Below are positions 1 through 64,000 of a stretch of 64,000 nt of DNA, piece by piece (positions within the stretch are counted from its first letter, which is position 1; every line of letters begins with the position of its first letter). The notes beneath the pieces were generated by a model that worked only from the letters and a program-made list of their open reading frames with translations, was not told the DNA's origin and did not search any database. The translations under genes and the position numbers were made by a program. The DNA comes from Rariglobus hedericola. Its GTDB lineage: Bacteria; Verrucomicrobiota; Verrucomicrobiia; Opitutales; Opitutaceae. The DNA is taken from contig NZ_VMBG01000001.1 of NCBI RefSeq assembly GCF_007559335.1, positions 62,001 through 126,000 on the forward strand, given 5' to 3'.

Positions 1-448
1 AAACATCCTGCCCAACATCACCGGCCCTGGCGGTGGCATCACTTATGATCTGTTTCGTTACACGGTGCTCGCCGCGCCTTCGCTCAAGCCGACGGTGGGC
101 GTGCAGACCACCCTGTCGAATACGCTGACACGCATCCGTGGTGATGAGGGCGGTATTGCAGTTCTGCCCTTGATGCCGGCGACCCAGACACGCTTGAAGA
201 CGTTGCTGGTGGCGCGTGGTGCGCAGGACGTGGCTTTCGGCCCCACGCCGGAGAATCTGCATTCGGGTGATTACCCCGTGCGGCTCCCTGTGTATCTGGT
301 ATTCCGCAAAGACGCGGCCAAGCAACTTCAGACCACATTGCGTTACCTCTTGAGCGAGGAAGCGGTGCCGCTGTGGGAGGGGGCGCAGCTGGTGCCGTTG
401 CCCATTCAGGCGCGCAACCAGATGATTTTCGATTTAGAGGTTCTTTAA
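1..448 (+). CDS. Periplasmic substrate-binding (PstS/PBP-like) protein, 3' part
   Basis: The frame is open from the left edge of the window, so the N-terminus is missing; about 148 residues remain and end at TAA. The segment GPGGGITYD followed by an alternation of strands and helices, then PVRLPVYLVF and a helix ending LSEEAVPLWEGAQLVPL, resembles the C-terminal lobe of phosphate-type substrate-binding proteins (PBP-like domain), in which a late helix and strand return to the first lobe. A role in binding phosphate or another oxyanion outside the membrane is inference. No transporter partner is visible because the upstream region lies outside the window. A tRNA gene follows 70 bp downstream. 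Confidence 0.55.
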   Translation, partial: NILPNITGPGGGITYDLFRYTVLAAPSLKPTVGVQTTLSNTLTRIRGDEGGIAVLPLMPATQTRLKTLLVARGAQDVAFGPTPENLHSGDYPVRLPVYLVFRKDAAKQLQTTLRYLLSEEAVPLWEGAQLVPLPIQARNQMIFDLEVL

Positions 449-518
449 GCATCCGTTAAAATCCTCAAAAAAGCAGTTGACGAAGAGAGGTGCGGGTCTT
501 GTTCTCCACCTCTCTCAC

Positions 519-594
<76 letters not shown>

Positions 595-601
595 TTTTAA
601 G

Positions 602-634
602 AAAGCGTCCGGTAATGACACCGGGCGCTTTTTT
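602..634 (+). terminator. Rho-independent terminator of tRNA-Gly
   Basis: AAAGCGTCCGGT and ACCGGGCGCTTT form a 12-bp stem with one G-T pair and a 6-nt loop, followed directly by a T run. It sits 8 nt after the tRNA. Confidence 0.9.
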
Positions 635-651
635 GTGTCCACTCACCGGAC

Positions 652-1329
652 ATGCTTGCTGCTGAATTCTTTGCCCTGCCGCCTTCGCTCGCACCTTTTG
701 CTGCTCATTTTCGTGCGGATGTGGCTCCTTGGGAGTGGCTCAAGATCACCGCGCGGGCGTTTGACGGACTGCCGGCGGCATCCCCGCGAGCTATTCCGCC
801 CGGCGTGCATATTGAGGGTGCCGTCTGGATCGATCCTTCGGTGAAACTGCCCGCCTATGCCACGATCATCGGACCGGCGTGGATCGGCGCAAAAACCGAG
901 ATTCGCCCTGGGGCGTTTATTCGCGGCAACGTGATCGTCGGGGAGGGCTGTGTGCTGGGCAATGCCTGCGAATTTAAAAACTGCGTGCTGCTCGATGGAG
1001 TGCAGGTGCCGCATTTCAACTACGTGGGCGATTCCGTCCTGGGGAATGGGGCGCACTTGGGCGCGGGCGTGATTCTTTCCAACCTGCGTCTCGACCAGCA
1101 GCCGATCACGGTGAGATTTCCCTCGGGGCTGTTTGAAACGGGGCTACGGAAGCTGGGCGCAATCCTTGGCGACAAAGCCGAGGTCGGTTGTAACGCGGTG
1201 CTCAATCCTGGCACGGTGCTGGGCAAGCGTGCGCTCGTCATGCCGACCACGGCATTCAGTGGCTACCTGCCGGCGAATACCATCGCGCGCATCCGCGGCA
1301 CGGTGACGCAGATCCCCCGCAGAGATTGA
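652..1329 (+). CDS. Left-handed beta-helix acyltransferase-like protein
   Basis: This 225-residue protein has a short helical N-terminus (about residues 1-45) and then hexapeptide-repeat sequence from about residue 50 to 215 (IPPGVHIEGAVWIDPSVKL, IGAKTEIRPGAFIRG, VGEGCVLGNACEFKN, LGAGVILSNL). Such repeats build the left-handed beta-helix of LpxA, LpxD and GlmU-type transferases. The pattern, with a long break around FPSGLFETGLRKLG and a return to GCNAVLNPGTVLG, resembles the C-terminal part of GlmU-like nucleotidyl/acyltransferases, but the nucleotidyltransferase domain is absent. Substrate unknown; a sugar-nucleotide N-acetyltransferase is a reasonable guess. Start ATG is 18 nt after the tRNA-Gly terminator; trpS follows 40 bp downstream. 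Confidence 0.8.
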   Translation: MLAAEFFALPPSLAPFAAHFRADVAPWEWLKITARAFDGLPAASPRAIPPGVHIEGAVWIDPSVKLPAYATIIGPAWIGAKTEIRPGAFIRGNVIVGEGCVLGNACEFKNCVLLDGVQVPHFNYVGDSVLGNGAHLGAGVILSNLRLDQQPITVRFPSGLFETGLRKLGAILGDKAEVGCNAVLNPGTVLGKRALVMPTTAFSGYLPANTIARIRGTVTQIPRRD

Positions 1330-1369
1330 CGACGGCCGTCCGCAACCGGCACCTTTTACCTTTTTCGAA

Positions 1370-2335
1370 ATGCGCATCCTCACCGGCATCCAGCCCTCCG
1401 GGCAGCTTCACATCGGCAACTATTTTGGCGCGATCAAACCCGCGGTCGACCTGCAGGCGCGCGGAGACTGCACCTACTTCATCGCTGATTATCATTCGAT
1501 GACGTCGCTGACGGATGCCGCCCAGCGTCGCCAGAATTCGTTGGATGTCGCGCTGGACTGGCTGGCCTGCGGACTCGATCCGCAGAAGAGCGTGCTGTTC
1601 CGTCAGAGCGATGTGCCCGAAGTGTGCGAACTGATGTGGATGATTGGCACGCTCACGCCGATGGGCCTGCTGGAGCGTGCGCACAGTTATAAGGATAAAA
1701 CCGCCAAGGGCATCTCGCCAAACTTTGGTCTCTTTGCTTATCCGGTGCTGATGGCGGCGGATATATTGCTCTACGATTCCAATCTCGTGCCGGTCGGTCG
1801 CGATCAAAAGCAGCACGTCGAGATGACGCGCGATATCGCCATCAAGTTCAATCACACCTATGGCGAAACCTTTGTGGTGCCGGAGTCGGAGATCCGTGAC
1901 GAGACGGCGGTGGTGCCCGGACTCGACGGTCAGAAAATGAGCAAGAGCTACGACAACACACTGCCCATTTTTGGAGAGGAGAAAGCCATGCGGAAAAAAA
2001 TCATGGGCATCCTCATGGACAGCCGCACACCGGCTGAACCGAAGCCCGACGCTGAAAAGAACATCGCGATCCAGCTCTTGAAGCTCGTGGCTACTCCCGA
2101 AGTGGCGGCCGATTACGAGAACCGCCTCCGTGCCGGCGGGCTGGGTTACGGTGATCTCAAGAAAGCCTTGTTTGAGAACTACTGGAATTTCTTCGCGCCT
2201 TATCGCGCGCGTCGCGCCGAACTCGCGGCGAACCTCGATCACGTTCACGCGATCCTGCAGGACGGCGCCGGGCGAGCGCGGGCAACGGCCAGTCAGGTGC
2301 TCGGCCGTGCGCGCAAAGCGAGCGGATTGTGCTGA
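1370..2335 (+). CDS. trpS: Tryptophan-tRNA ligase
   Basis: The 321-residue protein is the class I aminoacyl-tRNA synthetase that charges tRNA-Trp in the cytoplasm. It starts MRILTGIQPSGQLHIGNYFG, holding the HIGH-type signature HIGN, and carries the KMSKS loop KMSKSYDN at about residues 192-196. Other TrpS landmarks are FIADYHSMT, the DILLYD strand and VPVGRDQKQHVE. Length is typical for compact bacterial TrpS. It ends 40 bp before a long palindrome that probably ends transcription between it and the convergent plsC. Confidence 0.97.
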   Translation: MRILTGIQPSGQLHIGNYFGAIKPAVDLQARGDCTYFIADYHSMTSLTDAAQRRQNSLDVALDWLACGLDPQKSVLFRQSDVPEVCELMWMIGTLTPMGLLERAHSYKDKTAKGISPNFGLFAYPVLMAADILLYDSNLVPVGRDQKQHVEMTRDIAIKFNHTYGETFVVPESEIRDETAVVPGLDGQKMSKSYDNTLPIFGEEKAMRKKIMGILMDSRTPAEPKPDAEKNIAIQLLKLVATPEVAADYENRLRAGGLGYGDLKKALFENYWNFFAPYRARRAELAANLDHVHAILQDGAGRARATASQVLGRARKASGLC

Positions 2336-2374
2336 GGAAAACGCTGGCCTGTCGTGCCAGGCGAGGGCGAATCG

Positions 2375-2417
2375 GCCAATCCAGTTTGTAACTTAATAAG
2401 TTACAAACTGGATTGGC
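2375..2417. repeat. Palindromic intergenic repeat, copy 1 (probable bidirectional terminator)
   Basis: The arms 2376-2395 and 2397-2416 are perfect inverted copies of 20 bp around a single base, and one more G-C pair extends them. The arm reads CCAATCCAGTTTGTAACTTA. It lies between the convergent genes trpS and plsC. A second, slightly diverged copy with a compensatory base change is at 27590-27628. There is no long T run after the stem, so classical rho-independent termination is plausible but not certain. Confidence 0.85.
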
Positions 2418-2510
2418 TGGCAGGAGCGTCGCAGGGATGGATCGAGTGGGGCGGGCGTGCAGGCGGTGATATTCGCCGACGGCACCAGCCGGTCGTGGAT
2501 CGACCCATTT

Positions 2511-3170
2511 TTAAATGATCACCGGCTGCGGTTCGCGCAGCGTGGCGATCGCGGCCATGATTTTTTCGGAGGCGAGCTGGTAACGATCTTTACCTGCTTT
2601 GGGATCATCGTAATCCGCGGGTTGGAGCGGGCGGCCGTAAACAATCGACAGTCGGGTGCCGGGACGGAGTTTGCCGTCGCGGCCAAAGGCGATGTGGGAA
2701 TTGAAAATGCGCGCGGGGATGACCGGCACGCGCGAACGGCAGGCGATCATGCCGACGCCGGTTTTAGGGGCTTGGAGCGTGCCGTCGGGCGAGCGCGTGC
2801 CTTCAGGGAAAAGCGTGATGACCTTGCCCGCCTGCAAGGCGCGCAGGACGTTTTTCATCGCACTGACATCGGACGTGCCGTCGCGGTCAACGGGAATGGC
2901 ACCGACTCCGTTCAGCCACCATGTGGCGAAGCCGCCTTTCCACAGGGTCTTGCGGGCGAAGAAGGCCAGCTGACGGGGGATGTGGCAACCGACCGCGGGA
3001 GGATCGAGGTGGCTGGCGTGATTGGAGGCTACGATAAACGCACCGGTTTTGGGGAGATTTTCGACGCCGGCGACTTCACCGCGGAAAAAGGCATCGTAGA
3101 CGAAAGTGATGATGTAGTGACAGATTCCATACAGGAAATCCATCTCACCGTGATTGTGGCGACGTTGCAT
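2511..3170 (-). CDS. plsC: 1-acylglycerol-3-phosphate acyltransferase family (PlsC-like)
   Basis: 219 residues. It carries the acyltransferase motif NHASHLDP (the catalytic H-x4-D) near residue 52, the KTLWKGGF region, and the motif FPEGTRSPDG near residue 122, in the order seen in PlsC proteins. It would place the second acyl chain on lysophosphatidic acid at the inner membrane. The N-terminus has a hydrophobic stretch (FLYGICHYIITFVYDAFF) suited to membrane attachment. It is the last gene of the tyrA-aroA-cmk-plsC run, starting 13 bp after the cmk stop. A related lysophospholipid acyltransferase is the alternative. Confidence 0.9.
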   Translation of the reverse strand: MQRRHNHGEMDFLYGICHYIITFVYDAFFRGEVAGVENLPKTGAFIVASNHASHLDPPAVGCHIPRQLAFFARKTLWKGGFATWWLNGVGAIPVDRDGTSDVSAMKNVLRALQAGKVITLFPEGTRSPDGTLQAPKTGVGMIACRSRVPVIPARIFNSHIAFGRDGKLRPGTRLSIVYGRPLQPADYDDPKAGKDRYQLASEKIMAAIATLREPQPVII

Positions 3171-3183
3171 GAACGCTTGGGGA

Positions 3184-3846
3184 TTAACCGATTTTTTCGG
3201 TGATCAGGCCGGCGATTTTTTCCACGACCTGTTCGAGGTTGAGATAGGTGCTGTCGATATCGATGGCCCCGGAGGCGAGGACGAGCGGGGCGGTCTTACG
3301 ACTGGCATCCATGCGATCACGTTCGGCGACGGCATCGGCACGGCCCTCGAGCTCACGGCGTTTGGCGCGCGCCTCGACATCGGCATGGAGGAAGAGGCGC
3401 AGATCGGCATTGGGAAAAATGATGGAGCCGATGTCGCGGCCTTCCATGATGAGACCGCGAAAACCATGAGACCGGGCGACGTCGGCTTGTCCGCGCTGAT
3501 ACGTGAGCAGGGCGGTGCGAACTTCGGGGATGGCGGCAAAATGCGAGACTGCAGCGGTGACTTCGGGGCCGCGGATCTCGGCCTCGGGCGCGAGACGTCC
3601 GCCGATTTCCATGCGGGCGGCGCGACCTTCTACGCGGGTGCCGAGCGTGATGGAGGGCAGGGCGGCTTTGACTTCATCGACCTGGTCGACGCGCAGACCG
3701 CGGCGAAGCAACTCGGCGGTGATGGCACGGTAGTAAGAGCCGGTGTCAACGTGGAGAAAGTTGAACCGTTCGCTAAGGGCTCGTGAGGTGGAGGATTTGC
3801 CGGAGGCGGCGCCGCCGTCGATGGCGACCAGGAGAAAAGAGGACAT
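3184..3846 (-). CDS. cmk: Cytidylate kinase
   Basis: 220 residues from an ATG whose A is shared with the aroA stop codon (TGATG), which argues for translational coupling and fixes the start. The P-loop is GGAASGKSS close to the N-terminus, followed by DTGSYYRAIT (the CMP-binding DTGxxYR motif) and EGRDIGSIIFP. These are the standard landmarks of bacterial CMP kinase, which phosphorylates CMP and dCMP. The frame is open upstream inside aroA, but that part has no cmk similarity. The aroA-cmk pairing is common in bacteria. Confidence 0.96.
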   Translation of the reverse strand: MSSFLLVAIDGGAASGKSSTSRALSERFNFLHVDTGSYYRAITAELLRRGLRVDQVDEVKAALPSITLGTRVEGRAARMEIGGRLAPEAEIRGPEVTAAVSHFAAIPEVRTALLTYQRGQADVARSHGFRGLIMEGRDIGSIIFPNADLRLFLHADVEARAKRRELEGRADAVAERDRMDASRKTAPLVLASGAIDIDSTYLNLEQVVEKIAGLITEKIG

Positions 3847-5195
3847 CAGGAGGGTGAAAGGGATTTTAGACGCAGCGATTCGAGCAGTTCGAAGAAGTGC
3901 GGGAAGGTCTTGGCGCAGCAGGCCGGGTCTTTGATTGAGATCCAAGGGCGGCCGTCGCCGTGGAGATCGTGGCAGCCGAGGATGCCAAAGCTCATGGCGA
4001 AACGATGGTCGCCGTAGGTCTCGATTTCGACACCGGACTTGAGCGGTTGAGGCGTGATGGTGAGGCCGTCGCCGTCGGTGTGCTCATCGACCTCCTGACC
4101 GAGCTTACGCAATTCACGCACCATGCCGGCGACGCGGTCGGTTTCTTGTTTGCGCGAGTGGGCGATACCGGTGATGCGGGTCGGGCCGGTGAGCAGCGGA
4201 GCAATCGCGGCGAGGGTGAGGAAGGTGTCGGAGAACTCGTTGAAGTTTTCGGAGACGCCGGAGAGAGGCGAGCCGGAGGTGAAGGAGACTTCGAGTCCGC
4301 GAGGAGATGACGTGGCGGAGAGGCCGACGCGTTTCATGACCTCGACGAATTGCGTATCGCCCTGAAGGCCTTCGTGAAGGTTGAGGAGGTTGAGCGAGCC
4401 GCCGGTGACGAGAGGGAGGACGACGTAGTAGCTGGCGGCTGTAGCGTCGGGCTCGATGGAGTAGGTGCCGGCGAGCGTGTAAGGTTTTTTGGCGACTTCC
4501 CAGGATGCGGAGGCTGGGTTGAAATCAGCGGCGCCGCCGAATTGGTTGACCATGTTCTTCGTCATCTGGACGAAGGGCTCGCGGACTTTGGTGGAAAGTT
4601 TGATGCGGATGGGTGCATCGGCGAGCGGGGCGACCATGAGGAGGCCGGACAACATCTGGCTGCTTTCGCTGGCGTCGATGAAGACCTCTCCGCGGCGGAG
4701 GCCCTTGGCGTGGATTTCGAGCGGGAAAAAACCGTCGACGCCGGTGCAACGGACGTCGGCACCGAGGGCGCGGAGGGCGTCGATGAGGCCCTTCATCGGG
4801 CGTTTGCGCATCTGGGGAATTCCGTCGATGCGGTAGATGCCGCGAGGGGCGGCGGCACAGAGCGCCGTGAGAAAGCGGGCGGCGGTGCCGGCGAGTCCGA
4901 CGTGGAGATCGACGGGCGCGGGTTTCGTGAAGCCGTTGGATTGGTCAGAGACCTCGATGGTGCCGGCGTCGGCATTGGCTTGAACGGTGAAACCGAGGGC
5001 TTTGAGCGCCTCGACCATCAGGTGAGTGTCTTCGCTGAAGAGTGCGCCGGTGAGCACGACCTTTTCCTTGCACAGGGCGGCGAGCAGGAGTGCGCGGTTG
5101 GTGAGGCTTTTGGAGCCGGGCAGGGTGACTTCGCCGCGCACGGGGCGGGTGAAGGGCTGGATGGGAAGAATGTCCGGGAGCTTCGTCGGCGACAT
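3846..5195 (-). CDS. aroA: 3-phosphoshikimate 1-carboxyvinyltransferase (EPSP synthase)
   Basis: 449 residues from the ATG at 5195; an in-frame TTG seven codons upstream (5216) is possible. It makes EPSP from shikimate-3-phosphate and phosphoenolpyruvate in the chorismate pathway. Visible motifs are LPGSKSLTNRALLLAALC, GLAGTAARFLTALCA (the LGNAGTAMR-like segment), QMRKRPMKGLIDALR and SDTFLTLAAIAPLL, then HSRKQETDRVAGM and TYGDHRFAMSF near the C-terminus. It is placed between tyrA (21-45 bp upstream, depending on the start) and cmk (1-base overlap), so one operon is likely. Confidence 0.96.
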   Translation of the reverse strand: MSPTKLPDILPIQPFTRPVRGEVTLPGSKSLTNRALLLAALCKEKVVLTGALFSEDTHLMVEALKALGFTVQANADAGTIEVSDQSNGFTKPAPVDLHVGLAGTAARFLTALCAAAPRGIYRIDGIPQMRKRPMKGLIDALRALGADVRCTGVDGFFPLEIHAKGLRRGEVFIDASESSQMLSGLLMVAPLADAPIRIKLSTKVREPFVQMTKNMVNQFGGAADFNPASASWEVAKKPYTLAGTYSIEPDATAASYYVVLPLVTGGSLNLLNLHEGLQGDTQFVEVMKRVGLSATSSPRGLEVSFTSGSPLSGVSENFNEFSDTFLTLAAIAPLLTGPTRITGIAHSRKQETDRVAGMVRELRKLGQEVDEHTDGDGLTITPQPLKSGVEIETYGDHRFAMSFGILGCHDLHGDGRPWISIKDPACCAKTFPHFFELLESLRLKSLSPS

Positions 5196-5240
5196 GAAGC
5201 GGTGACGTTCAATCAAACGGGCGCAGTCGCCAAGGTGATT

Positions 5241-6089
5241 TTACGGACGAAAGCCGTCGCGCCAAGCCTTGCCGCGTTCAAGGCGGGCGCGGACTTCGGG
5301 CCAATCGCGATTGGAAAGAGCGGTTTTGAAGCCGTGCAACTCGTCTTCAAGCTTCGTGAGCGCGCGGAGGACTTCGTCGCGGTTTTGCTGAAAAATCTCG
5401 ATCCACATCGTGGCGTCGCTCGCGGCAATGCGTGTCGTATCGCGCAAGCCGTTGCCGGACAGATTGCGCCAGCCGGGGTTTTTTGCGGCGAGGAAGGTGG
5501 CGAGTGACGTGGCGACAGCCTGCGGGAGATGGCTGATGTGCGCGGTGATCTCGTCGTGTTGATCGGGCGTGACGGTCGTCACCTCGGCACCGAGATCGTG
5601 CCAGAAACGGGCAATGGTCGCCGTGGCGGATTCGCTGGCGCCTTCGAGCGGCGTGACAAAACACACCCGTTTTTCAAAGAGGGTGTCGGTGGCGTTTTCC
5701 CAGCCGGTTTTTTCGCTGCCGGCCATCGGATGCGAGCCGATGAAATGCGCCTGACCGGCGATCGCGGTGTGGCAGGCGCGGCACAGTTCGCCTTTGACGC
5801 TGCCAACATCGGTGACGAGCGCACCGGCGGGAAGGTGGGGTGCAATCAGCCGGGCCAGCTCGATGATTTTATCGACGGGTGCGGCCAGCACGACGAGGGA
5901 TGCTTCGCGCACGGCGTCTTCGGGCGTATCGGCGACGTGTTGGACCCAAGGCTGTTCGCGCAGTTTCAGGCGGGCTTCAGGACGGCGCGCCCACACAGTG
6001 ATGCGTCGAGCGAGGCCGCGGGCATGAGCGGCGCGGGCGACGGATCCGCCGAGCAAGCCGGGGGCGAGGATGACGAGATTTTCCAGCAC
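5241..6089 (-). CDS. tyrA: Prephenate dehydrogenase
   Basis: 282 residues from GTG. The N-terminal Rossmann segment is slightly unusual (VILAPGLLGGSVARA, where the first glycine of GxGxxG is replaced by AP-G). LVVLAAPVDKI, VTDVGSVKG, the substrate motif IGSHPMAGSEKTGWENA and VTPDQHDEITAHISHLPQ follow in TyrA order. It oxidatively decarboxylates prephenate to hydroxyphenylpyruvate for tyrosine. There is no chorismate mutase or ACT domain. First gene of the minus-strand operon with aroA, cmk and plsC. Confidence 0.93.
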   Translation of the reverse strand: MLENLVILAPGLLGGSVARAAHARGLARRITVWARRPEARLKLREQPWVQHVADTPEDAVREASLVVLAAPVDKIIELARLIAPHLPAGALVTDVGSVKGELCRACHTAIAGQAHFIGSHPMAGSEKTGWENATDTLFEKRVCFVTPLEGASESATATIARFWHDLGAEVTTVTPDQHDEITAHISHLPQAVATSLATFLAAKNPGWRNLSGNGLRDTTRIAASDATMWIEIFQQNRDEVLRALTKLEDELHGFKTALSNRDWPEVRARLERGKAWRDGFRP

Positions 6090-6139
6090 GCTTCTGTGAA
6101 AACGCCAATGGGTGGTAGATGTCGAGTTTATCGCGGTTT

Positions 6140-6147
6140 AGGAGGGG
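6140..6147 (+). promoter_or_regulatory. Strong Shine-Dalgarno site deciding a TTG start
   Basis: AGGAGGGG is followed after 8 nt (from the end of AGGAGG) by TTG at 6154, in frame with the membrane protein gene. Clear SD sites are rare in this window, so this one supports the TTG over the ATG at 6202, which has no SD. Confidence 0.6.
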
Positions 6148-6153
6148 AACACG

Positions 6154-7920
6154 TTGCATTTTTCATTCACGGGACTTTGCTCGATCTTCTACCCTTACCC
6201 TATGGTGGTTTCCCGGACAAAATATTACCTCAAAGCCTTCTTGAAGGCCGCGCGTCTCTGGCTGCTGGTGGCGCTCGGTCTCGTTGCATTGGGACTGCTT
6301 TACTACTTTCTGGCTACTGTCGGACCGAAGCGCGTGGGTGGTTCAGCCACCGTGGTCACCGCACCGGATGATCCGGCGATCGCGCGGTTGTCGGATGAAA
6401 TCACCGCGCTGGAAAAACAATACCAGCAAGCCGCCGATGCCAATGTGGTCACGACGGAATCCACCGAGGCCTTGGCGCAGGCGGTGGATAAACAGAAGGA
6501 GCTTTTGCGCACCTTCAGCAAAGCCGACTTGGACCAGTCCACGCGACTCGTGCGGTTGGAGACGGAACTGGATAGCGTGCGTGCGCGCGGGAAAGTGCTT
6601 TTGGTGGATCGCCTGGAGAAGGACGGCGAAGAGCTTTTGACCGCAGGAAAAGTGGATGAAGCCGGAGAAAAACTGCGCGAAGCGCTGCGTTTGCAGAAAG
6701 AAGTCAACCTGAGCGCGGCCAGTTCCCGTTATAAGAACTATGTGCGTGAGACGTCGTTGACGCAGGCAGTGGCGGCGGTGGAAGCCGCGCCGTTAAAAAA
6801 AGAAATGCAGGCCGCGCTGGTGTCTGCACGTCAAGCGGCGACGGATCAACGCTGGGCCGACGCACTGACGGCTTACACGGCGGCGCGCGACATGCAGGCG
6901 CGCATCAATCGCGAGTATGGCCGCACCCGCTATGCCGATCTGGCCGGCGCGGACCGGCTCAGTGCCGAGATCGAATCCCTTAATGCCGCGGGTATCGCGA
7001 CCGAGATCGATGTGAAGGAAAAAGCGGGCGACGATGCGGTGATCAACGGGCGTTCGGCCGAGGCTGCGGTGTTGTTCAACGACGCGGAGAACCTTCAGTT
7101 GCAGGTGAACCAAAACTACCCACGCAGCCGTTTTGTCTCCTCGCAACGAATCGAGAACCTGGAGATCAAGCGACAGACGGCGTTGTCGAGCGACGTGGCC
7201 AATTCTCTTGAGGAGCTGGACCGCGCGATCGGCGTGCATTTGCGCAAACGGCAGATCGTCGCCGCCGAGCAACAACTCGGAGAGGCCGGTCAGTTGGTTG
7301 AAAAACTGTTTAAAGATTACCCCAAAAGCCGCCGCCTTGATGGCGCGTTGCGCATCAAGTTCGCTTATCTCGCGCTGAGGCGGTCAGATTTGCGGGCGCT
7401 GCAGGATGAGGTTTACGATCGTCTGCTGCCGTTGCCCGGCGTGAGCAACTGGCTGCTCTTGAAAACCGAAGTGCCACAGTCGCTCTACGTGCTGGTGATG
7501 AATACCAATCCGAGCCGTAATCCCGGGCGTTCGCTACCGGTGGACTCCGTGAGCTGGAATGATGCGCAGGAGTTTTGCACGCGTCTCTCGTGGTTGCTGG
7601 GCACGACGGTGCGCCTGCCTTCCGCCGATGAATTTCGTGTCGCGCTCGGGGGCGAAAGCGCCTTCGAAACCTGGAACAGCCGCAACAGCGGCGGGCATAG
7701 CCATGAAGTTGGTCGTCAGAAAACGAATGCCTCGGGCTTCGCCGATTTGCTGGGGAATTTGGGCGAGTGGTCCGCGGCCGATGCAACTGACAGCCGGGCT
7801 CCAGTTGTGGGTGGAAGTTATCTGGATGAGCCCGAAGCGCTGCTCAAAGTCCCGTCCGAGCCGCGCTTGAAAAGCGATCGTGCTCGCCATGTGGGGCTGC
7901 GCATTCTGGTCGAGTTGTGA
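6154..7920 (+). CDS. Membrane-anchored coiled-coil protein with a C-terminal formylglycine-enzyme-like (SUMF) fold
   Basis: 588 residues from a TTG with a good SD; ATG at 6202 would give 572. A hydrophobic segment (LWLLVALGLVALGLLYYFLA) forms one membrane helix near residue 40. About residues 80-400 are charged, alanine- and glutamate-rich helical repeats that look like coiled coil. The last 130 residues (NTNPSRNPGRSLPVDSVSWND, ARFCTRL-like EFCTRL, VRLPSADEFRVAL, GFADLLGNLGEWS, GGSYLD, HVGLRILV) follow the FGE-sulfatase fold. The C-terminal cysteines needed for formylglycine formation are absent, so a binding rather than catalytic role is inferred. It is divergent from tyrA. Confidence 0.75.
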   Translation: MHFSFTGLCSIFYPYPMVVSRTKYYLKAFLKAARLWLLVALGLVALGLLYYFLATVGPKRVGGSATVVTAPDDPAIARLSDEITALEKQYQQAADANVVTTESTEALAQAVDKQKELLRTFSKADLDQSTRLVRLETELDSVRARGKVLLVDRLEKDGEELLTAGKVDEAGEKLREALRLQKEVNLSAASSRYKNYVRETSLTQAVAAVEAAPLKKEMQAALVSARQAATDQRWADALTAYTAARDMQARINREYGRTRYADLAGADRLSAEIESLNAAGIATEIDVKEKAGDDAVINGRSAEAAVLFNDAENLQLQVNQNYPRSRFVSSQRIENLEIKRQTALSSDVANSLEELDRAIGVHLRKRQIVAAEQQLGEAGQLVEKLFKDYPKSRRLDGALRIKFAYLALRRSDLRALQDEVYDRLLPLPGVSNWLLLKTEVPQSLYVLVMNTNPSRNPGRSLPVDSVSWNDAQEFCTRLSWLLGTTVRLPSADEFRVALGGESAFETWNSRNSGGHSHEVGRQKTNASGFADLLGNLGEWSAADATDSRAPVVGGSYLDEPEALLKVPSEPRLKSDRARHVGLRILVEL

Positions 7921-7937
7921 GCCGGAGAAAATCCGGC
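7921..7937. terminator. Small hairpin between convergent genes
   Basis: GCCGGA-GAAAA-TCCGGC forms a 6-bp stem right after the stop of the SUMF-fold gene and before the end of the convergent EVE gene. There is no T run, so terminator function is only suggested. Confidence 0.4.
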
Positions 7938-7947
7938 ATTGCGTGAA

Positions 7948-8361
7948 TCAGAGCCCGCCGAGCTTGGAGATTTTTTTAAACTCGGCGGCGGTGAGTGGCA
8001 TCACCGAGAGACGGCTTTGACGAAGCAGCGCGGTATCCTTGAGAGATGGCTCGGCCTTGATCTGCTCAAGCGTGACGGGGAGGCGCAGGGGCTTCAGAGG
8101 TTTGATTTCCACGGCAACCCAACCCTCTTCGTTGGCTGTCTTGTCGGGGAAAAAACTACGGCTAACCTCGGCGAGTCCGAGCACGGCCTTGGTGGTTACG
8201 CTCGCATAGAAAAACACGCGGTCGCCCGGTTGCATGGACTTGAGGTGATTACGCGCCTGGTAATTGCGAACGCCGGTCCAATCAGTGCGGCCGTCGCGGA
8301 CGAGATCGGTCCATGCGTAAGCCTCGGGTTCGGATTTCACCAGCCAGTATTGGGTTGTCAT
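7948..8361 (-). CDS. EVE domain-containing protein
   Basis: 137 residues, a single EVE domain of the PUA-like fold (thymocyte nuclear protein 1 / YwlH type). Hallmarks are the N-terminal YWLVKSEPEAYAW, WTGVRNYQARNHLKSMQPGDRVFFY and VGLAEV-like LGLAEVSRSFFPD, then VAVEIKPLKPLRLPVTLEQIK. EVE domains bind modified bases in DNA or RNA; the exact substrate here is unknown. Length matches the bacterial family. It is transcribed away from the PIN-TRAM gene across a 161-bp divergent region. Confidence 0.93.
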   Translation of the reverse strand: MTTQYWLVKSEPEAYAWTDLVRDGRTDWTGVRNYQARNHLKSMQPGDRVFFYASVTTKAVLGLAEVSRSFFPDKTANEEGWVAVEIKPLKPLRLPVTLEQIKAEPSLKDTALLRQSRLSVMPLTAAEFKKISKLGGL

Positions 8362-8423
8362 GCGTGCGGCTAAAATATGCAGTGCACCTAGATGGAGACC
8401 GATGATCTTGAAAAGGTAAAAGC

Positions 8424-8445
8424 CCTCCGCTGGCGGTGGTTTTTT
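8424..8445 (+). promoter_or_regulatory. Terminator-like hairpin in the leader of the PIN-TRAM gene
   Basis: CCTCCGC-TG-GCGGTGG forms a stem of 6 pairs with one T-T mismatch and is followed at once by six T. It lies in the divergent spacer about 80 nt before the PIN-TRAM start, with no upstream plus-strand gene to end, so it may be an attenuator or the end of a short untranslated transcript. Confidence 0.4.
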
Positions 8446-8522
8446 GCAAAATCGAGATCGTGTTAATGTCGCCCTGTCGGTCGTGATGGCACCCGATTTG
8501 GAGCGCTTCCATATTTTACGTT

Positions 8523-9524
8523 ATGAACAAAACCCTCTTACCAATCCGTGCGCTGTTCGTCGCGCTTTGCGCGGCTGCGGGCTGGTTGGTTTGCTACACG
8601 GTGCGCGATTGGGATGCCCATCAGACGCTCGCGATTTTCATCGGTCTGGCGATCGGGTGCCTCGTGGTGCTGGTCGACATCATGCTGAAGGGATTTTCCC
8701 TGCGAGGCTTGTCGGCCATCACGTTTGGTTTGGCGGTGGGAACGGTGATTTCCTACATGATCAGCAACTCGCCGCTGCTGGAACAGGGCGATCCGCAGAT
8801 TATCTTTTTGGTGCGACTGACGCTGTTCATCGTCTGCACTTATCTGGCGACCGTGATCGCGTTGCGCGGGAAGGATGAGTTTAACTTGGTGATTCCTTAT
8901 GTGCGTTTCGTTCCGCACGAGGTCGAGGCGCCTTTGATTATTGTGGATACAAGCGCGCTGATCGATGGACGCATTTCGCGAGTCAGTGAAACGGGATTTA
9001 TCGGTGCAGCGCTGGTCATCCCTCAATTCGTGCTCAACGAACTTCAGCGCATCGCGGATTCGACGGATCCGCACATGCAGGCGCGCGGACGCCGCGGTTT
9101 GGAAACGTTGGGCGAGTTGCGGCGCATCAAAAACATGGATTTGCGCATTCATGAGAGCGAAGTTGGCAAGCCTGCGGATATCGATGCCAAGCTGGTTTTC
9201 CTCGCGCAGTCGATGCGCGCGAAGCTGCTGACGACCAGCTACAATCTGGCCAAGCTTGCTGAGTTTCACAGTGTCGCCGCGCTCAACCTGAATACGCTTG
9301 GAAAGGCGATTCGCCCGGAGTTGGTCACGGGTGAAATTTTAGAGGTCGAGCTGACCAAGGCAGGCAAAGAAGACGGGCAGGCGATCGGTTACCTCGACGA
9401 CAATTCGCTGATTGTGGTTAACAACGCTCGGAACCACATCGGACGCGTCGTCACGGTGGAGATTGTCAGCGTGTTACCGTCTTCGGCCGGCAAGATGGTG
9501 TTTGCCCGACTGGTGGAAGCTTAA
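8523..9524 (+). CDS. Membrane PIN-TRAM domain protein (YacL-like putative RNase)
   Basis: 333 residues. Residues 1-120 hold four hydrophobic helices (ALFVALCAAAGWLVCYTV, LAIFIGLAIGCLVVLVDIML, SAITFGLAVGTVISYMI, FLVRLTLFIVCTYLATVIAL). Then a PIN domain begins at IIVDTSALIDGRI, with conserved acidic residues D, E (in LNELQRIAD) and D (in DAKLVFLAQ). The C-terminal 65 residues (LVTGEILEVELTKAGKEDGQAIGYLDD) are a TRAM RNA-binding domain. This is the YacL architecture: a predicted membrane-tethered ribonuclease. The gene ends 5 bp before the left repeat of the mobile island. Confidence 0.93.
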   Translation: MNKTLLPIRALFVALCAAAGWLVCYTVRDWDAHQTLAIFIGLAIGCLVVLVDIMLKGFSLRGLSAITFGLAVGTVISYMISNSPLLEQGDPQIIFLVRLTLFIVCTYLATVIALRGKDEFNLVIPYVRFVPHEVEAPLIIVDTSALIDGRISRVSETGFIGAALVIPQFVLNELQRIADSTDPHMQARGRRGLETLGELRRIKNMDLRIHESEVGKPADIDAKLVFLAQSMRAKLLTTSYNLAKLAEFHSVAALNLNTLGKAIRPELVTGEILEVELTKAGKEDGQAIGYLDDNSLIVVNNARNHIGRVVTVEIVSVLPSSAGKMVFARLVEA

Positions 9525-9528
9525 GGTT

Positions 9529-9581
9529 AGCTTAACCTCTCTCCGGACGAAGGACTGGGAAAGTCCTGAAAATGAGGCGGC
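9529..9581. repeat. Left direct repeat of the tRNA-His island (displaced tRNA 3' end and terminator)
   Basis: This 53-nt segment matches 13585-13637 at 45 of 53 positions. The first 20 bases, AGCTTAACCTCTCTCCGGAC, are identical. It preserves the stem of the tRNA-His terminator (AGGACT/AGTCCT) with a different loop. On the minus strand its end reads ATGCCGCCTCA, next to AGGCCGCCCCA at the intact tRNA, as expected of a displaced tRNA 3' end. Confidence 0.8.
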
Positions 9582-9670
9582 ATACCGTTGCGACGGTGCC
9601 ACGTTTGAGCACACCGCATACGCCGATCCCGCCCGGACACGCCGGTCACCGATGGCGGCGAAGCTAGCAA

Positions 9671-9964
9671 CTAGCGCACTGAGCCCGTTTCAAGCGTCGT
9701 TAAAATAATGAAAGAGATAGTGCCGACGCCCATAAATAAGACACCCCCAACGATCCAGAAGAGGTAAGTAACATTTCTCTTCAGGACGGGAAATCTAGCA
9801 TAGTAGCCGCATCCATAAAACAGCGGGATGAATATCCAAAAAACCCGTGCTTGTTTGAATCCAATGCCTAGAAACAGGACAATAGGTAGGATCGTGATAG
9901 GAACCAAGTGCTTCCAATAAAGGGAGAGCCCTTCGCTAAGAGGTATACGTGAGCTGGCCTTCAT
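9671..9964 (-). CDS. Small membrane protein of the island, unknown
   Basis: 97 residues with three likely membrane helices: LVPITILPIVLFLGIGF, VFWIFIPLFYGCGYYA and YLFWIVGGVLFMGVGTISFIIL. The short N-terminus SSRIPLSEGLSLYWKHL is amphipathic. I do not recognise the family. It is the last gene of the minus-strand cassette, 51 bp after the preceding gene, with a 22-bp palindrome in between, so it might be partly uncoupled from it. Confidence 0.6.
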   Translation of the reverse strand: MKASSRIPLSEGLSLYWKHLVPITILPIVLFLGIGFKQARVFWIFIPLFYGCGYYARFPVLKRNVTYLFWIVGGVLFMGVGTISFIILTTLETGSVR

Positions 9965-9985
9965 TCGCGTTGAAACTTCAAGTAG

Positions 9986-10012
9986 GCCCGCGTGGATCCA
10001 CGCGGGCTTTTT
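9986..10012 (+). terminator. 22-bp perfect palindrome with a T run on the plus strand
   Basis: GCCCGCGTGGA followed immediately by TCCACGCGGGC is a perfect palindrome (9986-10007). Five T follow on the plus strand only. The neighbouring genes read on the minus strand, so as a terminator it points the wrong way for them. It could block read-through into the cassette or act as a transcript-processing hairpin. Confidence 0.55.
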
Positions 10013-10015
10013 CGT

Positions 10016-10393
10016 TTACGCCCCAAATTCCTCAAAGGGAAGCGGGGTGGGCGAGAGAAGCCAGGACAGGCCGTCCTCGTGCTGTTTGACGTGCCAAACG
10101 ATGACACCAAGAGGGCCAATTTTTGCGGCCATGGGAAAGACGAAAGGCGGAATCCACAGCATGGATAACTTTCCCGTTCCTTCCCAGCCAGCTTCCGTGA
10201 AACGATTTCCCACCGCATGAACCAATCTTTTTCTCAGGGTTTCATCGGGGATGATCTCTTCAGGTGTCCGGAGGAAGTTCAGATTGTCGATATACTCAAA
10301 ACCGTAGAGGCGAAAGGAACCTATCTCTGCCGGAGTATAAGTAATGAGCTCTCCTACGGTGACTGAGTAAGCGTCAAATAATGGATGGTTCAT
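10016..10393 (-). CDS. Island protein of unknown function, soluble
   Basis: 125 residues, no membrane segment, rich in aromatic residues. The N-terminus (FDAYSVTVGELITYTPAEIGSF) is followed by a helical middle (ETLRKRLVHAVGNRFTEAGW) and a strand-rich C-terminus with WEGTGKLSMLWIPPF and GVIVWHVKQHEDGLSWLLS. I do not recognise a named family. The TAA of the upstream gene directly precedes this ATG, so the two are probably co-translated. Its small size and position between two membrane proteins would suit an immunity or partner protein, but that is speculation. Confidence 0.65.
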   Translation of the reverse strand: MNHPLFDAYSVTVGELITYTPAEIGSFRLYGFEYIDNLNFLRTPEEIIPDETLRKRLVHAVGNRFTEAGWEGTGKLSMLWIPPFVFPMAAKIGPLGVIVWHVKQHEDGLSWLLSPTPLPFEEFGA

Positions 10394-10765
10394 TTACGGG
10401 CGTTTTCGTTTCGCCAGGTCGGCGGTGATTTCGTCGGCGATGCTGCGTGACGTGCGGGGTGGTGGAGCCGGGGGAAAGACTCCGGATTGGGGTGCGGTCG
10501 GAAACAGGTCGTCTTCGCTGGGCTTGAAAATCCAATAGGCGAGGGGGCCAAGGACGGGGATTAAAATAACGAGCATCATCCATGATGCATTGTTCTTGGT
10601 CGGTCCTTTCGATGCGCAGTGAACGCCGGTGGCCGTTGCGAAGATGAAATACACAATGACGGCGATAGCGTAGGCTATCATGAACTGCTCTGCCTGCTCC
10701 ATCTCCCGCTGCATCGATTGCGTGATCGCGTCTAGCTGCTTCGTGAATTGCTGGGACGGGTCCAT
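10394..10765 (-). CDS. Two-helix membrane protein of the island
   Basis: 123 residues. A helical N-terminus (FTKQLDAITQSMQREMEQAEQF) leads to two membrane helices, IAYAIAVIVYFIFATATGV and ASWMMLVILIPVLGPLAYWIF, with CASKGPTKNN between them. The second helix ending in PVLGPLAYWIFKP resembles the phospholipase D-nuclease N-terminal (PLDc_N) membrane motif, without a catalytic domain. The C-terminal tail is proline-rich and basic (PPAPPPRTS, LAKRKRP) and probably cytoplasmic. Its start overlaps the stop of the zinc-finger gene by one base (TAATG), so translation is likely coupled. Confidence 0.7.
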   Translation of the reverse strand: MDPSQQFTKQLDAITQSMQREMEQAEQFMIAYAIAVIVYFIFATATGVHCASKGPTKNNASWMMLVILIPVLGPLAYWIFKPSEDDLFPTAPQSGVFPPAPPPRTSRSIADEITADLAKRKRP

Positions 10766-10923
10766 TATTTATCGGGTTTTTGAGCAAGGATGCGGTTACA
10801 GATGACGACGCACTCGTTGCAGATGGAAACGACCGGTATCTGTTCTGTGGCTACAATGAGCTTTTCGATTTGGGTCTGGTCCTTTCCGCAGAAGGAGCAT
10901 TTCGCGAGGGTTTTCTTGGGCAT
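10765..10923 (-). CDS. Stand-alone ClpX-type C4 zinc finger
   Basis: 52 residues, starting [18 protein letters not shown] and continuing IEKLIV...[13 protein letters not shown]. The pattern C-x2-C, about 23 residues, C-x2-C matches the N-terminal zinc-binding domain of ClpX, where it forms a dimer and contacts adaptors and some substrates. In ClpX this domain precedes an AAA+ ATPase; here nothing follows, as the stop comes at [10 protein letters not shown]. One-base overlap with the next gene. By family logic it could pair with or compete for ClpX, or be a small zinc protein in its own right. The call of the fold is firm; the function is not. Confidence 0.8.
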
Positions 10924-10961
10924 GGTAACAATTAGCGGACTAAGCCCGTGGACTCATCATT

Positions 10962-11690
10962 TTAAACGTCACTCAAGATGCGCTCAACGGATATTATTTT
11001 GGTCATTAAGACCTTTAGTGAATCTGCTGAGTGGTGCCCTAGCCATCGAGTGAAGTAGTCGCACATTTCTGGAATCTCGGATTCCTTCGAAAGCAGGATG
11101 TATCGGATATCTTCCGGTTTAACCTCTAATGCGTAGTTGGCCTTCAGTGATTCGTTGATCTGGCCGCGTATTTTTTTGTTCCGGTAAGTTTTTTCATCTA
11201 TCGGAGCGGACCCTGATCGGATGTCGATCGGTGGCACATAGCGCCATTCACATTCCTCGTAAAAATTGCGATGAACGTGGTTTCTTCCGTTTCTTTTATC
11301 TTTGCCCTTAAGTGGCTTTGTGTGGCCCAGAGTGAAGGCCATGGCTGCAAAGTCATTTCGGCTTTTCTTTTTTTTCTGATTTGCGAGTGCGTGAAGGGCT
11401 CCTGCGAATGGCGAGTTCGAATTGATGTAAACTACGGGGCTTAGGCCTTGTTCAATTGCCCATTCCTGAGACATCCCAATTCCATAGTTTCCGTAATAGT
11501 TTAAATGGCTTGTCAGTCTGCTAATGGGAATGTCGCAGAAGCAAACAACGGGGAACGCCCAATGGCTTTGGTTTAACCATGTTTGATCTTCGAGTGATAA
11601 CGTCGGCCAGAATCCATTTTTCAGAATACTCTGAATCGTCCCTACGTTTTTTGTGAAGTGAAAGAGGGAAGACGTTTTCGCGGTGCTCAT
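10962..11690 (-). CDS. AbiGi-family abortive infection protein
   Basis: 242 residues. The N-terminal pattern SSLFHFTKNVGTIQSILKNGFWP, then PVVCFCDIPISRLTSHLNYYGNYGIG and SQEWAIEQGLSPVVYINSNSPF, fits what I know of the AbiGi family, described as the antitoxin half of the lactococcal AbiG phage-exclusion system. Later, HRNFYEECEWRYVPP and KPEDIRYILLSKESEIP also fit. The segment is visibly AT-richer than the flanking chromosome, which supports transfer. No AbiGii-like toxin gene of the usual size is next to it; the neighbours are a small HTH-like gene and the zinc-finger gene. Family call by eye, not by search. Confidence 0.75.
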   Translation of the reverse strand: MSTAKTSSLFHFTKNVGTIQSILKNGFWPTLSLEDQTWLNQSHWAFPVVCFCDIPISRLTSHLNYYGNYGIGMSQEWAIEQGLSPVVYINSNSPFAGALHALANQKKKKSRNDFAAMAFTLGHTKPLKGKDKRNGRNHVHRNFYEECEWRYVPPIDIRSGSAPIDEKTYRNKKIRGQINESLKANYALEVKPEDIRYILLSKESEIPEMCDYFTRWLGHHSADSLKVLMTKIISVERILSDV

Positions 11691-11704
11691 TATGAAGGCC
11701 AGTA

Positions 11705-11983
11705 TTACTGCTGGGTCTCGCCTCTGCCACAGGCGAGGCCGATGATAAGCCCGATTGCGCCTTCGCGGCCGATGGCATTTCGAAGCGCCTGTGCGTTAGA
11801 TGTGGTTGTTCCGAGTGCGGAAGCGATGCTCGGGGATGCTCGACCACCAATGAACGTGGTTATACTGCTGCTGGTAGTGCCTAGGCGGCTAGCAAGGCCG
11901 GGGGAACCTTGGCCATGAGAGATTAGTTTTTCTATGCTGGAACTGATGGTGCCGGCTTTGTGTGCGATTCCGATGTAGCTCAT
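11705..11983 (-). CDS. Small Ser/Gly/Ala-rich, possibly HTH-type protein of the island
   Basis: 92 residues beginning MSYIGIAHKAGTISSSIEKL. The middle, LASRLGTTSSSITTFIGGRA and then IASALGTTTSNAQALRNAIG, contains two imperfect repeats of a pattern (A-S-x-L-G-T-T) that could be turns of helix-turn-helix units. The C-terminus is GAIGLIIGLACG and hydrophobic. I do not recognise the family. The stop lies 14 bp before the AbiGi start, so co-transcription is likely. An inverted repeat sits 21 bp upstream of its start. Confidence 0.55.
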   Translation of the reverse strand: MSYIGIAHKAGTISSSIEKLISHGQGSPGLASRLGTTSSSITTFIGGRASPSIASALGTTTSNAQALRNAIGREGAIGLIIGLACGRGETQQ

Positions 11984-12003
11984 GGGGGTATTATTTTTTT
12001 ATT

Positions 12004-12022
12004 GTATCCCTTTTAAGGATAC
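12004..12022. promoter_or_regulatory. Inverted repeat upstream of the small HTH-like gene
   Basis: GTATCC-CTTTTAA-GGATAC is a 6-bp inverted repeat within an AT-rich stretch just before the start of the 92-residue gene. It could be an operator or part of the promoter. No clear -35/-10 pair is visible. Confidence 0.35.
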
Positions 12023-12044
12023 TGAAATTGAATGATCTTGGCGG

Positions 12045-12263
12045 TTAACTTGCCTTCTTCGCCACCTTCGTTGGTGCTGCGGCAACAATCTTAACCGGCA
12101 CTTCAACTTTGCCGCTTTCCGCTACGTGGTCACAGAAAGCTTCGAGCAGATAGGTCAGAATTGTGCTGTCGTTTGTCAGATGCTTTCCGTGAATGAAATT
12201 AAGCCGTTCTCTTAGCGCAGGTGTGATGCGGCCGTTTATAGAGGCGCTTTTTTTCTCGTCCAT
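12045..12263 (-). CDS. Small ribbon-helix-helix-like protein
   Basis: 72 residues from ATG at 12263; a TTG 12 codons upstream is the alternative. MDEKKSASINGRITPALRERLNFI has the look of a short beta-strand followed by a helix, and DSTILTYLLEAFCDHV a second helix, the order of a ribbon-helix-helix DNA-binding fold. The C-terminal tail is alanine- and lysine-rich (APTKVAKKAS). It is divergent from the recombinase gene with about 140 bp between the two starts, so it may control that promoter or act in excision. Confidence 0.55.
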   Translation of the reverse strand: MDEKKSASINGRITPALRERLNFIHGKHLTNDSTILTYLLEAFCDHVAESGKVEVPVKIVAAAPTKVAKKAS

Positions 12264-12318
12264 GGATTGGCATTCGGGGCGAAAGTCGGCTGTATTCAAC
12301 TTTGTGCTTGTGCTAGAA

Positions 12319-12342
12319 GTATCACCGTGATGCTTGTATCAC
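12319..12342. promoter_or_regulatory. Repeated GTATCAC motif in the recombinase promoter region
   Basis: GTATCAC occurs at 12319-12325 and 12336-12342, and the first copy is part of the palindrome ATCAC-C-GTGAT (12321-12331). The site lies between the divergent small-regulator and recombinase genes, where an operator would be expected. Confidence 0.35.
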
Positions 12343-12404
12343 ACCGAGCCGCTGAGTGCTCTTGGTCCGGAAGGCCAAGACCTCGGTGGTGTCGGTGCCT
12401 TCCA

Positions 12405-13694
12405 ATGACCGAACACGTTTTCAAGCCGGTGCGCGTTTCCAAGGGTAAGCGGATCCAATCCCGCTTGTTCTACGGGCGCTATTCGCTCGCCCGTGGTGAG
12501 CGTCCCGTGACGGTCGCGCTGGAAACCGTCGATATTCGGGTTGCCCGTGCAAAGCTCCGGAAACTTATCGTGGAAAAGCAAAGCGAGCGTCTGGGCCTGA
12601 TTGCTCCGAAAGTCATGCGGGATGCGGCGGCAATGCCCTTTGCGGCGGTTCTGGGGCAGTATCGCGCAACGCTCCTCTCGTTGGTCACGCGGCTCCATGC
12701 GCAAGGTTCCGTGCGTCGTATCGAGCGGGCAGGGAAGGGCGCGGGCTGGCGTGTCCTGGGAGACGTGACCCCGCTGTCGTGGGCCAAGTGGGTTTCCACG
12801 CTCACGTGCTCGGCCAAGACGCGCAAAGAATATCAGACTTCCGTGATGGCGTTCCTCAATTGGCTGGTTCGCACAAAGCAAATCGCGGTCAACCCATTGG
12901 CCGGTGTCGATAAGGTCGAAACACGCGGCAAGATGGTCCGCCCCGTGCGTGCTTTCACGGATGACGAATTGCGCCGCCTGTTGGCCGTCGCGGGCCGTCG
13001 TCGCTCGCTTTACCTGCTCCTGCTTTACACCGGTCTGCGTCGTAACGAGGCGCGGTCGCTGGTCTGGGACGACGTCAAGCTGGATGCGGTTCGGCCCTAC
13101 TTGCTGGCTCGTGACACGACGACAAAGAGCGGGGTTAAGCGGGCGGTGCCGCTGCATCCTGCCTTGGTGGTCGTTTTGACTGCGCTTCGGCCGTTGCCTC
13201 CGGTCGATGCATCGATGCGTCCGCTGTGGCCGATCTTCCCAAAGCATCGCACGCTCATGGCCGATCTGGTTCGCGCAAAGATCGAGCACGTGGACAAGCT
13301 GGGCCGCGTTGTCCACTTCCACGCCTTCCGGAAAACCTTTCAAACGCTCGGCGTTCGGTCGGGTGTAAATCAACGGGCCGCGCAGGAAATGCTCGGGCAC
13401 TCTGACCCGTCATTAACGGCCAACGTTTACACCGATGTAGCGGCGCTGAACCTACACGGCGAAGTGGCAAAGCTGCCGTGGTTGGGTGATGCAGCGGAGC
13501 GTGCAGTCGTTTCGGCTCCATCGGCTGCACTCTCCCTAGGTAAGCCCGAAAAAGTCGCGGGGCTTGTTTTGGAGCTTCTGAGTGAGCTTAACCTCTCTCC
13601 GGACAAAGGACTTATGGAGTCCTTAAAATGGGGCGGCCTACGGGATTCGAACCCGCGACCCCTAGAATCACAATCTAGTGCTCTAACCAACTGA
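12405..13694 (+). CDS. Tyrosine recombinase / integrase of the island
   Basis: 429 residues from ATG at 12405; the frame is open further upstream without family-like sequence. The N-terminal half has the SAM-like core-binding region (AKTRKEYQTSVMAFLNWLVRTKQIAVNPL). The catalytic domain shows Arg in YTGLRRNEARSL (about residue 212), a Lys hairpin TTTKSGVKRAVPLHP, the H-x2-R motif HAFRKTF (about 305), LGHSD (about 330) and the nucleophile Tyr in NVYTDV (about 340). All key residues are present. The last 22 codons are read antisense through tRNA-His, ending inside the tRNA gene, so the normal end of the protein is set by the integration site. Confidence 0.92.
   Translation: MTEHVFKPVRVSKGKRIQSRLFYGRYSLARGERPVTVALETVDIRVARAKLRKLIVEKQSERLGLIAPKVMRDAAAMPFAAVLGQYRATLLSLVTRLHAQGSVRRIERAGKGAGWRVLGDVTPLSWAKWVSTLTCSAKTRKEYQTSVMAFLNWLVRTKQIAVNPLAGVDKVETRGKMVRPVRAFTDDELRRLLAVAGRRRSLYLLLLYTGLRRNEARSLVWDDVKLDAVRPYLLARDTTTKSGVKRAVPLHPALVVVLTALRPLPPVDASMRPLWPIFPKHRTLMADLVRAKIEHVDKLGRVVHFHAFRKTFQTLGVRSGVNQRAAQEMLGHSDPSLTANVYTDVAALNLHGEVAKLPWLGDAAERAVVSAPSAALSLGKPEKVAGLVLELLSELNLSPDKGLMESLKWGGLRDSNPRPLESQSSALTN
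13585..13637. repeat. Right direct repeat of the tRNA-His island
   Basis: Matches 9529-9581 at 45 of 53 positions, with the first 20 identical. It covers the tRNA-His terminator, the encoded CCA and part of the acceptor stem, and also the 3' end of the recombinase frame. Confidence 0.8.
13606..13624 (-). terminator. Terminator of tRNA-His
   Basis: On the minus strand AAGGACT-CCATA-AGTCCTT forms a 7-bp stem 4 nt after the CCA end and is followed by TTT in GTCC context after one base pair shift. The stem is kept in the left repeat while the loop is not, which supports structural selection. Confidence 0.6.
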
Positions 13695-13706
13695 GCTAAG
13701 GCCGCC
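13629..13706 (-). tRNA. tRNA-His (GTG)
   Basis: On the minus strand the sequence begins with the extra G(-1), then the acceptor GCGGCCT pairs with AGGCCGC. The discriminator is C73, as tRNA-His requires, and CCA is encoded. The anticodon arm CTAGA-TTGTGAT-TCTAG gives GTG. The T arm reads GCGGG-TTCGAAT-CCCGT. It is the integration target of the island to its left and remains intact. Confidence 0.97.
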
Positions 13707-13809
13707 GTGAGAGTCGGGCAAAATCAAGACGCCGCCCGCCGCTGTCAACTCCTTCTTCCGAACCTTTCCCGTTGCCGGTTTCACGGTTTGAGGCGATAGT
13801 CCGGTTGTA

Positions 13810-14583
13810 ATGCCCCGCGTCCGGATCGTCACTTTCAACATCGCCCATGGCCGCGGGCTTTCGCCCATCCAAGGTATGACGACTCGCCGCCGCATTCGTG
13901 CGACGTTGCTCAAGATCGCCAAACTCCTGGCCGAACTGAAGCCCGACATCGTCGCCCTTCAGGAAATCGACGAAAACTCCCGTTGGGCGGGCAATTTCGA
14001 TCACTTGGAATTCCTGCGTGAGTTCGGTGGTTTCGAGCACGCGGTCTTCGGCATCAACAACCGTCGCGAGGGCCTGCTCAATCTGAGTTACGGCAACGCG
14101 ATTCTTTCGAGGCATCCGATTGCCGTATGGGAAAACATCGCTTTCGGGCAAAGCAAAGTGGGCGAGAAGGGGTTTCTGTTTGCCGAGATTGATTTTCACG
14201 GACGCCACCTGCCGATCGCCAACATGCATCTGCATTACCGGTCAAAGGTGCACCGGTTTGCCCAGGTGGACCGGTTTCTGGCCTACTTGCACGACAAGCA
14301 GCGCGACCGGCACACTCATTGGGCGGTGCCACCGATCGTATGCGGTGATTTGAACAACACGCATCACGCGTCCGATGCCACGGCGACGTTGCTGAGCCAT
14401 TTGCATGATTACGGGGACTATTCATTGCACCCGAGCAAGGGCTGCACGTTCCCGTCACCCCTGCCGGGGCGCACGCTGGATTTTATTTTTCTGCCGCCCG
14501 GTGCACGAAATGCCGAAAGCCACGTCGTGCGCAGCTTTCTCTCCGATCATCGTCCGGTGGTGGTGGATTTCGAGGTGGCGTGA
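13810..14583 (+). CDS. Endonuclease/exonuclease/phosphatase family protein
   Basis: 257 residues, one EEP domain. Conserved features in order are VTFNIAHG (Asn for metal), DIVALQEIDENS (metal-binding Glu), YGNAILSRHPI, NMHLHYRSKVHR, CGDLNNTH (the D-x-N motif) and LDFIFLP, closing with LSDHRPVVVDFEV (Ser-Asp-His triad). No signal peptide is seen. Relatives cleave phosphodiesters of nucleic acid, phospholipids or nucleotides; the substrate cannot be told from sequence. It reads away from tRNA-His and is followed by trpA 62 bp later. Confidence 0.92.
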   Translation: MPRVRIVTFNIAHGRGLSPIQGMTTRRRIRATLLKIAKLLAELKPDIVALQEIDENSRWAGNFDHLEFLREFGGFEHAVFGINNRREGLLNLSYGNAILSRHPIAVWENIAFGQSKVGEKGFLFAEIDFHGRHLPIANMHLHYRSKVHRFAQVDRFLAYLHDKQRDRHTHWAVPPIVCGDLNNTHHASDATATLLSHLHDYGDYSLHPSKGCTFPSPLPGRTLDFIFLPPGARNAESHVVRSFLSDHRPVVVDFEVA

Positions 14584-14645
14584 GCGGGGATGGTTGAAAA
14601 AACCCTTTGCTCCCGGTCGTGTTTTTTGCGGCGATGATCGTTCAC

Positions 14646-15449
14646 ATGGATCGCATCGCCCAAGCCTTCGCCCGCGCCCGTGCCGCCAATCGAGCCGCCT
14701 TCGTCGCCTATCTGTGCGCCGGTGATCCGGATTTTGATACCTCGCTCGCCGCCTGCCGTGCGCTGATCGAGAACGGCGTCGATGTGCTTGAGTTGGGCGT
14801 GCCGTTCAGCGATCCGCTCGCCGATGGTTTGACCAACCAGCTCGCCGCGCAGCGTTCGCTCGCCGGTGGCATGACCGCCGCCCGCGTGTTCGAACTGGTG
14901 CGTCGCATCCGCGAGTTCGCGCCGGATACGCCCATCGTTTTCTACACTTACTACAATCTCGTGTTCTCGAATGGTGTGGACGCCTACGTGCAAGCCGCCA
15001 AGGAGGCCGGTGTCGACGGCATGCTCACGCTTGACCTGCCGCCCGAGGAGGCCGCCGATGTGCAAGCCGCGTGCGCATCCAATGGCATCAAAACAGTGTT
15101 TATCGTGGCTCCGACCACGCCCGAGGCGCGCCTCGCCATCATCGGCAAGGCCGCGACGGGTTTTATTTATTACGTGTCTCGCGAGGGCGTGACCGGCGTC
15201 CGGGATTCGGTGGCGGCCAATGTCCCCGAGGCGATTGCCGCCATCAAACGTCACACTGCGCTTCCCGTGGTGGTGGGTTTTGGCATCGGCAAACGCGAGC
15301 ACGTGGCCGAAGTCGCCGCCCATGCCGACGGCGTGGTGGTGGGCAGTGCGTTGGTGAACGTGATCCGCGATCATCTCTCCGAACGCGCGAAAATCGCTCC
15401 GGCGCTGGCGGCCAAGGCGGCGGATCTCGTCGCGGGGACGCAGCGTTAA
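14646..15449 (+). CDS. trpA: Tryptophan synthase alpha chain
   Basis: 267 residues from ATG at 14646. TrpA cleaves indole-3-glycerol phosphate to indole and glyceraldehyde-3-phosphate. The catalytic Glu is in LELGVPFSDPLADG and the catalytic Asp in MLTLDLPPEEA. IVFYTYYNLVFSNG, GFIYYVSREGVTG and VVVGFGIGKREHV are family landmarks. It is not next to trpB, which lies at 59561, so the two subunits are made from separate loci. A terminator-like hairpin follows. Confidence 0.96.
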   Translation: MDRIAQAFARARAANRAAFVAYLCAGDPDFDTSLAACRALIENGVDVLELGVPFSDPLADGLTNQLAAQRSLAGGMTAARVFELVRRIREFAPDTPIVFYTYYNLVFSNGVDAYVQAAKEAGVDGMLTLDLPPEEAADVQAACASNGIKTVFIVAPTTPEARLAIIGKAATGFIYYVSREGVTGVRDSVAANVPEAIAAIKRHTALPVVVGFGIGKREHVAEVAAHADGVVVGSALVNVIRDHLSERAKIAPALAAKAADLVAGTQR

Positions 15450-15467
15450 GATTTTCTGACGGTTGAA

Positions 15468-15497
15468 GGAGGCGGCCGGATGGTTTCCGGCGCCTTT
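15468..15497 (+). terminator. Probable terminator of trpA
   Basis: CCGGA-TGGTT-TCCGG is the core stem, extended by an outer AGG/CCT pairing over a small internal loop and followed by TTT. It lies 19 nt after the trpA stop. Confidence 0.55.
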
Positions 15498-15540
15498 AGA
15501 ACCTGTTGATGAACGCTAAACCTTTGAAGGTTTAGCCCAT

Positions 15541-15555
15541 TGAGACTTGGTCTCA
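15541..15555. promoter_or_regulatory. TGAGAC-N3-GTCTCA inverted site 1
   Basis: TGAGAC-TTG-GTCTCA is a perfect 6-bp inverted repeat with a 3-nt spacer, 212 bp before the hugZ start. Related sites with the same spacing are at 15600, 19572 and 20524. Confidence 0.45.
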
Positions 15556-15599
15556 TGTTTTGATTGACTGTTGGCGTGCCGACTGCATTCATTTTTTAA

Positions 15600-15614
15600 T
15601 GATAAGGAGTCTCA
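15600..15614. promoter_or_regulatory. TGAGAC-type inverted site 2
   Basis: TGATAA-GGA-GTCTCA keeps the right half of site 1 fully and 4 of 6 bases of the left half. A -10-like hexamer TTTAAT (15595-15600) ends on its first base, the same arrangement as at 19572 and 20524. It is 153 bp before hugZ. Confidence 0.4.
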
Positions 15615-15767
15615 ATATCGATTAATTTCAGCTGATCGGCGCCTGCTCACGAATTTGGCGCAAGATTCAGTAAGAAATACGCAACAACAGGGACGCAGCT
15701 ATGCAGCGGTTGCCCTTATCATTACCCGTTTCGATTTCCGCTCGTTCCTTCTTTAACCACCGCACTT

Positions 15768-16613
15768 ATGTCTTCGACCGACGCACTCGCCAACTCCTCC
15801 ACTGATTCGTTTTTTCCGGCCGAGAAAGCCGCCCACATCCTCGATCACATGAACGAGGACCACGCGGATTCGATCCTGAATTATGCCCACCATTTCGCGC
15901 GTCGTTCGGCGGCGACGGCGGCCCGCCTCAGCGGTATCGACCAGACGGGGATGGACCTCGTGGTCACCGAGCCGGCCGGCGAAACCTCGGTGCGCATCGC
16001 CTTCGAGAAGCCGCTGACCTCGCCTGAGGACGCCCACATGGTCCTTGTCGGGATGGCGCGCGCGGCCAGGCAGCCCGCTGCGGCCAATCCCGATGCCGCC
16101 ACCGCGAAGGCCCGCGCGGCCATTGATCAACTCAAGTCCGGTTTGCGCACGGCCATGCTCGGCACCGCCTCCGCGGCCGGCGAGCCGGATGCATCGGTCG
16201 TCCCCGTGGTGCTCTCTGCGGATGGCACGTTGCATACTTACGTCAGCGAAATGTCCGCCCACACCAAAAACCTTCGCGAGTCCGGCCGCGCCAGCGTGAT
16301 GGTGATCGAGGACGAAAACACCGCCGCGCAACTGCTCGCCCGCAAGCGCCTCACGTTGCGCTGCGCCGCCGCGTTCATCGAGCGGGATACGCCGGTGTTC
16401 GCGACAGTGATGTCCGCGATGAAGGAGAAATTCGGACCGGTCATGCAGCATCTCGAAGGCATGACTGATTTCCACGTGGTGCAGCTCACGCCGGCCCGCG
16501 GCCGCCTGGTCTGCGGTTTCGGCCAGGCGTTCGACGTTGATCCCATCGACTGGACCAAAGTTTCCCATGTGGGCGGCGACGGCCAGGGCCACGGACACAC
16601 CGCTCGTAAATAA
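15768..16613 (+). CDS. hugZ: HugZ-family heme oxygenase-like protein
   Basis: 281 residues. The N-terminal part, ILDHMNEDHADSILNYAHHFA (about residues 24-44), is the DUF2470 domain. From about residue 110 a pyridoxamine-phosphate-oxidase-like split barrel follows (LRTAMLGTASAAGEPDASVVPVV, AHTKNLRESGRASVMV), ending with RGRLVCGFGQAFDVD, the C-terminal signature of HugZ proteins. HugZ relatives open the heme ring to release iron in the cytoplasm. The direct linkage to hmuT (5-bp gap), hmuU and hmuV fits heme-iron use. The domain order with DUF2470 in front is a variant of the classic HugZ layout. Confidence 0.85.
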   Translation: MSSTDALANSSTDSFFPAEKAAHILDHMNEDHADSILNYAHHFARRSAATAARLSGIDQTGMDLVVTEPAGETSVRIAFEKPLTSPEDAHMVLVGMARAARQPAAANPDAATAKARAAIDQLKSGLRTAMLGTASAAGEPDASVVPVVLSADGTLHTYVSEMSAHTKNLRESGRASVMVIEDENTAAQLLARKRLTLRCAAAFIERDTPVFATVMSAMKEKFGPVMQHLEGMTDFHVVQLTPARGRLVCGFGQAFDVDPIDWTKVSHVGGDGQGHGHTARK

Positions 16614-16618
16614 TCTCC

Positions 16619-17452
16619 ATGTATTCCCTTCGCTCCTTTTTTATCGCGCTACTGGCGCCCGCATCCGTGGTTTTCTCGGCCGAGCGTATCGTCACGCTGG
16701 GCGCTCCCGTCACCGAGACGGTGTTTGCGCTTGGCGCCGGTGATGCGTTGGTGGCGCGTGATGCCTCCAGCCTGTATCCGGCGGCGGCGGCTGCGCTGCC
16801 CGACGTGGGCTACTTCCGCACGATCAGCGCCGAGGGTGTGCTCGCGCAGAATCCCACGGTGATCATCGCTGATTTTGGCACGGGTCCGGAATCCCAGGTT
16901 CAGTTGCTGAAAAACTCAGGAGCCAAATTCGTGCACCTGACGGCGCGTCCTTCGGCGGAAAACACCGCCGTCATGATCGAGCAAGTCGGCGCCGCCGTGG
17001 GCCGTTCCGAGCAGGCTGCGGTTTTGGTTGAAAAACTACGCGCACAATTCGCCGAGGCCGCCGCGCTGGCCAAGGCCTCGGGCCGCACGCCGCGGGTCAT
17101 CTTTGTCATGGGCATCAGTGGCGGCGCCTTGCAAGCCGCGGGTGACAACACCGCGGCGACCGGTCTGATCGGGCTCGCGGGCGGCAAGAACCCGCTGTCA
17201 GGATTTAATGGATACAAGTCGGTCACGGCCGAGGCAGTGCTGGAGCTCGATCCCGACTTCATCCTCTATGCGAAGACGCTGCACGGTGGCGGCACCGCGC
17301 TGACCATGGAAAACGCACCGGCCTGGCTGGCGTCTTCCCGTGCGATGCGTGAAGGCAACGTGAAGCCTATCGACATGACCTATCATCTCGTCTTCGGCCC
17401 GCGCATGGGCGAGGCGGTGCTGGATGTCACGCGCATGCTTCACACGAAGTAA
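16619..17452 (+). CDS. hmuT: Heme ABC transporter, periplasmic binding protein
   Basis: 277 residues with a signal peptide (LRSFFIALLAPASVVFSAE). The fold is a type III binding protein: AERIVTLGAPVTETVFALGAGDALVARD, DVGYFRTISAEGVLAQNPTVIIAD, then a long helix and FVMGISGGALQAAGDNTAATGLIGLAGGKN, typical of HmuT/ShuT. It would carry heme across the periplasm to HmuUV. It starts 5 bp after hugZ and is followed 21 bp later by the permease. Confidence 0.9.
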   Translation: MYSLRSFFIALLAPASVVFSAERIVTLGAPVTETVFALGAGDALVARDASSLYPAAAAALPDVGYFRTISAEGVLAQNPTVIIADFGTGPESQVQLLKNSGAKFVHLTARPSAENTAVMIEQVGAAVGRSEQAAVLVEKLRAQFAEAAALAKASGRTPRVIFVMGISGGALQAAGDNTAATGLIGLAGGKNPLSGFNGYKSVTAEAVLELDPDFILYAKTLHGGGTALTMENAPAWLASSRAMREGNVKPIDMTYHLVFGPRMGEAVLDVTRMLHTK

Positions 17453-17473
17453 GCAAAGACTGTTTCCGAAAAG

Positions 17474-18514
17474 ATGATCACGAGCGCGAGCGGACGGCGG
17501 TGGTTTTTTATTCTGCTCGTGCTCGCGCTCGGTGGCACATTTTTGTGCACGGTGCGCCTCGGTGCGGCGTCGATTACATGGCAAGATCTCTTTTTCGCCC
17601 TTACCGGGCGGAGTGAGGACCTCTCGCGCGTCGAGCGCACGGTGATCTTCGACATCCGCCTGGTGCGGGCACTCGCGGCGCTCGTGATCGGCGCGGTGCT
17701 GGCGGTATGCGGTGCGGCGATGCAGGGATTGTTTCGCAATCCGCTCGCCGATCCCGGTCTCGTCGGTGTCACCAGCGGTGCATCGGTCGGCGGCGTGCTC
17801 TACATGAAACTCGGCGCTACTGCGCTGGCGGGAGTGTCGGCGGTGTTCGGAAGCTTGATGCTTCCGGTGTGTGCCTTCGCGAGCGGCCTGCTGATGACCG
17901 TCGTGATGCACCGTTGTTCGCAAGTGGGCGGACGCACGGTGGTATCGCTCATGCTGCTCGCGGGCGTGGCGATCAATGCGCTCGGTGGCGCCTTGATCGG
18001 TCTGGTTTTGTTTTTTGCCGACGACGATCAGTTGCGCCAGTTTACATTTTGGACGCTGGGCAATGTCGGTCATGCGTCGTGGATGAAGCTGGCGGTGGCC
18101 GCGCCGTTTCTACTCGTGGCTCTGGTGCTCTCGTTGCGATATGCGAGGCCGTTGAACGCACTGTTGCTCGGTGAAGCCGAGGCGGGGCATCTCGGTGTTG
18201 ATCTACAACGGGTGAAGAACACGTTGATTTTTGCCACGGCGGCTGGAGTCGGTGCGGCGGTCTCGGTGGCGGGCGGCATTGGATTTGTGGGACTGATCGT
18301 GCCGCATTTGATGCGTTTGGTTATCGGGCCCGATCATCGCTGGTTGTTGCCGGCATCGGCGCTGGGCGGAGCGATCTTGCTCGCGTGGGCGGATATTTTT
18401 GCGCGCACCGTGGCGGCGCCGGCGGAGCTTCCCATCGGCGTGATCACCGCAGTCGTGGGTGCGCCCGTGTTTTTCGCACTGCTGCAATCGCAGCGTAAAA
18501 CCCATTTTGCCTGA
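17474..18514 (+). CDS. hmuU: Heme ABC transporter permease (FecCD family)
   Basis: 346 residues with about ten hydrophobic helices. FecCD signatures are RLVRALAALVIGAVLAVCGAAMQGLFRNPLADPGLVGVTSGA near the N-terminus and VSVAGGIGFVGLIVPHLMR-LVIGPDHRWLLPASALGGA near the C-terminus. It forms the membrane channel for heme import. It sits between hmuT and hmuV in one operon. Confidence 0.93.
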   Translation: MITSASGRRWFFILLVLALGGTFLCTVRLGAASITWQDLFFALTGRSEDLSRVERTVIFDIRLVRALAALVIGAVLAVCGAAMQGLFRNPLADPGLVGVTSGASVGGVLYMKLGATALAGVSAVFGSLMLPVCAFASGLLMTVVMHRCSQVGGRTVVSLMLLAGVAINALGGALIGLVLFFADDDQLRQFTFWTLGNVGHASWMKLAVAAPFLLVALVLSLRYARPLNALLLGEAEAGHLGVDLQRVKNTLIFATAAGVGAAVSVAGGIGFVGLIVPHLMRLVIGPDHRWLLPASALGGAILLAWADIFARTVAAPAELPIGVITAVVGAPVFFALLQSQRKTHFA

Positions 18515-18517
18515 GCC

Positions 18518-19360
18518 ATGTTGCGTGCCGAAAACATCCGTGTGATTCGCAACGGTCGCCCGATTCTGGATGGCGTGTCGTGCGAGGTTCCGGCGGGCAA
18601 GGTGACGGTGATCCTCGGTCCGAATGGTGCGGGTAAGAGCACATTGTTGCGCTTGTTTGCGGGTGAGTATTCGTCGGATGCCGGACAAGTATCGCTGGGT
18701 GGACGCCCGTTGTCGGAATGGCGTCCCAAGGATGTTGCGAAGTGCCGTGCCGTGTTGCCTCAAGAGTCCTCGCTGACGTTCCCATTCCGCGTGGATGAAG
18801 TTGTCTTGATGGGGCGGGCTCCGCATGTGCGTGGAATGGAATCGGCGCACGACCACGCGATCTCGATGCAGGCACTGCAACGCGTGGATATGGCGGGGAA
18901 GCGTGAGCGGATTTTCCCGTCGTTGTCGGGCGGAGAAAAACAACGGGTGAATCTGGCGCGAGCACTGGCGCAAATCTGGGAGCCGGTGGGGGCGAACGAG
19001 CTGCGGCTGACTGGCGACGCGGCGACGACGGGCAAAGCTACGCGCGTGTTGCTGCTGGACGAGCCGACTTCAAATCTCGATCTCGCGCACCAGCATTCCA
19101 CGTTGCGGGAGGCACAGCGTTTTGCGCGCGACGGTGCGACTGTGCTGGCGATCCTGCATGATCTCAATCTGGCGCTCGCGTATGCGGATCAAGTGATCCT
19201 GCTGTGCGACGGACGAATCGCTGCCGCAGGTGAAATCGCCACGGCGCTTACGCCGGCTCGGATCCGCGAGGTGTTTGGCGTCGAGTGCCGGTTTATGGAG
19301 ATAGCAGGACAGGGCAGACCCTTTATTCATGTGCTACCTATGAGCGCTGAGACGCGTTAA
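18518..19360 (+). CDS. hmuV: Heme ABC transporter ATP-binding protein
   Basis: 280 residues. Walker A is GPNGAGKST, the Q-loop LPQESSLTFPF, the signature LSGGEKQRVNLARAL, Walker B VLLLDEPTSNLDL and the switch His in LAILHDLNLALAYAD. There is a short family-typical insert before Walker B (EPVGANELRLTGDAATTGK). It drives heme import by HmuU. Its ATG is 3 bp after the hmuU stop. A hairpin with a T-rich tail follows, so the transcript hugZ-hmuTUV probably ends here. Confidence 0.95.
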   Translation: MLRAENIRVIRNGRPILDGVSCEVPAGKVTVILGPNGAGKSTLLRLFAGEYSSDAGQVSLGGRPLSEWRPKDVAKCRAVLPQESSLTFPFRVDEVVLMGRAPHVRGMESAHDHAISMQALQRVDMAGKRERIFPSLSGGEKQRVNLARALAQIWEPVGANELRLTGDAATTGKATRVLLLDEPTSNLDLAHQHSTLREAQRFARDGATVLAILHDLNLALAYADQVILLCDGRIAAAGEIATALTPARIREVFGVECRFMEIAGQGRPFIHVLPMSAETR

Positions 19361-19376
19361 AGGCTGATCAAGGCAG

Positions 19377-19415
19377 AGTGATGTTAAATTGTTAACTCAC
19401 TGATTATTATTTTAT
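19377..19415 (+). terminator. Probable terminator of the hugZ-hmuTUV operon
   Basis: AGTGA and GTTAA (one bulged T between them) pair with TTAAC and TCACT across a 4-nt loop. An AT-rich tail with several T follows. Confidence 0.55.
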
Positions 19416-19571
19416 TATGTTAATAGCTTGTTGAATTGCTGCAATCGAATGGTCTTTTGTTTCGGTTAATTGATCTGTTAATCACTGATTTATAGGTTGA
19501 TACGTAATTAGCAATTACGGGCAAAACTACGCAAGAAACAGGAAGTATTTAGGAGCGTCCGGGGTGTATAG

Positions 19572-19586
19572 TGAGACTGAGTCTTG
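19572..19586. promoter_or_regulatory. TGAGAC-type inverted site 3
   Basis: TGAGAC-TGA-GTCTTG lies 10 bp before the start of the AraC-type gene. A -10-like hexamer TATAGT (19567-19572) ends on its first base. If the AraC protein binds it, this would be autoregulation. Confidence 0.45.
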
Positions 19587-19595
19587 ATTTCACAA

Positions 19596-20453
19596 ATGAC
19601 CGACAATGCCGCTCAGCACCACGTCCTCCTTCGAACTGACGAAGCGTCCCTTCGGCTGGAGGAGTATCTGCTTTATCAAGAGACATTTGAAGCAGTGGAT
19701 GAAACGACCCAGCCAGGCATGTTCCTGATCGCGATCGGTCTCGAGGGACAAAGCGTATGGAAGCTAGGCGATACCGAATGCAAAGTGGGTCCTCAAGAGC
19801 TGGTCGCATTTTCCTCTTCGGCCGACTTAAAGGTGCGCCGCGATGGTGCGCGTCCTTTCCGGTTTTTGCTTTGGCATTTTAACATCGAAAATATGCGCAT
19901 CGTTCGCGGCGCGTTGGGGCAGTCGGATTCGGTGGATGCCGCGACCTGTCGCACCAAGGGATGGCCGATGGCCGGACCGTTTAAGATGACGGCCGATCAG
20001 CAGTCGCTGGTGCTTTCGTTGCGCTGTGCGCCCGCCACTCCGCTGCGCGCGCTTTGGTATGGGGCGAAGCTTCTTGAGCTGTTTGCCATTCTTCAGCCGC
20101 CCGCCGTGCTCGAGAAACATCAGAAGTCAGGCTACCTGCATCCCGCGGTGCAGAGCGCATTGGCGGCGTTACACGCCAATTTTGCGTCTCCGCCGACGCT
20201 GGTTGCAATTGCTTCGAATGCCGGGATCAGCGCACCGCATTTAAGCCGTCTTTTTGCGCAGGAAACCGGCACGACAACGAGCCGTTACCTGCGTCAGTTG
20301 AGAATGCAGCGCGCGTCGCAATTACTGCGGACGGGCGAGTGCAATGTCACCGAAGCCGCCTTGGCGGTGGGTTATTCGAGCTTGGGCCAGTTCAGCCGGG
20401 CTTTCCGGGAAACGCTGGGCCATTCGCCGGGCCAGCACAGGCGGATGCACTGA
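19596..20453 (+). CDS. AraC-family transcriptional regulator
   Basis: 285 residues from ATG at 19596; a TTG four codons earlier is possible but would lie inside the inverted site. The N-terminal 170 residues look like a cupin-type sensor domain (VGPQELVAFSSSADLKVRRDGARPF). The C-terminal 100 residues are the double helix-turn-helix: ALHANFASPPTLVAIASNAGISAPHLSRLF and VTEAALAVGYSSLGQFSRAFRETLGHSPGQHRR. It lies between the heme transporter operon and the prepilin/PEP-CTERM genes and is the obvious candidate regulator for both. What it senses is unknown. Confidence 0.9.
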   Translation: MTDNAAQHHVLLRTDEASLRLEEYLLYQETFEAVDETTQPGMFLIAIGLEGQSVWKLGDTECKVGPQELVAFSSSADLKVRRDGARPFRFLLWHFNIENMRIVRGALGQSDSVDAATCRTKGWPMAGPFKMTADQQSLVLSLRCAPATPLRALWYGAKLLELFAILQPPAVLEKHQKSGYLHPAVQSALAALHANFASPPTLVAIASNAGISAPHLSRLFAQETGTTTSRYLRQLRMQRASQLLRTGECNVTEAALAVGYSSLGQFSRAFRETLGHSPGQHRRMH

Positions 20454-20523
20454 GCTGCACAGCAATTTCCGGCAAAAAAACCGCATCCAATCAGCCGCAA
20501 AACGAACCGCTGTTCTGATATAT

Positions 20524-20538
20524 TGAGAGTGAGTCTTA
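20524..20538. promoter_or_regulatory. TGAGAC-type inverted site 4
   Basis: TGAGAG-TGA-GTCTTA lies 89 bp before the prepilin-like gene. A -10-like TATATT (20519-20524) ends on its first base, as at sites 2 and 3. Confidence 0.45.
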
Positions 20539-20626
20539 TTATCTCCCAAGCCTTCAAGAAAACCAAATCACCACAATTTCAGTGAAGAACCCCGGGTAGC
20601 CCCGCCCGCCTTCCGACATCCGGGTT

Positions 20627-21490
20627 ATGAATAAAACCGCCAACCAATCCTACTCTTCCGCCTTTGCGCCCGCCCGTCGTCTGGCGCGCCACGCCGTGGG
20701 TGGATTCACGTTGGTCGAGCTGCTTGCGGTCATTGCGATCATCGGTGTTCTGACCGCGCTGACGATGTCGGCCATCGGGCATGCGCGTAGTTCCGCCACG
20801 AAGGTGCGCGAGGTCGTTGCAGCGCGTTCGTTGATGCAGGCCTACCTGCTTACGCCCGCGGACAACAAAGGCGTATTGTTGCCCCAGTCGGGGGCCTATT
20901 CCCAGGCGTCGACGAATGAGGCCGGCCAGGTCATCACGCTGGCGATCACCGCGGCGGCCTGGCCGCATCGTTTGCGTGCTTATCTCGGTGATCGATTCAA
21001 GGGCACGCTCTATCTGGACGAACAGGGTGAGTATTACGATGAGCTGATGACGCAGTCTCCTGGCACGATGCGGGACTACGCGCTGATTCGCAGCCCCTCG
21101 TTTGGCATGAACGGACAATTCGTGGGTGGCAGTGGTGCGATGATGGTGGACCCACCGATCCGGCGTTTGGCGCAGGCGGCATCGCCGGCCAAGCTGATTG
21201 CGTTCGTCTCGGCGCATGACCGCACACTCAACGAAAAGTCAGGATTCTGGCGCGTGGCGGCTCCGGTGTATGGCTGGCCCGCGGCCGAGCTGACCTCGAT
21301 CCCAGATCAAAAATCGCAGGACGCCGCCTATGGTTACGTGGCGTTCCGGCACAAGGGACAAGCGGTGGTGGCTTATCTGGACGGACACGTGGAGACGAAC
21401 ACCTCCGGAGAATTGCGTGATATGCGCCGGTGGTCCGATGAGGCCTTCCGTGCGGACAATCCGAACTATGTGCCGGCGGCGATGCCTTGA
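20627..21490 (+). CDS. Prepilin-type N-terminal methylation domain protein
   Basis: 287 residues. The type IV prepilin motif is VGGFTLVELLAVIAIIGVL (Gly before Phe, Glu at +5), preceded by a basic leader of about 25 residues. It would be cut by a prepilin peptidase. The C-terminal region with HKGQAVVAYLDGHVETN is the H-x9-DG type ending seen in many pseudopilins of Planctomycetes and Verrucomicrobia. It could be a minor pilin or a surface pseudopilin. It is followed 68 bp later by two PEP-CTERM genes on the same strand. Confidence 0.9.
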   Translation: MNKTANQSYSSAFAPARRLARHAVGGFTLVELLAVIAIIGVLTALTMSAIGHARSSATKVREVVAARSLMQAYLLTPADNKGVLLPQSGAYSQASTNEAGQVITLAITAAAWPHRLRAYLGDRFKGTLYLDEQGEYYDELMTQSPGTMRDYALIRSPSFGMNGQFVGGSGAMMVDPPIRRLAQAASPAKLIAFVSAHDRTLNEKSGFWRVAAPVYGWPAAELTSIPDQKSQDAAYGYVAFRHKGQAVVAYLDGHVETNTSGELRDMRRWSDEAFRADNPNYVPAAMP

Positions 21491-21558
21491 GCACGCAGGC
21501 ATCGCGCAATGGATCTCCAATTTTTCAGCAAATTTTTTCGTCAACCATCAGCCAAACC

Positions 21559-22293
21559 ATGAAGACACTTACTCATTCTTTGCGACGCGCCGCTTGCGTG
21601 TTGCTCATCTCGTTCGTCGCTTGCGCGGCGCACGCCAGCTCCACGCTTTTGCAGGACATCGATCTTCCGGGGACCGAGGGACTCGTCGAATGGACGAACG
21701 TGTCCAGCACCAACAGTGCGCTCACGCCTTCAACCGGCGCGGGCACGCTCGCTCCGGTTTCGCCCGGCTACAAAGCGTCAATGGGTTTTTATTCTTACAT
21801 GGGGCACTACAGCTTCACGGCGGGAACGACGGCCGGTTTCGATATAGCCAATGTGGTTCTTCAATACACTGGTGGTTACAATCCGGACTATTCGTTTGAT
21901 CAATATCTGGCCTTCAACAACACGACGCCCGCCGCCCTCACGGCCGGCCCCGTGCTCACTTACACCTACTCGGGCGGCACGGGCACGCTGACGCCGACGT
22001 TTTCATCGGTGATCGGTGGCCCGACGACGCTCTTCATCGAAGCGATGGGCAGCGATGTGACTTTTTACACGTTTGGCTGGCAGTGGGATTTATCGGCGGT
22101 CACCGAGACGATCACCGGCATCAGCATCACGACCAATGTGCCGGTGCATACATCTATCACGGGAGTGCAGATCGCGTTGAGCGACACGTTTGCCGGCAGC
22201 GCGATTCCGGAGCCGGCCACTTACACCGCGATCGCCGGGGCGATCATTTTGGCTGCGGCCTGTTTGCGTCGCGGCAAGCGCACGGCGGCCTGA
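21559..22293 (+). CDS. PEP-CTERM sorting domain protein 1
   Basis: 244 residues from ATG at 21559. A signal peptide (RRAACVLLISFVACAAHAS) is followed by about 185 residues rich in Thr, Ser, Gly and aromatic residues, and then the PEP-CTERM anchor IPEPATYTAIAGAIILAA with a basic tail RRGKR. Such proteins are exported and processed by an exosortase; none is in this window. The body resembles no family I know. The position beside the heme genes suggests, but does not show, a role in capture at the surface. Confidence 0.88.
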   Translation: MKTLTHSLRRAACVLLISFVACAAHASSTLLQDIDLPGTEGLVEWTNVSSTNSALTPSTGAGTLAPVSPGYKASMGFYSYMGHYSFTAGTTAGFDIANVVLQYTGGYNPDYSFDQYLAFNNTTPAALTAGPVLTYTYSGGTGTLTPTFSSVIGGPTTLFIEAMGSDVTFYTFGWQWDLSAVTETITGISITTNVPVHTSITGVQIALSDTFAGSAIPEPATYTAIAGAIILAAACLRRGKRTAA

Positions 22294-22328
22294 GCGGTGT
22301 CCTTTCAGTCCATTTTTCCAACATCACT

Positions 22329-23045
22329 ATGAAATCATCACTCCTCTCACGCGCGGCGATCGCCGCTCTCATTCTCGCGGGCTTCGCCACGGCGGCCCGC
22401 GCTACGACGAATGGAGTCAATCAGGCTCCGCTTGGAACCACGACGACCCCGGGCGTCGGCTATGCATTCTTCGAGGACTTCACCCGGAGTGCAGCTCCGG
22501 CTCCGTATAACTTTTTCTCCACCGCCGAGACGGATGCCGATGTGATCACGGCTACCTTTGCGTCAACAATGGCCGGTGGCTCGGCTGCGGGCGGCGGTTT
22601 ACGAATCTACTCCGGCAGCGGACCTACTCCCAATGCCTTTAACATCACGCTCAGTGTCACGGCGGTTCAGGATTTTAGCGTGTTCTCCCTGCAAATAAAG
22701 CATACGGCGCCGAGCAGTGGCAACTGGGCCGATTTTTTCACCATCAGCACGATCGACGGCCAGGCCGGGGTTCAGTCTTTGGTGAGCAATTCGAACGAGG
22801 GCTCCCAGCTTGATTTTAATATCTATCAGTGGACTTGGACTGGTCTCGATATTGATGCTTCGGAATCGTTCAACATCACGATCACCAGCAATGCGGATCA
22901 TGTTTCCGTCGACAACATCCGTCTTGATGCCGGATTTGCAGTTTCGGCCGTTCCCGAGCCTTCCGCTTACGCCGCTATTTTTGGCGGACTGGTGCTTGCC
23001 GGTGCCGTCTTGCGTCGTCGTCGCACGGCCAAAGTCGCCGTCTAA
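22329..23045 (+). CDS. PEP-CTERM sorting domain protein 2
   Basis: 238 residues. A signal peptide (RAAIAALILAGFATAARA), a Ser/Thr/Asn-rich body with beta-sandwich character (FNITLSVTAVQDFSVFSLQIKH, ESFNITITSNADHVSVDNIRL) and the C-terminal anchor VPEPSAYAAIFGGLVLAGAVL plus RRRR. It begins 35 bp after the first PEP-CTERM gene. The DNIRLDAG close to the end is a pattern common in PEP-CTERM proteins. Function unknown. A terminator follows. Confidence 0.88.
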   Translation: MKSSLLSRAAIAALILAGFATAARATTNGVNQAPLGTTTTPGVGYAFFEDFTRSAAPAPYNFFSTAETDADVITATFASTMAGGSAAGGGLRIYSGSGPTPNAFNITLSVTAVQDFSVFSLQIKHTAPSSGNWADFFTISTIDGQAGVQSLVSNSNEGSQLDFNIYQWTWTGLDIDASESFNITITSNADHVSVDNIRLDAGFAVSAVPEPSAYAAIFGGLVLAGAVLRRRRTAKVAV

Positions 23046-23120
23046 GCCAGTTGGTTTGAGTTTATTTTTCCGGCGTCCGCTGAGCGGAGCCGGGATTGGT
23101 GAATCGTCGTAAAGGTCAAC

Positions 23121-23158
23121 GGGCCGCAGTGCTTGGTCGCGCTGCGGCTCCTCTTTTT
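23121..23158 (+). terminator. Terminator after the PEP-CTERM genes
   Basis: GCCGCAG (23123-23129) pairs with CTGCGGC (23142-23148) over a 12-nt loop; CTCCTCTTTTT follows. A second hairpin, CCGG-CG-TCCGC-TGA-GCGGA-G-CCGG, lies just upstream at 23070-23093. Confidence 0.65.
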
Positions 23159-23175
23159 AGCAGCACAGATTTTTT

Positions 23176-23508
23176 ATGTCCTCCTTGCCCGCCATCATCT
23201 GTGAAATCACCGCGCCGCGTTCGGCGCAGGCGGCCGCACTGGCCGAGATCGCCGGACTCTGCGCCCGCGATGCGGGGCAGCGGCTGGTGGTGAAGACGCT
23301 CGTCATCGGCCGGTCCAAGACGGGAGTTAACGAGCCCGTGCTCACGTTGCATCTGCCGGTGGAGCTCGCTTCCAGTCAGAATCAGATCTGGTGCCTGGCT
23401 TGCCGTCTGGCGTGTTTTTGTCCGGATGCTCGCGTGAGCGTGCTGGTTCAGGGAGCGTTTGCGGGCGCTGAAAAGGCCGCCCGGACCCGTCGCCGCCGAA
23501 GTGCCTGA
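23176..23508 (+). CDS. Unknown 110-residue protein next to the HemS-like gene
   Basis: It begins MSSLPAIICEITAPRSAQ and has a strand-helix alternation with VVKTLVIGRSKTGVNEPVLTLHLPVEL and a cysteine-containing stretch IWCLACRLACFCPDARV. The C-terminus is basic (RTRRRRSA). I do not recognise the family. It lies 24 bp before the HemS-like gene on the same strand, so a link to heme use is inferred only from position. Confidence 0.6.
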   Translation: MSSLPAIICEITAPRSAQAAALAEIAGLCARDAGQRLVVKTLVIGRSKTGVNEPVLTLHLPVELASSQNQIWCLACRLACFCPDARVSVLVQGAFAGAEKAARTRRRRSA

Positions 23509-23532
23509 GTGGATACGTAAATTTCAGACATC

Positions 23533-24414
23533 ATGTTTGTCCCTGATGATTTTCACGCGAGGCCGGGCGTGCCGCGTTCTCTGGATCTGCCCGGACGCCT
23601 GCGGATCAGCCGGTGTTTTCGCACTACGCCGGAAGGGCGCATCGCGGTAACGGACGACTGGGTGAAGTTGCTGAACGCGATGACGCGGCTCGGTCCGGTC
23701 GCGTTGCAGACGCGCCATGCCTACGCGCGGATGGTGGCGGTCACGCTGGTGCCACAGCTCTCGTGGTGCGCCCAGCGCCGGTGTGCGGCCGATGCGGTCC
23801 GTTCGCTTCAGTTTCATTTCGATCACTGGCAGTGTGCGTGGGCGCGACTGGCGCATTGTGATTGTTGCGGTTCTCCGGGACGCATCGAGGTGTGCAACGA
23901 ACACGGGCTGGATTTTCTACAAGTCTGCGCACTGCCTGAATGTCAGGTTGCGGACTGGGCTGATTTCCTGGCGGATGTGACGCTGGAGGATTCCGGCAAA
24001 GATGATGTGGTTGGAATACCGTTTGAAAGCGGCGGCTTTGCGCGCGCGCCTGCGCAAGCCGCGCTGGTTTCCAATGATGTCGATCAACTCGTGAGACTGC
24101 TCACGCGACTGTCGGAAGACGAGGGATCGGTCAGCTGCACATTGGTGACGGAAGCGGTGTGCCATCGTCGGGAATTTTCGCTGAACCGGGTTGTTGCTGA
24201 AGACGGCGTGCTGACGGCAGGCGAGGGTCTTTCGCGATTCCAACTTGGGCTGGTGGCATCACGACGACTGGCGGTTACCCTGCGTGAAGATGGTTTTCAT
24301 TTACATGTTGTCGGAGCGGATGATGCCCTGCTGCTGACGCTTTCCGGAGCCGCCGGCGCCTCCGATAATTTTTTATGGAAAGAGGCGTTGCGCGCCGTGT
24401 TTCCGGCCATTTGA
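23533..24414 (+). CDS. Divergent HemS/ChuS-like heme utilisation protein
   Basis: 293 residues, cytoplasmic by sequence. By eye it follows HemS in two repeats. The first half has TDDWVKLLNAMTRLGPVALQTRHAYAR, then SLQFHFDHWQCAWA and GRIEVCNEHGLDFLQV..LPE..VADWADFLAD. The second half has DVDQLVRLLTRL and RLAVTLREDGFHLHVVGADDALLLTLSG..LWKEALRAVF. HemS proteins carry or degrade heme in the cytoplasm. The usual VHE-type heme-ligand motif is not conserved, and the second half is short. Proximity to hugZ-hmuTUV supports the call. It is cysteine-rich in the first half (CDCCG). Confidence 0.6.
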   Translation: MFVPDDFHARPGVPRSLDLPGRLRISRCFRTTPEGRIAVTDDWVKLLNAMTRLGPVALQTRHAYARMVAVTLVPQLSWCAQRRCAADAVRSLQFHFDHWQCAWARLAHCDCCGSPGRIEVCNEHGLDFLQVCALPECQVADWADFLADVTLEDSGKDDVVGIPFESGGFARAPAQAALVSNDVDQLVRLLTRLSEDEGSVSCTLVTEAVCHRREFSLNRVVAEDGVLTAGEGLSRFQLGLVASRRLAVTLREDGFHLHVVGADDALLLTLSGAAGASDNFLWKEALRAVFPAI

Positions 24415-24495
24415 GTTTGTATCAGTCATGTCCTTACACATCGCAACAAACCGCGGCTTCGCATGCATCACGAAGGCAGCCGGCCTCAACATCGT

Positions 24496-25800
24496 ATGAG
24501 CACGGAAACGATCACGGATTCCCGCACTCATGTCATTGTGCTCGGCGGCGGATTCGCCGGTCTCGCGGCCTGCCGGCAGCTGAATGATCCGCGCGTGCGG
24601 GTGACGCTGGTGGATCGCCAGAATCATCATCTTTTTCAACCGCTACTTTACCAGGTTGCGACCGCGGGACTGGCAGGTCCCGATATCGCCCAGCCCCTAC
24701 GACACATTCTGTCAGACCAGGACAATGTGACCACGCTCATGGACGAAGTCCTGCGCGTTGATCTCGATGCGAAGCGAGTCGAACTCGGCCATGGTGCGCT
24801 CGCCTACGATTATCTCATCGTGGCGCTCGGAGCGCGCACCGGCTACTTCGGCCGCAACGAGTGGGCGCGCCACGCGCCGGGTCTGAAGACGCTGGCGGAA
24901 GCGACGAACCTGCGTCGTGACTTGCTGCTCGCCTTTGAGCGCGCAGAGACGACTTCGGATCAGGCCGAACGCGACCGGTTGCTCAGTTTTGTAGTGGTGG
25001 GCGGAGGCCCGACGGGTGTGGAAACGGCTGGCGCGCTTGCCGAGCTAGCGCGGCGTGTGCTGGTGGATGATTTCCGCCGCATCGACCCGAGCCGTGCGCA
25101 TGTGCATCTGGTGGAAGCCGCGCCGAAGCTGCTCACGATGTTCACGCCGGAGCAGTCTGAATACACGCGCAAGCGCCTCGAAAAAATGGGCGTGACGGTG
25201 CATCTCGGTTCGCCGGTTAGCGAAGTCGGCGAAGGCTACGTCGTGGTCTCGGGCCAACGCCTTGAGTCAGCCGTGACCATCTGGGCGGCGGGCGTTGAAG
25301 GCAGTCCGGTTACACGCACGTTGACCGGTGCCACGCTGGATCGCGGCGGTCGCGTGCAACCATCGCCTGACCTGAGTCTGCCGGATCGTCGCGAAGTCTT
25401 TGCGGCGGGCGACTTGGTTGCGCTGACGGATGTGAAAGGCGTGCGCGTGCCCGGAGTCGCTCCGGCGGCCACGCAGATGGGCGGCCATGCGGCGCGCCAG
25501 ATCCTCGCCGATCTCAATCGCAAAGAACGCGCGGCGTTTGTTTACACGGACAAAGGCAGCATGGCCACGATCGGCCGCAGCGCAGCGGTGGCGTATGTGT
25601 TCGGCATTCGCTGGAAGGGGTTTCCGGCGTGGTTCCTCTGGATGTCGGTGCACCTGATGTTCCTGCTCGGCATGCGTAATCGCATCGGCGTGTTCCTCAG
25701 CTGGATGTGGTCTTACTGCCGCTGGCAGCGCGGCGCGCGCATCATCGTGGATCTGCGTGCACCGGCGACCGGGACGGCTCCCGACGCGAAGAGTGCGTGA
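24496..25800 (+). CDS. ndh: Type II NADH dehydrogenase
   Basis: 434 residues from ATG at 24496; an ATG 11 codons upstream is possible. The FAD site is VIVLGGGFAGLAACRQL, followed by VDRQNHHLFQPLLYQVATAGL, which is typical of NDH-2. The NADH site is VVVGGGPTGVETAGALAEL. FAAGDLVAL closes the FAD fold, and the C-terminal FLWMSVHLMFLLGMRNRIGVFLSWMWSY is the membrane-associated part. It passes electrons from NADH to quinone without pumping protons. Confidence 0.93.
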   Translation: MSTETITDSRTHVIVLGGGFAGLAACRQLNDPRVRVTLVDRQNHHLFQPLLYQVATAGLAGPDIAQPLRHILSDQDNVTTLMDEVLRVDLDAKRVELGHGALAYDYLIVALGARTGYFGRNEWARHAPGLKTLAEATNLRRDLLLAFERAETTSDQAERDRLLSFVVVGGGPTGVETAGALAELARRVLVDDFRRIDPSRAHVHLVEAAPKLLTMFTPEQSEYTRKRLEKMGVTVHLGSPVSEVGEGYVVVSGQRLESAVTIWAAGVEGSPVTRTLTGATLDRGGRVQPSPDLSLPDRREVFAAGDLVALTDVKGVRVPGVAPAATQMGGHAARQILADLNRKERAAFVYTDKGSMATIGRSAAVAYVFGIRWKGFPAWFLWMSVHLMFLLGMRNRIGVFLSWMWSYCRWQRGARIIVDLRAPATGTAPDAKSA

Positions 25801-25846
25801 GGATTTGGCTTGAGCGGGTGGGCATGGAATCGCGTTTATAGCGCCC

Positions 25847-26752
25847 ATGCCCACTTCGCCCCAACGCGTTCTCCTCATTGAGGACGACCGCCTGCAGGTT
25901 CGCGTGACGGAGCAGTTGCTGGCCAATGCGCGCATGGAACGCTTCGAGGTTGATTGGGCGCCGACCTTTGAAGATGGGCTGCAAAAATTACTCACGGGCG
26001 GCTATGCGGCCTGCCTGCTGGATTTTCAGCTCGGCGAACGGGATGGACTGGAGTTGTTGCGCGAAGCCCGTGCCAAGGGGAATGACACGCCGGTTATTTT
26101 TCTTACCGCGGACTCCTCCGAGAAAGTCGATGCGGCGGCGATGGAGGCGGGCGCCTCGGATTATCTGGTGAAAGGCGAGATCACGCCACGCGTCCTCGAA
26201 CGCTCGATCCGTTACAGTTTGAAGCTGGGCGAGGCCATGCGTGAACTGCGCCGTCTGGCGACGCGCGACGCGCTCACCGGCCTGCTGAACCGCCGGGCCT
26301 TCGATGCGTTGCTCGCCGAGGAAGTGGACAGGGCGCGCCGGTTCGGACATCCGCTGGCGTTGATCATCCTGGATCTCGATCACTTTAAAATAGTCAACGA
26401 CACCTATGGCCATCCGTCGGGTGATGCGGTGCTCGCGACGGCAGCCCGTGTGCTGGAATCTGAAGTGCGCACGATTGATCGAGTAGCCCGTATTGGCGGC
26501 GAAGAGTTTGCGGTGCTCCTCATGGAGACGGAGGCGAAGGATGCATTTTTCGTGGCACGACGCCTGGTCGACGTGATGCGCGGCAAGCCGATGACTATTG
26601 GAAAAAACACCACCATCACGGTCACGATCAGTGCGGGCGTGGCGGCGCTGCCGCGGTATGGCGAAAGTGAAGCGGCCTTCCTCGCAGAAGCCGACAAGGC
26701 GCTCTACACGGCCAAGAACGGCGGACGTGACCGCGCGGTGCTTGCCTCTTAA
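25847..26752 (+). CDS. Response regulator with GGDEF diguanylate cyclase domain
   Basis: 301 residues. An N-terminal receiver domain has the acidic pair in LLIEDDR, the phospho-acceptor Asp in CLLDFQLGERDG, Thr in VIFLTADS and Lys in YLVKGEI. From about residue 140 the GGDEF domain follows: DALTGLLNRRAF, ILDLDHFKIVNDTYGH and the active-site IGGEEFAVLL. The inhibitory RxxD site is present as RTID five residues before GGEEF. So it should make cyclic di-GMP under phosphorylation control with product feedback. No histidine kinase is adjacent. Confidence 0.94.
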   Translation: MPTSPQRVLLIEDDRLQVRVTEQLLANARMERFEVDWAPTFEDGLQKLLTGGYAACLLDFQLGERDGLELLREARAKGNDTPVIFLTADSSEKVDAAAMEAGASDYLVKGEITPRVLERSIRYSLKLGEAMRELRRLATRDALTGLLNRRAFDALLAEEVDRARRFGHPLALIILDLDHFKIVNDTYGHPSGDAVLATAARVLESEVRTIDRVARIGGEEFAVLLMETEAKDAFFVARRLVDVMRGKPMTIGKNTTITVTISAGVAALPRYGESEAAFLAEADKALYTAKNGGRDRAVLAS

Positions 26753-26776
26753 CGGCGGTGCGGCGAGCCTGCCGCC

Positions 26777-27148
26777 ATGGCGTTCACCGATTCATCGACG
26801 ACTCTGGCGGAGATTAAAACCCGCGTGCTGGATTTCGCGCGCGAGCGTGACTGGGAGCAATTTCACGCGCCGAAGAATCTGAGCATGGCGCTGGCCGCCG
26901 AGGCGGGAGAGCTGATGGAGCATTTTCTGTGGGCCACGCCCGAGGCCTCCCGCACCATCGCGCAGGACGCGGTGAAGATTCAAAAAATCGAAGAAGAACT
27001 CGCCGACGTGGTGATCTACGCGCTCGAGTTCGCCAACATGACGGGCATCGACGTCGCTGCAGCCATTGAGAAAAAGATGGCGGCCAACGCGGCGAAATAT
27101 CCGGTCGAGAAATCCAAGGGCCGTTCGGATAAATACACGGAGTTGTGA
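26777..27148 (+). CDS. MazG-like nucleotide pyrophosphohydrolase
   Basis: 123 residues, a single MazG-type all-alpha domain. The helix with AAEAGELMEHFLW and the later EEELADVVIYALEFANM give the E-x2-E ... E-x2-D metal sites. KYPVEKSKGRSDKYTEL is a C-terminal tail common in the dCTPase-like subgroup. It probably removes non-canonical or excess nucleotides. It starts 24 bp after the diguanylate cyclase gene. Confidence 0.9.
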   Translation: MAFTDSSTTLAEIKTRVLDFARERDWEQFHAPKNLSMALAAEAGELMEHFLWATPEASRTIAQDAVKIQKIEEELADVVIYALEFANMTGIDVAAAIEKKMAANAAKYPVEKSKGRSDKYTEL

Positions 27149-27159
27149 ACTCAACCGTG

Positions 27160-27186
27160 TGCCGGTCATTTGACATGAGACCGGCA
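27160..27186. terminator. Hairpin after the MazG-like gene
   Basis: TGCCGGTC and GACCGGCA form an 8-bp stem over an 11-nt loop, 11 nt after the stop. There is no T run. Confidence 0.4.
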
Positions 27187-27218
27187 TCTCGCGAGTCAGG
27201 TAGCGCCGCATTTTCACG

Positions 27219-27578
27219 ATGAACAAGACGACTGCCGTCCTTAAAAATTACTACGTGCTCCCGTGCTGTCTGTTGTTGCTCAACTTGGTGAACAGCCTCG
27301 TGGGCTACAAAGCCGAGATGATTGCGGAGCCATTTTTGCGCACGCTCACGGTGATTTTTCTGATCATCTGCGGTGCGTCCCTGGTGGCTTTTGTGGTGGC
27401 GCCGACAATCGCCATGGCGGTCAACACCCTGCAACGCGGCAGCCGTCAGGGCGGCGGTAAAGTCGGCGAAACGATCTTCCTGCTGATTCTCGGAGTCGGC
27501 GTGTTCTGGTGCTACTACCAACTCTGCAACCACGGTCCCGCCGCCCTGCTGCCGGCCCAGTGGCGCAACCCGAAGTGA
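27219..27578 (+). CDS. Small membrane protein, unknown
   Basis: 119 residues with three hydrophobic segments: VLPCCLLLLNLVNSLVG, FLRTLTVIFLIICGASLVAFVVAPTIAMAV and GETIFLLILGVGVFWCYYQL. The C-terminus is short and polar. Family not recognised. It is followed by palindromic repeat copy 2. Confidence 0.7.
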   Translation: MNKTTAVLKNYYVLPCCLLLLNLVNSLVGYKAEMIAEPFLRTLTVIFLIICGASLVAFVVAPTIAMAVNTLQRGSRQGGGKVGETIFLLILGVGVFWCYYQLCNHGPAALLPAQWRNPK

Positions 27579-27589
27579 AACGGGCGACG

Positions 27590-27628
27590 CAATCCGGTTT
27601 GTAATTTAATACGTTACAAACCGGATTG
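27590..27628. repeat. Palindromic intergenic repeat, copy 2
   Basis: The arms CAATCCGGTTTGTAA and TTACAAACCGGATTG are perfect 15-bp inverted copies. Compared with copy 1 at 2375-2417, the A-T pair in the stem is a G-C pair here, a compensatory change. The right arm overlaps the 3' end of gluQ and encodes its last codons and TAA stop. Confidence 0.85.
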
Positions 27629-28471
27629 GCCGGACTCGAACGAGGCGAGGAGGGCGGCGGAGGTGAGGCCTTGGGCGCGCAGGATGCGGAGGGAGAGTGA
27701 GTCGTGGCGTTTGGCGAGGCGCTCGCCTTGGTCGTCGAGCATCAGCGGGCAGTGATAATAGGACGGCACGGCGTGGCCCAGCGCGCGGATCAAGAGGAGC
27801 TGGCGGAAGGTGGATTTGATGAGGTCGGCCCCGCGCACCACCTCGGTGATTCCGAGCGAGGCGTCGTCCACGGCGCAGGCGAGTTGGTAGCTGGGCACGC
27901 CGTCTTTGCGCCACACGAGGAAGTCGCCGAAATCTTTGCCGGCGATCGCGGACTGATGTCCGCAACGGCCGTCGGCGAAGGTGAGCGTCTCGCCATCGGG
28001 CACACGAAATCTCCAGTTGGTCGCAAGGCCCGCGGCATCCAGCGGCGGCAACGTTGTGCCGGCGGGCGGGCGAAATGACGGCGGATAAAGGGGCTCATCG
28101 TGATCGCCGCCTTCATGCGGAGCGGAGACGGAAGCTTCGGCCAGTTCGCGACGGGAATGATGGCACGGAAAAATCAGACCGGCGGCGTGGAGTTGGCGGA
28201 GTGCGGCGCGGTAGTGATCGAGGCGCTGGCTTTGCACAATGACCGGTTCTTCCCAGGTGAGGCCGAGCCAGCGCAGGTCCTCGATCATGGCATCGACAAA
28301 GTCCGCGCGGATGCGGGTGGAATCGAGATCATCGTTGCGCAGTAGCAGGCGACCCCCGGCGGCGAGCGCGCGTTGCCGGGCGATCCAAAACGTGCGCGCA
28401 TGGCCCAGGTGAAGATAGCCCGTGGGCGAGGGGGCGAGACGGCCGAGATAACTAGAGAGATGATTAACCAC
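27614..28471 (-). CDS. gluQ: Glutamyl-Q tRNA(Asp) synthetase
   Basis: 285 residues from GTG. This shortened glutamyl-tRNA synthetase paralogue attaches Glu to queuosine in tRNA-Asp. It has the N-terminal GRLAPSPTGYLHLGHARTFWIA, LRNDDLDSTR (the RxEDxD-like segment, with an Asn-Asp variant), and the KMSKS-like KRHDSLSLRILRAQG, without the anticodon-binding domain of GltX. The last five codons come from palindromic repeat copy 2. A long inverted repeat spans its start region. Confidence 0.92.
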   Translation of the reverse strand: MVNHLSSYLGRLAPSPTGYLHLGHARTFWIARQRALAAGGRLLLRNDDLDSTRIRADFVDAMIEDLRWLGLTWEEPVIVQSQRLDHYRAALRQLHAAGLIFPCHHSRRELAEASVSAPHEGGDHDEPLYPPSFRPPAGTTLPPLDAAGLATNWRFRVPDGETLTFADGRCGHQSAIAGKDFGDFLVWRKDGVPSYQLACAVDDASLGITEVVRGADLIKSTFRQLLLIRALGHAVPSYYHCPLMLDDQGERLAKRHDSLSLRILRAQGLTSAALLASFESGQSGL

Positions 28472-28545
28472 TAATGACCCCTAATGGGCACTAATCCGCG
28501 AAAATTTCAGTCTTAATTAGTGTTCTTTAGTGCTCATTAGTGGTT
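28466..28545. repeat. Long imperfect inverted repeat built of ACTAATG-type units
   Basis: Arms 28466-28495 and 28516-28545 match as inverted copies at 25 of 30 positions around a 20-nt loop. Each arm is made of short units of the ACTAAT type (CCACTAATGA, GGCACTAAT; ATTAGTG, CATTAGTGG). It covers the GTG start of gluQ and reaches 10 bp from the start of the divergent LOG-family gene. Confidence 0.8.
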
Positions 28546-28554
28546 TCAAAAAAC

Positions 28555-29127
28555 ATGCCCAAGCTTCTTTGCGTCTATTGCTCTTCCAGCACCAAGATCG
28601 ACCCGAAGTATTACGCCGAGGGTGAACGGCTCGGCCGCGCGATGGTGGCCCATGGTTGGGGACTGGTTTATGGCGGCGGCAACGTAGGGCTCATGGGTGT
28701 GGTGGCGCGCAGCGTCAAAGAGGCGGGTGGCACGGTGGTCGGAGTGATTCCGGATTTTATGCAGGTGCGCGAACTGGCTTACGTTGAGGCGACGGAGCTC
28801 GTGGTCGTGCCGACGATGCGTGAACGCAAACGCCTCATGGCGGAACGCGCGGATGCGTTTCTGACCTTGCCCGGTGGTATCGGCACACTGGAAGAGATGA
28901 CCGAGATCATGAGTGAGCGGTATTTGAACCTCACCCAGAAGCCACTGATTTTGCTCAACCAAGACGGCTTCTACGATGACCTGTTGCGGTTCTTCGAGCG
29001 TATGGTCGCCGAGAAATTCAAGTCGGCCGGGCTGGCGGAATTGCTGGCGGTGGCGCCTACCGTGGATGATGTGTGGCCGCTGCTGGATCAACCGAAGGCG
29101 TTTGAGTCAGACCCGATCTGGCGTTAG
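28555..29127 (+). CDS. LOG-family (TIGR00730) Rossmann-fold protein
   Basis: 190 residues from ATG at 28555; a GTG five codons upstream is the alternative. LCVYCSSSTKID, LVYGGGNVGLMGVVA, MRERKRLMAERADAF and the motif PGGIGTLEEMTE are those of LONELY GUY-type proteins, which hydrolyse nucleoside 5'-monophosphates to the base and ribose phosphate. In plants and some bacteria this yields cytokinins; here the natural substrate is unknown. It overlaps the convergent creatininase-fold gene by 4 bp at the stop codons (TTAG). Confidence 0.94.
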   Translation: MPKLLCVYCSSSTKIDPKYYAEGERLGRAMVAHGWGLVYGGGNVGLMGVVARSVKEAGGTVVGVIPDFMQVRELAYVEATELVVVPTMRERKRLMAERADAFLTLPGGIGTLEEMTEIMSERYLNLTQKPLILLNQDGFYDDLLRFFERMVAEKFKSAGLAELLAVAPTVDDVWPLLDQPKAFESDPIWR

Positions 29128-30644
29128 CTCGAACTTATCAAAGATTCGATTTTTCGGGCGAGGGCGGTCGAGGCTTCTTCGAGCCAACGGGTGCCTTTTT
29201 CGGCGGTGGCGAGCGTTGCGTCGCCCATCACGCCGCTTTGCGACAGGTCGGAGGTTTTCCATGCAAACACCGCGGCGGCGCCTTCAGGTCGGAGGGTGCC
29301 CGGGGCATCGGTGCGGGCGGGGTATTCGCACACGGCGCGGTCCATGTGGACGAGCTCGGGCGCGGTCGCGAGTAGAAGAGAGGTTTCCCATTCACCGGCG
29401 TGAAAACCGAAAGACGCTTCCTGTGGCGACTGTGACGGACGATAATAACCGCTTAACATACCGGCACGGAGCCCGAGTATGCTTTGCAACTCGCGGAGCA
29501 CCGGCACGATCACGGCGCTGTTGCCGCCGTGGGTGTTGAGCACGGCGATTTGGCGGAAGCCCTGTGCTTTCAGATGCGTGGCGAGTGAGAGCAACTGGCG
29601 GCGCAGCGTGCGGGCCGTGAGCGTGATGGTGCCGGCGAAACCGGTGTGCTCGTTGCTCTTGCCGTAGGTGAGTGACGGGGCGACGAAGACCGGGGCGTCG
29701 GCGGCGAGCTTGGGCAAGGCGTGTTGCAACCATACGCGGCCGAGCAAGGCATCGGTGCCGAGCGGAAGATGGTGGCCGTGCTGTTCAATCGCTCCGGTGG
29801 GAATGATGACGAGGGCGTGCGCTTTGTCGGGAATCGCGGCCAGCTCGAAGGCGGTGAGCGAGGCCAGTTCGCGGGACTGCGGCGATGCGAGCGCCGCAGC
29901 GGGGGCAACCGGCTTGGGCACCGGCAGCACGAGGTCGGTGTCGTGCACGACGACTTCGCCGAGCAGGTCAACGAGGCGGGTGGTCGCTTCAATGAACAGG
30001 CGTTCGCCGTTCAGCGTGGCATCGGGCGTGAGTGGTGCGGGCTGACCAAAATATCCAGGACGGAAATCCGTGTCGCGCACATCGGCGGAGAGGGGAAATG
30101 TTGCGGGCGTGCCACCGAGCAGATGAGCGGCGACCGCCTGGGTGTGCGGACGGTTGGCATCGGTGGGATGAAAGCCGAGTCCGAGGCTGGCGGCGCCGAT
30201 CACGTAGGTGCGCAGGTTGAGGGAGACACGGGAGTCGAGCGCGGCGGTGGCGGCCAGTTCGCCATTCCACGGACTGGTGTTAAAGAGGAGCACGCGAGTG
30301 AAACCCGAGGCCTTCACGCTGGCGAGGATTTCGTTGAGCGTTTCGAGGGCGGTTTCGGTATCCACACCGAAATGCGTGTGCGCGTAAGGCGCCGCGCCGA
30401 ATCGCAAAGGCGGGAGCACCAGCACGTGCGGTTGCAAGCCGCCGGCAACGATCGCGGCACGCAGCAAAGCGGAGCCCACGGTTTCCTCGGTGTTGAGCGG
30501 CAGGCCGAAACCATGGTCGGCGAAACCGTGGATCGGTAACACGACGAGCGTGCGGGCCTTGTTGGGGCGGGCGGACAAGTCGCTCCATGTCTGGTGGGCC
30601 CAGGCGGTCGTGGGTTCGGCGTTGGCGAGCCAGAGGGAGGACAT
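29124..30644 (-). CDS. Double creatininase-fold protein with a degenerate N-terminal copy
   Basis: 506 residues. The C-terminal half (about 255-500) is a canonical creatininase domain: PTGAIEQHGHHLPLGTDALLG, SNEHTGFAGTITL, LNTHGGNSA and HAGEWETS hold the metal ligands. The N-terminal half (about 13-215) follows the same course (PIHGFADHGFGLPLNTEET, YAHTHFGVDTETALETL, LFNTSPWNGELAA) but has lost the first Glu, the Asp and the NTHGGN histidine, so it is probably not catalytic. Creatininase relatives are amidohydrolases acting on cyclic amides or dipeptide-like substrates; substrate unknown. Confidence 0.88.
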   Translation of the reverse strand: MSSLWLANAEPTTAWAHQTWSDLSARPNKARTLVVLPIHGFADHGFGLPLNTEETVGSALLRAAIVAGGLQPHVLVLPPLRFGAAPYAHTHFGVDTETALETLNEILASVKASGFTRVLLFNTSPWNGELAATAALDSRVSLNLRTYVIGAASLGLGFHPTDANRPHTQAVAAHLLGGTPATFPLSADVRDTDFRPGYFGQPAPLTPDATLNGERLFIEATTRLVDLLGEVVVHDTDLVLPVPKPVAPAAALASPQSRELASLTAFELAAIPDKAHALVIIPTGAIEQHGHHLPLGTDALLGRVWLQHALPKLAADAPVFVAPSLTYGKSNEHTGFAGTITLTARTLRRQLLSLATHLKAQGFRQIAVLNTHGGNSAVIVPVLRELQSILGLRAGMLSGYYRPSQSPQEASFGFHAGEWETSLLLATAPELVHMDRAVCEYPARTDAPGTLRPEGAAAVFAWKTSDLSQSGVMGDATLATAEKGTRWLEEASTALARKIESLISSS

Positions 30645-30695
30645 CGGTGGAAGATTAGCGAGAGAGCCGGCTAATGCGCAAGATTGGGCGCGGGG

Positions 30696-31130
30696 TTATC
30701 GTCCGGCGGAGAGCAACTCACCGACCACTTGGGCAATCACTTCATCGACCTCGGTCGTGAAGGCGACCTGCTTTAAATACGCTGACGTCACGTAGGGGAA
30801 AACCGCCTGCGGATCACGCGCGCCGAGCTTCAGGTAAACCATGTGGTTGGAGAAATCCCACGACCAGCGGTCTTCATAGACGATCACCGCTTGCGTTGAG
30901 TCGGGCAGCATCGTGATGGGACCGCTTTCGGCTTCGAGGCCGCGCGCTTGCAGGGCTCGCACGATGCGCACGTCGATCCCGTGGTTGTCCTTGAGATTGC
31001 GCAGCACGAAGAACCGGCGGACGTCCTTCAAATTACGGCCTTTCTCGACGACTTTGGTGTCGGTTGATGCGCAGCCGGTGGCGAACAGACAGACCAGCAT
31101 CAGCAAAACGAACTGAACGGCGGATTTCAT
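30696..31130 (-). CDS. Probable lipoprotein, unknown function
   Basis: 144 residues from ATG at 31130. The signal sequence MKSAVQFVLLMLVCLFATGC ends in a lipobox-like ATGC, with Cys 20 as the lipidated residue. The mature part has helix-strand alternation and the segments DVRIVRALQARGLEAESGPI, VIVYEDRWSWDFSNHMVYLKL and AYLKQVAFTTEVDEVIAQVVGELL. The pattern suggests a small DUF of outer-membrane lipoproteins; I do not recognise its name. Confidence 0.75.
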   Translation of the reverse strand: MKSAVQFVLLMLVCLFATGCASTDTKVVEKGRNLKDVRRFFVLRNLKDNHGIDVRIVRALQARGLEAESGPITMLPDSTQAVIVYEDRWSWDFSNHMVYLKLGARDPQAVFPYVTSAYLKQVAFTTEVDEVIAQVVGELLSAGR

Positions 31131-31215
31131 GTAAACACCCAGCCACGACGGAAATCGCCTTCGCTGCAATCCTCAGTTGCACGGCAGGGCGGGGCAGGCA
31201 ATCTCCTCAGCACAC

Positions 31216-32079
31216 ATGGCCATCATCGGCAAACGCAACCAACTCACCGTCCTCAAGTCCGCGCCGCCCGGGTTCTACCTCGACGGTGGCCCGCACGGCG
31301 AATTGCTTCTGCCGGGTGCACTCATTCCCGAAGGCGCCAAGGTCGGCGACACCCTCGACGTGTTTCTTTACCGCGACTCCGAAGACCGGCTCGTCACCAC
31401 GACGGAAATCCCGCACGCACAGGTCGGCGAGTTTGCGTATTTGCGCGTGGTCAGCGTCGCGCCCCGCATCGGCGTGTTCCTCGACTGGGGGCTTTCGAAA
31501 GATCTGCTCCTGCCCATCCGCGAGATCAAACAGGAGGGCGTTCAACAAGGCGACTGGCTCGTCGTCTACGTTTATCTCGACGCGAAGACCGACCGCATCG
31601 TGGCGAGCATGCGCGTGAAGCGTCACCTGAGCACCACGCTGCCGGCTTATGCCGAAGGCCAGCAGGTTAATCTGCTCGTCACCGGTGAAACGCCGCTTGG
31701 CTACAACGCCATCGTGGAAAACGCGCACTTCGGCCTGCTGTATCATAACGACATTTCGACTCCGCTGGGCATCGGTCTGCGCATTGATGGTTTCGTGCGC
31801 GCGGTGCGTGACGACGGCAAGATCGACCTGAGTCTGGATCGTGCGGGTCATCAGCGCATCGACGTGAACACAGAGGTGGTTTTCGACGCGTTGAAGAAAG
31901 CCGGCGGACGTCTGCCTTTCCATGACGATAGCACGCCGGAGGAGATCCGCGCCGCGTTCGGCCTGAGCAAAAAGGCGTTCAAGCAGGCCATCGGTTCACT
32001 CTTTAAAGAGCGCCGCATCATGATTACCAAACACGGTATCCGGATCGCCGATACCCAGCCCAAGTCTGTTTCCAAATAA
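31216..32079 (+). CDS. S1-like RNA-binding protein (CvfB family)
   Basis: 287 residues from ATG at 31216. It has tandem S1-like beta-barrels (ITGKRNQL-type N-terminus IIGKRNQLTVLKSAPPGFYLDGG, VGEFAYLRVVSVAPRIGVFLDWGLSKDLLLP) and a winged-helix C-terminus (LPFHDDSTPEEIRAAFGLSKKAFKQAIGSLFKERRIMIT). This is the CvfB/YitL layout, thought to regulate expression through RNA binding. The next gene, also RNA-binding, starts 3 bp after its stop. Confidence 0.93.
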   Translation: MAIIGKRNQLTVLKSAPPGFYLDGGPHGELLLPGALIPEGAKVGDTLDVFLYRDSEDRLVTTTEIPHAQVGEFAYLRVVSVAPRIGVFLDWGLSKDLLLPIREIKQEGVQQGDWLVVYVYLDAKTDRIVASMRVKRHLSTTLPAYAEGQQVNLLVTGETPLGYNAIVENAHFGLLYHNDISTPLGIGLRIDGFVRAVRDDGKIDLSLDRAGHQRIDVNTEVVFDALKKAGGRLPFHDDSTPEEIRAAFGLSKKAFKQAIGSLFKERRIMITKHGIRIADTQPKSVSK

Positions 32080-32082
32080 ACC

Positions 32083-32316
32083 ATGTCCGCTTCCGAAACC
32101 ACGCCCCGCACCGTCATCGTCAAGGCCGAGCCGATCGAGCTCTGCCAGCTCCTGAAATTTGCGGGACTCTCCGAAAGCGGTGGCGCCGCCAAGGCGGTCA
32201 TCAGCGAAGGCGAAGTGCTGCTCAACGGCGCCGTCGAGACGCAGAAACGAAAAAAAGTCATGGGTGGCGATCGCGTGACCTTTGGCGGCGAGACGATTCT
32301 CGTGAAAGTAGGCTGA
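32083..32316 (+). CDS. Small S4-domain RNA-binding protein
   Basis: 77 residues. Nearly the whole chain is one S4 domain of the YbcJ/YaaA type: IELCQLLKFAGLSESGGAAKAVISEGEVLLNG and then KRKKVMGGDRVTFGGETI. It is predicted to bind structured RNA, perhaps in ribosome assembly. It forms a tight pair with the CvfB-like gene. Confidence 0.92.
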   Translation: MSASETTPRTVIVKAEPIELCQLLKFAGLSESGGAAKAVISEGEVLLNGAVETQKRKKVMGGDRVTFGGETILVKVG

Positions 32317-32355
32317 GCTGTTCAACGGCTAATCACGGACGGTAAAATTCCTTTT

Positions 32356-32688
32356 ATGGCCAAACCCGAAATCAAGATCGAGCAACTCAAAGCCGGCACC
32401 GGACGCACCCCGAAAAAGGGCGAGCTGGTGACCGTTCACTACACCGGTTGGTTCACCGATGGCGGCAAGTTCGACAGCTCCGTGGATCGCAAGGAGCCGT
32501 TCGCCTTCGTGCTCGGCGCGGGGCAGGTGATCTCCGGTTGGGACCTCGGTGTCGCCACGATGAAGATCGGCGACAAAGTGAAACTCACGCTGCCGCCCGA
32601 GCTCGCTTATGGACGCGAAGGTTATCCCGGGGCGATTCCGCCCAACGCCACGCTGGTGTTCGATGTCGAGCTGCTGAAAATCGGCTGA
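32356..32688 (+). CDS. FKBP-type peptidyl-prolyl isomerase
   Basis: 110 residues, one FKBP domain without a signal peptide, so cytoplasmic. Landmarks are [66 protein letters not shown]. Active-site aromatic and Asp residues are kept. It speeds proline isomerisation during folding. It lies 40 bp after the S4 gene. Confidence 0.96.
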
Positions 32689-32723
32689 ACCGGTTTACGA
32701 TCATCCCGGCGCGACGCCACTCC

Positions 32724-33410
32724 ATGAAGATCATCATCACCGGCGTCACGCGCGGTCTGGGGCGTGCCTTGACCGAGGAATTTATTCGTCTCGGCCACAC
32801 GGTGATGGGCTGCGGTCGCGGCTCGGAAGGCGTGTTTGATCTGCGCATGAAATACGGCGCGCCGCACAGCTTCGACGTGGTCGATGTGTCGAACGCCACC
32901 AAGGTCGGCATGTGGGGCGCACGCGTGCTCGGCTTCGGCGAGGTGCCGGACATCCTGATCAACAACGCCGGGCTTATGAACACGCCCGCGCCACTCTGGA
33001 ACGTGCCGGCCGAAGAGTTCGCCACACTGGTCAACGTCAACATCACGGGCACGGCCAACGTCATTCGTGAGTTCGTTCCCGCGATGGTGGCGGCGAAGAA
33101 AGGGGTGATCGTGAATCTCAGTTCTGGCTGGGGACGCGGGGTGTCGCCCGACGTTGCTCCGTATTGTGCGAGCAAGTGGGCGATTGAAGGACTCACGAAA
33201 GCCCTGGCCGAAGAGTTGCCCTCCGGCATGGTCGCGGTGCCGCTTAACCCAGGAGTGATCGATACCGATATGCTCCGCCAGTGCTGGGGCGAGGGTGCGG
33301 GCAATTATCCCAAGGCCGAAGCGTGGGCGAAAGTGGCCTCGCCGTTTATCCTGAAACTGAGCGCTGCGGATAATGGCCGCAGTCTCACGGTCCCTGATTT
33401 CGAAGGTTAA
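32724..33410 (+). CDS. Short-chain dehydrogenase/reductase
   Basis: 228 residues. The cofactor site is ITGVTRGLGRAL, then LINNAGLM, the catalytic Ser in VNLSSGWGRG and Tyr-x3-Lys in YCASKWAIEGL. The C-terminus is PGVIDTDML. A basic residue after the glycine motif (TRGLGRA) favours NADP(H). The substrate is not predictable. Confidence 0.93.
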   Translation: MKIIITGVTRGLGRALTEEFIRLGHTVMGCGRGSEGVFDLRMKYGAPHSFDVVDVSNATKVGMWGARVLGFGEVPDILINNAGLMNTPAPLWNVPAEEFATLVNVNITGTANVIREFVPAMVAAKKGVIVNLSSGWGRGVSPDVAPYCASKWAIEGLTKALAEELPSGMVAVPLNPGVIDTDMLRQCWGEGAGNYPKAEAWAKVASPFILKLSAADNGRSLTVPDFEG

Positions 33411-33444
33411 TTTTTTTAAACCCAGCCGCTATCCGGCAGCTTCC

Positions 33445-34242
33445 ATGAAAACCAAGATTCCTGACGCCCTCAAATCCGACCTCCCCGACAACAAGTGGGG
33501 CAAGCTGCTCGGGGCCACGCCCGTCATCATGACCGTGGTGGCCACGTTGCTCGCGGGCCTCGCGTCCAGCGAGATGACCAAGGCCCAATATGAGCGTGCC
33601 TACGCGGCGCAGCTCCAGTCGCGGGCGGGCGATCAATGGGCGTTCTTCCAGGCCAAGCGCCTGCGCGGCGAGATGCAGCGCAACACGTTTGATTTGCTCT
33701 CCGCCCAGCTGGGAGCGGTGGCCGCGCAGTTGGAAGATGCACCGACTCCGCCACCCGCGCCCGCGGTCGTGCCGGAGCTTGCGGTGGTGATGAAGGCTGT
33801 GCGCGATGAAGTTCCCGAGGCGGAGCTTGCACCGCTGTTGTTTAAACTCACGCCTGCCATGCTCGCCGATGCACAACGCGCGGCCAAGGAACATGCCGCC
33901 GCGTATGATGCGTTGACCGGACCGATGCTCAAAAAAATCGAAGCCGGCGGTTCGGTCGCGGCGCGACTCCGTTTTAATGGCATGCGCTACGATCAAGAGG
34001 CGCAGTTGAATGCGGGCATCGCGCGGCTCTACGAGTTGCAGGTGCGCAAGAGCAACCTGGTCGCCGAGCGTCACCATGCGCGCAGCCAGAAGTTTTTCTT
34101 TGGCATGCTCGGCGCCCAGATGGGCGTCATCATCAGCACGCTGGCAATGGCCGCCAAGAAGCGGAACCTGCTCTGGTCGCTCGCGGCCGGCGCGGGCCTG
34201 ATCGCGATCGTGTTCGCGGTCTATGTTTACCTGTATGTCTAA
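33445..34242 (+). CDS. DUF4337-family membrane protein
   Basis: 265 residues from ATG at 33445. The first helix is TPVIMTVVATLLAGLASSEMTKAQYERAYAA, followed by a long helical region (DQWAFFQAKRLRGEMQRNTFDLL) and then two C-terminal membrane helices (FFFGMLGAQMGVIISTLAMA and LLWSLAAGAGLIAIVFAVYVYLYV). The DQW-FFQAK signature and overall layout fit the DUF4337 family, of unknown function. An Ala/Pro-rich segment (PTPPPAPAVVPELA) is inserted in the middle. Confidence 0.8.
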   Translation: MKTKIPDALKSDLPDNKWGKLLGATPVIMTVVATLLAGLASSEMTKAQYERAYAAQLQSRAGDQWAFFQAKRLRGEMQRNTFDLLSAQLGAVAAQLEDAPTPPPAPAVVPELAVVMKAVRDEVPEAELAPLLFKLTPAMLADAQRAAKEHAAAYDALTGPMLKKIEAGGSVAARLRFNGMRYDQEAQLNAGIARLYELQVRKSNLVAERHHARSQKFFFGMLGAQMGVIISTLAMAAKKRNLLWSLAAGAGLIAIVFAVYVYLYV

Positions 34243-34251
34243 AAAACGTGC

Positions 34252-34292
34252 AGCCGTCTGATCCCGCCAACGGGCGCGGACATCAGACGGCT
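34252..34292 (-). terminator. Bidirectional terminator between convergent genes
   Basis: AGCCGTCTGAT (34252-34262) pairs perfectly with ATCAGACGGCT (34282-34292); inside the loop CCCG-CCAA-CGGG makes a second stem. On the minus strand a run of six T follows after GCACG, so it serves the small membrane gene best. Confidence 0.75.
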
Positions 34293-34311
34293 CACGGGAC
34301 GGCGCGGTGGA

Positions 34312-34467
34312 TTACTTGCGCTTGGCAGTGATGCCGAAGCGTTCGGCCAGAAGCAGAATACCGGCGACGAGAGCAAGGGAGCCGAGCACCCAGGACGGAA
34401 GATCGAGGCCGATCAGAATGTTGAGGCCGACCAGAATGAGATAAATCGCGAGGATGATGTGTGCCAT
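34312..34467 (-). CDS. Two-helix small membrane protein
   Basis: 51 residues from ATG at 34467: AHIILAIYLILVGLNILIGL and WVLGSLALVAGILLLAERFG, then a basic tail TAKRK. The frame stays open upstream, but only this part looks like protein. The layout resembles small DUF-type inner-membrane proteins common in Gram-negative genomes. Function unknown. It has its own terminator. Confidence 0.65.
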   Translation of the reverse strand: MAHIILAIYLILVGLNILIGLDLPSWVLGSLALVAGILLLAERFGITAKRK

Positions 34468-34577
34468 GATAGGATGATGGTGAAGGGTTTCACCACGGCA
34501 GACCACGACAAGGGCGTTTGGTAACGCCCGATCAATCAACGCGAACGATTTTGCGTTGCACGCGCCCGGCGCACGCC

Positions 34578-34790
34578 TCAGCGCAGCCCGCGCAGGTAGA
34601 GATCCTCGACTTTTTTGCGCGCCCACGGAGTTTTACGCAGGAAGGTGAGGCTGGATTTGACGCTCGGGTCGTGCGTAAAACAGCGGACGTCGATCATGTG
34701 CCCGAGTTTCTCCCAACCGTGACGCGCGACGAGTTCGGTGACGATCGTTTCGAGAGTGACACCGTGAAGGGGATTGTTGGGCTGCGCCAT
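34578..34790 (-). CDS. VF530-type small DNA-binding protein (DUF2132)
   Basis: 70 residues from ATG at 34790. [33 protein letters not shown] and [26 protein letters not shown] match the VF530 family almost over the whole length. A structure of that family suggested DNA binding; its cellular role is unclear. Confidence 0.92.
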
Positions 34791-34921
34791 GAAGGGGAGG
34801 CAAAGCGGTCGATTTAGCGCGGGCAAGGGTGTTTCTTGTGCGTGCGACGGCTCCGAATGTGATTATCATGGTCAATCGCCATTCCACTTTTTCAGTTCAC
34901 GTCCCTGTCCACGCTTCGACC

Positions 34922-35779
34922 ATGAAGAGAATCCGCATCAATCATAACACTCAATACACCTACAGCGAACCGGTGTCGCTGCTTCCGCATCGCCTGATGC
35001 TGCGTCCGAGGGCCGGGCATGATATCCGCATCGAAACGGCGGATGTCGTGATCTCCGTCCCGCATGATTTGATATGGCAGCGCGATATTTACGGAAACTC
35101 GGTGGGCGTGGTCACGTTTACGGAGCCCGTCATGGAACTGTCGATCACCAGCGAAGTGCTGCTCCAGCATTTCGAAGTGATGCCGCTCAATTTCCATGTG
35201 GACGAGCGCGCGGTGATGTTTCCCTTCCACTTCGACCTGTCGGAACGCGTGGAGATGATTCCCTACCAGATGCCCTGTTTCCCCAGTGACAGCGAGGCGG
35301 TGCGCAGCTGGGTGCAGGAGTTCTGGCGTCCAGGCCAGATGATCGAGACATATGTGCTTTTGGATACGATGAACAAGGCCATCGCGCAGGGCTTCACCTA
35401 TGGTCAACGCGAAGAGCCGGGAGTGCAGCGGCCGGCCGAGACTTTGAAACTCCGCGGGGGTTCATGCCGCGATTTCGCGACGCTGTTCATCGAGGGCTGC
35501 CGGTTCTTCGGTCTGGCCGCGCGGTTTGTGAGCGGCTACCTGCACTCGCCGCTCACGGTGCAAAACGACGGTTCGACCCACGCCTGGGCGGAGGTTTATC
35601 TGCCGGGCGCAGGCTGGAAGGGCTTCGACACGACGAGCGGACTCGTGACCGGTCACGACCACATCGCGGTTGCCGTCACGAGGCATCCGGCGGATGCGCC
35701 GCCGATCGCGGGCAGCTTCATCGGCTCAGCCGAATGCCAGGCGACGATGAAGGTGAGGGTCGATGTTCGCGAGTGGTGA
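34922..35779 (+). CDS. Transglutaminase-like cysteine peptidase family protein
   Basis: 285 residues from ATG at 34922; further in-frame starts upstream look spurious. The N-terminal bacterial transglutaminase domain is RINHNTQYTYSEPVSLLPHRLMLRPR. The catalytic core has Cys in LRGGSCRDFATLF, His in STHAWAEVYLPGAGW and Asp in GFDTTSG. Relatives act as peptidases or amidases, often beside alpha-E/circularly permuted ATP-grasp genes, which are not present here. No signal peptide. Confidence 0.92.
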   Translation: MKRIRINHNTQYTYSEPVSLLPHRLMLRPRAGHDIRIETADVVISVPHDLIWQRDIYGNSVGVVTFTEPVMELSITSEVLLQHFEVMPLNFHVDERAVMFPFHFDLSERVEMIPYQMPCFPSDSEAVRSWVQEFWRPGQMIETYVLLDTMNKAIAQGFTYGQREEPGVQRPAETLKLRGGSCRDFATLFIEGCRFFGLAARFVSGYLHSPLTVQNDGSTHAWAEVYLPGAGWKGFDTTSGLVTGHDHIAVAVTRHPADAPPIAGSFIGSAECQATMKVRVDVREW

Positions 35780-35810
35780 AGCGGCCAGGCCCCACCGGTA
35801 AGGCCTGCGT

Positions 35811-38093
35811 TCAAGCCTTGGGCGGGGCGGCCGGGGAGGCGGATGCGAGAATTTCGACCTGAAGCGGTTTGGTGGTTTCGAGGTGCACGTCGCGCTGAGG
35901 AAAGGCCATCACGATGCCGGCTTTGGTGAAGACTTCCGCGATGCGGTGGCGCATTTCGCTTTCGATATCTTTGCGTCCTTCGAGTGCGCTCCAGAACGAC
36001 GCTTCAAAGGCGAGAGCGCTGTCGCCGAAATCGGTGAAGGTCGCAAAGGGTGCGGGTTCTTTCATCGCGCCTTCGAGGCCGGTCATGACCTCTTCCAAGA
36101 GTCGTTCGACCTCGCGGGTGGGTGAACCGTAGGCGACGCTGACGCGGATGCGGGTGCGGATAACGTCGTCGGAGAGCGTGAGGTTGACGACGTTTTCTTC
36201 GAGCAGGCGGCTGTTGGGGACGATGACGTGCGTGTTGTCGCGCGAGCGCACGAGCGTGCTGCGAGGACCGATAGTTTCGACAGTGACCTGCTGGCCGTTG
36301 ATCTCGAGAACGTCGCCCTGATTGATCGGGCGTTCGACGAGGAGGATGATGCCGCTGATGAAATTACTGATGAGGTTTTGACTGCCGAAGCCGATGCCCA
36401 CGGCAAGGGCGCCGCTCACCACCGAGAATTGTGTGAGGGAGAGGTGAAAGAGATTGGTGGCGGTGAGCAGGACGATGAGGAACAGCGCGTAGAATGAGAG
36501 GGTTTGCCAGGCGGCGCGACGGCCGGTGTTCATCCCGAATCGCTTAAAAACGGCGCTGCCGATCAAGGTGCTCGTGCGACGCGAGAACCAGTGGCCGGCG
36601 ATGATGAGCACGATGACCGTGAGAATGGTGTTTACGCGGATGGGCTGGTCGGCGATGGAGAACACCTCGTAGTTCCACCCTGCGGCGATGCCGGACTGTG
36701 CGGAGGTAAACGTTTCACCCCACGAGAACGTGCTCACGCGCGCGCCGAGTTCTTCGTTGAGGCGATTGCGGGCGGTGGCGAGCTCTGTGAGGTCCGCGAG
36801 GTTTCGTTCGTTGATGGCGACGCCGGCGGTGAGATGTTTCACGCGGTCGGAGACCCAGTCTTGCTGGCGAGCTGGCAAGCTTGAGTCGGCCAGGCGGGCT
36901 TGGAGTGCCTGCAACTCCTGACGATTTTTGCGCAGTTCGGCGAAGAGCGGCCGGCGTTCTTTCGGGATTCGGGCAAGGGCTTCGTCGTTGGCCTTGGCGG
37001 TGGTTTTGAAATCGGCGGATGAGCCGGCATCGGTGAGCACGAGGATGCGTTTGCGGAGCACGTCGGTGAGGGTGGCCTGGCGTTCGCGCTGCGCGGTGAG
37101 GGCGCTGAGCATGAGATTAACGGTCTGGCGGTCGGCGCGGCGTGATTCGAGTTCGGCATCGGTTTCGGGGCTCTTGGTGGCGGCGGAATCACGACGCTCG
37201 GCGGTGACGACGAGCCGCGCGACCTGTTCGGAGAGTTCGCGGGTTTTGGCGATTTCGAGATCCAGCTCGGCGATGCGTTTATCTTGTTTGGCCTGGGCTG
37301 CGACGAGGTCGCTCTCACCGATCACGAGGTGGGCGTGTAGCCATTCCAGATCAGGCAGGAGCAGAGCGATTTTAGGAGCCAGCAGTGATTGCTGGAATTT
37401 GAGGGTGGCGAGGGATTTTTCGTGGAGAACGATGGTTTCGCGGGCGAGGCGCGACTCGAGCTCGGCGAGGCGGAGCGCGCCTTGCGTGGCGATGCGGTTG
37501 GCGGATTCCTGCGCGGATTCTTTGGCGGTGCGGCGGAGGCGGTCCTTGGCTTCGAGATCGTCGCGGGCGTCTTGAAGCGATGTGGCGACATTTTCGATGT
37601 CGGTTTTGAGCGCGGCTTTCGCGTGCAGGAGATAATCGCGCTGATCGTAGAGCTGATCGAGGAGCACAAGGCCTTGAGGTGGCTTGAGGCGCACCTCGGG
37701 CGGGCGGGGATTTTGCGCAAGGTCAGTGAGTTCGGCGGATTCTTTGGCGAGATCGGCGGCGTGTTGCAGCGTGTGCAGTTGTTCGGTGTAGGTGCTGTCA
37801 ATACGGCCGAGCAGGACGATCTCCTGGGTTAACCAGAGGGTGGAATCTTCGGCCTGGTTGGCGGGGAGCTTTTCGAAGTCCACGCGGGTGCGGTCGATCT
37901 CTTTTTGCAATGAGGCCCGTCGCTCGGTGACGAGAGTGGGCGTCAATTCGGCTTCGGAGGCTTGGGCGGGCGCGGGGTTTTTCCCAGTAAGGGCATCGGT
38001 CGGGAGCGCGGCGAGGAGTGGCAGTTGCGCGAGGGAAATGCCGATGGCAGCGAAGAAATAAATCGAAGCGCGCAGAAACGAGTGTGTGGACAT
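35811..38093 (-). CDS. Large MscS-family mechanosensitive channel
   Basis: 760 residues from ATG at 38093. A signal peptide or first helix (FFAAIGISLAQLPLLAALP) is followed by about 430 residues of periplasmic coiled coil (ESAELTDLAQNPRPPEVRLK and many charged heptads). Membrane helices come at about 500-600, with the pore helix LSLTQFSVVSGALAVGIGFGSQNLISNFISG. The MscS beta domain is LLVERPINQGDVLEING, VETIGPRSTLVRSRDNTHVIVPNS. This is a medium-length MscK/YbdG-like architecture opening on osmotic downshift. Confidence 0.92.
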   Translation of the reverse strand: MSTHSFLRASIYFFAAIGISLAQLPLLAALPTDALTGKNPAPAQASEAELTPTLVTERRASLQKEIDRTRVDFEKLPANQAEDSTLWLTQEIVLLGRIDSTYTEQLHTLQHAADLAKESAELTDLAQNPRPPEVRLKPPQGLVLLDQLYDQRDYLLHAKAALKTDIENVATSLQDARDDLEAKDRLRRTAKESAQESANRIATQGALRLAELESRLARETIVLHEKSLATLKFQQSLLAPKIALLLPDLEWLHAHLVIGESDLVAAQAKQDKRIAELDLEIAKTRELSEQVARLVVTAERRDSAATKSPETDAELESRRADRQTVNLMLSALTAQRERQATLTDVLRKRILVLTDAGSSADFKTTAKANDEALARIPKERRPLFAELRKNRQELQALQARLADSSLPARQQDWVSDRVKHLTAGVAINERNLADLTELATARNRLNEELGARVSTFSWGETFTSAQSGIAAGWNYEVFSIADQPIRVNTILTVIVLIIAGHWFSRRTSTLIGSAVFKRFGMNTGRRAAWQTLSFYALFLIVLLTATNLFHLSLTQFSVVSGALAVGIGFGSQNLISNFISGIILLVERPINQGDVLEINGQQVTVETIGPRSTLVRSRDNTHVIVPNSRLLEENVVNLTLSDDVIRTRIRVSVAYGSPTREVERLLEEVMTGLEGAMKEPAPFATFTDFGDSALAFEASFWSALEGRKDIESEMRHRIAEVFTKAGIVMAFPQRDVHLETTKPLQVEILASASPAAPPKA

Positions 38094-38206
38094 GGAGAAA
38101 TCGCCGGACACGAGAGGTGCGGCGTCAGTCCAGACCCAAGTTTAGGCGGGTGGTGCGGGTAATTCCTCCGCCGCAGATGCTTTTGAGCCTTTTGGGTTGC
38201 CGGCGA

Positions 38207-38464
38207 TCAGCCCCATGAATCCAGAATCAGCTGGATGGGGGAGCGCGTTGAGGACGAGTCGCGGGCGGCAGAATCCTGGTTATGGGCGAATGCAATGATG
38301 CATTCGCGGCAGATGCAGGCCGTGTTGCGTTGCTCTTCGGAGAGTTGATCGAGCAGCGTGGCGGGAATCTGAACCGAGAAGCACCAGCAGTGTCCGCCGG
38401 CACCGGTGGCATCACACTGGTTGGGGCGTTGGCAAAGCGGACAGAAGGATTGCGGCGCGTTCAC
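38207..38464 (-). CDS. Cysteine-rich CWC family protein
   Basis: 85 residues from GTG at 38464 (TTG at 38488 is the alternative). FCPLCQRPNQCDATGAGGHCWCFSVQIP and ACICRECIIAFA give the C-x2-C, CWC and C-x-C-x2-C pattern of the Cys_rich_CWC family, a probable zinc-binding protein of unknown role. The tail is disordered (SAARDSSSTRSP). Confidence 0.82.
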   Translation of the reverse strand: MNAPQSFCPLCQRPNQCDATGAGGHCWCFSVQIPATLLDQLSEEQRNTACICRECIIAFAHNQDSAARDSSSTRSPIQLILDSWG

Positions 38465-38518
38465 TGGGTCGCGTCGGTCAGAGGGCAAACAACCAGTCGA
38501 GCAGGCGAGGCAGGATAG

Positions 38519-39439
38519 TCATGTAAGTTGTCTGGAATGAAGGCGCGTGGCGTAGGTGGCGGCGAGCAAAACGGTGTTGGCGTGGAGGCGCGCCGTGTGG
38601 ATGCGGTCGCGGTTATAGCCGCCTCCGTAGAGAACGACCAAGGGAATGCAGCGGCGGGTGACGGCATCGAGCACATGGCGGTCGCGTGCGGCCATGTCGG
38701 CATCGGTGAGGCGCATTTGTCCGAACCGGTCGTGCTCGTGCGGATCGGCGCCGGCGATCCAGAAAATAAGATCGGGCGCGAAGTCGTCGAGTGCGGGCGT
38801 AAGCGTGGATTCCAACTGCTCCAGATAATCAGTGCCGTGAACGTAGCGGGGGAGCTCTACGTCGAGACGGCCGGGAGTTTTGTGCGCGGGATAGTTTTTC
38901 CCGACGTGAATCGAGTAAGTGAATACGCGGTCATCGTCGACGAAGATGCCGTGGGTGCCGTTGCCTTGGTGGGCATCGGTATCGATCACCGCGATCCGTG
39001 CGGAAGGGTGGCGCGTGTGGTGCGTGCGAATGGCGATGGCGACGTCGTTGAGCACGCAGTAGCCGAGTCCGCGATCGGCGAAAGCGTGATGCGTGCCGCC
39101 GGCGAGGTTGCATGCGAGACCGTCGGTCAATGCGGCATCGAGTGCGGCGAGCGTGCCGGCGACCTCGAGACGCGAACGGATGAGCAGCGCTTCGCCGGCG
39201 GGCAGACCGAGTTTGATTGCTTCGGCGGAATCGAGGGCACCCGTGCGGATTTTTTCGAGATAGGCCGGCGTGTGAACACGGAGCAAGGCGGACTCGGGCG
39301 CGGGTTCGATGGTGTGGATCGTGACGTGCGAAGGAGCGGCTTCCCGAATCATGGCTGCCGACCGCCAGAACTTGTCCATGGGGAATGGATGCTCCTCAGG
39401 CAGCGGAAATGTGTAGTCGGGATGATAGAAGCAACGCAC
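38519..39439 (-). CDS. Histone deacetylase-family (acetylpolyamine/acetoin-type) hydrolase
   Basis: 306 residues from GTG. Zinc deacetylase landmarks: NLAGGTHHAFADRGLGYCVLND (the His-His pair), IDTDAHQGNGTHGIF (zinc-binding Asp and His), YSIHVGKNYPA, IFWIAGADPHEHDRFG and VLYGGGYNRD. Bacterial members act on acetylated polyamines or small molecules or are of unknown substrate. It ends 55 bp before the CWC gene. Confidence 0.93.
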   Translation of the reverse strand: MRCFYHPDYTFPLPEEHPFPMDKFWRSAAMIREAAPSHVTIHTIEPAPESALLRVHTPAYLEKIRTGALDSAEAIKLGLPAGEALLIRSRLEVAGTLAALDAALTDGLACNLAGGTHHAFADRGLGYCVLNDVAIAIRTHHTRHPSARIAVIDTDAHQGNGTHGIFVDDDRVFTYSIHVGKNYPAHKTPGRLDVELPRYVHGTDYLEQLESTLTPALDDFAPDLIFWIAGADPHEHDRFGQMRLTDADMAARDRHVLDAVTRRCIPLVVLYGGGYNRDRIHTARLHANTVLLAATYATRLHSRQLT

Positions 39440-39453
39440 GGGAAAGAGGTGAA

Positions 39454-39726
39454 TTAATCACTGCTACCTCCGCCAGAGTCACCACCGCCTCCACTGTCGC
39501 CACCACCACCGTCGCCGCCCGAATAGTCGCCGCCCGAATCGGAGCTGCTGGAATCGTGAGCGCAGCCGGCGTGATGGGTATGGCCGTGATCACTGGAGTG
39601 GGGCGAGTGATCTGCTCCGCCGCCGCTATCATGTGATGATGAACGGTTGCGGCGTGATTTGGGGTCGGGTTTGACGAGCAGGATTATCAAGACCACGCCG
39701 ATGATGACGAAGACGAAAAAAATCAT
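39454..39726 (-). CDS. Membrane-anchored Ser/Gly/Asp/His-rich protein
   Basis: 90 residues from ATG at 39726. One N-terminal helix MIFFVFVIIGVVLIILLV is followed by a basic patch (KPDPKSRRNR) and a low-complexity tail with SSHDSGGGADHSPHSSDHG, HTHHAGCAH and runs of DSGGGG. The His/Asp content would suit metal binding, but the tail may also be only a flexible region. It begins one base after the zinc-ribbon gene stops, so the two are probably co-translated. Confidence 0.65.
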   Translation of the reverse strand: MIFFVFVIIGVVLIILLVKPDPKSRRNRSSSHDSGGGADHSPHSSDHGHTHHAGCAHDSSSSDSGGDYSGGDGGGGDSGGGGDSGGGSSD

Positions 39727-39727
39727 A

Positions 39728-40039
39728 TCAGTGGAGGGGGCTGTAGTCGTCCGTCCAATACCACACGGTGACGACACCGTCGTTGTCGTCTTCCGAATGG
39801 GAAATACTGATCAGGTTTTTCGGGCCGACGGTGGAGGCGAATTCGGCGGCCTCCGTGCAGAGCGAATTCCAAGTGGAAAACGTCCCGCGAAAAATCCTGA
39901 ATTCGACTTTCGGCTTGGCGGCAACCGGTGCGGGTGCGGGTTCAGCAGGCACACCGGCGGATGGCAGTGGGCTCGAGCAACGCCAGCAGGTGTCGAATTG
40001 ATCATCCGACGTTTCCCAGCAGCGGGGGCAGGTTTTCAT
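39728..40039 (-). CDS. Zinc-ribbon protein, unknown function
   Basis: 103 residues from ATG at 40039. A zinc ribbon at the very N-terminus, MKTCPRCWETSDDQFDTCWRC, has two C-x2-C pairs. After an Ala/Pro linker (SAGVPAEPAPAPVAAKP) comes a globular part VEFRIFRGTFSTWNSLCTEAAEFA and SHSEDDNDGVVTVWYW. The second half has the look of a small alpha-beta domain of unknown family. It is paired with the low-complexity membrane protein downstream. Confidence 0.7.
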   Translation of the reverse strand: MKTCPRCWETSDDQFDTCWRCSSPLPSAGVPAEPAPAPVAAKPKVEFRIFRGTFSTWNSLCTEAAEFASTVGPKNLISISHSEDDNDGVVTVWYWTDDYSPLH

Positions 40040-40076
40040 GAGTGAAACAGAAGCAGATTTTTGGGGGCAGGGGAGT

Positions 40077-40607
40077 TTAACCTGAAGGAATGACGACGAG
40101 AACAATGCCCTGTTTTTCGCAAAGGGCTTTGAACTCCTTCCAGTGCGTATGCAGTGGCTCGCCACCTATCCGGTCACATCCTGGGTCCCACGTGATTTGA
40201 GTGCCTGCGGGTAGCTGGGTGATCGCCACTTTGAGTTCTTCAAACGAAGCGTAGGTCGAGTTGCCGAGTTTTAATGTGAACTCGAAAATTCGCTTGGAGA
40301 GGTTGAAGGTGGAGATCTGCTGGAGGACGAACTTGAGGGGAACGGGTATGAACGTTCCCGCCGGGGCTGTGACGGGCACGAAAGATTCGAATTCAATCGC
40401 GGGCGGTTGATCGATGGTGATGCGTTCGAATGTCTCGTCGCTGAGGGTTTCGGACAGCGAACGAATGCGGGCCGGGATACGATCAATGGAGCCGGCTGGG
40501 AACTGCTGGAGAGAGCTTTTAACCGCAGGATAATACGACTCTGCCTTCATGAGACCGGTGTTCAGCCCGATGAGAACTGCTGCAGTCGTGAGTAAGTGGC
40601 GGTTCAT
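40077..40607 (-). CDS. Secreted protein of unknown function (cluster A)
   Basis: 176 residues with a signal peptide (HLLTTAAVLIGLNTGLMKAE). The body contains FERITIDQPPAIEFESFVPV and FIPVPLKFVLQQISTFNL, and ends in HWKEFKALCEKQGIVLVVIPSG. Family not recognised. It overlaps the upstream gene by 4 bp (ATGA). Confidence 0.7.
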   Translation of the reverse strand: MNRHLLTTAAVLIGLNTGLMKAESYYPAVKSSLQQFPAGSIDRIPARIRSLSETLSDETFERITIDQPPAIEFESFVPVTAPAGTFIPVPLKFVLQQISTFNLSKRIFEFTLKLGNSTYASFEELKVAITQLPAGTQITWDPGCDRIGGEPLHTHWKEFKALCEKQGIVLVVIPSG

Positions 40608-41191
40608 TTTTGTGCTGCCGGGACCGTGATGGCGGCGATGGCTCCGTTGGTCGCCATGTCTTTGCCGAACGACAGTTCGACTTGGGCGGTGGCTGTCTTG
40701 ATGCCGGGGACCGACACAGTGGGCGGCGTGGTGTAGCCTGCGCCACCACGCGTGATCTCATAGGCAATCACGACACCGTTTTTCACCAGTGCATCGGCGG
40801 TGGCGGGTGTGTGCTTCCAGAGCTGGGTGCTGCCGGGCGGATAGCGGTAGTAGTTGGAGACGGCATTTAGCTGTTCGTCGGTGATGCCGTATTTCTTCAA
40901 CGCATTCATGAGTGCCGATTTGTTTTTACGTGCTTCCTCGTCGGTCGGTCCGTGGCTGTCGGGTCCTGCGGGACGGACATGACTGAACGCTTCGCGGAAG
41001 ATCTCGTCTTTCACACCCAGCGCGGCGGCGATGAGTTTGACGGGTCGGCCGCGATCCACGGGTTCTGTCTCATGGCCGCCTGAGAAAACAACGGGCACGC
41101 GAGTGACTCCGGTAGGGACTTCGGCCTGGGTGATAAGGGAAAGAACTGCGATGAGCAGAACGGTGAGAAAGAATTTGGGGTAACTGTGCAT
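40604..41191 (-). CDS. Secreted protein of unknown function (cluster B)
   Basis: 195 residues with a signal peptide (KFFLTVLLIAVLSLITQAE). The middle has a helical part (EEARKNKSALMNALKKYGITDEQLNAVSNYY). The C-terminus (GVVIAYEITRGGAGYTTPPTVSVPG) carries the GGAGYTTPPTVTI-type repeat seen in many surface beta-proteins. Function unknown. It is translationally coupled to the downstream gene. Confidence 0.72.
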   Translation of the reverse strand: MHSYPKFFLTVLLIAVLSLITQAEVPTGVTRVPVVFSGGHETEPVDRGRPVKLIAAALGVKDEIFREAFSHVRPAGPDSHGPTDEEARKNKSALMNALKKYGITDEQLNAVSNYYRYPPGSTQLWKHTPATADALVKNGVVIAYEITRGGAGYTTPPTVSVPGIKTATAQVELSFGKDMATNGAIAAITVPAAQK

Positions 41192-41218
41192 GGCTGTAAG
41201 CGGGGAGTTCTTTTTGGC

Positions 41219-41746
41219 TTAGCTTCTTTCGATGATGAAATAGCGCCTGATTTTACGGGAGGTTTTGTTGTGGTTTTCATCTACTGAAACTCCACTGAGC
41301 ACGATGATCTCTCCCTTTTTCAGTCTAATCTGACTGCTGGATTCCTGGCTGGTGAATACAGGTTGAAGCAGTGGCTTTGGTGGCGAAATGGAAATCCATC
41401 TCTCCAATCGGGTGTCGCTAAACTCATAGGTAATTTCGTCACCTTTTTCCTGAACCTTGAATTTTGTGCCGACGTCTCTTGATCCGTTTGATTTTGGGAT
41501 GCCTGCCTCATCCCATTCTTGAACGAAATCTAACTTATACGTCTGTAGCGTGCCTTTTGAGGATGAACTGTCGGTCTGAATAAAGATCTCCATCACCGCC
41601 TCACTGCTGTGGATTTTAGCGCGTAAGCTTTGGTTCGTGACTCCATCGAAAAGGTGAGCATCACCGCGCACGAAATAGAGGGTGTAGGTGTCGGCCATCG
41701 CAGAGCTGAAAGTGAATGCCAAGAATAGCGCTAATAAGGTTTTCAT
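41219..41746 (-). CDS. Secreted protein of unknown function (cluster C)
   Basis: 175 residues with a signal peptide (TLLALFLAFTFSSAMAD). The mature part is strand-rich: TYTLYFVRGDAHLFDGVTNQ, SSEAVMEIFIQTD, LRLKKGEIIVLSG-like IRLKKGEIIVLSGVSVDEN. Family not recognised. It is the first of three consecutive secreted proteins on the minus strand. The heptamer TACGCAA found at the heme locus recurs about 93 bp upstream (41839-41845, minus). Confidence 0.7.
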   Translation of the reverse strand: MKTLLALFLAFTFSSAMADTYTLYFVRGDAHLFDGVTNQSLRAKIHSSEAVMEIFIQTDSSSSKGTLQTYKLDFVQEWDEAGIPKSNGSRDVGTKFKVQEKGDEITYEFSDTRLERWISISPPKPLLQPVFTSQESSSQIRLKKGEIIVLSGVSVDENHNKTSRKIRRYFIIERS

Positions 41747-41897
41747 GCTTTGAGACTGTCAGCTTTTCGGGGTGTTAAATGAACCGAGTGAGGTGATCGT
41801 TATTGCGTCAGTTTCAGCTAATTTGCGCAAGCGGGAGTTTGCGTAGGTGGATGATGTCCCTTGTTGATAAATCGCGCACTGACGGGTGATTGAAAAT

Positions 41898-41928
41898 AAA
41901 AAGCCCGAGCGTTTTAGGCCCGGGCTTC
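41898..41928 (-). terminator. Terminator of the PfkB-family kinase gene
   Basis: On the minus strand AAGCCCG pairs with CGGGCTT across an 16-17-nt loop and a TTTTTATTTT-type tail follows. It lies about 30 bp after the kinase stop. Confidence 0.8.
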
Positions 41929-41957
41929 GAAGACGAACGAGTGAGTGTTCGGGATGT

Positions 41958-43061
41958 TTAACGCACGACGCGGGCGCCGCCGCCGCCGATGGTCTTTTCG
42001 ACTTCCTTGCGGGTGGCCATCGAGGTGTCGCCGGGCGTGGTGCTGGCGAGCGCGCCGTGGGCCGCGCCGTATTCGACGGCTTTCTGCGGATCGTTGAACT
42101 CGAGGAAACCGAACTGGAGGCCGGAGGCAAAGCTGTCGCCACCGCCGACGCGGTCGAGGATCTCGAGCTTCGGATACTGGCGGCTCTCGTGGAACTTGCC
42201 GTCGTGCCAGAGGATGGCGGACCAGTCGTTGACCGTGGCGGTGTGGACGTGGCGCAGCGTGGTGGCGGCGACCTTGAAGTTGGGGAACTCCTTCACGGCG
42301 GTCTCGATCATGGCCTTGAAGGCGTCGAGCTCGATGGCGCCCTGGTTGTTGGCGTGATCGACGCCCTTGACCTCGAAGCCGAGGGAGGCGGTGAAATCCT
42401 CTTCGTTGCCGATCATGACATCGACGTATTTGGCGATCTCGCGGTTGACCTCCTGGGCCTTCTTGAGGCCGCCGATGGTCTTCCAGAGGGAGGGGCGGTA
42501 GTTGAGGTCGTAGGAGACGATGACGCCGTGTTTCTTGGCGGCTTTCACAGCCTCGATGGTGGCTTCGGCGGTCGAGGTGGAAAGGGCGGCGAAGATACCG
42601 CCGGTGTGGAACCAGCGGGAGCCGAACTTGCCGAAGATGTGATCCCAGTCGAAGTCGCCGGGCTTGATCTGCGAGGCGGCGGTGTTGCCACGGTCGGGGT
42701 TGCCGACGGCGCCGCGAATGCCGAAGCCGCGCTCGGTGAAGTTCAGACCGTTGCGCACGGTGCGGCCGATGCCGTCGTCTTCGCGCCATTTTATGAAATC
42801 GGTGGCGACGCCGCCCTGCATGATGAAGTCCTCGACGAGGTGGCCGACTTCGTTGTCCACGAAGGCGGTGGCGACGGCGGTCTTGTAGCCGAAGCATTTG
42901 CGGAGGCCGCGGGAGGTGTTGTATTCGCCGCCGCCTTCCCACGCTTTGAATTCGCGGGCGGTGCGGATGCGGCCTTCGCCCGGGTCGAGGCGGAGCATGA
43001 CTTCGCCGAGGGAAACTTGGGCGAACTGACATTCGGAAGCGGGACGGATAGTAAGGGCCAT
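41958..43061 (-). CDS. PfkB-family sugar kinase (2-keto-3-deoxygluconate kinase-like)
   Basis: 367 residues. The C-terminal ribokinase signature is ILDRVGGGDSFASGLQFGF, with the catalytic Asp in GGDSF. The N-terminal GEVMLRLDPGEGRI and EGGGEYNTSRGL are typical of KDG kinases, and VSYDLNYRPSLW is another conserved part. It would phosphorylate a sugar acid in the cytoplasm. It lies at the downstream end of a minus-strand run with two hydroxyacid dehydrogenases, which supports sugar-acid catabolism; the true substrate is not proven. Confidence 0.9.
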   Translation of the reverse strand: MALTIRPASECQFAQVSLGEVMLRLDPGEGRIRTAREFKAWEGGGEYNTSRGLRKCFGYKTAVATAFVDNEVGHLVEDFIMQGGVATDFIKWREDDGIGRTVRNGLNFTERGFGIRGAVGNPDRGNTAASQIKPGDFDWDHIFGKFGSRWFHTGGIFAALSTSTAEATIEAVKAAKKHGVIVSYDLNYRPSLWKTIGGLKKAQEVNREIAKYVDVMIGNEEDFTASLGFEVKGVDHANNQGAIELDAFKAMIETAVKEFPNFKVAATTLRHVHTATVNDWSAILWHDGKFHESRQYPKLEILDRVGGGDSFASGLQFGFLEFNDPQKAVEYGAAHGALASTTPGDTSMATRKEVEKTIGGGGARVVR

Positions 43062-43187
43062 GGTGGGGAGGGTGGTGAAAAGTTGAGGGATGAGAGTTGA
43101 GTGTTGAGAGATCGGAATGGCCAGAACGGAGCGGGCGGGGACTAGGACGGAGCCGACTCTGGTCTGGACGGAAGCGGAGTGAAGGAA

Positions 43188-43247
43188 AGTCTAGAGCTGA
43201 GAGCTAAGAGTCTAGAGCAAGCGAGTTCGGAGTGCTGGCTCTAGACT
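43188..43247. repeat. Short AGTCTAGAGC repeats
   Basis: AGTCTAGAGC occurs directly at 43188-43197 and 43209-43218 and inverted at 43238-43247 (GCTCTAGACT), forming a 10-bp stem with a 19-nt loop. It lies between the Ldh_2 and kinase genes; part of a 197-bp spacer with GA-rich low-complexity sequence. Confidence 0.6.
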
Positions 43248-43258
43248 ATCGTCTCTCT

Positions 43259-44359
43259 TCAGACCGTGTAGGACTTGAGGGAGGCGAGGTTCCACTCGGG
43301 TTGGGCGCATTCGCGGGCGATCTCGTTGAAGGCTTCGACTTCGGCTGGGGTGAAGAGCAGGCCGCCGGCGGTGGCGGTGTGTTTGGCGAAGTTGGCTTCG
43401 ATCTGGCCGGGGATGATGGCGCCGTCGTTGCCGTGGCCCATGACGTCGGCGAGCACGGCTTTGATGTTGGCCTGCTGGTCGCGGCCTTTGGCGAAGAGTC
43501 CGGAGCCGAGGGCTTCGGGGTGGATGACTTGGAAGAAGAAGGCGCAGGTGCCTTTTTCGCCCTCGGGGACTTTGTCCCAGCGGTTGCGGATGGTGGGGAG
43601 CGAGCCGCCGATGAAGGCGCCGACGACCTCGTTCATGAGGGAGAGACCGTAGCCTTTGTGCGCGCCGAAGGGGAGCAGGGCGGCGACGTCGTCGGGGTTG
43701 GTGGTGGGCTGGCCGTTTTTGTCCACGGCGGCGAGCGGGGGGAGTTGTTTGCCTTCGCGCTTGAGTTGCTGGACGCGGCCCATGGCGATGACGGAGGTGG
43801 CCCAGTCGATCACCATCGGGAAGCCGATGGCCTCGGTGGTGGGGAAGCCCCAGGAGTGGGGGTTGGTGCCGAGGGTGGGGAACTTGCCGCCGAAGGGCAC
43901 GACCTCGGCGAGCGCGGCGGTGCAGTTGGTGTAGGCGATGTAACCGCGGCGGGCGGCGTCCATGACGTAGCCGGCACCCCAGAGGTAGTGGAAGGCGTTG
44001 TCCACGGAAACGGTGCCGACGCCATAGATGTCGGCGAGGCGGATGGCTTCGTCGATGGCGCGGTAGGCGGTGGCCTGGCCGAGCTTTTTGTTGGCGTTCC
44101 AGATTTTGGCGGAGGGAAAACGCGAGGGGCGTTCTTCGATTTGAGCGCCGGGGACGCAGCCTTTCGAGCCGGAGCCGAAGAGGTGGTCGAGGTGGAGGGC
44201 CTTGAGGCCGTTGTGGGTGCGGATGCCGTGGCGGGAGGCTTCGGCGCAGAAGCGGGCGCCTTCGGCGGACTCGTCGGCGAGGTATCCGCGATGTTGATAC
44301 GCGGCGGCGACGAGGGCGTTGTGGGAGGCTTCGGGGACGACGTGGTAGGTTTCGGGCAT
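43259..44359 (-). CDS. Malate/L-lactate dehydrogenase family oxidoreductase (Ldh_2)
   Basis: 366 residues. Ldh_2 features: the helix RHGIRTHNGLKALHLDHL, SVDNAFHYLWGAGYVMDAARRGYI, TLGTNPHSWGFPT (NADPH site) and LLPFGAHKGYGLSLMNEVVGAFIGG near residue 245. This family uses NAD(P)H on malate, lactate, ureidoglycolate or sulfolactate; which one cannot be told. It lies between a D-2-hydroxyacid dehydrogenase and a sugar kinase. Confidence 0.9.
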   Translation of the reverse strand: MPETYHVVPEASHNALVAAAYQHRGYLADESAEGARFCAEASRHGIRTHNGLKALHLDHLFGSGSKGCVPGAQIEERPSRFPSAKIWNANKKLGQATAYRAIDEAIRLADIYGVGTVSVDNAFHYLWGAGYVMDAARRGYIAYTNCTAALAEVVPFGGKFPTLGTNPHSWGFPTTEAIGFPMVIDWATSVIAMGRVQQLKREGKQLPPLAAVDKNGQPTTNPDDVAALLPFGAHKGYGLSLMNEVVGAFIGGSLPTIRNRWDKVPEGEKGTCAFFFQVIHPEALGSGLFAKGRDQQANIKAVLADVMGHGNDGAIIPGQIEANFAKHTATAGGLLFTPAEVEAFNEIARECAQPEWNLASLKSYTV

Positions 44360-44401
44360 GGGGATGGCTGTAAAAGTAGCGGGTAGTGAGTAGTCGGAGT
44401 A

Positions 44402-45352
44402 TCAGACGGCGCGGGCGATGGGGGTTTTGCCGGCGAGGAACAGAGTGAGGTTTTCGACGGCGCAGGAGGCCTGGCGTTGGACGCTTTCGTGGGTGCGGCT
44501 GCCGATGTGGGGCGTGATCACGGTGCCGGGCAGGCCGAGCAGCGGGTGGTCGGCGGGCGGGGGCTCCTGGTCGAGGACGTCGGCGCCGTAGCGGATGTGG
44601 CCGGACTTGATGGCGGCGACGAGGGCGTCGAGGTCGATGAGTTCGCCGCGGCCGGTGTTGACGATCACGGCACCCTTCGGGAGGAGGGCGAGACGGCGGG
44701 CGTCGAGGAGGCCCTTCGTCTCGGCGGTGAGCTTGGTGTGGAGGGAGACGAAGTCGGCTTGGCGGAGGGCGTCGTCGAGGTTGGAGACGCGTTCGATTCC
44801 CTGCCAGCGGGCAAAGTCTTCGTCCCAGTAGTTGGCGAACACGATGACGCGGAGGCCGAAGGCGCGGGCGCGGACGGCGACTTCTTTGGCGATGCGGCCG
44901 AGGCCGATGAGCAGGAGGGTTTTGCCGCAGACTTCGTTGCCGGTGATGCGCGTCCAGCGGCCGGCGGCGACGTGGTTGGCCTCGACGACGAGGTTGCGGA
45001 CGACGGCGAGGAGGAGGGCGAAGGTGTGTTCGGCGACGGTGGTGTGGTTGACGCCGGGGGTGAAGAGGACGGGGAGGGCGAGGTCTTTGGCGGACTTGAG
45101 GTTGATCTTGTCGAGGCCGATACCGTATTTGGAGATGACCTTGAGGCGCGGGAGGGATTTTTCCATGACGGCGCGGGTCATGGCGTCGTCGCCACAGAGG
45201 TAGGCGTCGAACTGGCCGGCGAGTTCCAGCATGCGGGACTCGGGGAGCGGACCGCGTTCGCGGACGATCTCGAAGCCGGCGGCGGCGAGCATGTCGTGAT
45301 GGATGCCGGGTGTGTCTTGGAAGGACGTGGTCGTGAGGAGGACGCGGGTCAT
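44402..45352 (-). CDS. D-2-hydroxyacid dehydrogenase (phosphoglycerate dehydrogenase-like)
   Basis: 316 residues from ATG at 45352. The NAD site is LLLIGLGRIAKEVAVRARAFG, and the catalytic trio is Arg in VNTGRGELID, Glu in LDQEPPPADHPL and His in TPHIGSRTHE. There is no ACT domain, and the length is that of short PGDH-like enzymes. The neighbours (Ldh_2 dehydrogenase, sugar kinase, FAD-linked oxidase) argue for a role in hydroxyacid catabolism rather than serine synthesis. It is divergent from the FAD-linked oxidase gene. Confidence 0.9.
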   Translation of the reverse strand: MTRVLLTTTSFQDTPGIHHDMLAAAGFEIVRERGPLPESRMLELAGQFDAYLCGDDAMTRAVMEKSLPRLKVISKYGIGLDKINLKSAKDLALPVLFTPGVNHTTVAEHTFALLLAVVRNLVVEANHVAAGRWTRITGNEVCGKTLLLIGLGRIAKEVAVRARAFGLRVIVFANYWDEDFARWQGIERVSNLDDALRQADFVSLHTKLTAETKGLLDARRLALLPKGAVIVNTGRGELIDLDALVAAIKSGHIRYGADVLDQEPPPADHPLLGLPGTVITPHIGSRTHESVQRQASCAVENLTLFLAGKTPIARAV

Positions 45353-45423
45353 GGAAATGGGGAAAGCGGCAGTTTTATCGGGTTGAAGCGCGGGGACTAT
45401 CGCTGGAATGTGAAAACACTTCC

Positions 45424-46857
45424 ATGCCATCCTTCGGACCAGCGACTCGGAAACTCAAAGGCAAACTCGGCCGTCGCGTGACGACCGACCACGACGCGGT
45501 GTTCGCGGCGTCGTTTGACGGGAGTAAATTATCGTTTCTTCCCGAGGCGGTGATCAAGCCGAAGACCAAGGCGGAGATCGCCGAGGTTCTGGCGCTGGCC
45601 AATAAGTATAAAGTGCCGGTGACGGCGCGCGGGGCGGGTTCTTCGCTGACGGGCTCAGGTTCGCCGATTGCGGGCGGCTGGGTGCTCGATTTGTCGGGAT
45701 GGAATAAAATCACGGTGGATGCCGAGGCGGGGTTTGCACACGTGCAGGCCGGTGCGGTGATCGAGAACATTCACAAGGCCGTCGAAGCGTTGGGCTGGTT
45801 TTATCCGCCCGACCCGGCGTCGAAGAAATTCTGCACCATCGGCGGCAACATCGCGTGCAACGCGGGCGGCATGCACGGCGGAAAATACGGAGTGACGCGC
45901 GACTTCGTGCTGGCGCTGAAAGGCTTTTTGCCGACCGGTGAATATGTGGAATGGGGAACGGCGACGAAGAAGTTTTCGTCGGGTTTCAACCTGCGCGATT
46001 TGTGGATCGGGGCCGAGGGCATGCTGGGCGTGGTAACCGAGGCGACGTTGAAACTGATTCCGCTGCCGGCGGCGCGGTGGACGTTGCTGACATCGTTTGC
46101 GGACGAAGCGGCGGCGTTTCGGGCGATCCGGGTGTTGTTCGGCCAGCGTGTGCAGCCGGCGATCTGTGAATTTTTGGACCGTTATGCGGTGCAATGCGCC
46201 GAGGCGAAAACCGGCAAGACGGTGTTCGCGGGGCAAGCGGGTCGTCCGGTGATTTTATTGGAGCTTGCGGGCACGGCCAGCGAGGTCGCCGAGACTAAGG
46301 AAACCGTGCTGGCGTGGGCGAAGGCCCACACGACGGCGTATCGCGAGGCGCGCGACCGCGCCGAGGCCGAGGAATTGTGGGACGTGCGCCGCAAGTGTTC
46401 GGGCGCGATGTTTGCGCTGGGCGATTCGAAGTTAAATGAGGACATCGTGGTGCCCATGCGTAGCTACGAAAAGTTCGCCGCGTTCCTCGACAAACTTCGC
46501 AAATCCTCGCGTCTGCCGATTCCGACCTTCGGGCATCTGGCGGACGGCAATCTTCACGTGAACATCATGTATCACCGTGAAAACCATGCCGAGTATCTGC
46601 GTGCTGAGAAAGCCGTGGGACAACTCATGGCGGGCGTGGTGAAGCTCGGCGGAGCGATCTCGGGCGAGCACGGTATCGGTTTGGCGAAGACGCCGTTTAT
46701 GCCGCTCCAGCATTCGCCGGCGCAGATCAAGGCGATGCGTGCGGTTAAAGATGCGCTCGATCCGAACGGTATCCTCAATCCCGGGAAAATGTTCACGCTC
46801 TTCAAAGTCTGGGAGCACCCGCGCCTGAAGATCGCGCTGCCGTGGGATCACAAGTGA
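45424..46857 (+). CDS. FAD-linked oxidase, glycolate/D-lactate dehydrogenase (GlcD-like)
   Basis: 477 residues. The FAD-binding PCMH domain has VPVTARGAGSSLTGSGSPIAGGWVLD and the typical GGNIACNAGGMHGGKYGVTRDFVLAL. The C-terminal substrate cap carries FGHLADGNLHVNIMYH and GGAISGEHGIGLAKTPFM. These are marks of GlcD/DLD-type flavoproteins that oxidise D-2-hydroxyacids and pass electrons to the respiratory chain. No GlcE or GlcF partner is adjacent. Confidence 0.92.
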   Translation: MPSFGPATRKLKGKLGRRVTTDHDAVFAASFDGSKLSFLPEAVIKPKTKAEIAEVLALANKYKVPVTARGAGSSLTGSGSPIAGGWVLDLSGWNKITVDAEAGFAHVQAGAVIENIHKAVEALGWFYPPDPASKKFCTIGGNIACNAGGMHGGKYGVTRDFVLALKGFLPTGEYVEWGTATKKFSSGFNLRDLWIGAEGMLGVVTEATLKLIPLPAARWTLLTSFADEAAAFRAIRVLFGQRVQPAICEFLDRYAVQCAEAKTGKTVFAGQAGRPVILLELAGTASEVAETKETVLAWAKAHTTAYREARDRAEAEELWDVRRKCSGAMFALGDSKLNEDIVVPMRSYEKFAAFLDKLRKSSRLPIPTFGHLADGNLHVNIMYHRENHAEYLRAEKAVGQLMAGVVKLGGAISGEHGIGLAKTPFMPLQHSPAQIKAMRAVKDALDPNGILNPGKMFTLFKVWEHPRLKIALPWDHK

Positions 46858-46884
46858 GTTAACGCTAAAATTCATTCATCGAAC

Positions 46885-47883
46885 ATGCGTTTCCGATGCC
46901 TGTTGCTTGTGGCTGGAGTGTCGACCGTTTTGGCGGCGACGTTGCCGGGGGCTCGTGCCGACACCCTTGTATTCAAAAACAATGGCGACCGTCTCAAGGG
47001 CACGATGGTTGCCGAGGAGGGAGACGTGCTGGTTTTCGATACCGAGCGCTTCGGCGTGATGCGGATTCCGCGCGGTAATGTAACCCTTGAGCGGGAAGAC
47101 ACCGTGCAGGTTCAAGCAGCGGCCGAAGAGAATGCATCGGCGGGGAATGTGGTGAGGGCCGATGCCTCGGCTGACGTCGCGCAATTGGCGATGGCGTCCA
47201 AGCCGGATCCGGCGTCCAAGAAAATCCCCTGGCATGTCCGGCTGGCGTTTTCCACGGAGCTGATCGAAGACACGACGAACAAGGCGGAGTGGATCTTTGA
47301 GCTGCGCGCCGAGCGAAAATGGGCGCGGGATGAACTGCGTTTTGAGCCGCGTTATGAATACAAGTCTGAGAATGGCCGGGCGACATCCGATCTGTTAAAG
47401 CTTAAGAACTATTACCGGCACGACATCGGGCGGTGGTGGTTCGTCCAATATCTGCCGTATTATGAACTCAACCGTCAGTTCACCTACCAAGGACTGCCGC
47501 TGGATTATCAATATCTTCGCAACGAACTGGGCGCGGGTATTCGCGTGATTGATCGTCCGGGTTCGATTTTGCGAGTCGGTGCGGCCGAGTCGTTCTACAA
47601 CATCGATCTGCTCAATTATGACGCCAGCCTGTCTCTGCGGAGCGAGTCGGTGTTCGTGGAGGCCGAGCTCGATTTTCCGTGGCGTGTATCCATTCGCGAT
47701 CGCGGTCAGATCCTGTGGTATAGCAACGGGGACGAACAGGGTATCGGCAACGAACTGGAGATCACCAAACACCTGAACGACTTTTGGTGGATCGGCGTCC
47801 GCCATGAATACCGGGTGAACGCCCCCGAGTTGCAGGGTGGCGATCTGTCGAAACTGAAAGTGTTTCTCGGCGTGGACTTTTAG
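46885..47883 (+). CDS. Outer-membrane DUF481-like protein
   Basis: 332 residues with a signal peptide (MRFRCLLLVAGVSTVLAATLPGARA). The first part, DTLVFKNNGDRLKGTMVAEEGDVLVFDTERFGVMRIPRGNV, is the sensor-like N-terminal domain found before DUF481 barrels. After an Ala-rich linker, strands with alternating aromatics (HVRLAFSTELIEDTTNKAEW, WWFVQYLPYYELNRQF, FWWIGVRHEYRV) make an outer-membrane beta-barrel likely. It ends in F, as barrel proteins do. Function unknown. Confidence 0.82.
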   Translation: MRFRCLLLVAGVSTVLAATLPGARADTLVFKNNGDRLKGTMVAEEGDVLVFDTERFGVMRIPRGNVTLEREDTVQVQAAAEENASAGNVVRADASADVAQLAMASKPDPASKKIPWHVRLAFSTELIEDTTNKAEWIFELRAERKWARDELRFEPRYEYKSENGRATSDLLKLKNYYRHDIGRWWFVQYLPYYELNRQFTYQGLPLDYQYLRNELGAGIRVIDRPGSILRVGAAESFYNIDLLNYDASLSLRSESVFVEAELDFPWRVSIRDRGQILWYSNGDEQGIGNELEITKHLNDFWWIGVRHEYRVNAPELQGGDLSKLKVFLGVDF

Positions 47884-47902
47884 TCGGGTCACACGTCATT
47901 AA

Positions 47903-49378
47903 TCACGCGCCTACGCGCACCGGCTGTTCTCGGTTGTTGTCCGCAAGGGCCTTGGCGCGGCTGGTGTGATTGCTGACGTTGTTGCCGTCGTTGCCGCGCA
48001 GGGCCGCGAAGCACAAGGTGGACAACATCGTGACGACGCCGAGCACGAGAAACGCGTGGTGCAGCGCACTGATGAGCTGCGGGTGGTCGGTCTGCGGCAC
48101 GCCTTGCAAAAACCACGCCGCGACGACCGAGCCGAGGGCCACACCAAAGCTGAGCGAGAGCTGCTGGCCGGTGCTCGCGATGCTGCTGGCCTTGCTGGCA
48201 TCGGCATCGCTGATGTCGGCGTAAACCAGTGAATTGATACTCGTGAACTGAAGCGCCGAGATGAAACCTTGGGTGAGGCTGATCAGCAGGATTGCCCAGA
48301 TCGGCGTGGCCGGACCGACGAGCGTGAAGACGGTGATCAGACAGCCGAGCAGGAGCGTGTTGACGATGAGCACGCGGCGGTGGCCGTAGCGTGCGAGCAG
48401 GGGTTTGCTGAGGATTTTCATGCCGATCGCGGCGGCTGCCTGTGGCATGGTGAGCAGGCCGGCTTGCCACGGTTTGAATCCGAGGCCGATCTGATAAAGC
48501 AGCGGCAGCAAAAAGGGCATTCCGCCGATGCCGAGACGCGTGACCGTGCCACCGACGACGGACACCCGAAAGGTGCGCACGCGAAAAAGATTGAGCGTGA
48601 GCAGTGGGTTTTTGATGCGCATCGCATGCCAGACGTAGGCCCCGAGTAACGTGCAGGCCAATACGCCGAGCGGCAGGACGGAGGTTACGCCCAGTTGATG
48701 ATCGCCGAGCACTTCGAGCACATAGGAAAGAAGCGCGATGCCGGTGCCGAACAGGATGAAGCCGAGACGGTCCAGCGGCGGCGTATTCTCCTGCCGGTAG
48801 TCGGGCATGTAGCGCCGCGCCAGCCAGAGTCCGGCCAGACCGAACGGGAGGTTGATAAAGAAAATCATCCTCCACGGGAGCCAGTGAACGATCAAGCCGC
48901 CGACGAACGGCCCGATGAGTGGACCGATGAGGGCAGGGATGATCACATAGTTCATCGCGGTGATCATTTCGGAGCGCGGAAACGTGCGCACGAGTGCGAG
49001 GCGGCCGACGGGCGTCATCATTGCGCCGCCGATGCCTTGCAGGATGCGTGAGGCCACGAGCATGGGGACATTGACCGCCAGCCCGCAGAGCAACGACCCC
49101 GCGGTGAAGAGCGCGATGGCCAGCACGAAGATGCGTTTTGTGCCGAACCGGTCCGCCATCCAGCCGCTGATTGGAATAAAGACCGCCAGTGCCAGCGTAT
49201 AACTGGTGAGCACGCCTTTGAGGCTGAGAGGCTCGACCTCCAACGCGGCCGCCATGGTGGGTGCGGCGGTATTCACGATAGTGGCGTCGAGTTGCTCCAT
49301 AAAGAGAGCGACGGCGACCAACCAGGGCATGATCCGTTTGATCGGAATATCCTGGGTGGGCGCGAAACGGGAAGCCAT
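47903..49378 (-). CDS. MFS drug exporter, DHA2 (EmrB/QacA) family, 14 helices
   Basis: 491 residues. The signatures are VALFMEQLDATIVNTAAPTMAAALEV (helix 1, motif D1 LDxTxVNxAxP), WMADRFGTKRIFVLA (motif A) and ILQGIGGAMMTPVGRLAL (motif C-like). The hydrophobicity pattern gives 14 helices. Exports drugs or small toxic compounds with proton antiport. No membrane-fusion partner gene is near. It is divergent from smc over a 192-bp spacer. Confidence 0.94.
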   Translation of the reverse strand: MASRFAPTQDIPIKRIMPWLVAVALFMEQLDATIVNTAAPTMAAALEVEPLSLKGVLTSYTLALAVFIPISGWMADRFGTKRIFVLAIALFTAGSLLCGLAVNVPMLVASRILQGIGGAMMTPVGRLALVRTFPRSEMITAMNYVIIPALIGPLIGPFVGGLIVHWLPWRMIFFINLPFGLAGLWLARRYMPDYRQENTPPLDRLGFILFGTGIALLSYVLEVLGDHQLGVTSVLPLGVLACTLLGAYVWHAMRIKNPLLTLNLFRVRTFRVSVVGGTVTRLGIGGMPFLLPLLYQIGLGFKPWQAGLLTMPQAAAAIGMKILSKPLLARYGHRRVLIVNTLLLGCLITVFTLVGPATPIWAILLISLTQGFISALQFTSINSLVYADISDADASKASSIASTGQQLSLSFGVALGSVVAAWFLQGVPQTDHPQLISALHHAFLVLGVVTMLSTLCFAALRGNDGNNVSNHTSRAKALADNNREQPVRVGA

Positions 49379-49570
49379 TGAGTCTCAAATAGGCGGGAAA
49401 TGTCCGCTGGCAACTTCACGGGCGATTTCGTCGTCAGTTGCGCCTGATGGGCTTCGGAAGGAGCGGGCAGGCAGCGGACGGAAGTGGAAAGTCGTTACAT
49501 ATCCGTCAAAACGTCCCGAAATTTGCGTTTGCCGCGTGCGGGCACGGCGTCTCAATGCCCGTTTCTTTTC

Positions 49571-52500
49571 ATGTATCTCAAGGCGCTCAAGCTTCACGGT
49601 TTTAAGTCCTTTGCCGACCCCAGCACCCTTCGTTTCGAACCGGGCGTCACGGCAATCGTCGGTCCCAACGGCTGCGGCAAGTCCAACGTGGCCGACGCCA
49701 TCCGCTGGGTGCTGGGCGAACAAAGCGCCAAGGCCCTCCGCGGCGGCAAGATGCAGGACGTCATCTTCGAGGGTGCCGACACCCGCAAACCCGCCCAGCT
49801 CTGCGAAGTCTCGTTGCTGCTCACCGATTGCGAAAAACAACTCGGCAGCGAATTCCACGAGATCGAGATCATGCGTCGCGTTTACCGCGATGGCGGCGGC
49901 GAATATTTCTTCAACGGCCAGCCGTGCCGCCTGAAAGACATCCAAAAGCTGTTCATGGACACCGGCATCGGCCGCACGTCCTACTCGATCATGGCGCAGG
50001 GCCAGATCGACCAGATTCTCTCCTCGAAGCCCGAGGAACGCCGCGCCGTTTTCGAAGAAGCCGCCGGTATCACCAAGTATAAATCCCAGCGCAAAGAGGC
50101 CCTCGCCAAGCTTACGCTGACCGAGACGAATCTCGTGCGCGTTGCCGATGTGGTCGCTGAAATCGGCCGTCAAATCGGTTCGCTGCGTCGGCAGGCTTCC
50201 AAGGCGCTGCGTCACAAAAAACTCAGCTGGCGTCTCCGCCATCTCGCGCTCGCGCATCACGGTTATAATTTCACGCAGGTCAGCACCGCGCTCACGCAAC
50301 TCGAGGAGCAGGTCATCCAGCTCCGCGCCGCCGCCGAGACCCGCCGCACGCACCTGCACCAGCAGCAGTCCACGCTCGAAGGTCAGAAAGCTCGTCGCAG
50401 CCAGCTCAACCAGCGCGTGCAAGAAGCCCAGCAGGCCGTCTTCGATCTTCGCTCCGAGAAAGAGCAGGCCGAGAACGCCTCCAACCTTTCGCACATCAAG
50501 CGTTCCGGTCTCACCGATCGCCTTGAGTCGTCCCGCGCGAATTTTGGCGAGCTCGAGATGCAGCTCCACGAGTTGTCCTCGCAGGTCGATACCGGCGCGC
50601 AGGACAAGCAGGAGCAGCTCACGCTTCTCGGCGGTTCCGACGCGGTTTTCCAGGATCGCAATCGCGAACTCGCCGTCGTCGAGGCCGAGTTGACGAAGCT
50701 CGAGCAGGAACTCCAGCAGACGAAGTTCCAGATGCTCCAGTTCGAGAGCAACGTCGCCCGTCTCCGCACCGATTGCTCCAGCTACGAGGTGGACCAAAAA
50801 ACCTCTGCTCATCGCCATGCGTCCGTCGCGGAGGAACTCGAGCAGCTCCGCCAGCAGCAATCCTCCGCCGCCGCGCAACTCTCCGAGCTTTCCGCCCGCG
50901 TCGAAGAGGCCACGGTCGCCAAGGCCCGAGCCCATCAGGAAACCCAGGATGTGCAGATCCAGATCGGCGATCTTACCAAGGAATTCCGCGAGGCGCAGAA
51001 GAAGCTGCAGGACATTGACCGCCAGCTCGCCCAACGCACCGCGCGCCTGAACCTGCTCAAGCAGCTCGCTGAAAAATTCGAAGGCTTCGGAGAGGGCGCC
51101 AAGGCCATCTTGCAGGGCCGCCTCGCCGCCACGCTCGGCGAAACCGTTGCCACGCCTATCACCAAGGGGCTCGAAATCGCTCCGGCCCACGCCAAGGCCA
51201 TCGAAGCGCTCCTCGGTTCCGCCGTGGAAGCGATCAACGTTGCTGACGTCGCCACCGCGCAAAAAATCCTCGCCCAGCTCGAATCCGAGCAGATCGGCGC
51301 GGCTGTTCTTCAGGTGTCCGGACTGGCCCCGCAGGCCACCGCCGCCGGTTCGCTGCCGGCCGGGGTCACCCCCGCGACCGCCGCGCTGCTGAATCTGGAT
51401 CCGTCTCATCCCGCCGCCGCGCTGCTCGGCTCGTGCTACGTGGCCGAGAACCTGCACGCGTTCCTCGATTTCTGGCGCGAGAATCCCTCCTTCAGTTTCC
51501 TCGCCGTCGCCACCGCCAAGGGCGAAATCGTCGACCGTCGCGGTCTCGTGTTTGGCGGCTTCGCCAAGAAGTCCAACAACAGCATCGTCCAGCGCGAAAT
51601 CGATCTGCGCGAAACCGCCCGTCAGCTCGCCGACGACCAGAAGGCGCATGACGAGCAGAAGGCGATCATCGACAGCCTTAACGCCCGCCTGGCCGAGGCC
51701 GAGACCACGCTCGAAGCCAAGCGCGCCGAGGTGCTCGAAGCCTCGCAAAACGTCGCCACCGTCCAGTCCGAAGAGCGCAACGCCCAGCGCGCGCTCGAAG
51801 AGATCGGCACCAAGGCCAACCGCATGGATTCCGAGCTGCAGGGTCTCGAAGCCCAGCGCAACGAAACACTCGCCCGTTTCGAGCGTGCGCAGGCCGCACT
51901 CACCGAGGCCAGCACCTCCGTGGAGGCCGGTCGCATCCGTATTCAGGAAATCGAGACACGCATCACCGAACTGCGCACGGATCGCGATGTGAAGCGCGAC
52001 ACGCTCGCCCAGGCGCGTCTCGAACTGGCAGACCGTCGCCAGAAGGTGGAAGTCCTCGACCGAGGTATTGCCGACATGGAGCGCCGCCGCCGCCAGTTGT
52101 CCGAAATCCTCGTCCAGCGTCAGCAGGAGATCGAAGTCTGGACCGAGCAGATCGCGTCCCTCGAAGCCGAGAGCGATAACCAGAAATCCCGCGCCGCGCA
52201 GATCGCCGAAACCCTCGTCGTCGCGCAGCAGCAGGTGGAGCAGATCCGCATGGAGTTGACGGAGGTCGAGCGCGAGATCGGTGGTGTCGAGAATTCGCAG
52301 GAAGGCATCCGCACCGATGCCGAAAAAGCGCAGACCGACTTCAGCCGCTGTGAAGTCGCTCTCGCGCAAAACAAGTCCCGCGCCCAGTTCATCGAGGAAG
52401 ATGTGCAGCGCGAATTCCAGATTCGTGTCGGCCAGTATGACTGGCGTGCGCTCTTGTGGCGCTCCGAGGATGATCCGCCTGACTTGAAGGCGCTCGATCT

Positions 52501-53431
52501 CGATGACGACGAGGATGACAACGATGCCGGCCACGCCGCGCCTGCGGTTGCCGCCGTCGTTGAGGCAACACCCGCCGTTGAAGGCGAAGCCACCGAACAG
52601 ACTGCGGAAACCGCCGAGGGTGCTCCGGTCAAACGCCGCAAAAAGAAAGGCCCGAAGCCCGATCCGACCGAGGAAGATCTTGTCGCGTTGGAAAGTTCCG
52701 CCGATTGGGATTCCGTCAAGGCCGAGGTCGATGCCCTGCGTCAGCGTCTCGCCGGCATGGGCGCGGTCAATACCGGCGCCATCGAAGAATACGCCGAACT
52801 CAAGCAGCGCTACGATTTCCTCAAGGGTCAGAGCGACGACTTGAACACGGCGAAGGGCGATCTGGTGAAGACCATCGACGAGATTAACAAGACCTCGATG
52901 GAGCAGTTCCAGATCACGTTTGACCAAATTAAGAAGAACTTCGTCTACACGTTCCAGACGTTGTTCGGCGGCGGTATTGCCAACCTCGAACTCATCGTCA
53001 CCGACGATATTCTGGAGTCGGGTATTGAGATTACCGCGCAGCCGCCCGGCACAAAATTGAAGGGCATCACGCTTCTCTCCGGCGGACAAAAAACGCTCAC
53101 CGCCGTGGCGCTACTCTTCGCGCTCTACATGGTAAAGCCATCGCCGTTCTGTTTGCTCGACGAGTTGGACGCTCCGCTCGACGAATCGAACATCGGCCGT
53201 TTCACGAACCTCCTCGGCAAGTTCGTGGACAACTCCCAGTTCATCATCATCACGCACAACAAGCGCACGGTTTCGGCCGCGCAGGCGATCTACGGCGTGA
53301 CGATGGAAGAACGCGGTGTGTCCAAGACCGTCTCGATGAAGTTCAACCAGAACAAGAGCGACATCGAGCCGCACCAGGAAAACATCGCGGAGTCGGTGCG
53401 CGGTGCCAAGTCCACCATCGGCGCGTCCTGA
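49571..53431 (+). CDS. smc: Chromosome segregation protein SMC
   Basis: 1286 residues from ATG at 49571. The N-terminal head is YLKALKLHGFKSFADPSTLRFE with Walker A GPNGCGKSN. Long coiled coils flank a hinge at about residues 500-660 (GFGEGAKAILQGRLAATLGETV). The C-terminal head has the signature LSGGQKTLTAVALLFALYMVKPSPFCLLDELDAPLDESN. Bacterial SMC is about 1180 residues; the extra length is partly a charged low-complexity insert at about residues 971-1036 (DLDDDEDDND, KRRKKKGPKP). It compacts chromosomes together with ScpA/ScpB. Confidence 0.97.
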   Translation: MYLKALKLHGFKSFADPSTLRFEPGVTAIVGPNGCGKSNVADAIRWVLGEQSAKALRGGKMQDVIFEGADTRKPAQLCEVSLLLTDCEKQLGSEFHEIEIMRRVYRDGGGEYFFNGQPCRLKDIQKLFMDTGIGRTSYSIMAQGQIDQILSSKPEERRAVFEEAAGITKYKSQRKEALAKLTLTETNLVRVADVVAEIGRQIGSLRRQASKALRHKKLSWRLRHLALAHHGYNFTQVSTALTQLEEQVIQLRAAAETRRTHLHQQQSTLEGQKARRSQLNQRVQEAQQAVFDLRSEKEQAENASNLSHIKRSGLTDRLESSRANFGELEMQLHELSSQVDTGAQDKQEQLTLLGGSDAVFQDRNRELAVVEAELTKLEQELQQTKFQMLQFESNVARLRTDCSSYEVDQKTSAHRHASVAEELEQLRQQQSSAAAQLSELSARVEEATVAKARAHQETQDVQIQIGDLTKEFREAQKKLQDIDRQLAQRTARLNLLKQLAEKFEGFGEGAKAILQGRLAATLGETVATPITKGLEIAPAHAKAIEALLGSAVEAINVADVATAQKILAQLESEQIGAAVLQVSGLAPQATAAGSLPAGVTPATAALLNLDPSHPAAALLGSCYVAENLHAFLDFWRENPSFSFLAVATAKGEIVDRRGLVFGGFAKKSNNSIVQREIDLRETARQLADDQKAHDEQKAIIDSLNARLAEAETTLEAKRAEVLEASQNVATVQSEERNAQRALEEIGTKANRMDSELQGLEAQRNETLARFERAQAALTEASTSVEAGRIRIQEIETRITELRTDRDVKRDTLAQARLELADRRQKVEVLDRGIADMERRRRQLSEILVQRQQEIEVWTEQIASLEAESDNQKSRAAQIAETLVVAQQQVEQIRMELTEVEREIGGVENSQEGIRTDAEKAQTDFSRCEVALAQNKSRAQFIEEDVQREFQIRVGQYDWRALLWRSEDDPPDLKALDLDDDEDDNDAGHAAPAVAAVVEATPAVEGEATEQTAETAEGAPVKRRKKKGPKPDPTEEDLVALESSADWDSVKAEVDALRQRLAGMGAVNTGAIEEYAELKQRYDFLKGQSDDLNTAKGDLVKTIDEINKTSMEQFQITFDQIKKNFVYTFQTLFGGGIANLELIVTDDILESGIEITAQPPGTKLKGITLLSGGQKTLTAVALLFALYMVKPSPFCLLDELDAPLDESNIGRFTNLLGKFVDNSQFIIITHNKRTVSAAQAIYGVTMEERGVSKTVSMKFNQNKSDIEPHQENIAESVRGAKSTIGAS

Positions 53432-53444
53432 TTGAATCGAACCG

Positions 53445-55418
53445 ATGGCACTGCCCAAGGTTAAGCTCTGCTGGAACGGGAAGCGCGTCGAAGCCGACTG
53501 GCATCTCGGGCTTTTCGGTTTCTACACGCGCGGCACATCGGGCAGTCGTTTGCAGGGCATCGTTATCAGTGGACGCGGCCTGCTGGCGTGGCTGGCGGGC
53601 CTTGCCGTGGTGGCGTATTTCACCGGCGCGGCGGCTCTTTGGTTCTGGCTGGACCGGCGCCCGTATAACTACGTCAGCTACACCGATCTGGTGCTGCCGA
53701 CGCGCTGGAGCGGCATTGAAAAACTGCGTGGCCAGGCGCTGATCGCCGAAGGCATGGACGACATCAAGGCCCGCAAATGGAGCGAAGGCTTGCAGAAACT
53801 TCGCGTGGGCATCGCACGCAATCCCGAAGAAATCAAAGGCCGCCTGGTGCTCGCGGAAATCTTCCTCGCGATGAAGGCCCGCAAGCAAGCCATCGAGATT
53901 TACGACGGAGGTCTCGGCACCCAGTATCCGGGGCGCGACTACGTCGAGGCCATGCTCAAATCGGCCGCGCAAAGTGAAAACTATGAGTGGTGGTTGCGCA
54001 CGTGCGATCGCGCGCTGGCCCTGATCGGAAACAATCCGGCCCACGCCGCCGACCACCGCTGGCTCATTCAGCAAAAACTCAGCGCGTTGCTCGCTGCCGA
54101 CCGCCCGGCGGAGGCCCTCGTGCTGGCCGAGGCCGAAGGTGAATCGGGCAGTCCCACGATCAGCGAATTCCGCGTGCTCGCCTTGCTCAAGGAAGGTAAG
54201 CCCGATGCGGCGCTGGCATTCTTGAACGAATGGCAGAACCGTGCCGGTTCGCGCCTTGATCCGCAGATTTTGCGCCTGCAAGCCCGCGCCTTCCGTGAAG
54301 CGAAAGATGCCGCCTCAATGGATCGCGCACTCGAGGAGTTGCGTGAGTTGTCGCCGGCCGATCCGCGTCCGTATGTTTACGGCATCGTGCAGCGACTGCT
54401 GGCCGGCCGTCGTGACGAGGCTTTCGCTTCGCTCGATTCGTTCCTGCTGCGGTTCGGAAGCACGCCCCAGTATTTGCAAATGCTGGCTGCGCCGCTGGCG
54501 GAGATCGCCGAACGGCCGATGCTCGAAAACCTGGTGAAGTATGCAGCCCAGCAAGGTTTCGATCTGGAGCCGTTCCGCCGGTTTCTTCTGCAAGCGTTGA
54601 TGGAAAAAGGGGAGTGGCGCGAGGCCTCGACGGTGTTGGCCGAGGCCAAAGGATCGGATAAAAAAGCGGAGTCGGTCGCCCTGTGGTATGACCTGATGGA
54701 TGCGCAAATCAAAGCCGCCCTCGATTCTGGTGAAGCCGCGCAGTCGAACCTCGTGAGCCTGGTGCGCGGGCGACAGTTCGCGCTTAGCTTTTACAAGGAT
54801 GCCATCACCAACATGCGGCGCGCCGGCCGGCTCACGACGGCGCGGGAGATCGTTACGTTTGCCCAAGGTATGTATCCGCAAAACAACGTCATCGAGACGT
54901 GGCGCAAGGAGCTCGACATCGAGCTCGCTGCCGCCGCCGAACTGGTTTCGAAGCCGGTGGTGACATTGCCTCGTCCGCAGGTTGCGGCGGCGACCGTGGT
55001 TGCGCCGAGCACCCCGCGAGTCGAAGTGACGACAGCTGATTTTGAGGCCCGACTCGAAGCCCTGACGAAGACCGGTGATTATGCGGGCGCGTTGCAATAC
55101 CTTCGCGAGATTCGTGTCACCAAACCGGCTTGGCTCGACGCCCGCGAGGCGGACCTGTCCCGTGACGAAGTGCGTTTCAGCGGTCGGGCAGGGGACTTGG
55201 TGGCGTTGCGGTCGTCGGCGCGGCTTTACATCAATGGCGATCGGTTGCGCTCTGCGCGCACGATTGAGATCGCCCGCGAATTGCATGCCGCTGGGCGCAT
55301 ACCCGAAGCCGTTTTCCTGCTCAAGGAATTGCTGGCCAAGGTGCCGGATTACCCCGTCGCCCAGCGTCTGCTGGCCGAGTGGGTTCCGAAGCCGGTCCCG
55401 ACAGCCGCGACGCCCTGA
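53445..55418 (+). CDS. Membrane-anchored TPR-repeat protein
   Basis: 657 residues. One membrane helix (GLLAWLAGLAVVAYFTGAAALWFWL) near residue 55 is followed by about 590 residues of alpha-helical pairs such as GMDDIKARKWSEGLQKLRVGIARNPEEIKGRLVLAEIFLAMKARKQAIEIYD, a tetratricopeptide pattern. Such proteins serve as scaffolds; the partner is unknown. It starts 14 bp after smc. Confidence 0.82.
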   Translation: MALPKVKLCWNGKRVEADWHLGLFGFYTRGTSGSRLQGIVISGRGLLAWLAGLAVVAYFTGAAALWFWLDRRPYNYVSYTDLVLPTRWSGIEKLRGQALIAEGMDDIKARKWSEGLQKLRVGIARNPEEIKGRLVLAEIFLAMKARKQAIEIYDGGLGTQYPGRDYVEAMLKSAAQSENYEWWLRTCDRALALIGNNPAHAADHRWLIQQKLSALLAADRPAEALVLAEAEGESGSPTISEFRVLALLKEGKPDAALAFLNEWQNRAGSRLDPQILRLQARAFREAKDAASMDRALEELRELSPADPRPYVYGIVQRLLAGRRDEAFASLDSFLLRFGSTPQYLQMLAAPLAEIAERPMLENLVKYAAQQGFDLEPFRRFLLQALMEKGEWREASTVLAEAKGSDKKAESVALWYDLMDAQIKAALDSGEAAQSNLVSLVRGRQFALSFYKDAITNMRRAGRLTTAREIVTFAQGMYPQNNVIETWRKELDIELAAAAELVSKPVVTLPRPQVAAATVVAPSTPRVEVTTADFEARLEALTKTGDYAGALQYLREIRVTKPAWLDAREADLSRDEVRFSGRAGDLVALRSSARLYINGDRLRSARTIEIARELHAAGRIPEAVFLLKELLAKVPDYPVAQRLLAEWVPKPVPTAATP

Positions 55419-55600
55419 TTGGGCATTCGCTGGTCTGCTCCTCGTCCGCAGCGGAACTAATGCTGGTTCAAGGAAAACTAGAATCGTCGCTTCTAGAGGT
55501 AAAAACGGATTGCGGGCGCCCGTCCGCGGGTCCTATTGTCGCCGCTCTTGTTCACGCGCAAGCTGCGCCGCTTAACGACCTTAACTCAAACACCTCGCCC

Positions 55601-56074
55601 ATGCCCATCGCTGTCGGCTCCCAAGCTCCCGATTTCACCCTCAAGACGAAGACCTCGGAAGGTCTCAAAGACATCAAGCTGAGTGACAACTTTGGCAAAA
55701 AGCCGACCGTTTTGCTGTTCTTCCCGCTCGCCTACACCAGCGTCTGCACCGACGAGCTTTGCGACGTTTCCAATGGCTTGAGCGGCTACACCCGTTTTGG
55801 TGCCGACGTGATCGGCATCAGCGTTGACAGCCCCTTCGCTCAAGAAGCTTGGGCCAAGGCCAGCAACATCAAGATTACACTGGTCTCCGATCTGAACAAG
55901 GAAACCACTAAGGCTTACGACGTCCTTTTCCCCGGTCTCGCCGGCATCGGTGACACCTCCGCCCGCGCCGCGTTCGTCATCGGCATTGATGGCGTCGTGA
56001 AATATGCCGAGCAGACCGAGTCGCCCAAGCACCTGCCGAATTTCGAAGCCGTCAAAGCGGCCCTCTCCAAGTAA
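55601..56074 (+). CDS. AhpC/TSA-family peroxiredoxin
   Basis: 157 residues from ATG at 55601. [10 protein letters not shown] is the standard start and the peroxidatic Cys lies in [11 protein letters not shown] (Cys 49), with a second Cys five residues on, the Cx4C layout of some BCP-type atypical 2-Cys enzymes. [14 protein letters not shown] and [14 protein letters not shown] complete the thioredoxin fold. It removes peroxides in the cytoplasm. It is followed 76 bp later by the acnA start. Confidence 0.92.
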
Positions 56075-56150
56075 CTCTTCATCGCGCCCTGTTGCAGTGG
56101 CGCGGTTTTATTTTCCACCAACCGACAACCTGACCAGACCCGACCTTTCC

Positions 56151-58841
<2,691 letters not shown>

Positions 58842-58855
58842 GCACGCTAATAAAA

Positions 58856-58895
58856 GCGCAAGGCTGCGGGTAGTATCCCTCAGTCTTGCGCCTTT
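58856..58895 (+). terminator. Terminator of acnA
   Basis: GCGCAAG (58856-58862) pairs with CTTGCGC (58885-58891), extended inward by CTG/CAG past a G-T pair; CTTT follows. Confidence 0.7.
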
Positions 58896-58930
58896 GCATT
58901 TCGTCCGGTTTAGATTAATTTATTCAGACC

Positions 58931-59440
58931 ATGGCAGATGCCACCAAACCCACGTTCCTTGTTGATGCCGGTTCCGACCCTGTCGCGATCCGTATCGAAG
59001 GCCGCGCCTCGTTTCAAAACAGCGCCTGCCTGAACGACTTCTTTAGCGAACTCATCGCGGCGGGGAAAACCCGTTTCATGATGGATTTTCTCAACTGCAC
59101 CAGCATGGACAGCACCTTTCTCGGTGTGCTGGCCGGTGTGGCCCTCAAATTGCGCAAGCAGACGCCTCCGGGCAGTCTCGTGCTTTGCCGCATGGCGCCG
59201 CGTAATCTCGAGCTCGTCCGCAATTTGGGTCTTCATCGTCTGCTGACCGTCGATGCCGATACCGCAGACCTGAATCTCAACACCACGTCGGCACTGCCCT
59301 GTTCTCCTGACAAGGGGGAACTGGAGAGCGCGCGTCTGGTGCTCGCTGCGCACGAAAATCTCGTCGCCGCCGACGAGGATAACCGCGCCAAGTTCCAGGA
59401 CGTGCTCGCGTTCTTGAAGAACCGCGTTTCGCAGGGCTGA
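58931..59440 (+). CDS. STAS-domain protein (anti-anti-sigma-factor-like)
   Basis: 169 residues. The first 110 are a STAS domain: VAIRIEGRASFQNSACLNDFF, FMMDFLNCTSMDSTFLGVLAGVALKL, in which the Ser in CTSMDSTFLG is in the usual phosphorylated position, and LVLCRMAPRNLELVRNLGLHRLL. The C-terminal 50 residues are an additional helix pair. It probably acts in a partner-switch cascade with an anti-sigma kinase, which is not in the window. Confidence 0.88.
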   Translation: MADATKPTFLVDAGSDPVAIRIEGRASFQNSACLNDFFSELIAAGKTRFMMDFLNCTSMDSTFLGVLAGVALKLRKQTPPGSLVLCRMAPRNLELVRNLGLHRLLTVDADTADLNLNTTSALPCSPDKGELESARLVLAAHENLVAADEDNRAKFQDVLAFLKNRVSQG

Positions 59441-59560
59441 TTCGCCGAATCGGGAACCGTCGGTTGGCTTTGGGTTCAGTAAACGGGTGGACCTTGCGGT
59501 CCTCTTTTGACCAAAACCCGTTTGCGTCCTCCTGTCTTCGTCGCTCCATTCATTTTTCCC

Positions 59561-60784
59561 ATGTGCGCCGCCACCTCACCGATTGATTGCCACTCCCTGC
59601 CTGATGCCGCCGGACATTTCGGCCAGTTTGGCGGAGTCTATGTGCCCGAGACGCTCATGACCGCGCTGCAGGAGCTGACCGCCGCCTATGAACAGGCCAA
59701 GGCGGATCCCCTTTACCGCGCCGAACTGCGACACCACCTCAAGGAATTCGCCGGCCGTCCGACCGAACTTTATTACGCGGAGCGCCTGACCACTCACTGC
59801 GGCGGCGCGAAGATTTTTTTTAAGCGCGAAGATTTGCTGCACACCGGTGCGCACAAAATCAACAACGCCATCGGCCAGGTGTTGCTCGCCATCCGCATGG
59901 GCAAGAAGCGCATTATTGCCGAGACGGGCGCGGGTCAGCACGGCGTAGCGACCGCCGCAGTCTGCGCGAAATTTGGACTGCAGTGCGTCATCTACATGGG
60001 GGCCGTCGACATGGAGCGCCAGGCCTTGAACGTGTTTCGTATGCGTCTCATGGGCGCTGAAGTTCGCGGCGTGGAAGCCGGCCAGAAAACGCTCAAGGAC
60101 GCCGTGAACGAAGCGATGCGTGATTGGGTGACCAATGTGCGCGACACCCATTACATCCTCGGCTCCGCGCTCGGTGCACATCCGTATCCGATGATGGTGC
60201 GCGATTTTCACCGCGTGATCGGCCAGGAGGCCAAGGAGCAGATCATCGCACGCGAGGGACGCTTGCCCGACGAGATTGTTGCCTGCGTGGGTGGCGGTTC
60301 CAACGCGATCGGCGTGTTCTTCGATTTCCTGCAGGAGGCCACGGTCAAACTCATCGGCGTCGAAGCCGGCGGTCGTGGCATCAAACTGGGCGAGCACGCC
60401 GCGCGTTTTGAAGGCGGAAAACTGGGCGTCCTTCAAGGCTCCAAGACCTACATTCTCCAAAATCCGGATGGCCAGATCGAGCTCACGCATTCCGTGAGCG
60501 CCGGTCTCGACTACGCGGCGATCGGGCCGGAGCACGCCTATTACCGTGACATCGGCCGCATCGGCTACGCCTACGCGACGGATGACGAGGTGATGGAAAC
60601 CTTCCAGCTCGTTTCCCGTCTCGAAGGCATCATTCCCGCGCTCGAATCGACGCATGCGATTGTCGAAGGTCTGAAGCGCGCCAAGGCTTTGCCGAAGGAT
60701 AAGATCGTGCTGATCAACCTGAGCGGTCGCGGCGACAAGGACGTGAATCAGGTCGCGAAGATGCTGGGCGTAAAATTGTTCTAA
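59561..60784 (+). CDS. trpB: Tryptophan synthase beta chain
   Basis: 407 residues from ATG at 59561. It carries the PLP Lys in [14 protein letters not shown], the [10 protein letters not shown] region, [14 protein letters not shown] (phosphate-binding) and [10 protein letters not shown] near the end. TrpB joins indole to serine. This is the TrpB1 type, as judged by length and motifs. It is about 44 kb from trpA, so the two subunits are not co-translated. YicC follows. Confidence 0.96.
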
Positions 60785-60865
60785 CCTCGGCTGCGCGCGT
60801 GCGCGCGGGTGGGGGTGAAGGATTTTAGCCGTGTTATCCGCGCAATCGCCGGTTAGTGATTGGGT

Positions 60866-61738
60866 ATGAAATCGATGACCGGCTACGGCCGCGCTTCCGC
60901 TCCCCTCGGCACGCATACGCTTACTGTTCAAGTCAGCTCGGTGAATCGCAAGACGCTCGACCTGACCGTCAAACTTCCGCGCGAATGGGAAAGTCTTGAG
61001 CCCCTCGTCGGCGAACTCGTCCGTCAAAATGCGATGCGTGGAAAAGTGCATGTTGATGTCGAGCTGACTGGTGCCGCCGGTGTGACCGAGATCGATTGGG
61101 ACGAGACGGCCGCAGCCGCGTTGTTCAAGCGCCTCGCGCAATTTGCCTCCAGTCGCGGTGTCACGTTCACGCCCACGCCCGAGTTGTTGCTCACGTTGCT
61201 CAACAGCCAGCGCAAGGGATCGTCGCTACCCGATGTCGAGATCGCCGAGCCGGTGCTGGCTGAGACACTGGCCGAGGCCTTGAAAAGTTTTGCCTCCATG
61301 CGAGCCAAGGAGGGATCGACGCTGCTCGTCGATTTTATGAAGCGTTTGGAAACGCTCACCGGTCACGTGAATGCGGTGGCGGCACGCGCACCTCAGGTCG
61401 CTGCCGGCTATCGTGATGCGCTGCACAAGCGTCTGCGCGAAGCGGGCCTCGAGCTCGATGTGAGTGATGAACGCGTGCTCAAGGAAATCGCGCTGTTTGC
61501 AGATCGTTGCGACATCACCGAAGAACTCACGCGTCTACGCAGTCACTTTGACCAGTTCACCGCGCTGCTGAAATCCGGCGGCGAAATCGGCCGTAAGTCC
61601 GAGTTCATTTTGCAGGAAATCGGTCGCGAGGTTCACACGATCGGCAGCAAGGCCAACGACCTCGAAATCTCGAAGAACGTGATCGAGCTCAAGAATGAGC
61701 TCGAACGCATCCGCGAGCAGATCGCCAACGTGGAGTAA
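60866..61738 (+). CDS. YicC/YloC-family endoribonuclease
   Basis: 290 residues from ATG at 60866. It starts MKSMTGYGRAS, the hallmark N-terminus of the family, with SSVNRKTLDLTVKLPREW and the C-terminal DRCDITEELTRLRSHFDQF, GRKSEFILQEIGREVHTIGSKAND. YicC is reported to cut specific RNA; the target here is unknown. Confidence 0.95.
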   Translation: MKSMTGYGRASAPLGTHTLTVQVSSVNRKTLDLTVKLPREWESLEPLVGELVRQNAMRGKVHVDVELTGAAGVTEIDWDETAAAALFKRLAQFASSRGVTFTPTPELLLTLLNSQRKGSSLPDVEIAEPVLAETLAEALKSFASMRAKEGSTLLVDFMKRLETLTGHVNAVAARAPQVAAGYRDALHKRLREAGLELDVSDERVLKEIALFADRCDITEELTRLRSHFDQFTALLKSGGEIGRKSEFILQEIGREVHTIGSKANDLEISKNVIELKNELERIREQIANVE

Positions 61739-61755
61739 TCCACGCGGGCCTGCGG

Positions 61756-63750
61756 TTATAGCGTGATGCGGGCGGTCTGACCGAGGTAATCGCCTTCAGG
61801 GAAAATGACCGTGCCTTGTTTGCTTGGGCCGGACGGACTGCTCAATTCGACAGACAGGCGTCCGCCGAATTGTTTGATATCCGCGGCGTCCAACGTCCAT
61901 CCGCCCGAGCCATCGGATTGAAGCATCACGCAGCATTCGCGATCCACGGTGAGCGTGCAGCCGGGCAGCCACGACACCGAACCGGGGGAGAAAAACGAGA
62001 CTTGAAGCAGGTGGGTTTCCGGCCACCACACGGCCTGGCAGCTATCGGTGTTGGCGGCGATTTGGAAAGCGGGGGATGCGGCGAGTGTCGTGAGTTCGTC
62101 AGCCGAGGCATCGGTCGTCACGAGGTAGGCGTAGGTGGCGTTATCCGGCGTGTCGCCATGATTCACATACGCGAGGAAGACGTCGGCTTGCGCGGCGTCG
62201 CTCAAGCTGCTGCCGATCAAATCCCATGAGCCGGTCTTCGGTCCGCATTCGACCGTGACCTTGGTCGCTTCGGGGAAAATAAATCCCCACGGGCCGTGGC
62301 GGAGCCAGCGGTCACCACGCTCGACCTGACCTTGGACGATGCTCTGATCGAGGGTTGTCACCACGGGACCGGCGAAGGAACTGCGGATGCCGGCACCGAG
62401 ACAAACGACTCCGCCGGGACCGAAGAACCAACTCTTGTGCGCGTTGAGGTGATCGGAGCGCAGGTGCTGCATGCAGGCTCCATGGCGACCATTGCTCACG
62501 CCACCGACGAGATCGGCGTTACCGCGGTTGCCCACGGTCTGACGCGGTTCGGGTTTCGGAGTCTGCAGACAGGTGATGCCAGGGAGCTTCTGCCAGTCCC
62601 AAACCGGAAAGATGTCCTGATACTCCGATCCATCGCGCAACAGGTAGGTGAGGCCGTCGGCGACGTGGTGGGTGAGCTTGCCCTCGTCGTTGCAACATTC
62701 GGCGCGGATGGTGCGCTTGGAGTGCATGCGGACGGAAATGCAGGCCGCCGCTTCGTGCTGCACCATGAAATCGGCGCGGTAAAACATCCGGTTGCCTGAC
62801 AGGCAGCCCGGTGCTGCACCCGTGCGTAGGGCATCGGCCAGATCGCGGAGCTCGGCCTGACGTGTGCCGCCAGCTTCGGCGAGAAACGCTGCGACCGGAG
62901 CGAGGCTGATATTGGTCTGGCGCGGGCGGGTGATTTCACGGTCGCGGCAGCCGTGATTGTAATCCTCGCCGCGCAACATCCAGCGCGTGCCATCGAGGAG
63001 GAAATTGGCGATCAGCTCGTGGTAGTGCGGCTCCGGGGCCCAACGAGTGCCGTGGGTGCTTTCAAAAAAGAAAAGTCCCTCGCAGAGAAAGGAGTTTCCG
63101 TAGCCGCCGTTGTAGAGCAACGGGCCATGTTGGTGGAAGCTGCCATCGACTTGAATGCCTTCTTCGGTGCGGGGGGAAATCCGCACTTCCTGCAAGGCGG
63201 CGGAGACGGCGGAGCCGATGAGGGCTTCGTCGCCGGTTAACGCACCGGCGAGAACCTGGTTGGCGGAAATCCAAAGGAGATTGGCGCCCGTCCAGGTAAA
63301 TGGAGAACGGGATACGTTATCTTCCTTCAGAACAAAGTTGCCGGCACGGTCGAAAATTTTGCGACTGCGGGCGAGAACATCGGGCGGCACGTGCTCACCG
63401 AGCAACAGCATCGAGTGGGCGAGCAGACGTGGAGAGCCGATCTGATTGTGCCACCAGTTGGCGGACATCGGATCGTTTTCGATCCACCATTTCAGCGCGG
63501 CGACGGCTAAATTGATATGGGCGGTGTTGCCGGCGGCGGTCGCTTCGGTGACCAGCTTCTGCATGCGCAAAAGGTGGAGGCGCGGCATCCAGACTCCGCG
63601 TGCGCGGGTGGAGTAATCAATGTCTGCCCAATTTCCAGCCGGTGTCGGGGGCTCGCCGGTGACGACGGGGAAGTCCGAATTATGCGGAGACACTGAAAGG
63701 ATCTGACGACGAAGCTGGTCACGAAGACGCTGCAGGTCGGGGGAAGCCAT
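61756..63750 (-). CDS. Polysaccharide lyase family 8-like protein
   Basis: 664 residues. The alpha-helical N-terminal part has NWWHNQIGSPRLL and DGSFHQHGPLLYNGGYGNSF, with the His and Tyr that act as catalytic base and acid in PL8 enzymes (hyaluronate, chondroitin or xanthan lyases), and RWMLRGEDYNHGCRDREITR. The C-terminal part is a beta-sandwich. No signal peptide is seen, so the protein may act in the cytoplasm on imported oligosaccharides. Specificity is not predictable. It is shorter than Gram-positive PL8 enzymes. Confidence 0.88.
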   Translation of the reverse strand: MASPDLQRLRDQLRRQILSVSPHNSDFPVVTGEPPTPAGNWADIDYSTRARGVWMPRLHLLRMQKLVTEATAAGNTAHINLAVAALKWWIENDPMSANWWHNQIGSPRLLAHSMLLLGEHVPPDVLARSRKIFDRAGNFVLKEDNVSRSPFTWTGANLLWISANQVLAGALTGDEALIGSAVSAALQEVRISPRTEEGIQVDGSFHQHGPLLYNGGYGNSFLCEGLFFFESTHGTRWAPEPHYHELIANFLLDGTRWMLRGEDYNHGCRDREITRPRQTNISLAPVAAFLAEAGGTRQAELRDLADALRTGAAPGCLSGNRMFYRADFMVQHEAAACISVRMHSKRTIRAECCNDEGKLTHHVADGLTYLLRDGSEYQDIFPVWDWQKLPGITCLQTPKPEPRQTVGNRGNADLVGGVSNGRHGACMQHLRSDHLNAHKSWFFGPGGVVCLGAGIRSSFAGPVVTTLDQSIVQGQVERGDRWLRHGPWGFIFPEATKVTVECGPKTGSWDLIGSSLSDAAQADVFLAYVNHGDTPDNATYAYLVTTDASADELTTLAASPAFQIAANTDSCQAVWWPETHLLQVSFFSPGSVSWLPGCTLTVDRECCVMLQSDGSGGWTLDAADIKQFGGRLSVELSSPSGPSKQGTVIFPEGDYLGQTARITL

Positions 63751-63776
63751 AAAGAAAAGCTAGGGTGCGCTGGGCT

Positions 63777-64000
63777 TCAGCTCTGTGCGGGGGCACGCAG
63801 GCTGTAGATCAAATAAATCACGACGCCCACGCAGATGCCGGCATCGGCGACGTTGAAAGTTGGATACACATAGTCGCCAAAGTGAAAATCGAGGAAATCG
63901 ATCACGTGACCGTGGATCAAGCGGTCAACCAGGTTGCCGATGATGCCGCCGCAGAGCAGGCCGAAGGCGAATTGGATGGGGCGTTTTTTGAGCTCAAGGG
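63777..64000 (-). CDS. lspA: Lipoprotein signal peptidase, 3' part
   Basis: The frame is open to the right edge; about 74 codons end at TGA (63777-63779). The catalytic Asp residues are in GGIIGNLVDRLIHGHV and FNVADAGICVGVVI, and the last helix VVIYLIYSLRA gives the usual C-terminus. LspA cleaves lipoprotein signal peptides in the inner membrane. The N-terminal part is outside the window. Confidence 0.95.
   Translation of the reverse strand, partial: LELKKRPIQFAFGLLCGGIIGNLVDRLIHGHVIDFLDFHFGDYVYPTFNVADAGICVGVVIYLIYSLRAPAQS

Follow-up and report, generated by a model that had tools for sequence, protein, structure and literature searches.

A free-standing ClpX-type zinc domain encoded on a small tRNA-His element of Rariglobus hedericola

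Results

Gene content of the element

The window analysed here is a stretch of 64,000 nt of the Rariglobus hedericola contig NZ_VMBG01000001.1 (positions 62,001 to 126,000). The part of it that concerns us is a small element at a tRNA-His gene, whose features are as follows, in window coordinates:

9526-9585, + strand: direct repeat of 60 nt, left copy, probable attachment site
9671-9964, - strand: hydrophobic protein of 97 aa, in which hydropathy (count 2) suggests about two hydrophobic segments; no family matched in Pfam, NCBIfam, PADLOC or PHROG
10016-10393, - strand: 125-aa protein encoded immediately downstream of the membrane gene; matches phrog_32290, a family of unknown function, at E 1.1e-11, and nothing in Pfam, NCBIfam or PADLOC
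10394-10765, - strand: membrane protein of 123 aa, in which a crude hydropathy count (2) suggests about two hydrophobic segments; weak PLDc_N match (PF13396, E 1.2e-5; 25.6 bits, cut-off 23.3)
10765-10923, - strand: 52-aa stand-alone ClpX-type C4 zinc domain (Pfam, PHROG, PDB sequence match, AF2/Foldseek)
10962-11690, - strand: AbiGi family protein, 242 aa (PADLOC E 2e-47, Pfam AbiGi E 4e-32)
11705-11983, - strand: 92-aa protein; no family matched in Pfam, NCBIfam, PADLOC or PHROG
12045-12299, - strand: 84-aa protein; no Pfam, NCBIfam or PADLOC family, PHROG at chance level (E 0.05)
12402-13694, + strand: tyrosine recombinase (PF00589, E 7.7e-20); long frame from 12267, last codons inside the tRNA
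13582-13641, + strand: direct repeat, right copy, 83% identical to the left; covers 13 nt at the 3' end of the tRNA
13629-13705, - strand: tRNA-His (GTG), probable integration site

The two repeats enclose 4.06 kb. The seven cargo genes between them share the minus strand and are separated by gaps of 61, 14, 38, -1, 0 and 51 nt, and such small gaps suggest that they form one operon. As the earlier note had described, the zinc-domain gene lies next to AbiGi, which ends 38 nt upstream of it, and its stop codon is overlapped by one base, at 10765, by the gene of the 123-aa membrane protein. Promoter and terminator scans returned no more than in shuffles.

The features by which tRNA-targeting integrative elements are known, namely a tyrosine recombinase at a tRNA and flanking direct repeats, are both present. 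Moreover, the cargo bins have a G+C of 0.46-0.54, versus 0.53-0.65 in the flanking bins. Together, the recombinase running into tRNA-His, the direct repeats and the lower cargo G+C support a mobile element, in agreement with the mobile cassette proposed from the sequence earlier. Relatives of the recombinase occur in 42 of the 150 family genomes at E 1e-30, and 12 of 13 fetched loci of these relatives contain a tRNA or tmRNA. When we looked for an empty site in ten loci of the genus, the gene order beyond the PIN-domain gene differed, and none of them showed the genes that lie to the right of the element. In six of these ten loci a tRNA-Ala(CGC) lies near the PIN-domain gene, where the Rariglobus window has the element and tRNA-His.

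The 52-residue product is a ClpX-type zinc domain

The frame at 10765-10923 starts with ATG, and its product matches the Pfam family zf-C4_ClpX (PF06689) over profile positions 2-39 of 39 with 48.4 bits (E 8.7e-13; curated cut-off 27 bits). No other zinc family exceeded its own cut-off in the Pfam search. Four cysteines (C9, C12, C35 and C38) form two CxxC pairs, whose columns are invariant in a 31-row alignment. The NCBIfam ClpX equivalog models were matched over their first 44-47 positions alone, far below their cut-offs, and no AAA+ module follows the zinc domain because the stop-to-stop frame holds only 62 codons. Among phage protein families, PHROG 6797 (E 3e-9) and 5259 (E 1.2e-7) were matched. 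In a sequence search of solved structures, all of the best matches were ClpX (7 distinct sequences, E up to 0.1), the first being the ClpX zinc domain 2ds5 at E 7.4e-8. An AF2 model built on the 31-row alignment had a mean pLDDT of 86.2 and a pTM of 0.64. With this model, Foldseek placed ClpX or its zinc domain at ranks 1-4 (E 5e-3 to 2.4e-2 with probability 1.00 and TMq 0.70-0.73), the row that follows being at E 0.9; this fold test is biased to ClpX since the alignment consisted mostly of ClpX domains. The gene at 10765-10923 is thus cargo of a small recombinase-driven element and encodes a ClpX N-terminal zinc domain in free-standing form. Both the assignment to the C4 domain of ClpX and nothing else, and the ClpX fold, whose absence from a structure prediction would have refuted the idea of the earlier note, were upheld; its comment that so short a gene is easily missed was judged correct.

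With the ClpX N-terminal zinc domain (PF06689; PDB 2ds5, 1ovx) the protein has in common the two CxxC pairs, the profile, the 2ds5 match and the predicted fold. It differs from ClpX in lacking the AAA+ module and, in the alignment, in having a longer loop between the CxxC pairs than most ClpX. In addition, a Ser replaces the Tyr or Phe that most ClpX carry just before the IC pair. Because of the longer loop and this Ser, the peptide pocket may be altered relative to ClpX.

Relation to the host ClpX

A profile search of the organism's own genome returned a full ClpX, whose zinc-domain frame lies at C1:1179040-1179144, the copy at 10765-10923 and a third, sub-threshold match. When the 52-aa protein was used as query in a phylum search, it gave 105.6 bits with itself, about 40 with the best other sequences and 29.4 with the host ClpX. 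Of the 38 columns aligned between the protein and the host ClpX, 17 are identical. With these scores, a recent duplication of the host clpX was rejected. The element context and the poor match to the host ClpX support a horizontal arrival of the gene. Local pairwise scores, taken for five selected pairs, were 115-120 with the lone domains of genomes G182, G497 and G357 and of phage PdC23 (see below) versus 96.5 with the host ClpX, and would favour descent from another stand-alone lineage; in the phylum search, however, full-length ClpX of distant genomes scored the same (39.8-40.2 bits) as the lone domain of G182 (40 bits).

The gene might also be a functionless remnant of a ClpX gene, translated or not. 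The window copy is a singleton and a relative, genome G245, has a split clpX, both of which fit such decay. By contrast, the start, the stop and the four cysteines are intact, the operon spacing is tight, the match to the host ClpX is poor, and stand-alone relatives elsewhere are maintained. We therefore consider a remnant improbable.

Stand-alone ClpX zinc domains in other genomes

We then asked how often the domain is found alone. In the family, 142 of 150 genomes match the ClpX zinc profile, and the stand-alone copies, contig-end cases aside, are the 52-aa protein of the window and proteins of 131 aa (G098) and 157 aa (G135). At E 0.001, 210 of the 387 phylum genomes match the 52-aa query; among the matches listed, nearly all are frames that code for ClpX and span roughly 400 residues or longer, and further short ones come from G182, G497 and G357. 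The latter are three genomes of one genus, with lone domains of 46-57 aa, the size class of our protein; within their own family, a lone zinc domain occurs in 3 of 29 genomes. An ATEQ stretch in the loop is common to the lone domains of G182 and G497. The lone zinc-domain genes of these two genomes adjoin a tRNA-Met (L154 5895-5971; L155 8143-8219). The best 80 of 248 genome-contig loci contain two short zinc-domain proteins without AAA+ (L046, L048), the rest being ClpX, ClpX cut by contig ends and one interrupted frame.

On mobile DNA, 82 plasmid records match, a good part of which represent ClpX encoded by large replicons; among the 60 of these 82 matches that were listed, 17 are named 'ClpX C4-type zinc finger protein'. 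Of the 45 matching phage records some are ClpX, and stand-alone domains are present in PdC23, P88, D6, EM and Alize. Viral contigs yielded 379 relatives, and the best 80 are mostly full viral ClpX; full-length ClpX genes are frequent among the viral contigs L235-L314. At least ten of these best 80 loci are stand-alone, judged by reading the gene content of each locus (L235, L236, L242, L249, L255, L272, L275, L288, L295 and L301). At least four PHROG families match (6797, 5259, 12435 and 20296). The stand-alone counts leave out the split gene of G245, two cases at contig ends (G076, L287), a short frame (L050) and an ambiguous locus (L307). The first profile included G245 (L153) and other sequences, whose own hits with that profile are therefore by construction, and the profile for viral loci, built from alignments A2 and A4, contains one locus that was found again (L115 = L301).

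Several of these loci deserve a remark in their own right. Pantoea phage PdC23 has an unannotated lone zinc-domain frame between pdc_057 and pdc_058 (L158 4980-5177; OL396571.1 near 36219-36362), which at 62-66 aa falls in the size class of the 52-aa protein. The zinc-domain proteins of phages P88 (L159 4809-5141) and D6 (L161 3806-4126) are labelled carboxylate-amine ligase, apparently a copied misannotation. Viral contig L288 has two consecutive lone zinc-domain frames, 3818-4180 and 4174-4530, the second more diverged. In G245 (L153 2991-4353) clpX is split or frameshifted, one frame carrying the zinc domain and a second, overlapping frame the AAA+ part.

Short lone domains on mobile DNA, like our 52-aa protein, are thus already a named kind: 'ClpX C4-type zinc finger protein' in RefSeq (pEC00678_4, P88, D6, EM, Alize) and PHROG 6797, 5259, 12435 and 20296. 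The window copy is uncommon rather than new. Full-text searches of an open-access library found no paper on lone ClpX zinc domains. Unlike the 52-aa protein, several of the phage and plasmid proteins have an extra terminal stretch, and, unlike in the window, none of their loci that we viewed lies beside AbiGi or a similar membrane gene. The neighbourhoods of the G182, G497, G357 and PdC23 genes also differ from that of the window.

The dN/dS ratio is about 0.07 for the chromosomal pair G182/G497. Three phage pairs gave 0.46, 0.19 and 0.34, and a further two pairs were saturated at silent sites; these values come from relatives, the window copy being a singleton. The relatives of the lone zinc domain therefore look maintained, and such constraint would favour a function, though not specifically ClpX mimicry. 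An alternative, plausible if tentative, is that the zinc domain has been recruited to a role that has nothing to do with ClpX, such as binding nucleic acid or a partner encoded in its own operon, of which the overlapping membrane protein would be an example. Several stand-alone relatives are indeed fused to extra parts: a helical stretch precedes the domain in the proteins of D6 and P88 and of the plasmids, while those of G098 and G135 are extended at the C-terminus; the neighbours vary between loci, and the loop is changed from that of ClpX. On the other hand, the core is still recognisably that of ClpX, with no other zinc family over its cut-off, and we saw no sign of nucleic-acid binding.

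The AbiGi and membrane genes as partners

The earlier note had linked the zinc domain to its two neighbours and proposed to test whether its homologues recur next to them. AbiGi is rare, being present in 5 of 387 phylum genomes, and none of the four other phylum AbiGi loci has a zinc domain; two of the four lie beside genes with a known or candidate role in defence (DrmMI, PDC-M19). In viral contigs, the window AbiGi protein alone gave no pattern match, while a search with an alignment gave 38 loci, and none of these 38 has a zinc domain within flanks of up to 5 kb (often less). Conversely, AbiGi was absent from all 80 viral zinc-domain loci (flanks up to 4 kb). Among plasmids, no accession is common to the 60 of 82 zinc-domain records and the 40 of 83 AbiGi records that were listed. 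An AbiGi plasmid (NZ_CP062814.1) and a zinc-domain plasmid (pEC00678_4) belong to one replicon cluster: beside apbC and an S24 gene the former carries a type I restriction system and the latter the zinc-domain region (about 62 of 115 kb viewed). As for the 123-aa membrane protein, only two other matches, both weak, turned up in 194 genomes, and none in plasmids. Recurrence thus does not support a link of the zinc domain to AbiGi, nor did recurrence with the membrane gene appear. Zinc domain and AbiGi as a recurrent pair were rejected as a rule.

These counts also bear on the idea that the zinc domain is a ClpXP adaptor, which would deliver one of its neighbours, AbiGi or the membrane protein, to the protease of the host and thereby provide the adjacent effector with a control of its own. 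The operon-like order, with the short gap to AbiGi and the overlap with the membrane gene, fits such a role, and in ClpX the zinc domain can dimerise, according to PMC9035409. Nevertheless, AbiGi does without a zinc domain at every other phylum and viral locus counted above, the membrane gene hardly recurs, and 52 residues leave little space for a second binding part. We consider this adaptor role unlikely.

The AbiGi protein itself matches the NCBIfam equivalog with 50.1 bits against a cut-off of 300. Its AF2 model (pLDDT 91.4, pTM 0.87) was closest in VIA-align to DarT (ranks 1-7, Z 6.2-6.8), followed by Tpt1/KptA tRNA 2'-phosphotransferases and other ADP-ribosyltransferases. A Z score under 8 can reflect a common structural arrangement, and Foldseek gave a best E of 0.093, with no match at 0.001. 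Invariant columns in 27 sequences include E34, D53, H62, K125, E146, E148, W149 and R150. Because of the ADP-ribosyltransferase-like predicted fold and the invariant residues, AbiGi may tentatively be regarded as an enzyme-like effector, against its database label 'antitoxin'. Judged by title, no paper returned by a literature search dealt with AbiGi as an ADP-ribosyltransferase. No AbiGii partner was matched among the cargo proteins by Pfam, NCBIfam or PADLOC; the Pfam model AbiGii_2 was blank in the own genome and equally in every control. In a published screen, lactococcal AbiGi and AbiGii cloned singly showed no toxicity in E. coli (PMC3985639), which counts against AbiGi as a toxin. The earlier suggestion that the zinc domain triggers removal of an antitoxin during phage attack leans on the label; it is weakened by the predicted likeness of AbiGi to ADP-ribosyltransferases, a middling one at Z 6-7, and by the effector role that this tentatively implies.

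Discussion

We favour, at a probability of roughly 40%, the reading that the 52-aa protein is a mimic of the ClpX N-domain and acts by competition, either for ClpX or for the adaptors of ClpX. It is favoured because the profile, sequence and fold matches are to ClpX zinc domains only, and because the genome keeps a full ClpX while stand-alone versions recur and their relatives look maintained. Domains of the C4 treble-clef type also bind DNA, RNA and other proteins. These other ligands, together with the altered loop and pocket residue, weaken the mimic reading.

If the protein is such a mimic, it would dimerise with itself or pair with the zinc domain of the host ClpX. The free domain would then occupy adaptors, substrates or ClpX itself, and this occupancy would change the choice of proteins that ClpXP unfolds or degrades, in favour of the element or of a phage. 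The published record describes the ClpX zinc domain as dimerising on its own and as serving adaptors and some substrates (PMC9035409, PMC5415555). Gp53 of phage SPO1 is described in PMC6873191 as an adaptor-like modulator of ClpCP, and we count it as a precedent: a phage protein that steers a Clp protease supports the mimic reading. The precedent is an analogy alone, in that both would be mobile-element proteins redirecting a Clp protease, whereas Gp53 acts on ClpCP and has no sequence relation to the 52-aa protein. An altered ClpXP targeting, as the earlier note proposed, hence keeps its basis in a ClpX domain, recognised by profile and predicted fold, that is coded alone on a mobile element; the part that enlisted AbiGi and the membrane protein is not supported, since these partners do not recur.

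A more elaborate scheme would make the zinc-domain gene a safety catch of AbiGi, in which a ClpX-docking protein, by analogy with SocA and other antitoxins that work as proteolytic adaptors, keeps an ADP-ribosyltransferase-type effector tethered to ClpXP; should an infection disturb ClpXP, the effector would be released. This would be a very long shot.

Lone ClpX zinc domains are widespread in phages, phage-plasmids and islands, often labelled hypothetical or 'carboxylate-amine ligase', and the ones found in phages and islands might together constitute a single class of ClpX N-domain mimics. To this set the window copy adds a minimal form of 52 residues on a 4-kb element. If docking on ClpX or its adaptors holds true, such domains would give mobile DNA a simple and portable means to steer a central protease of the host.
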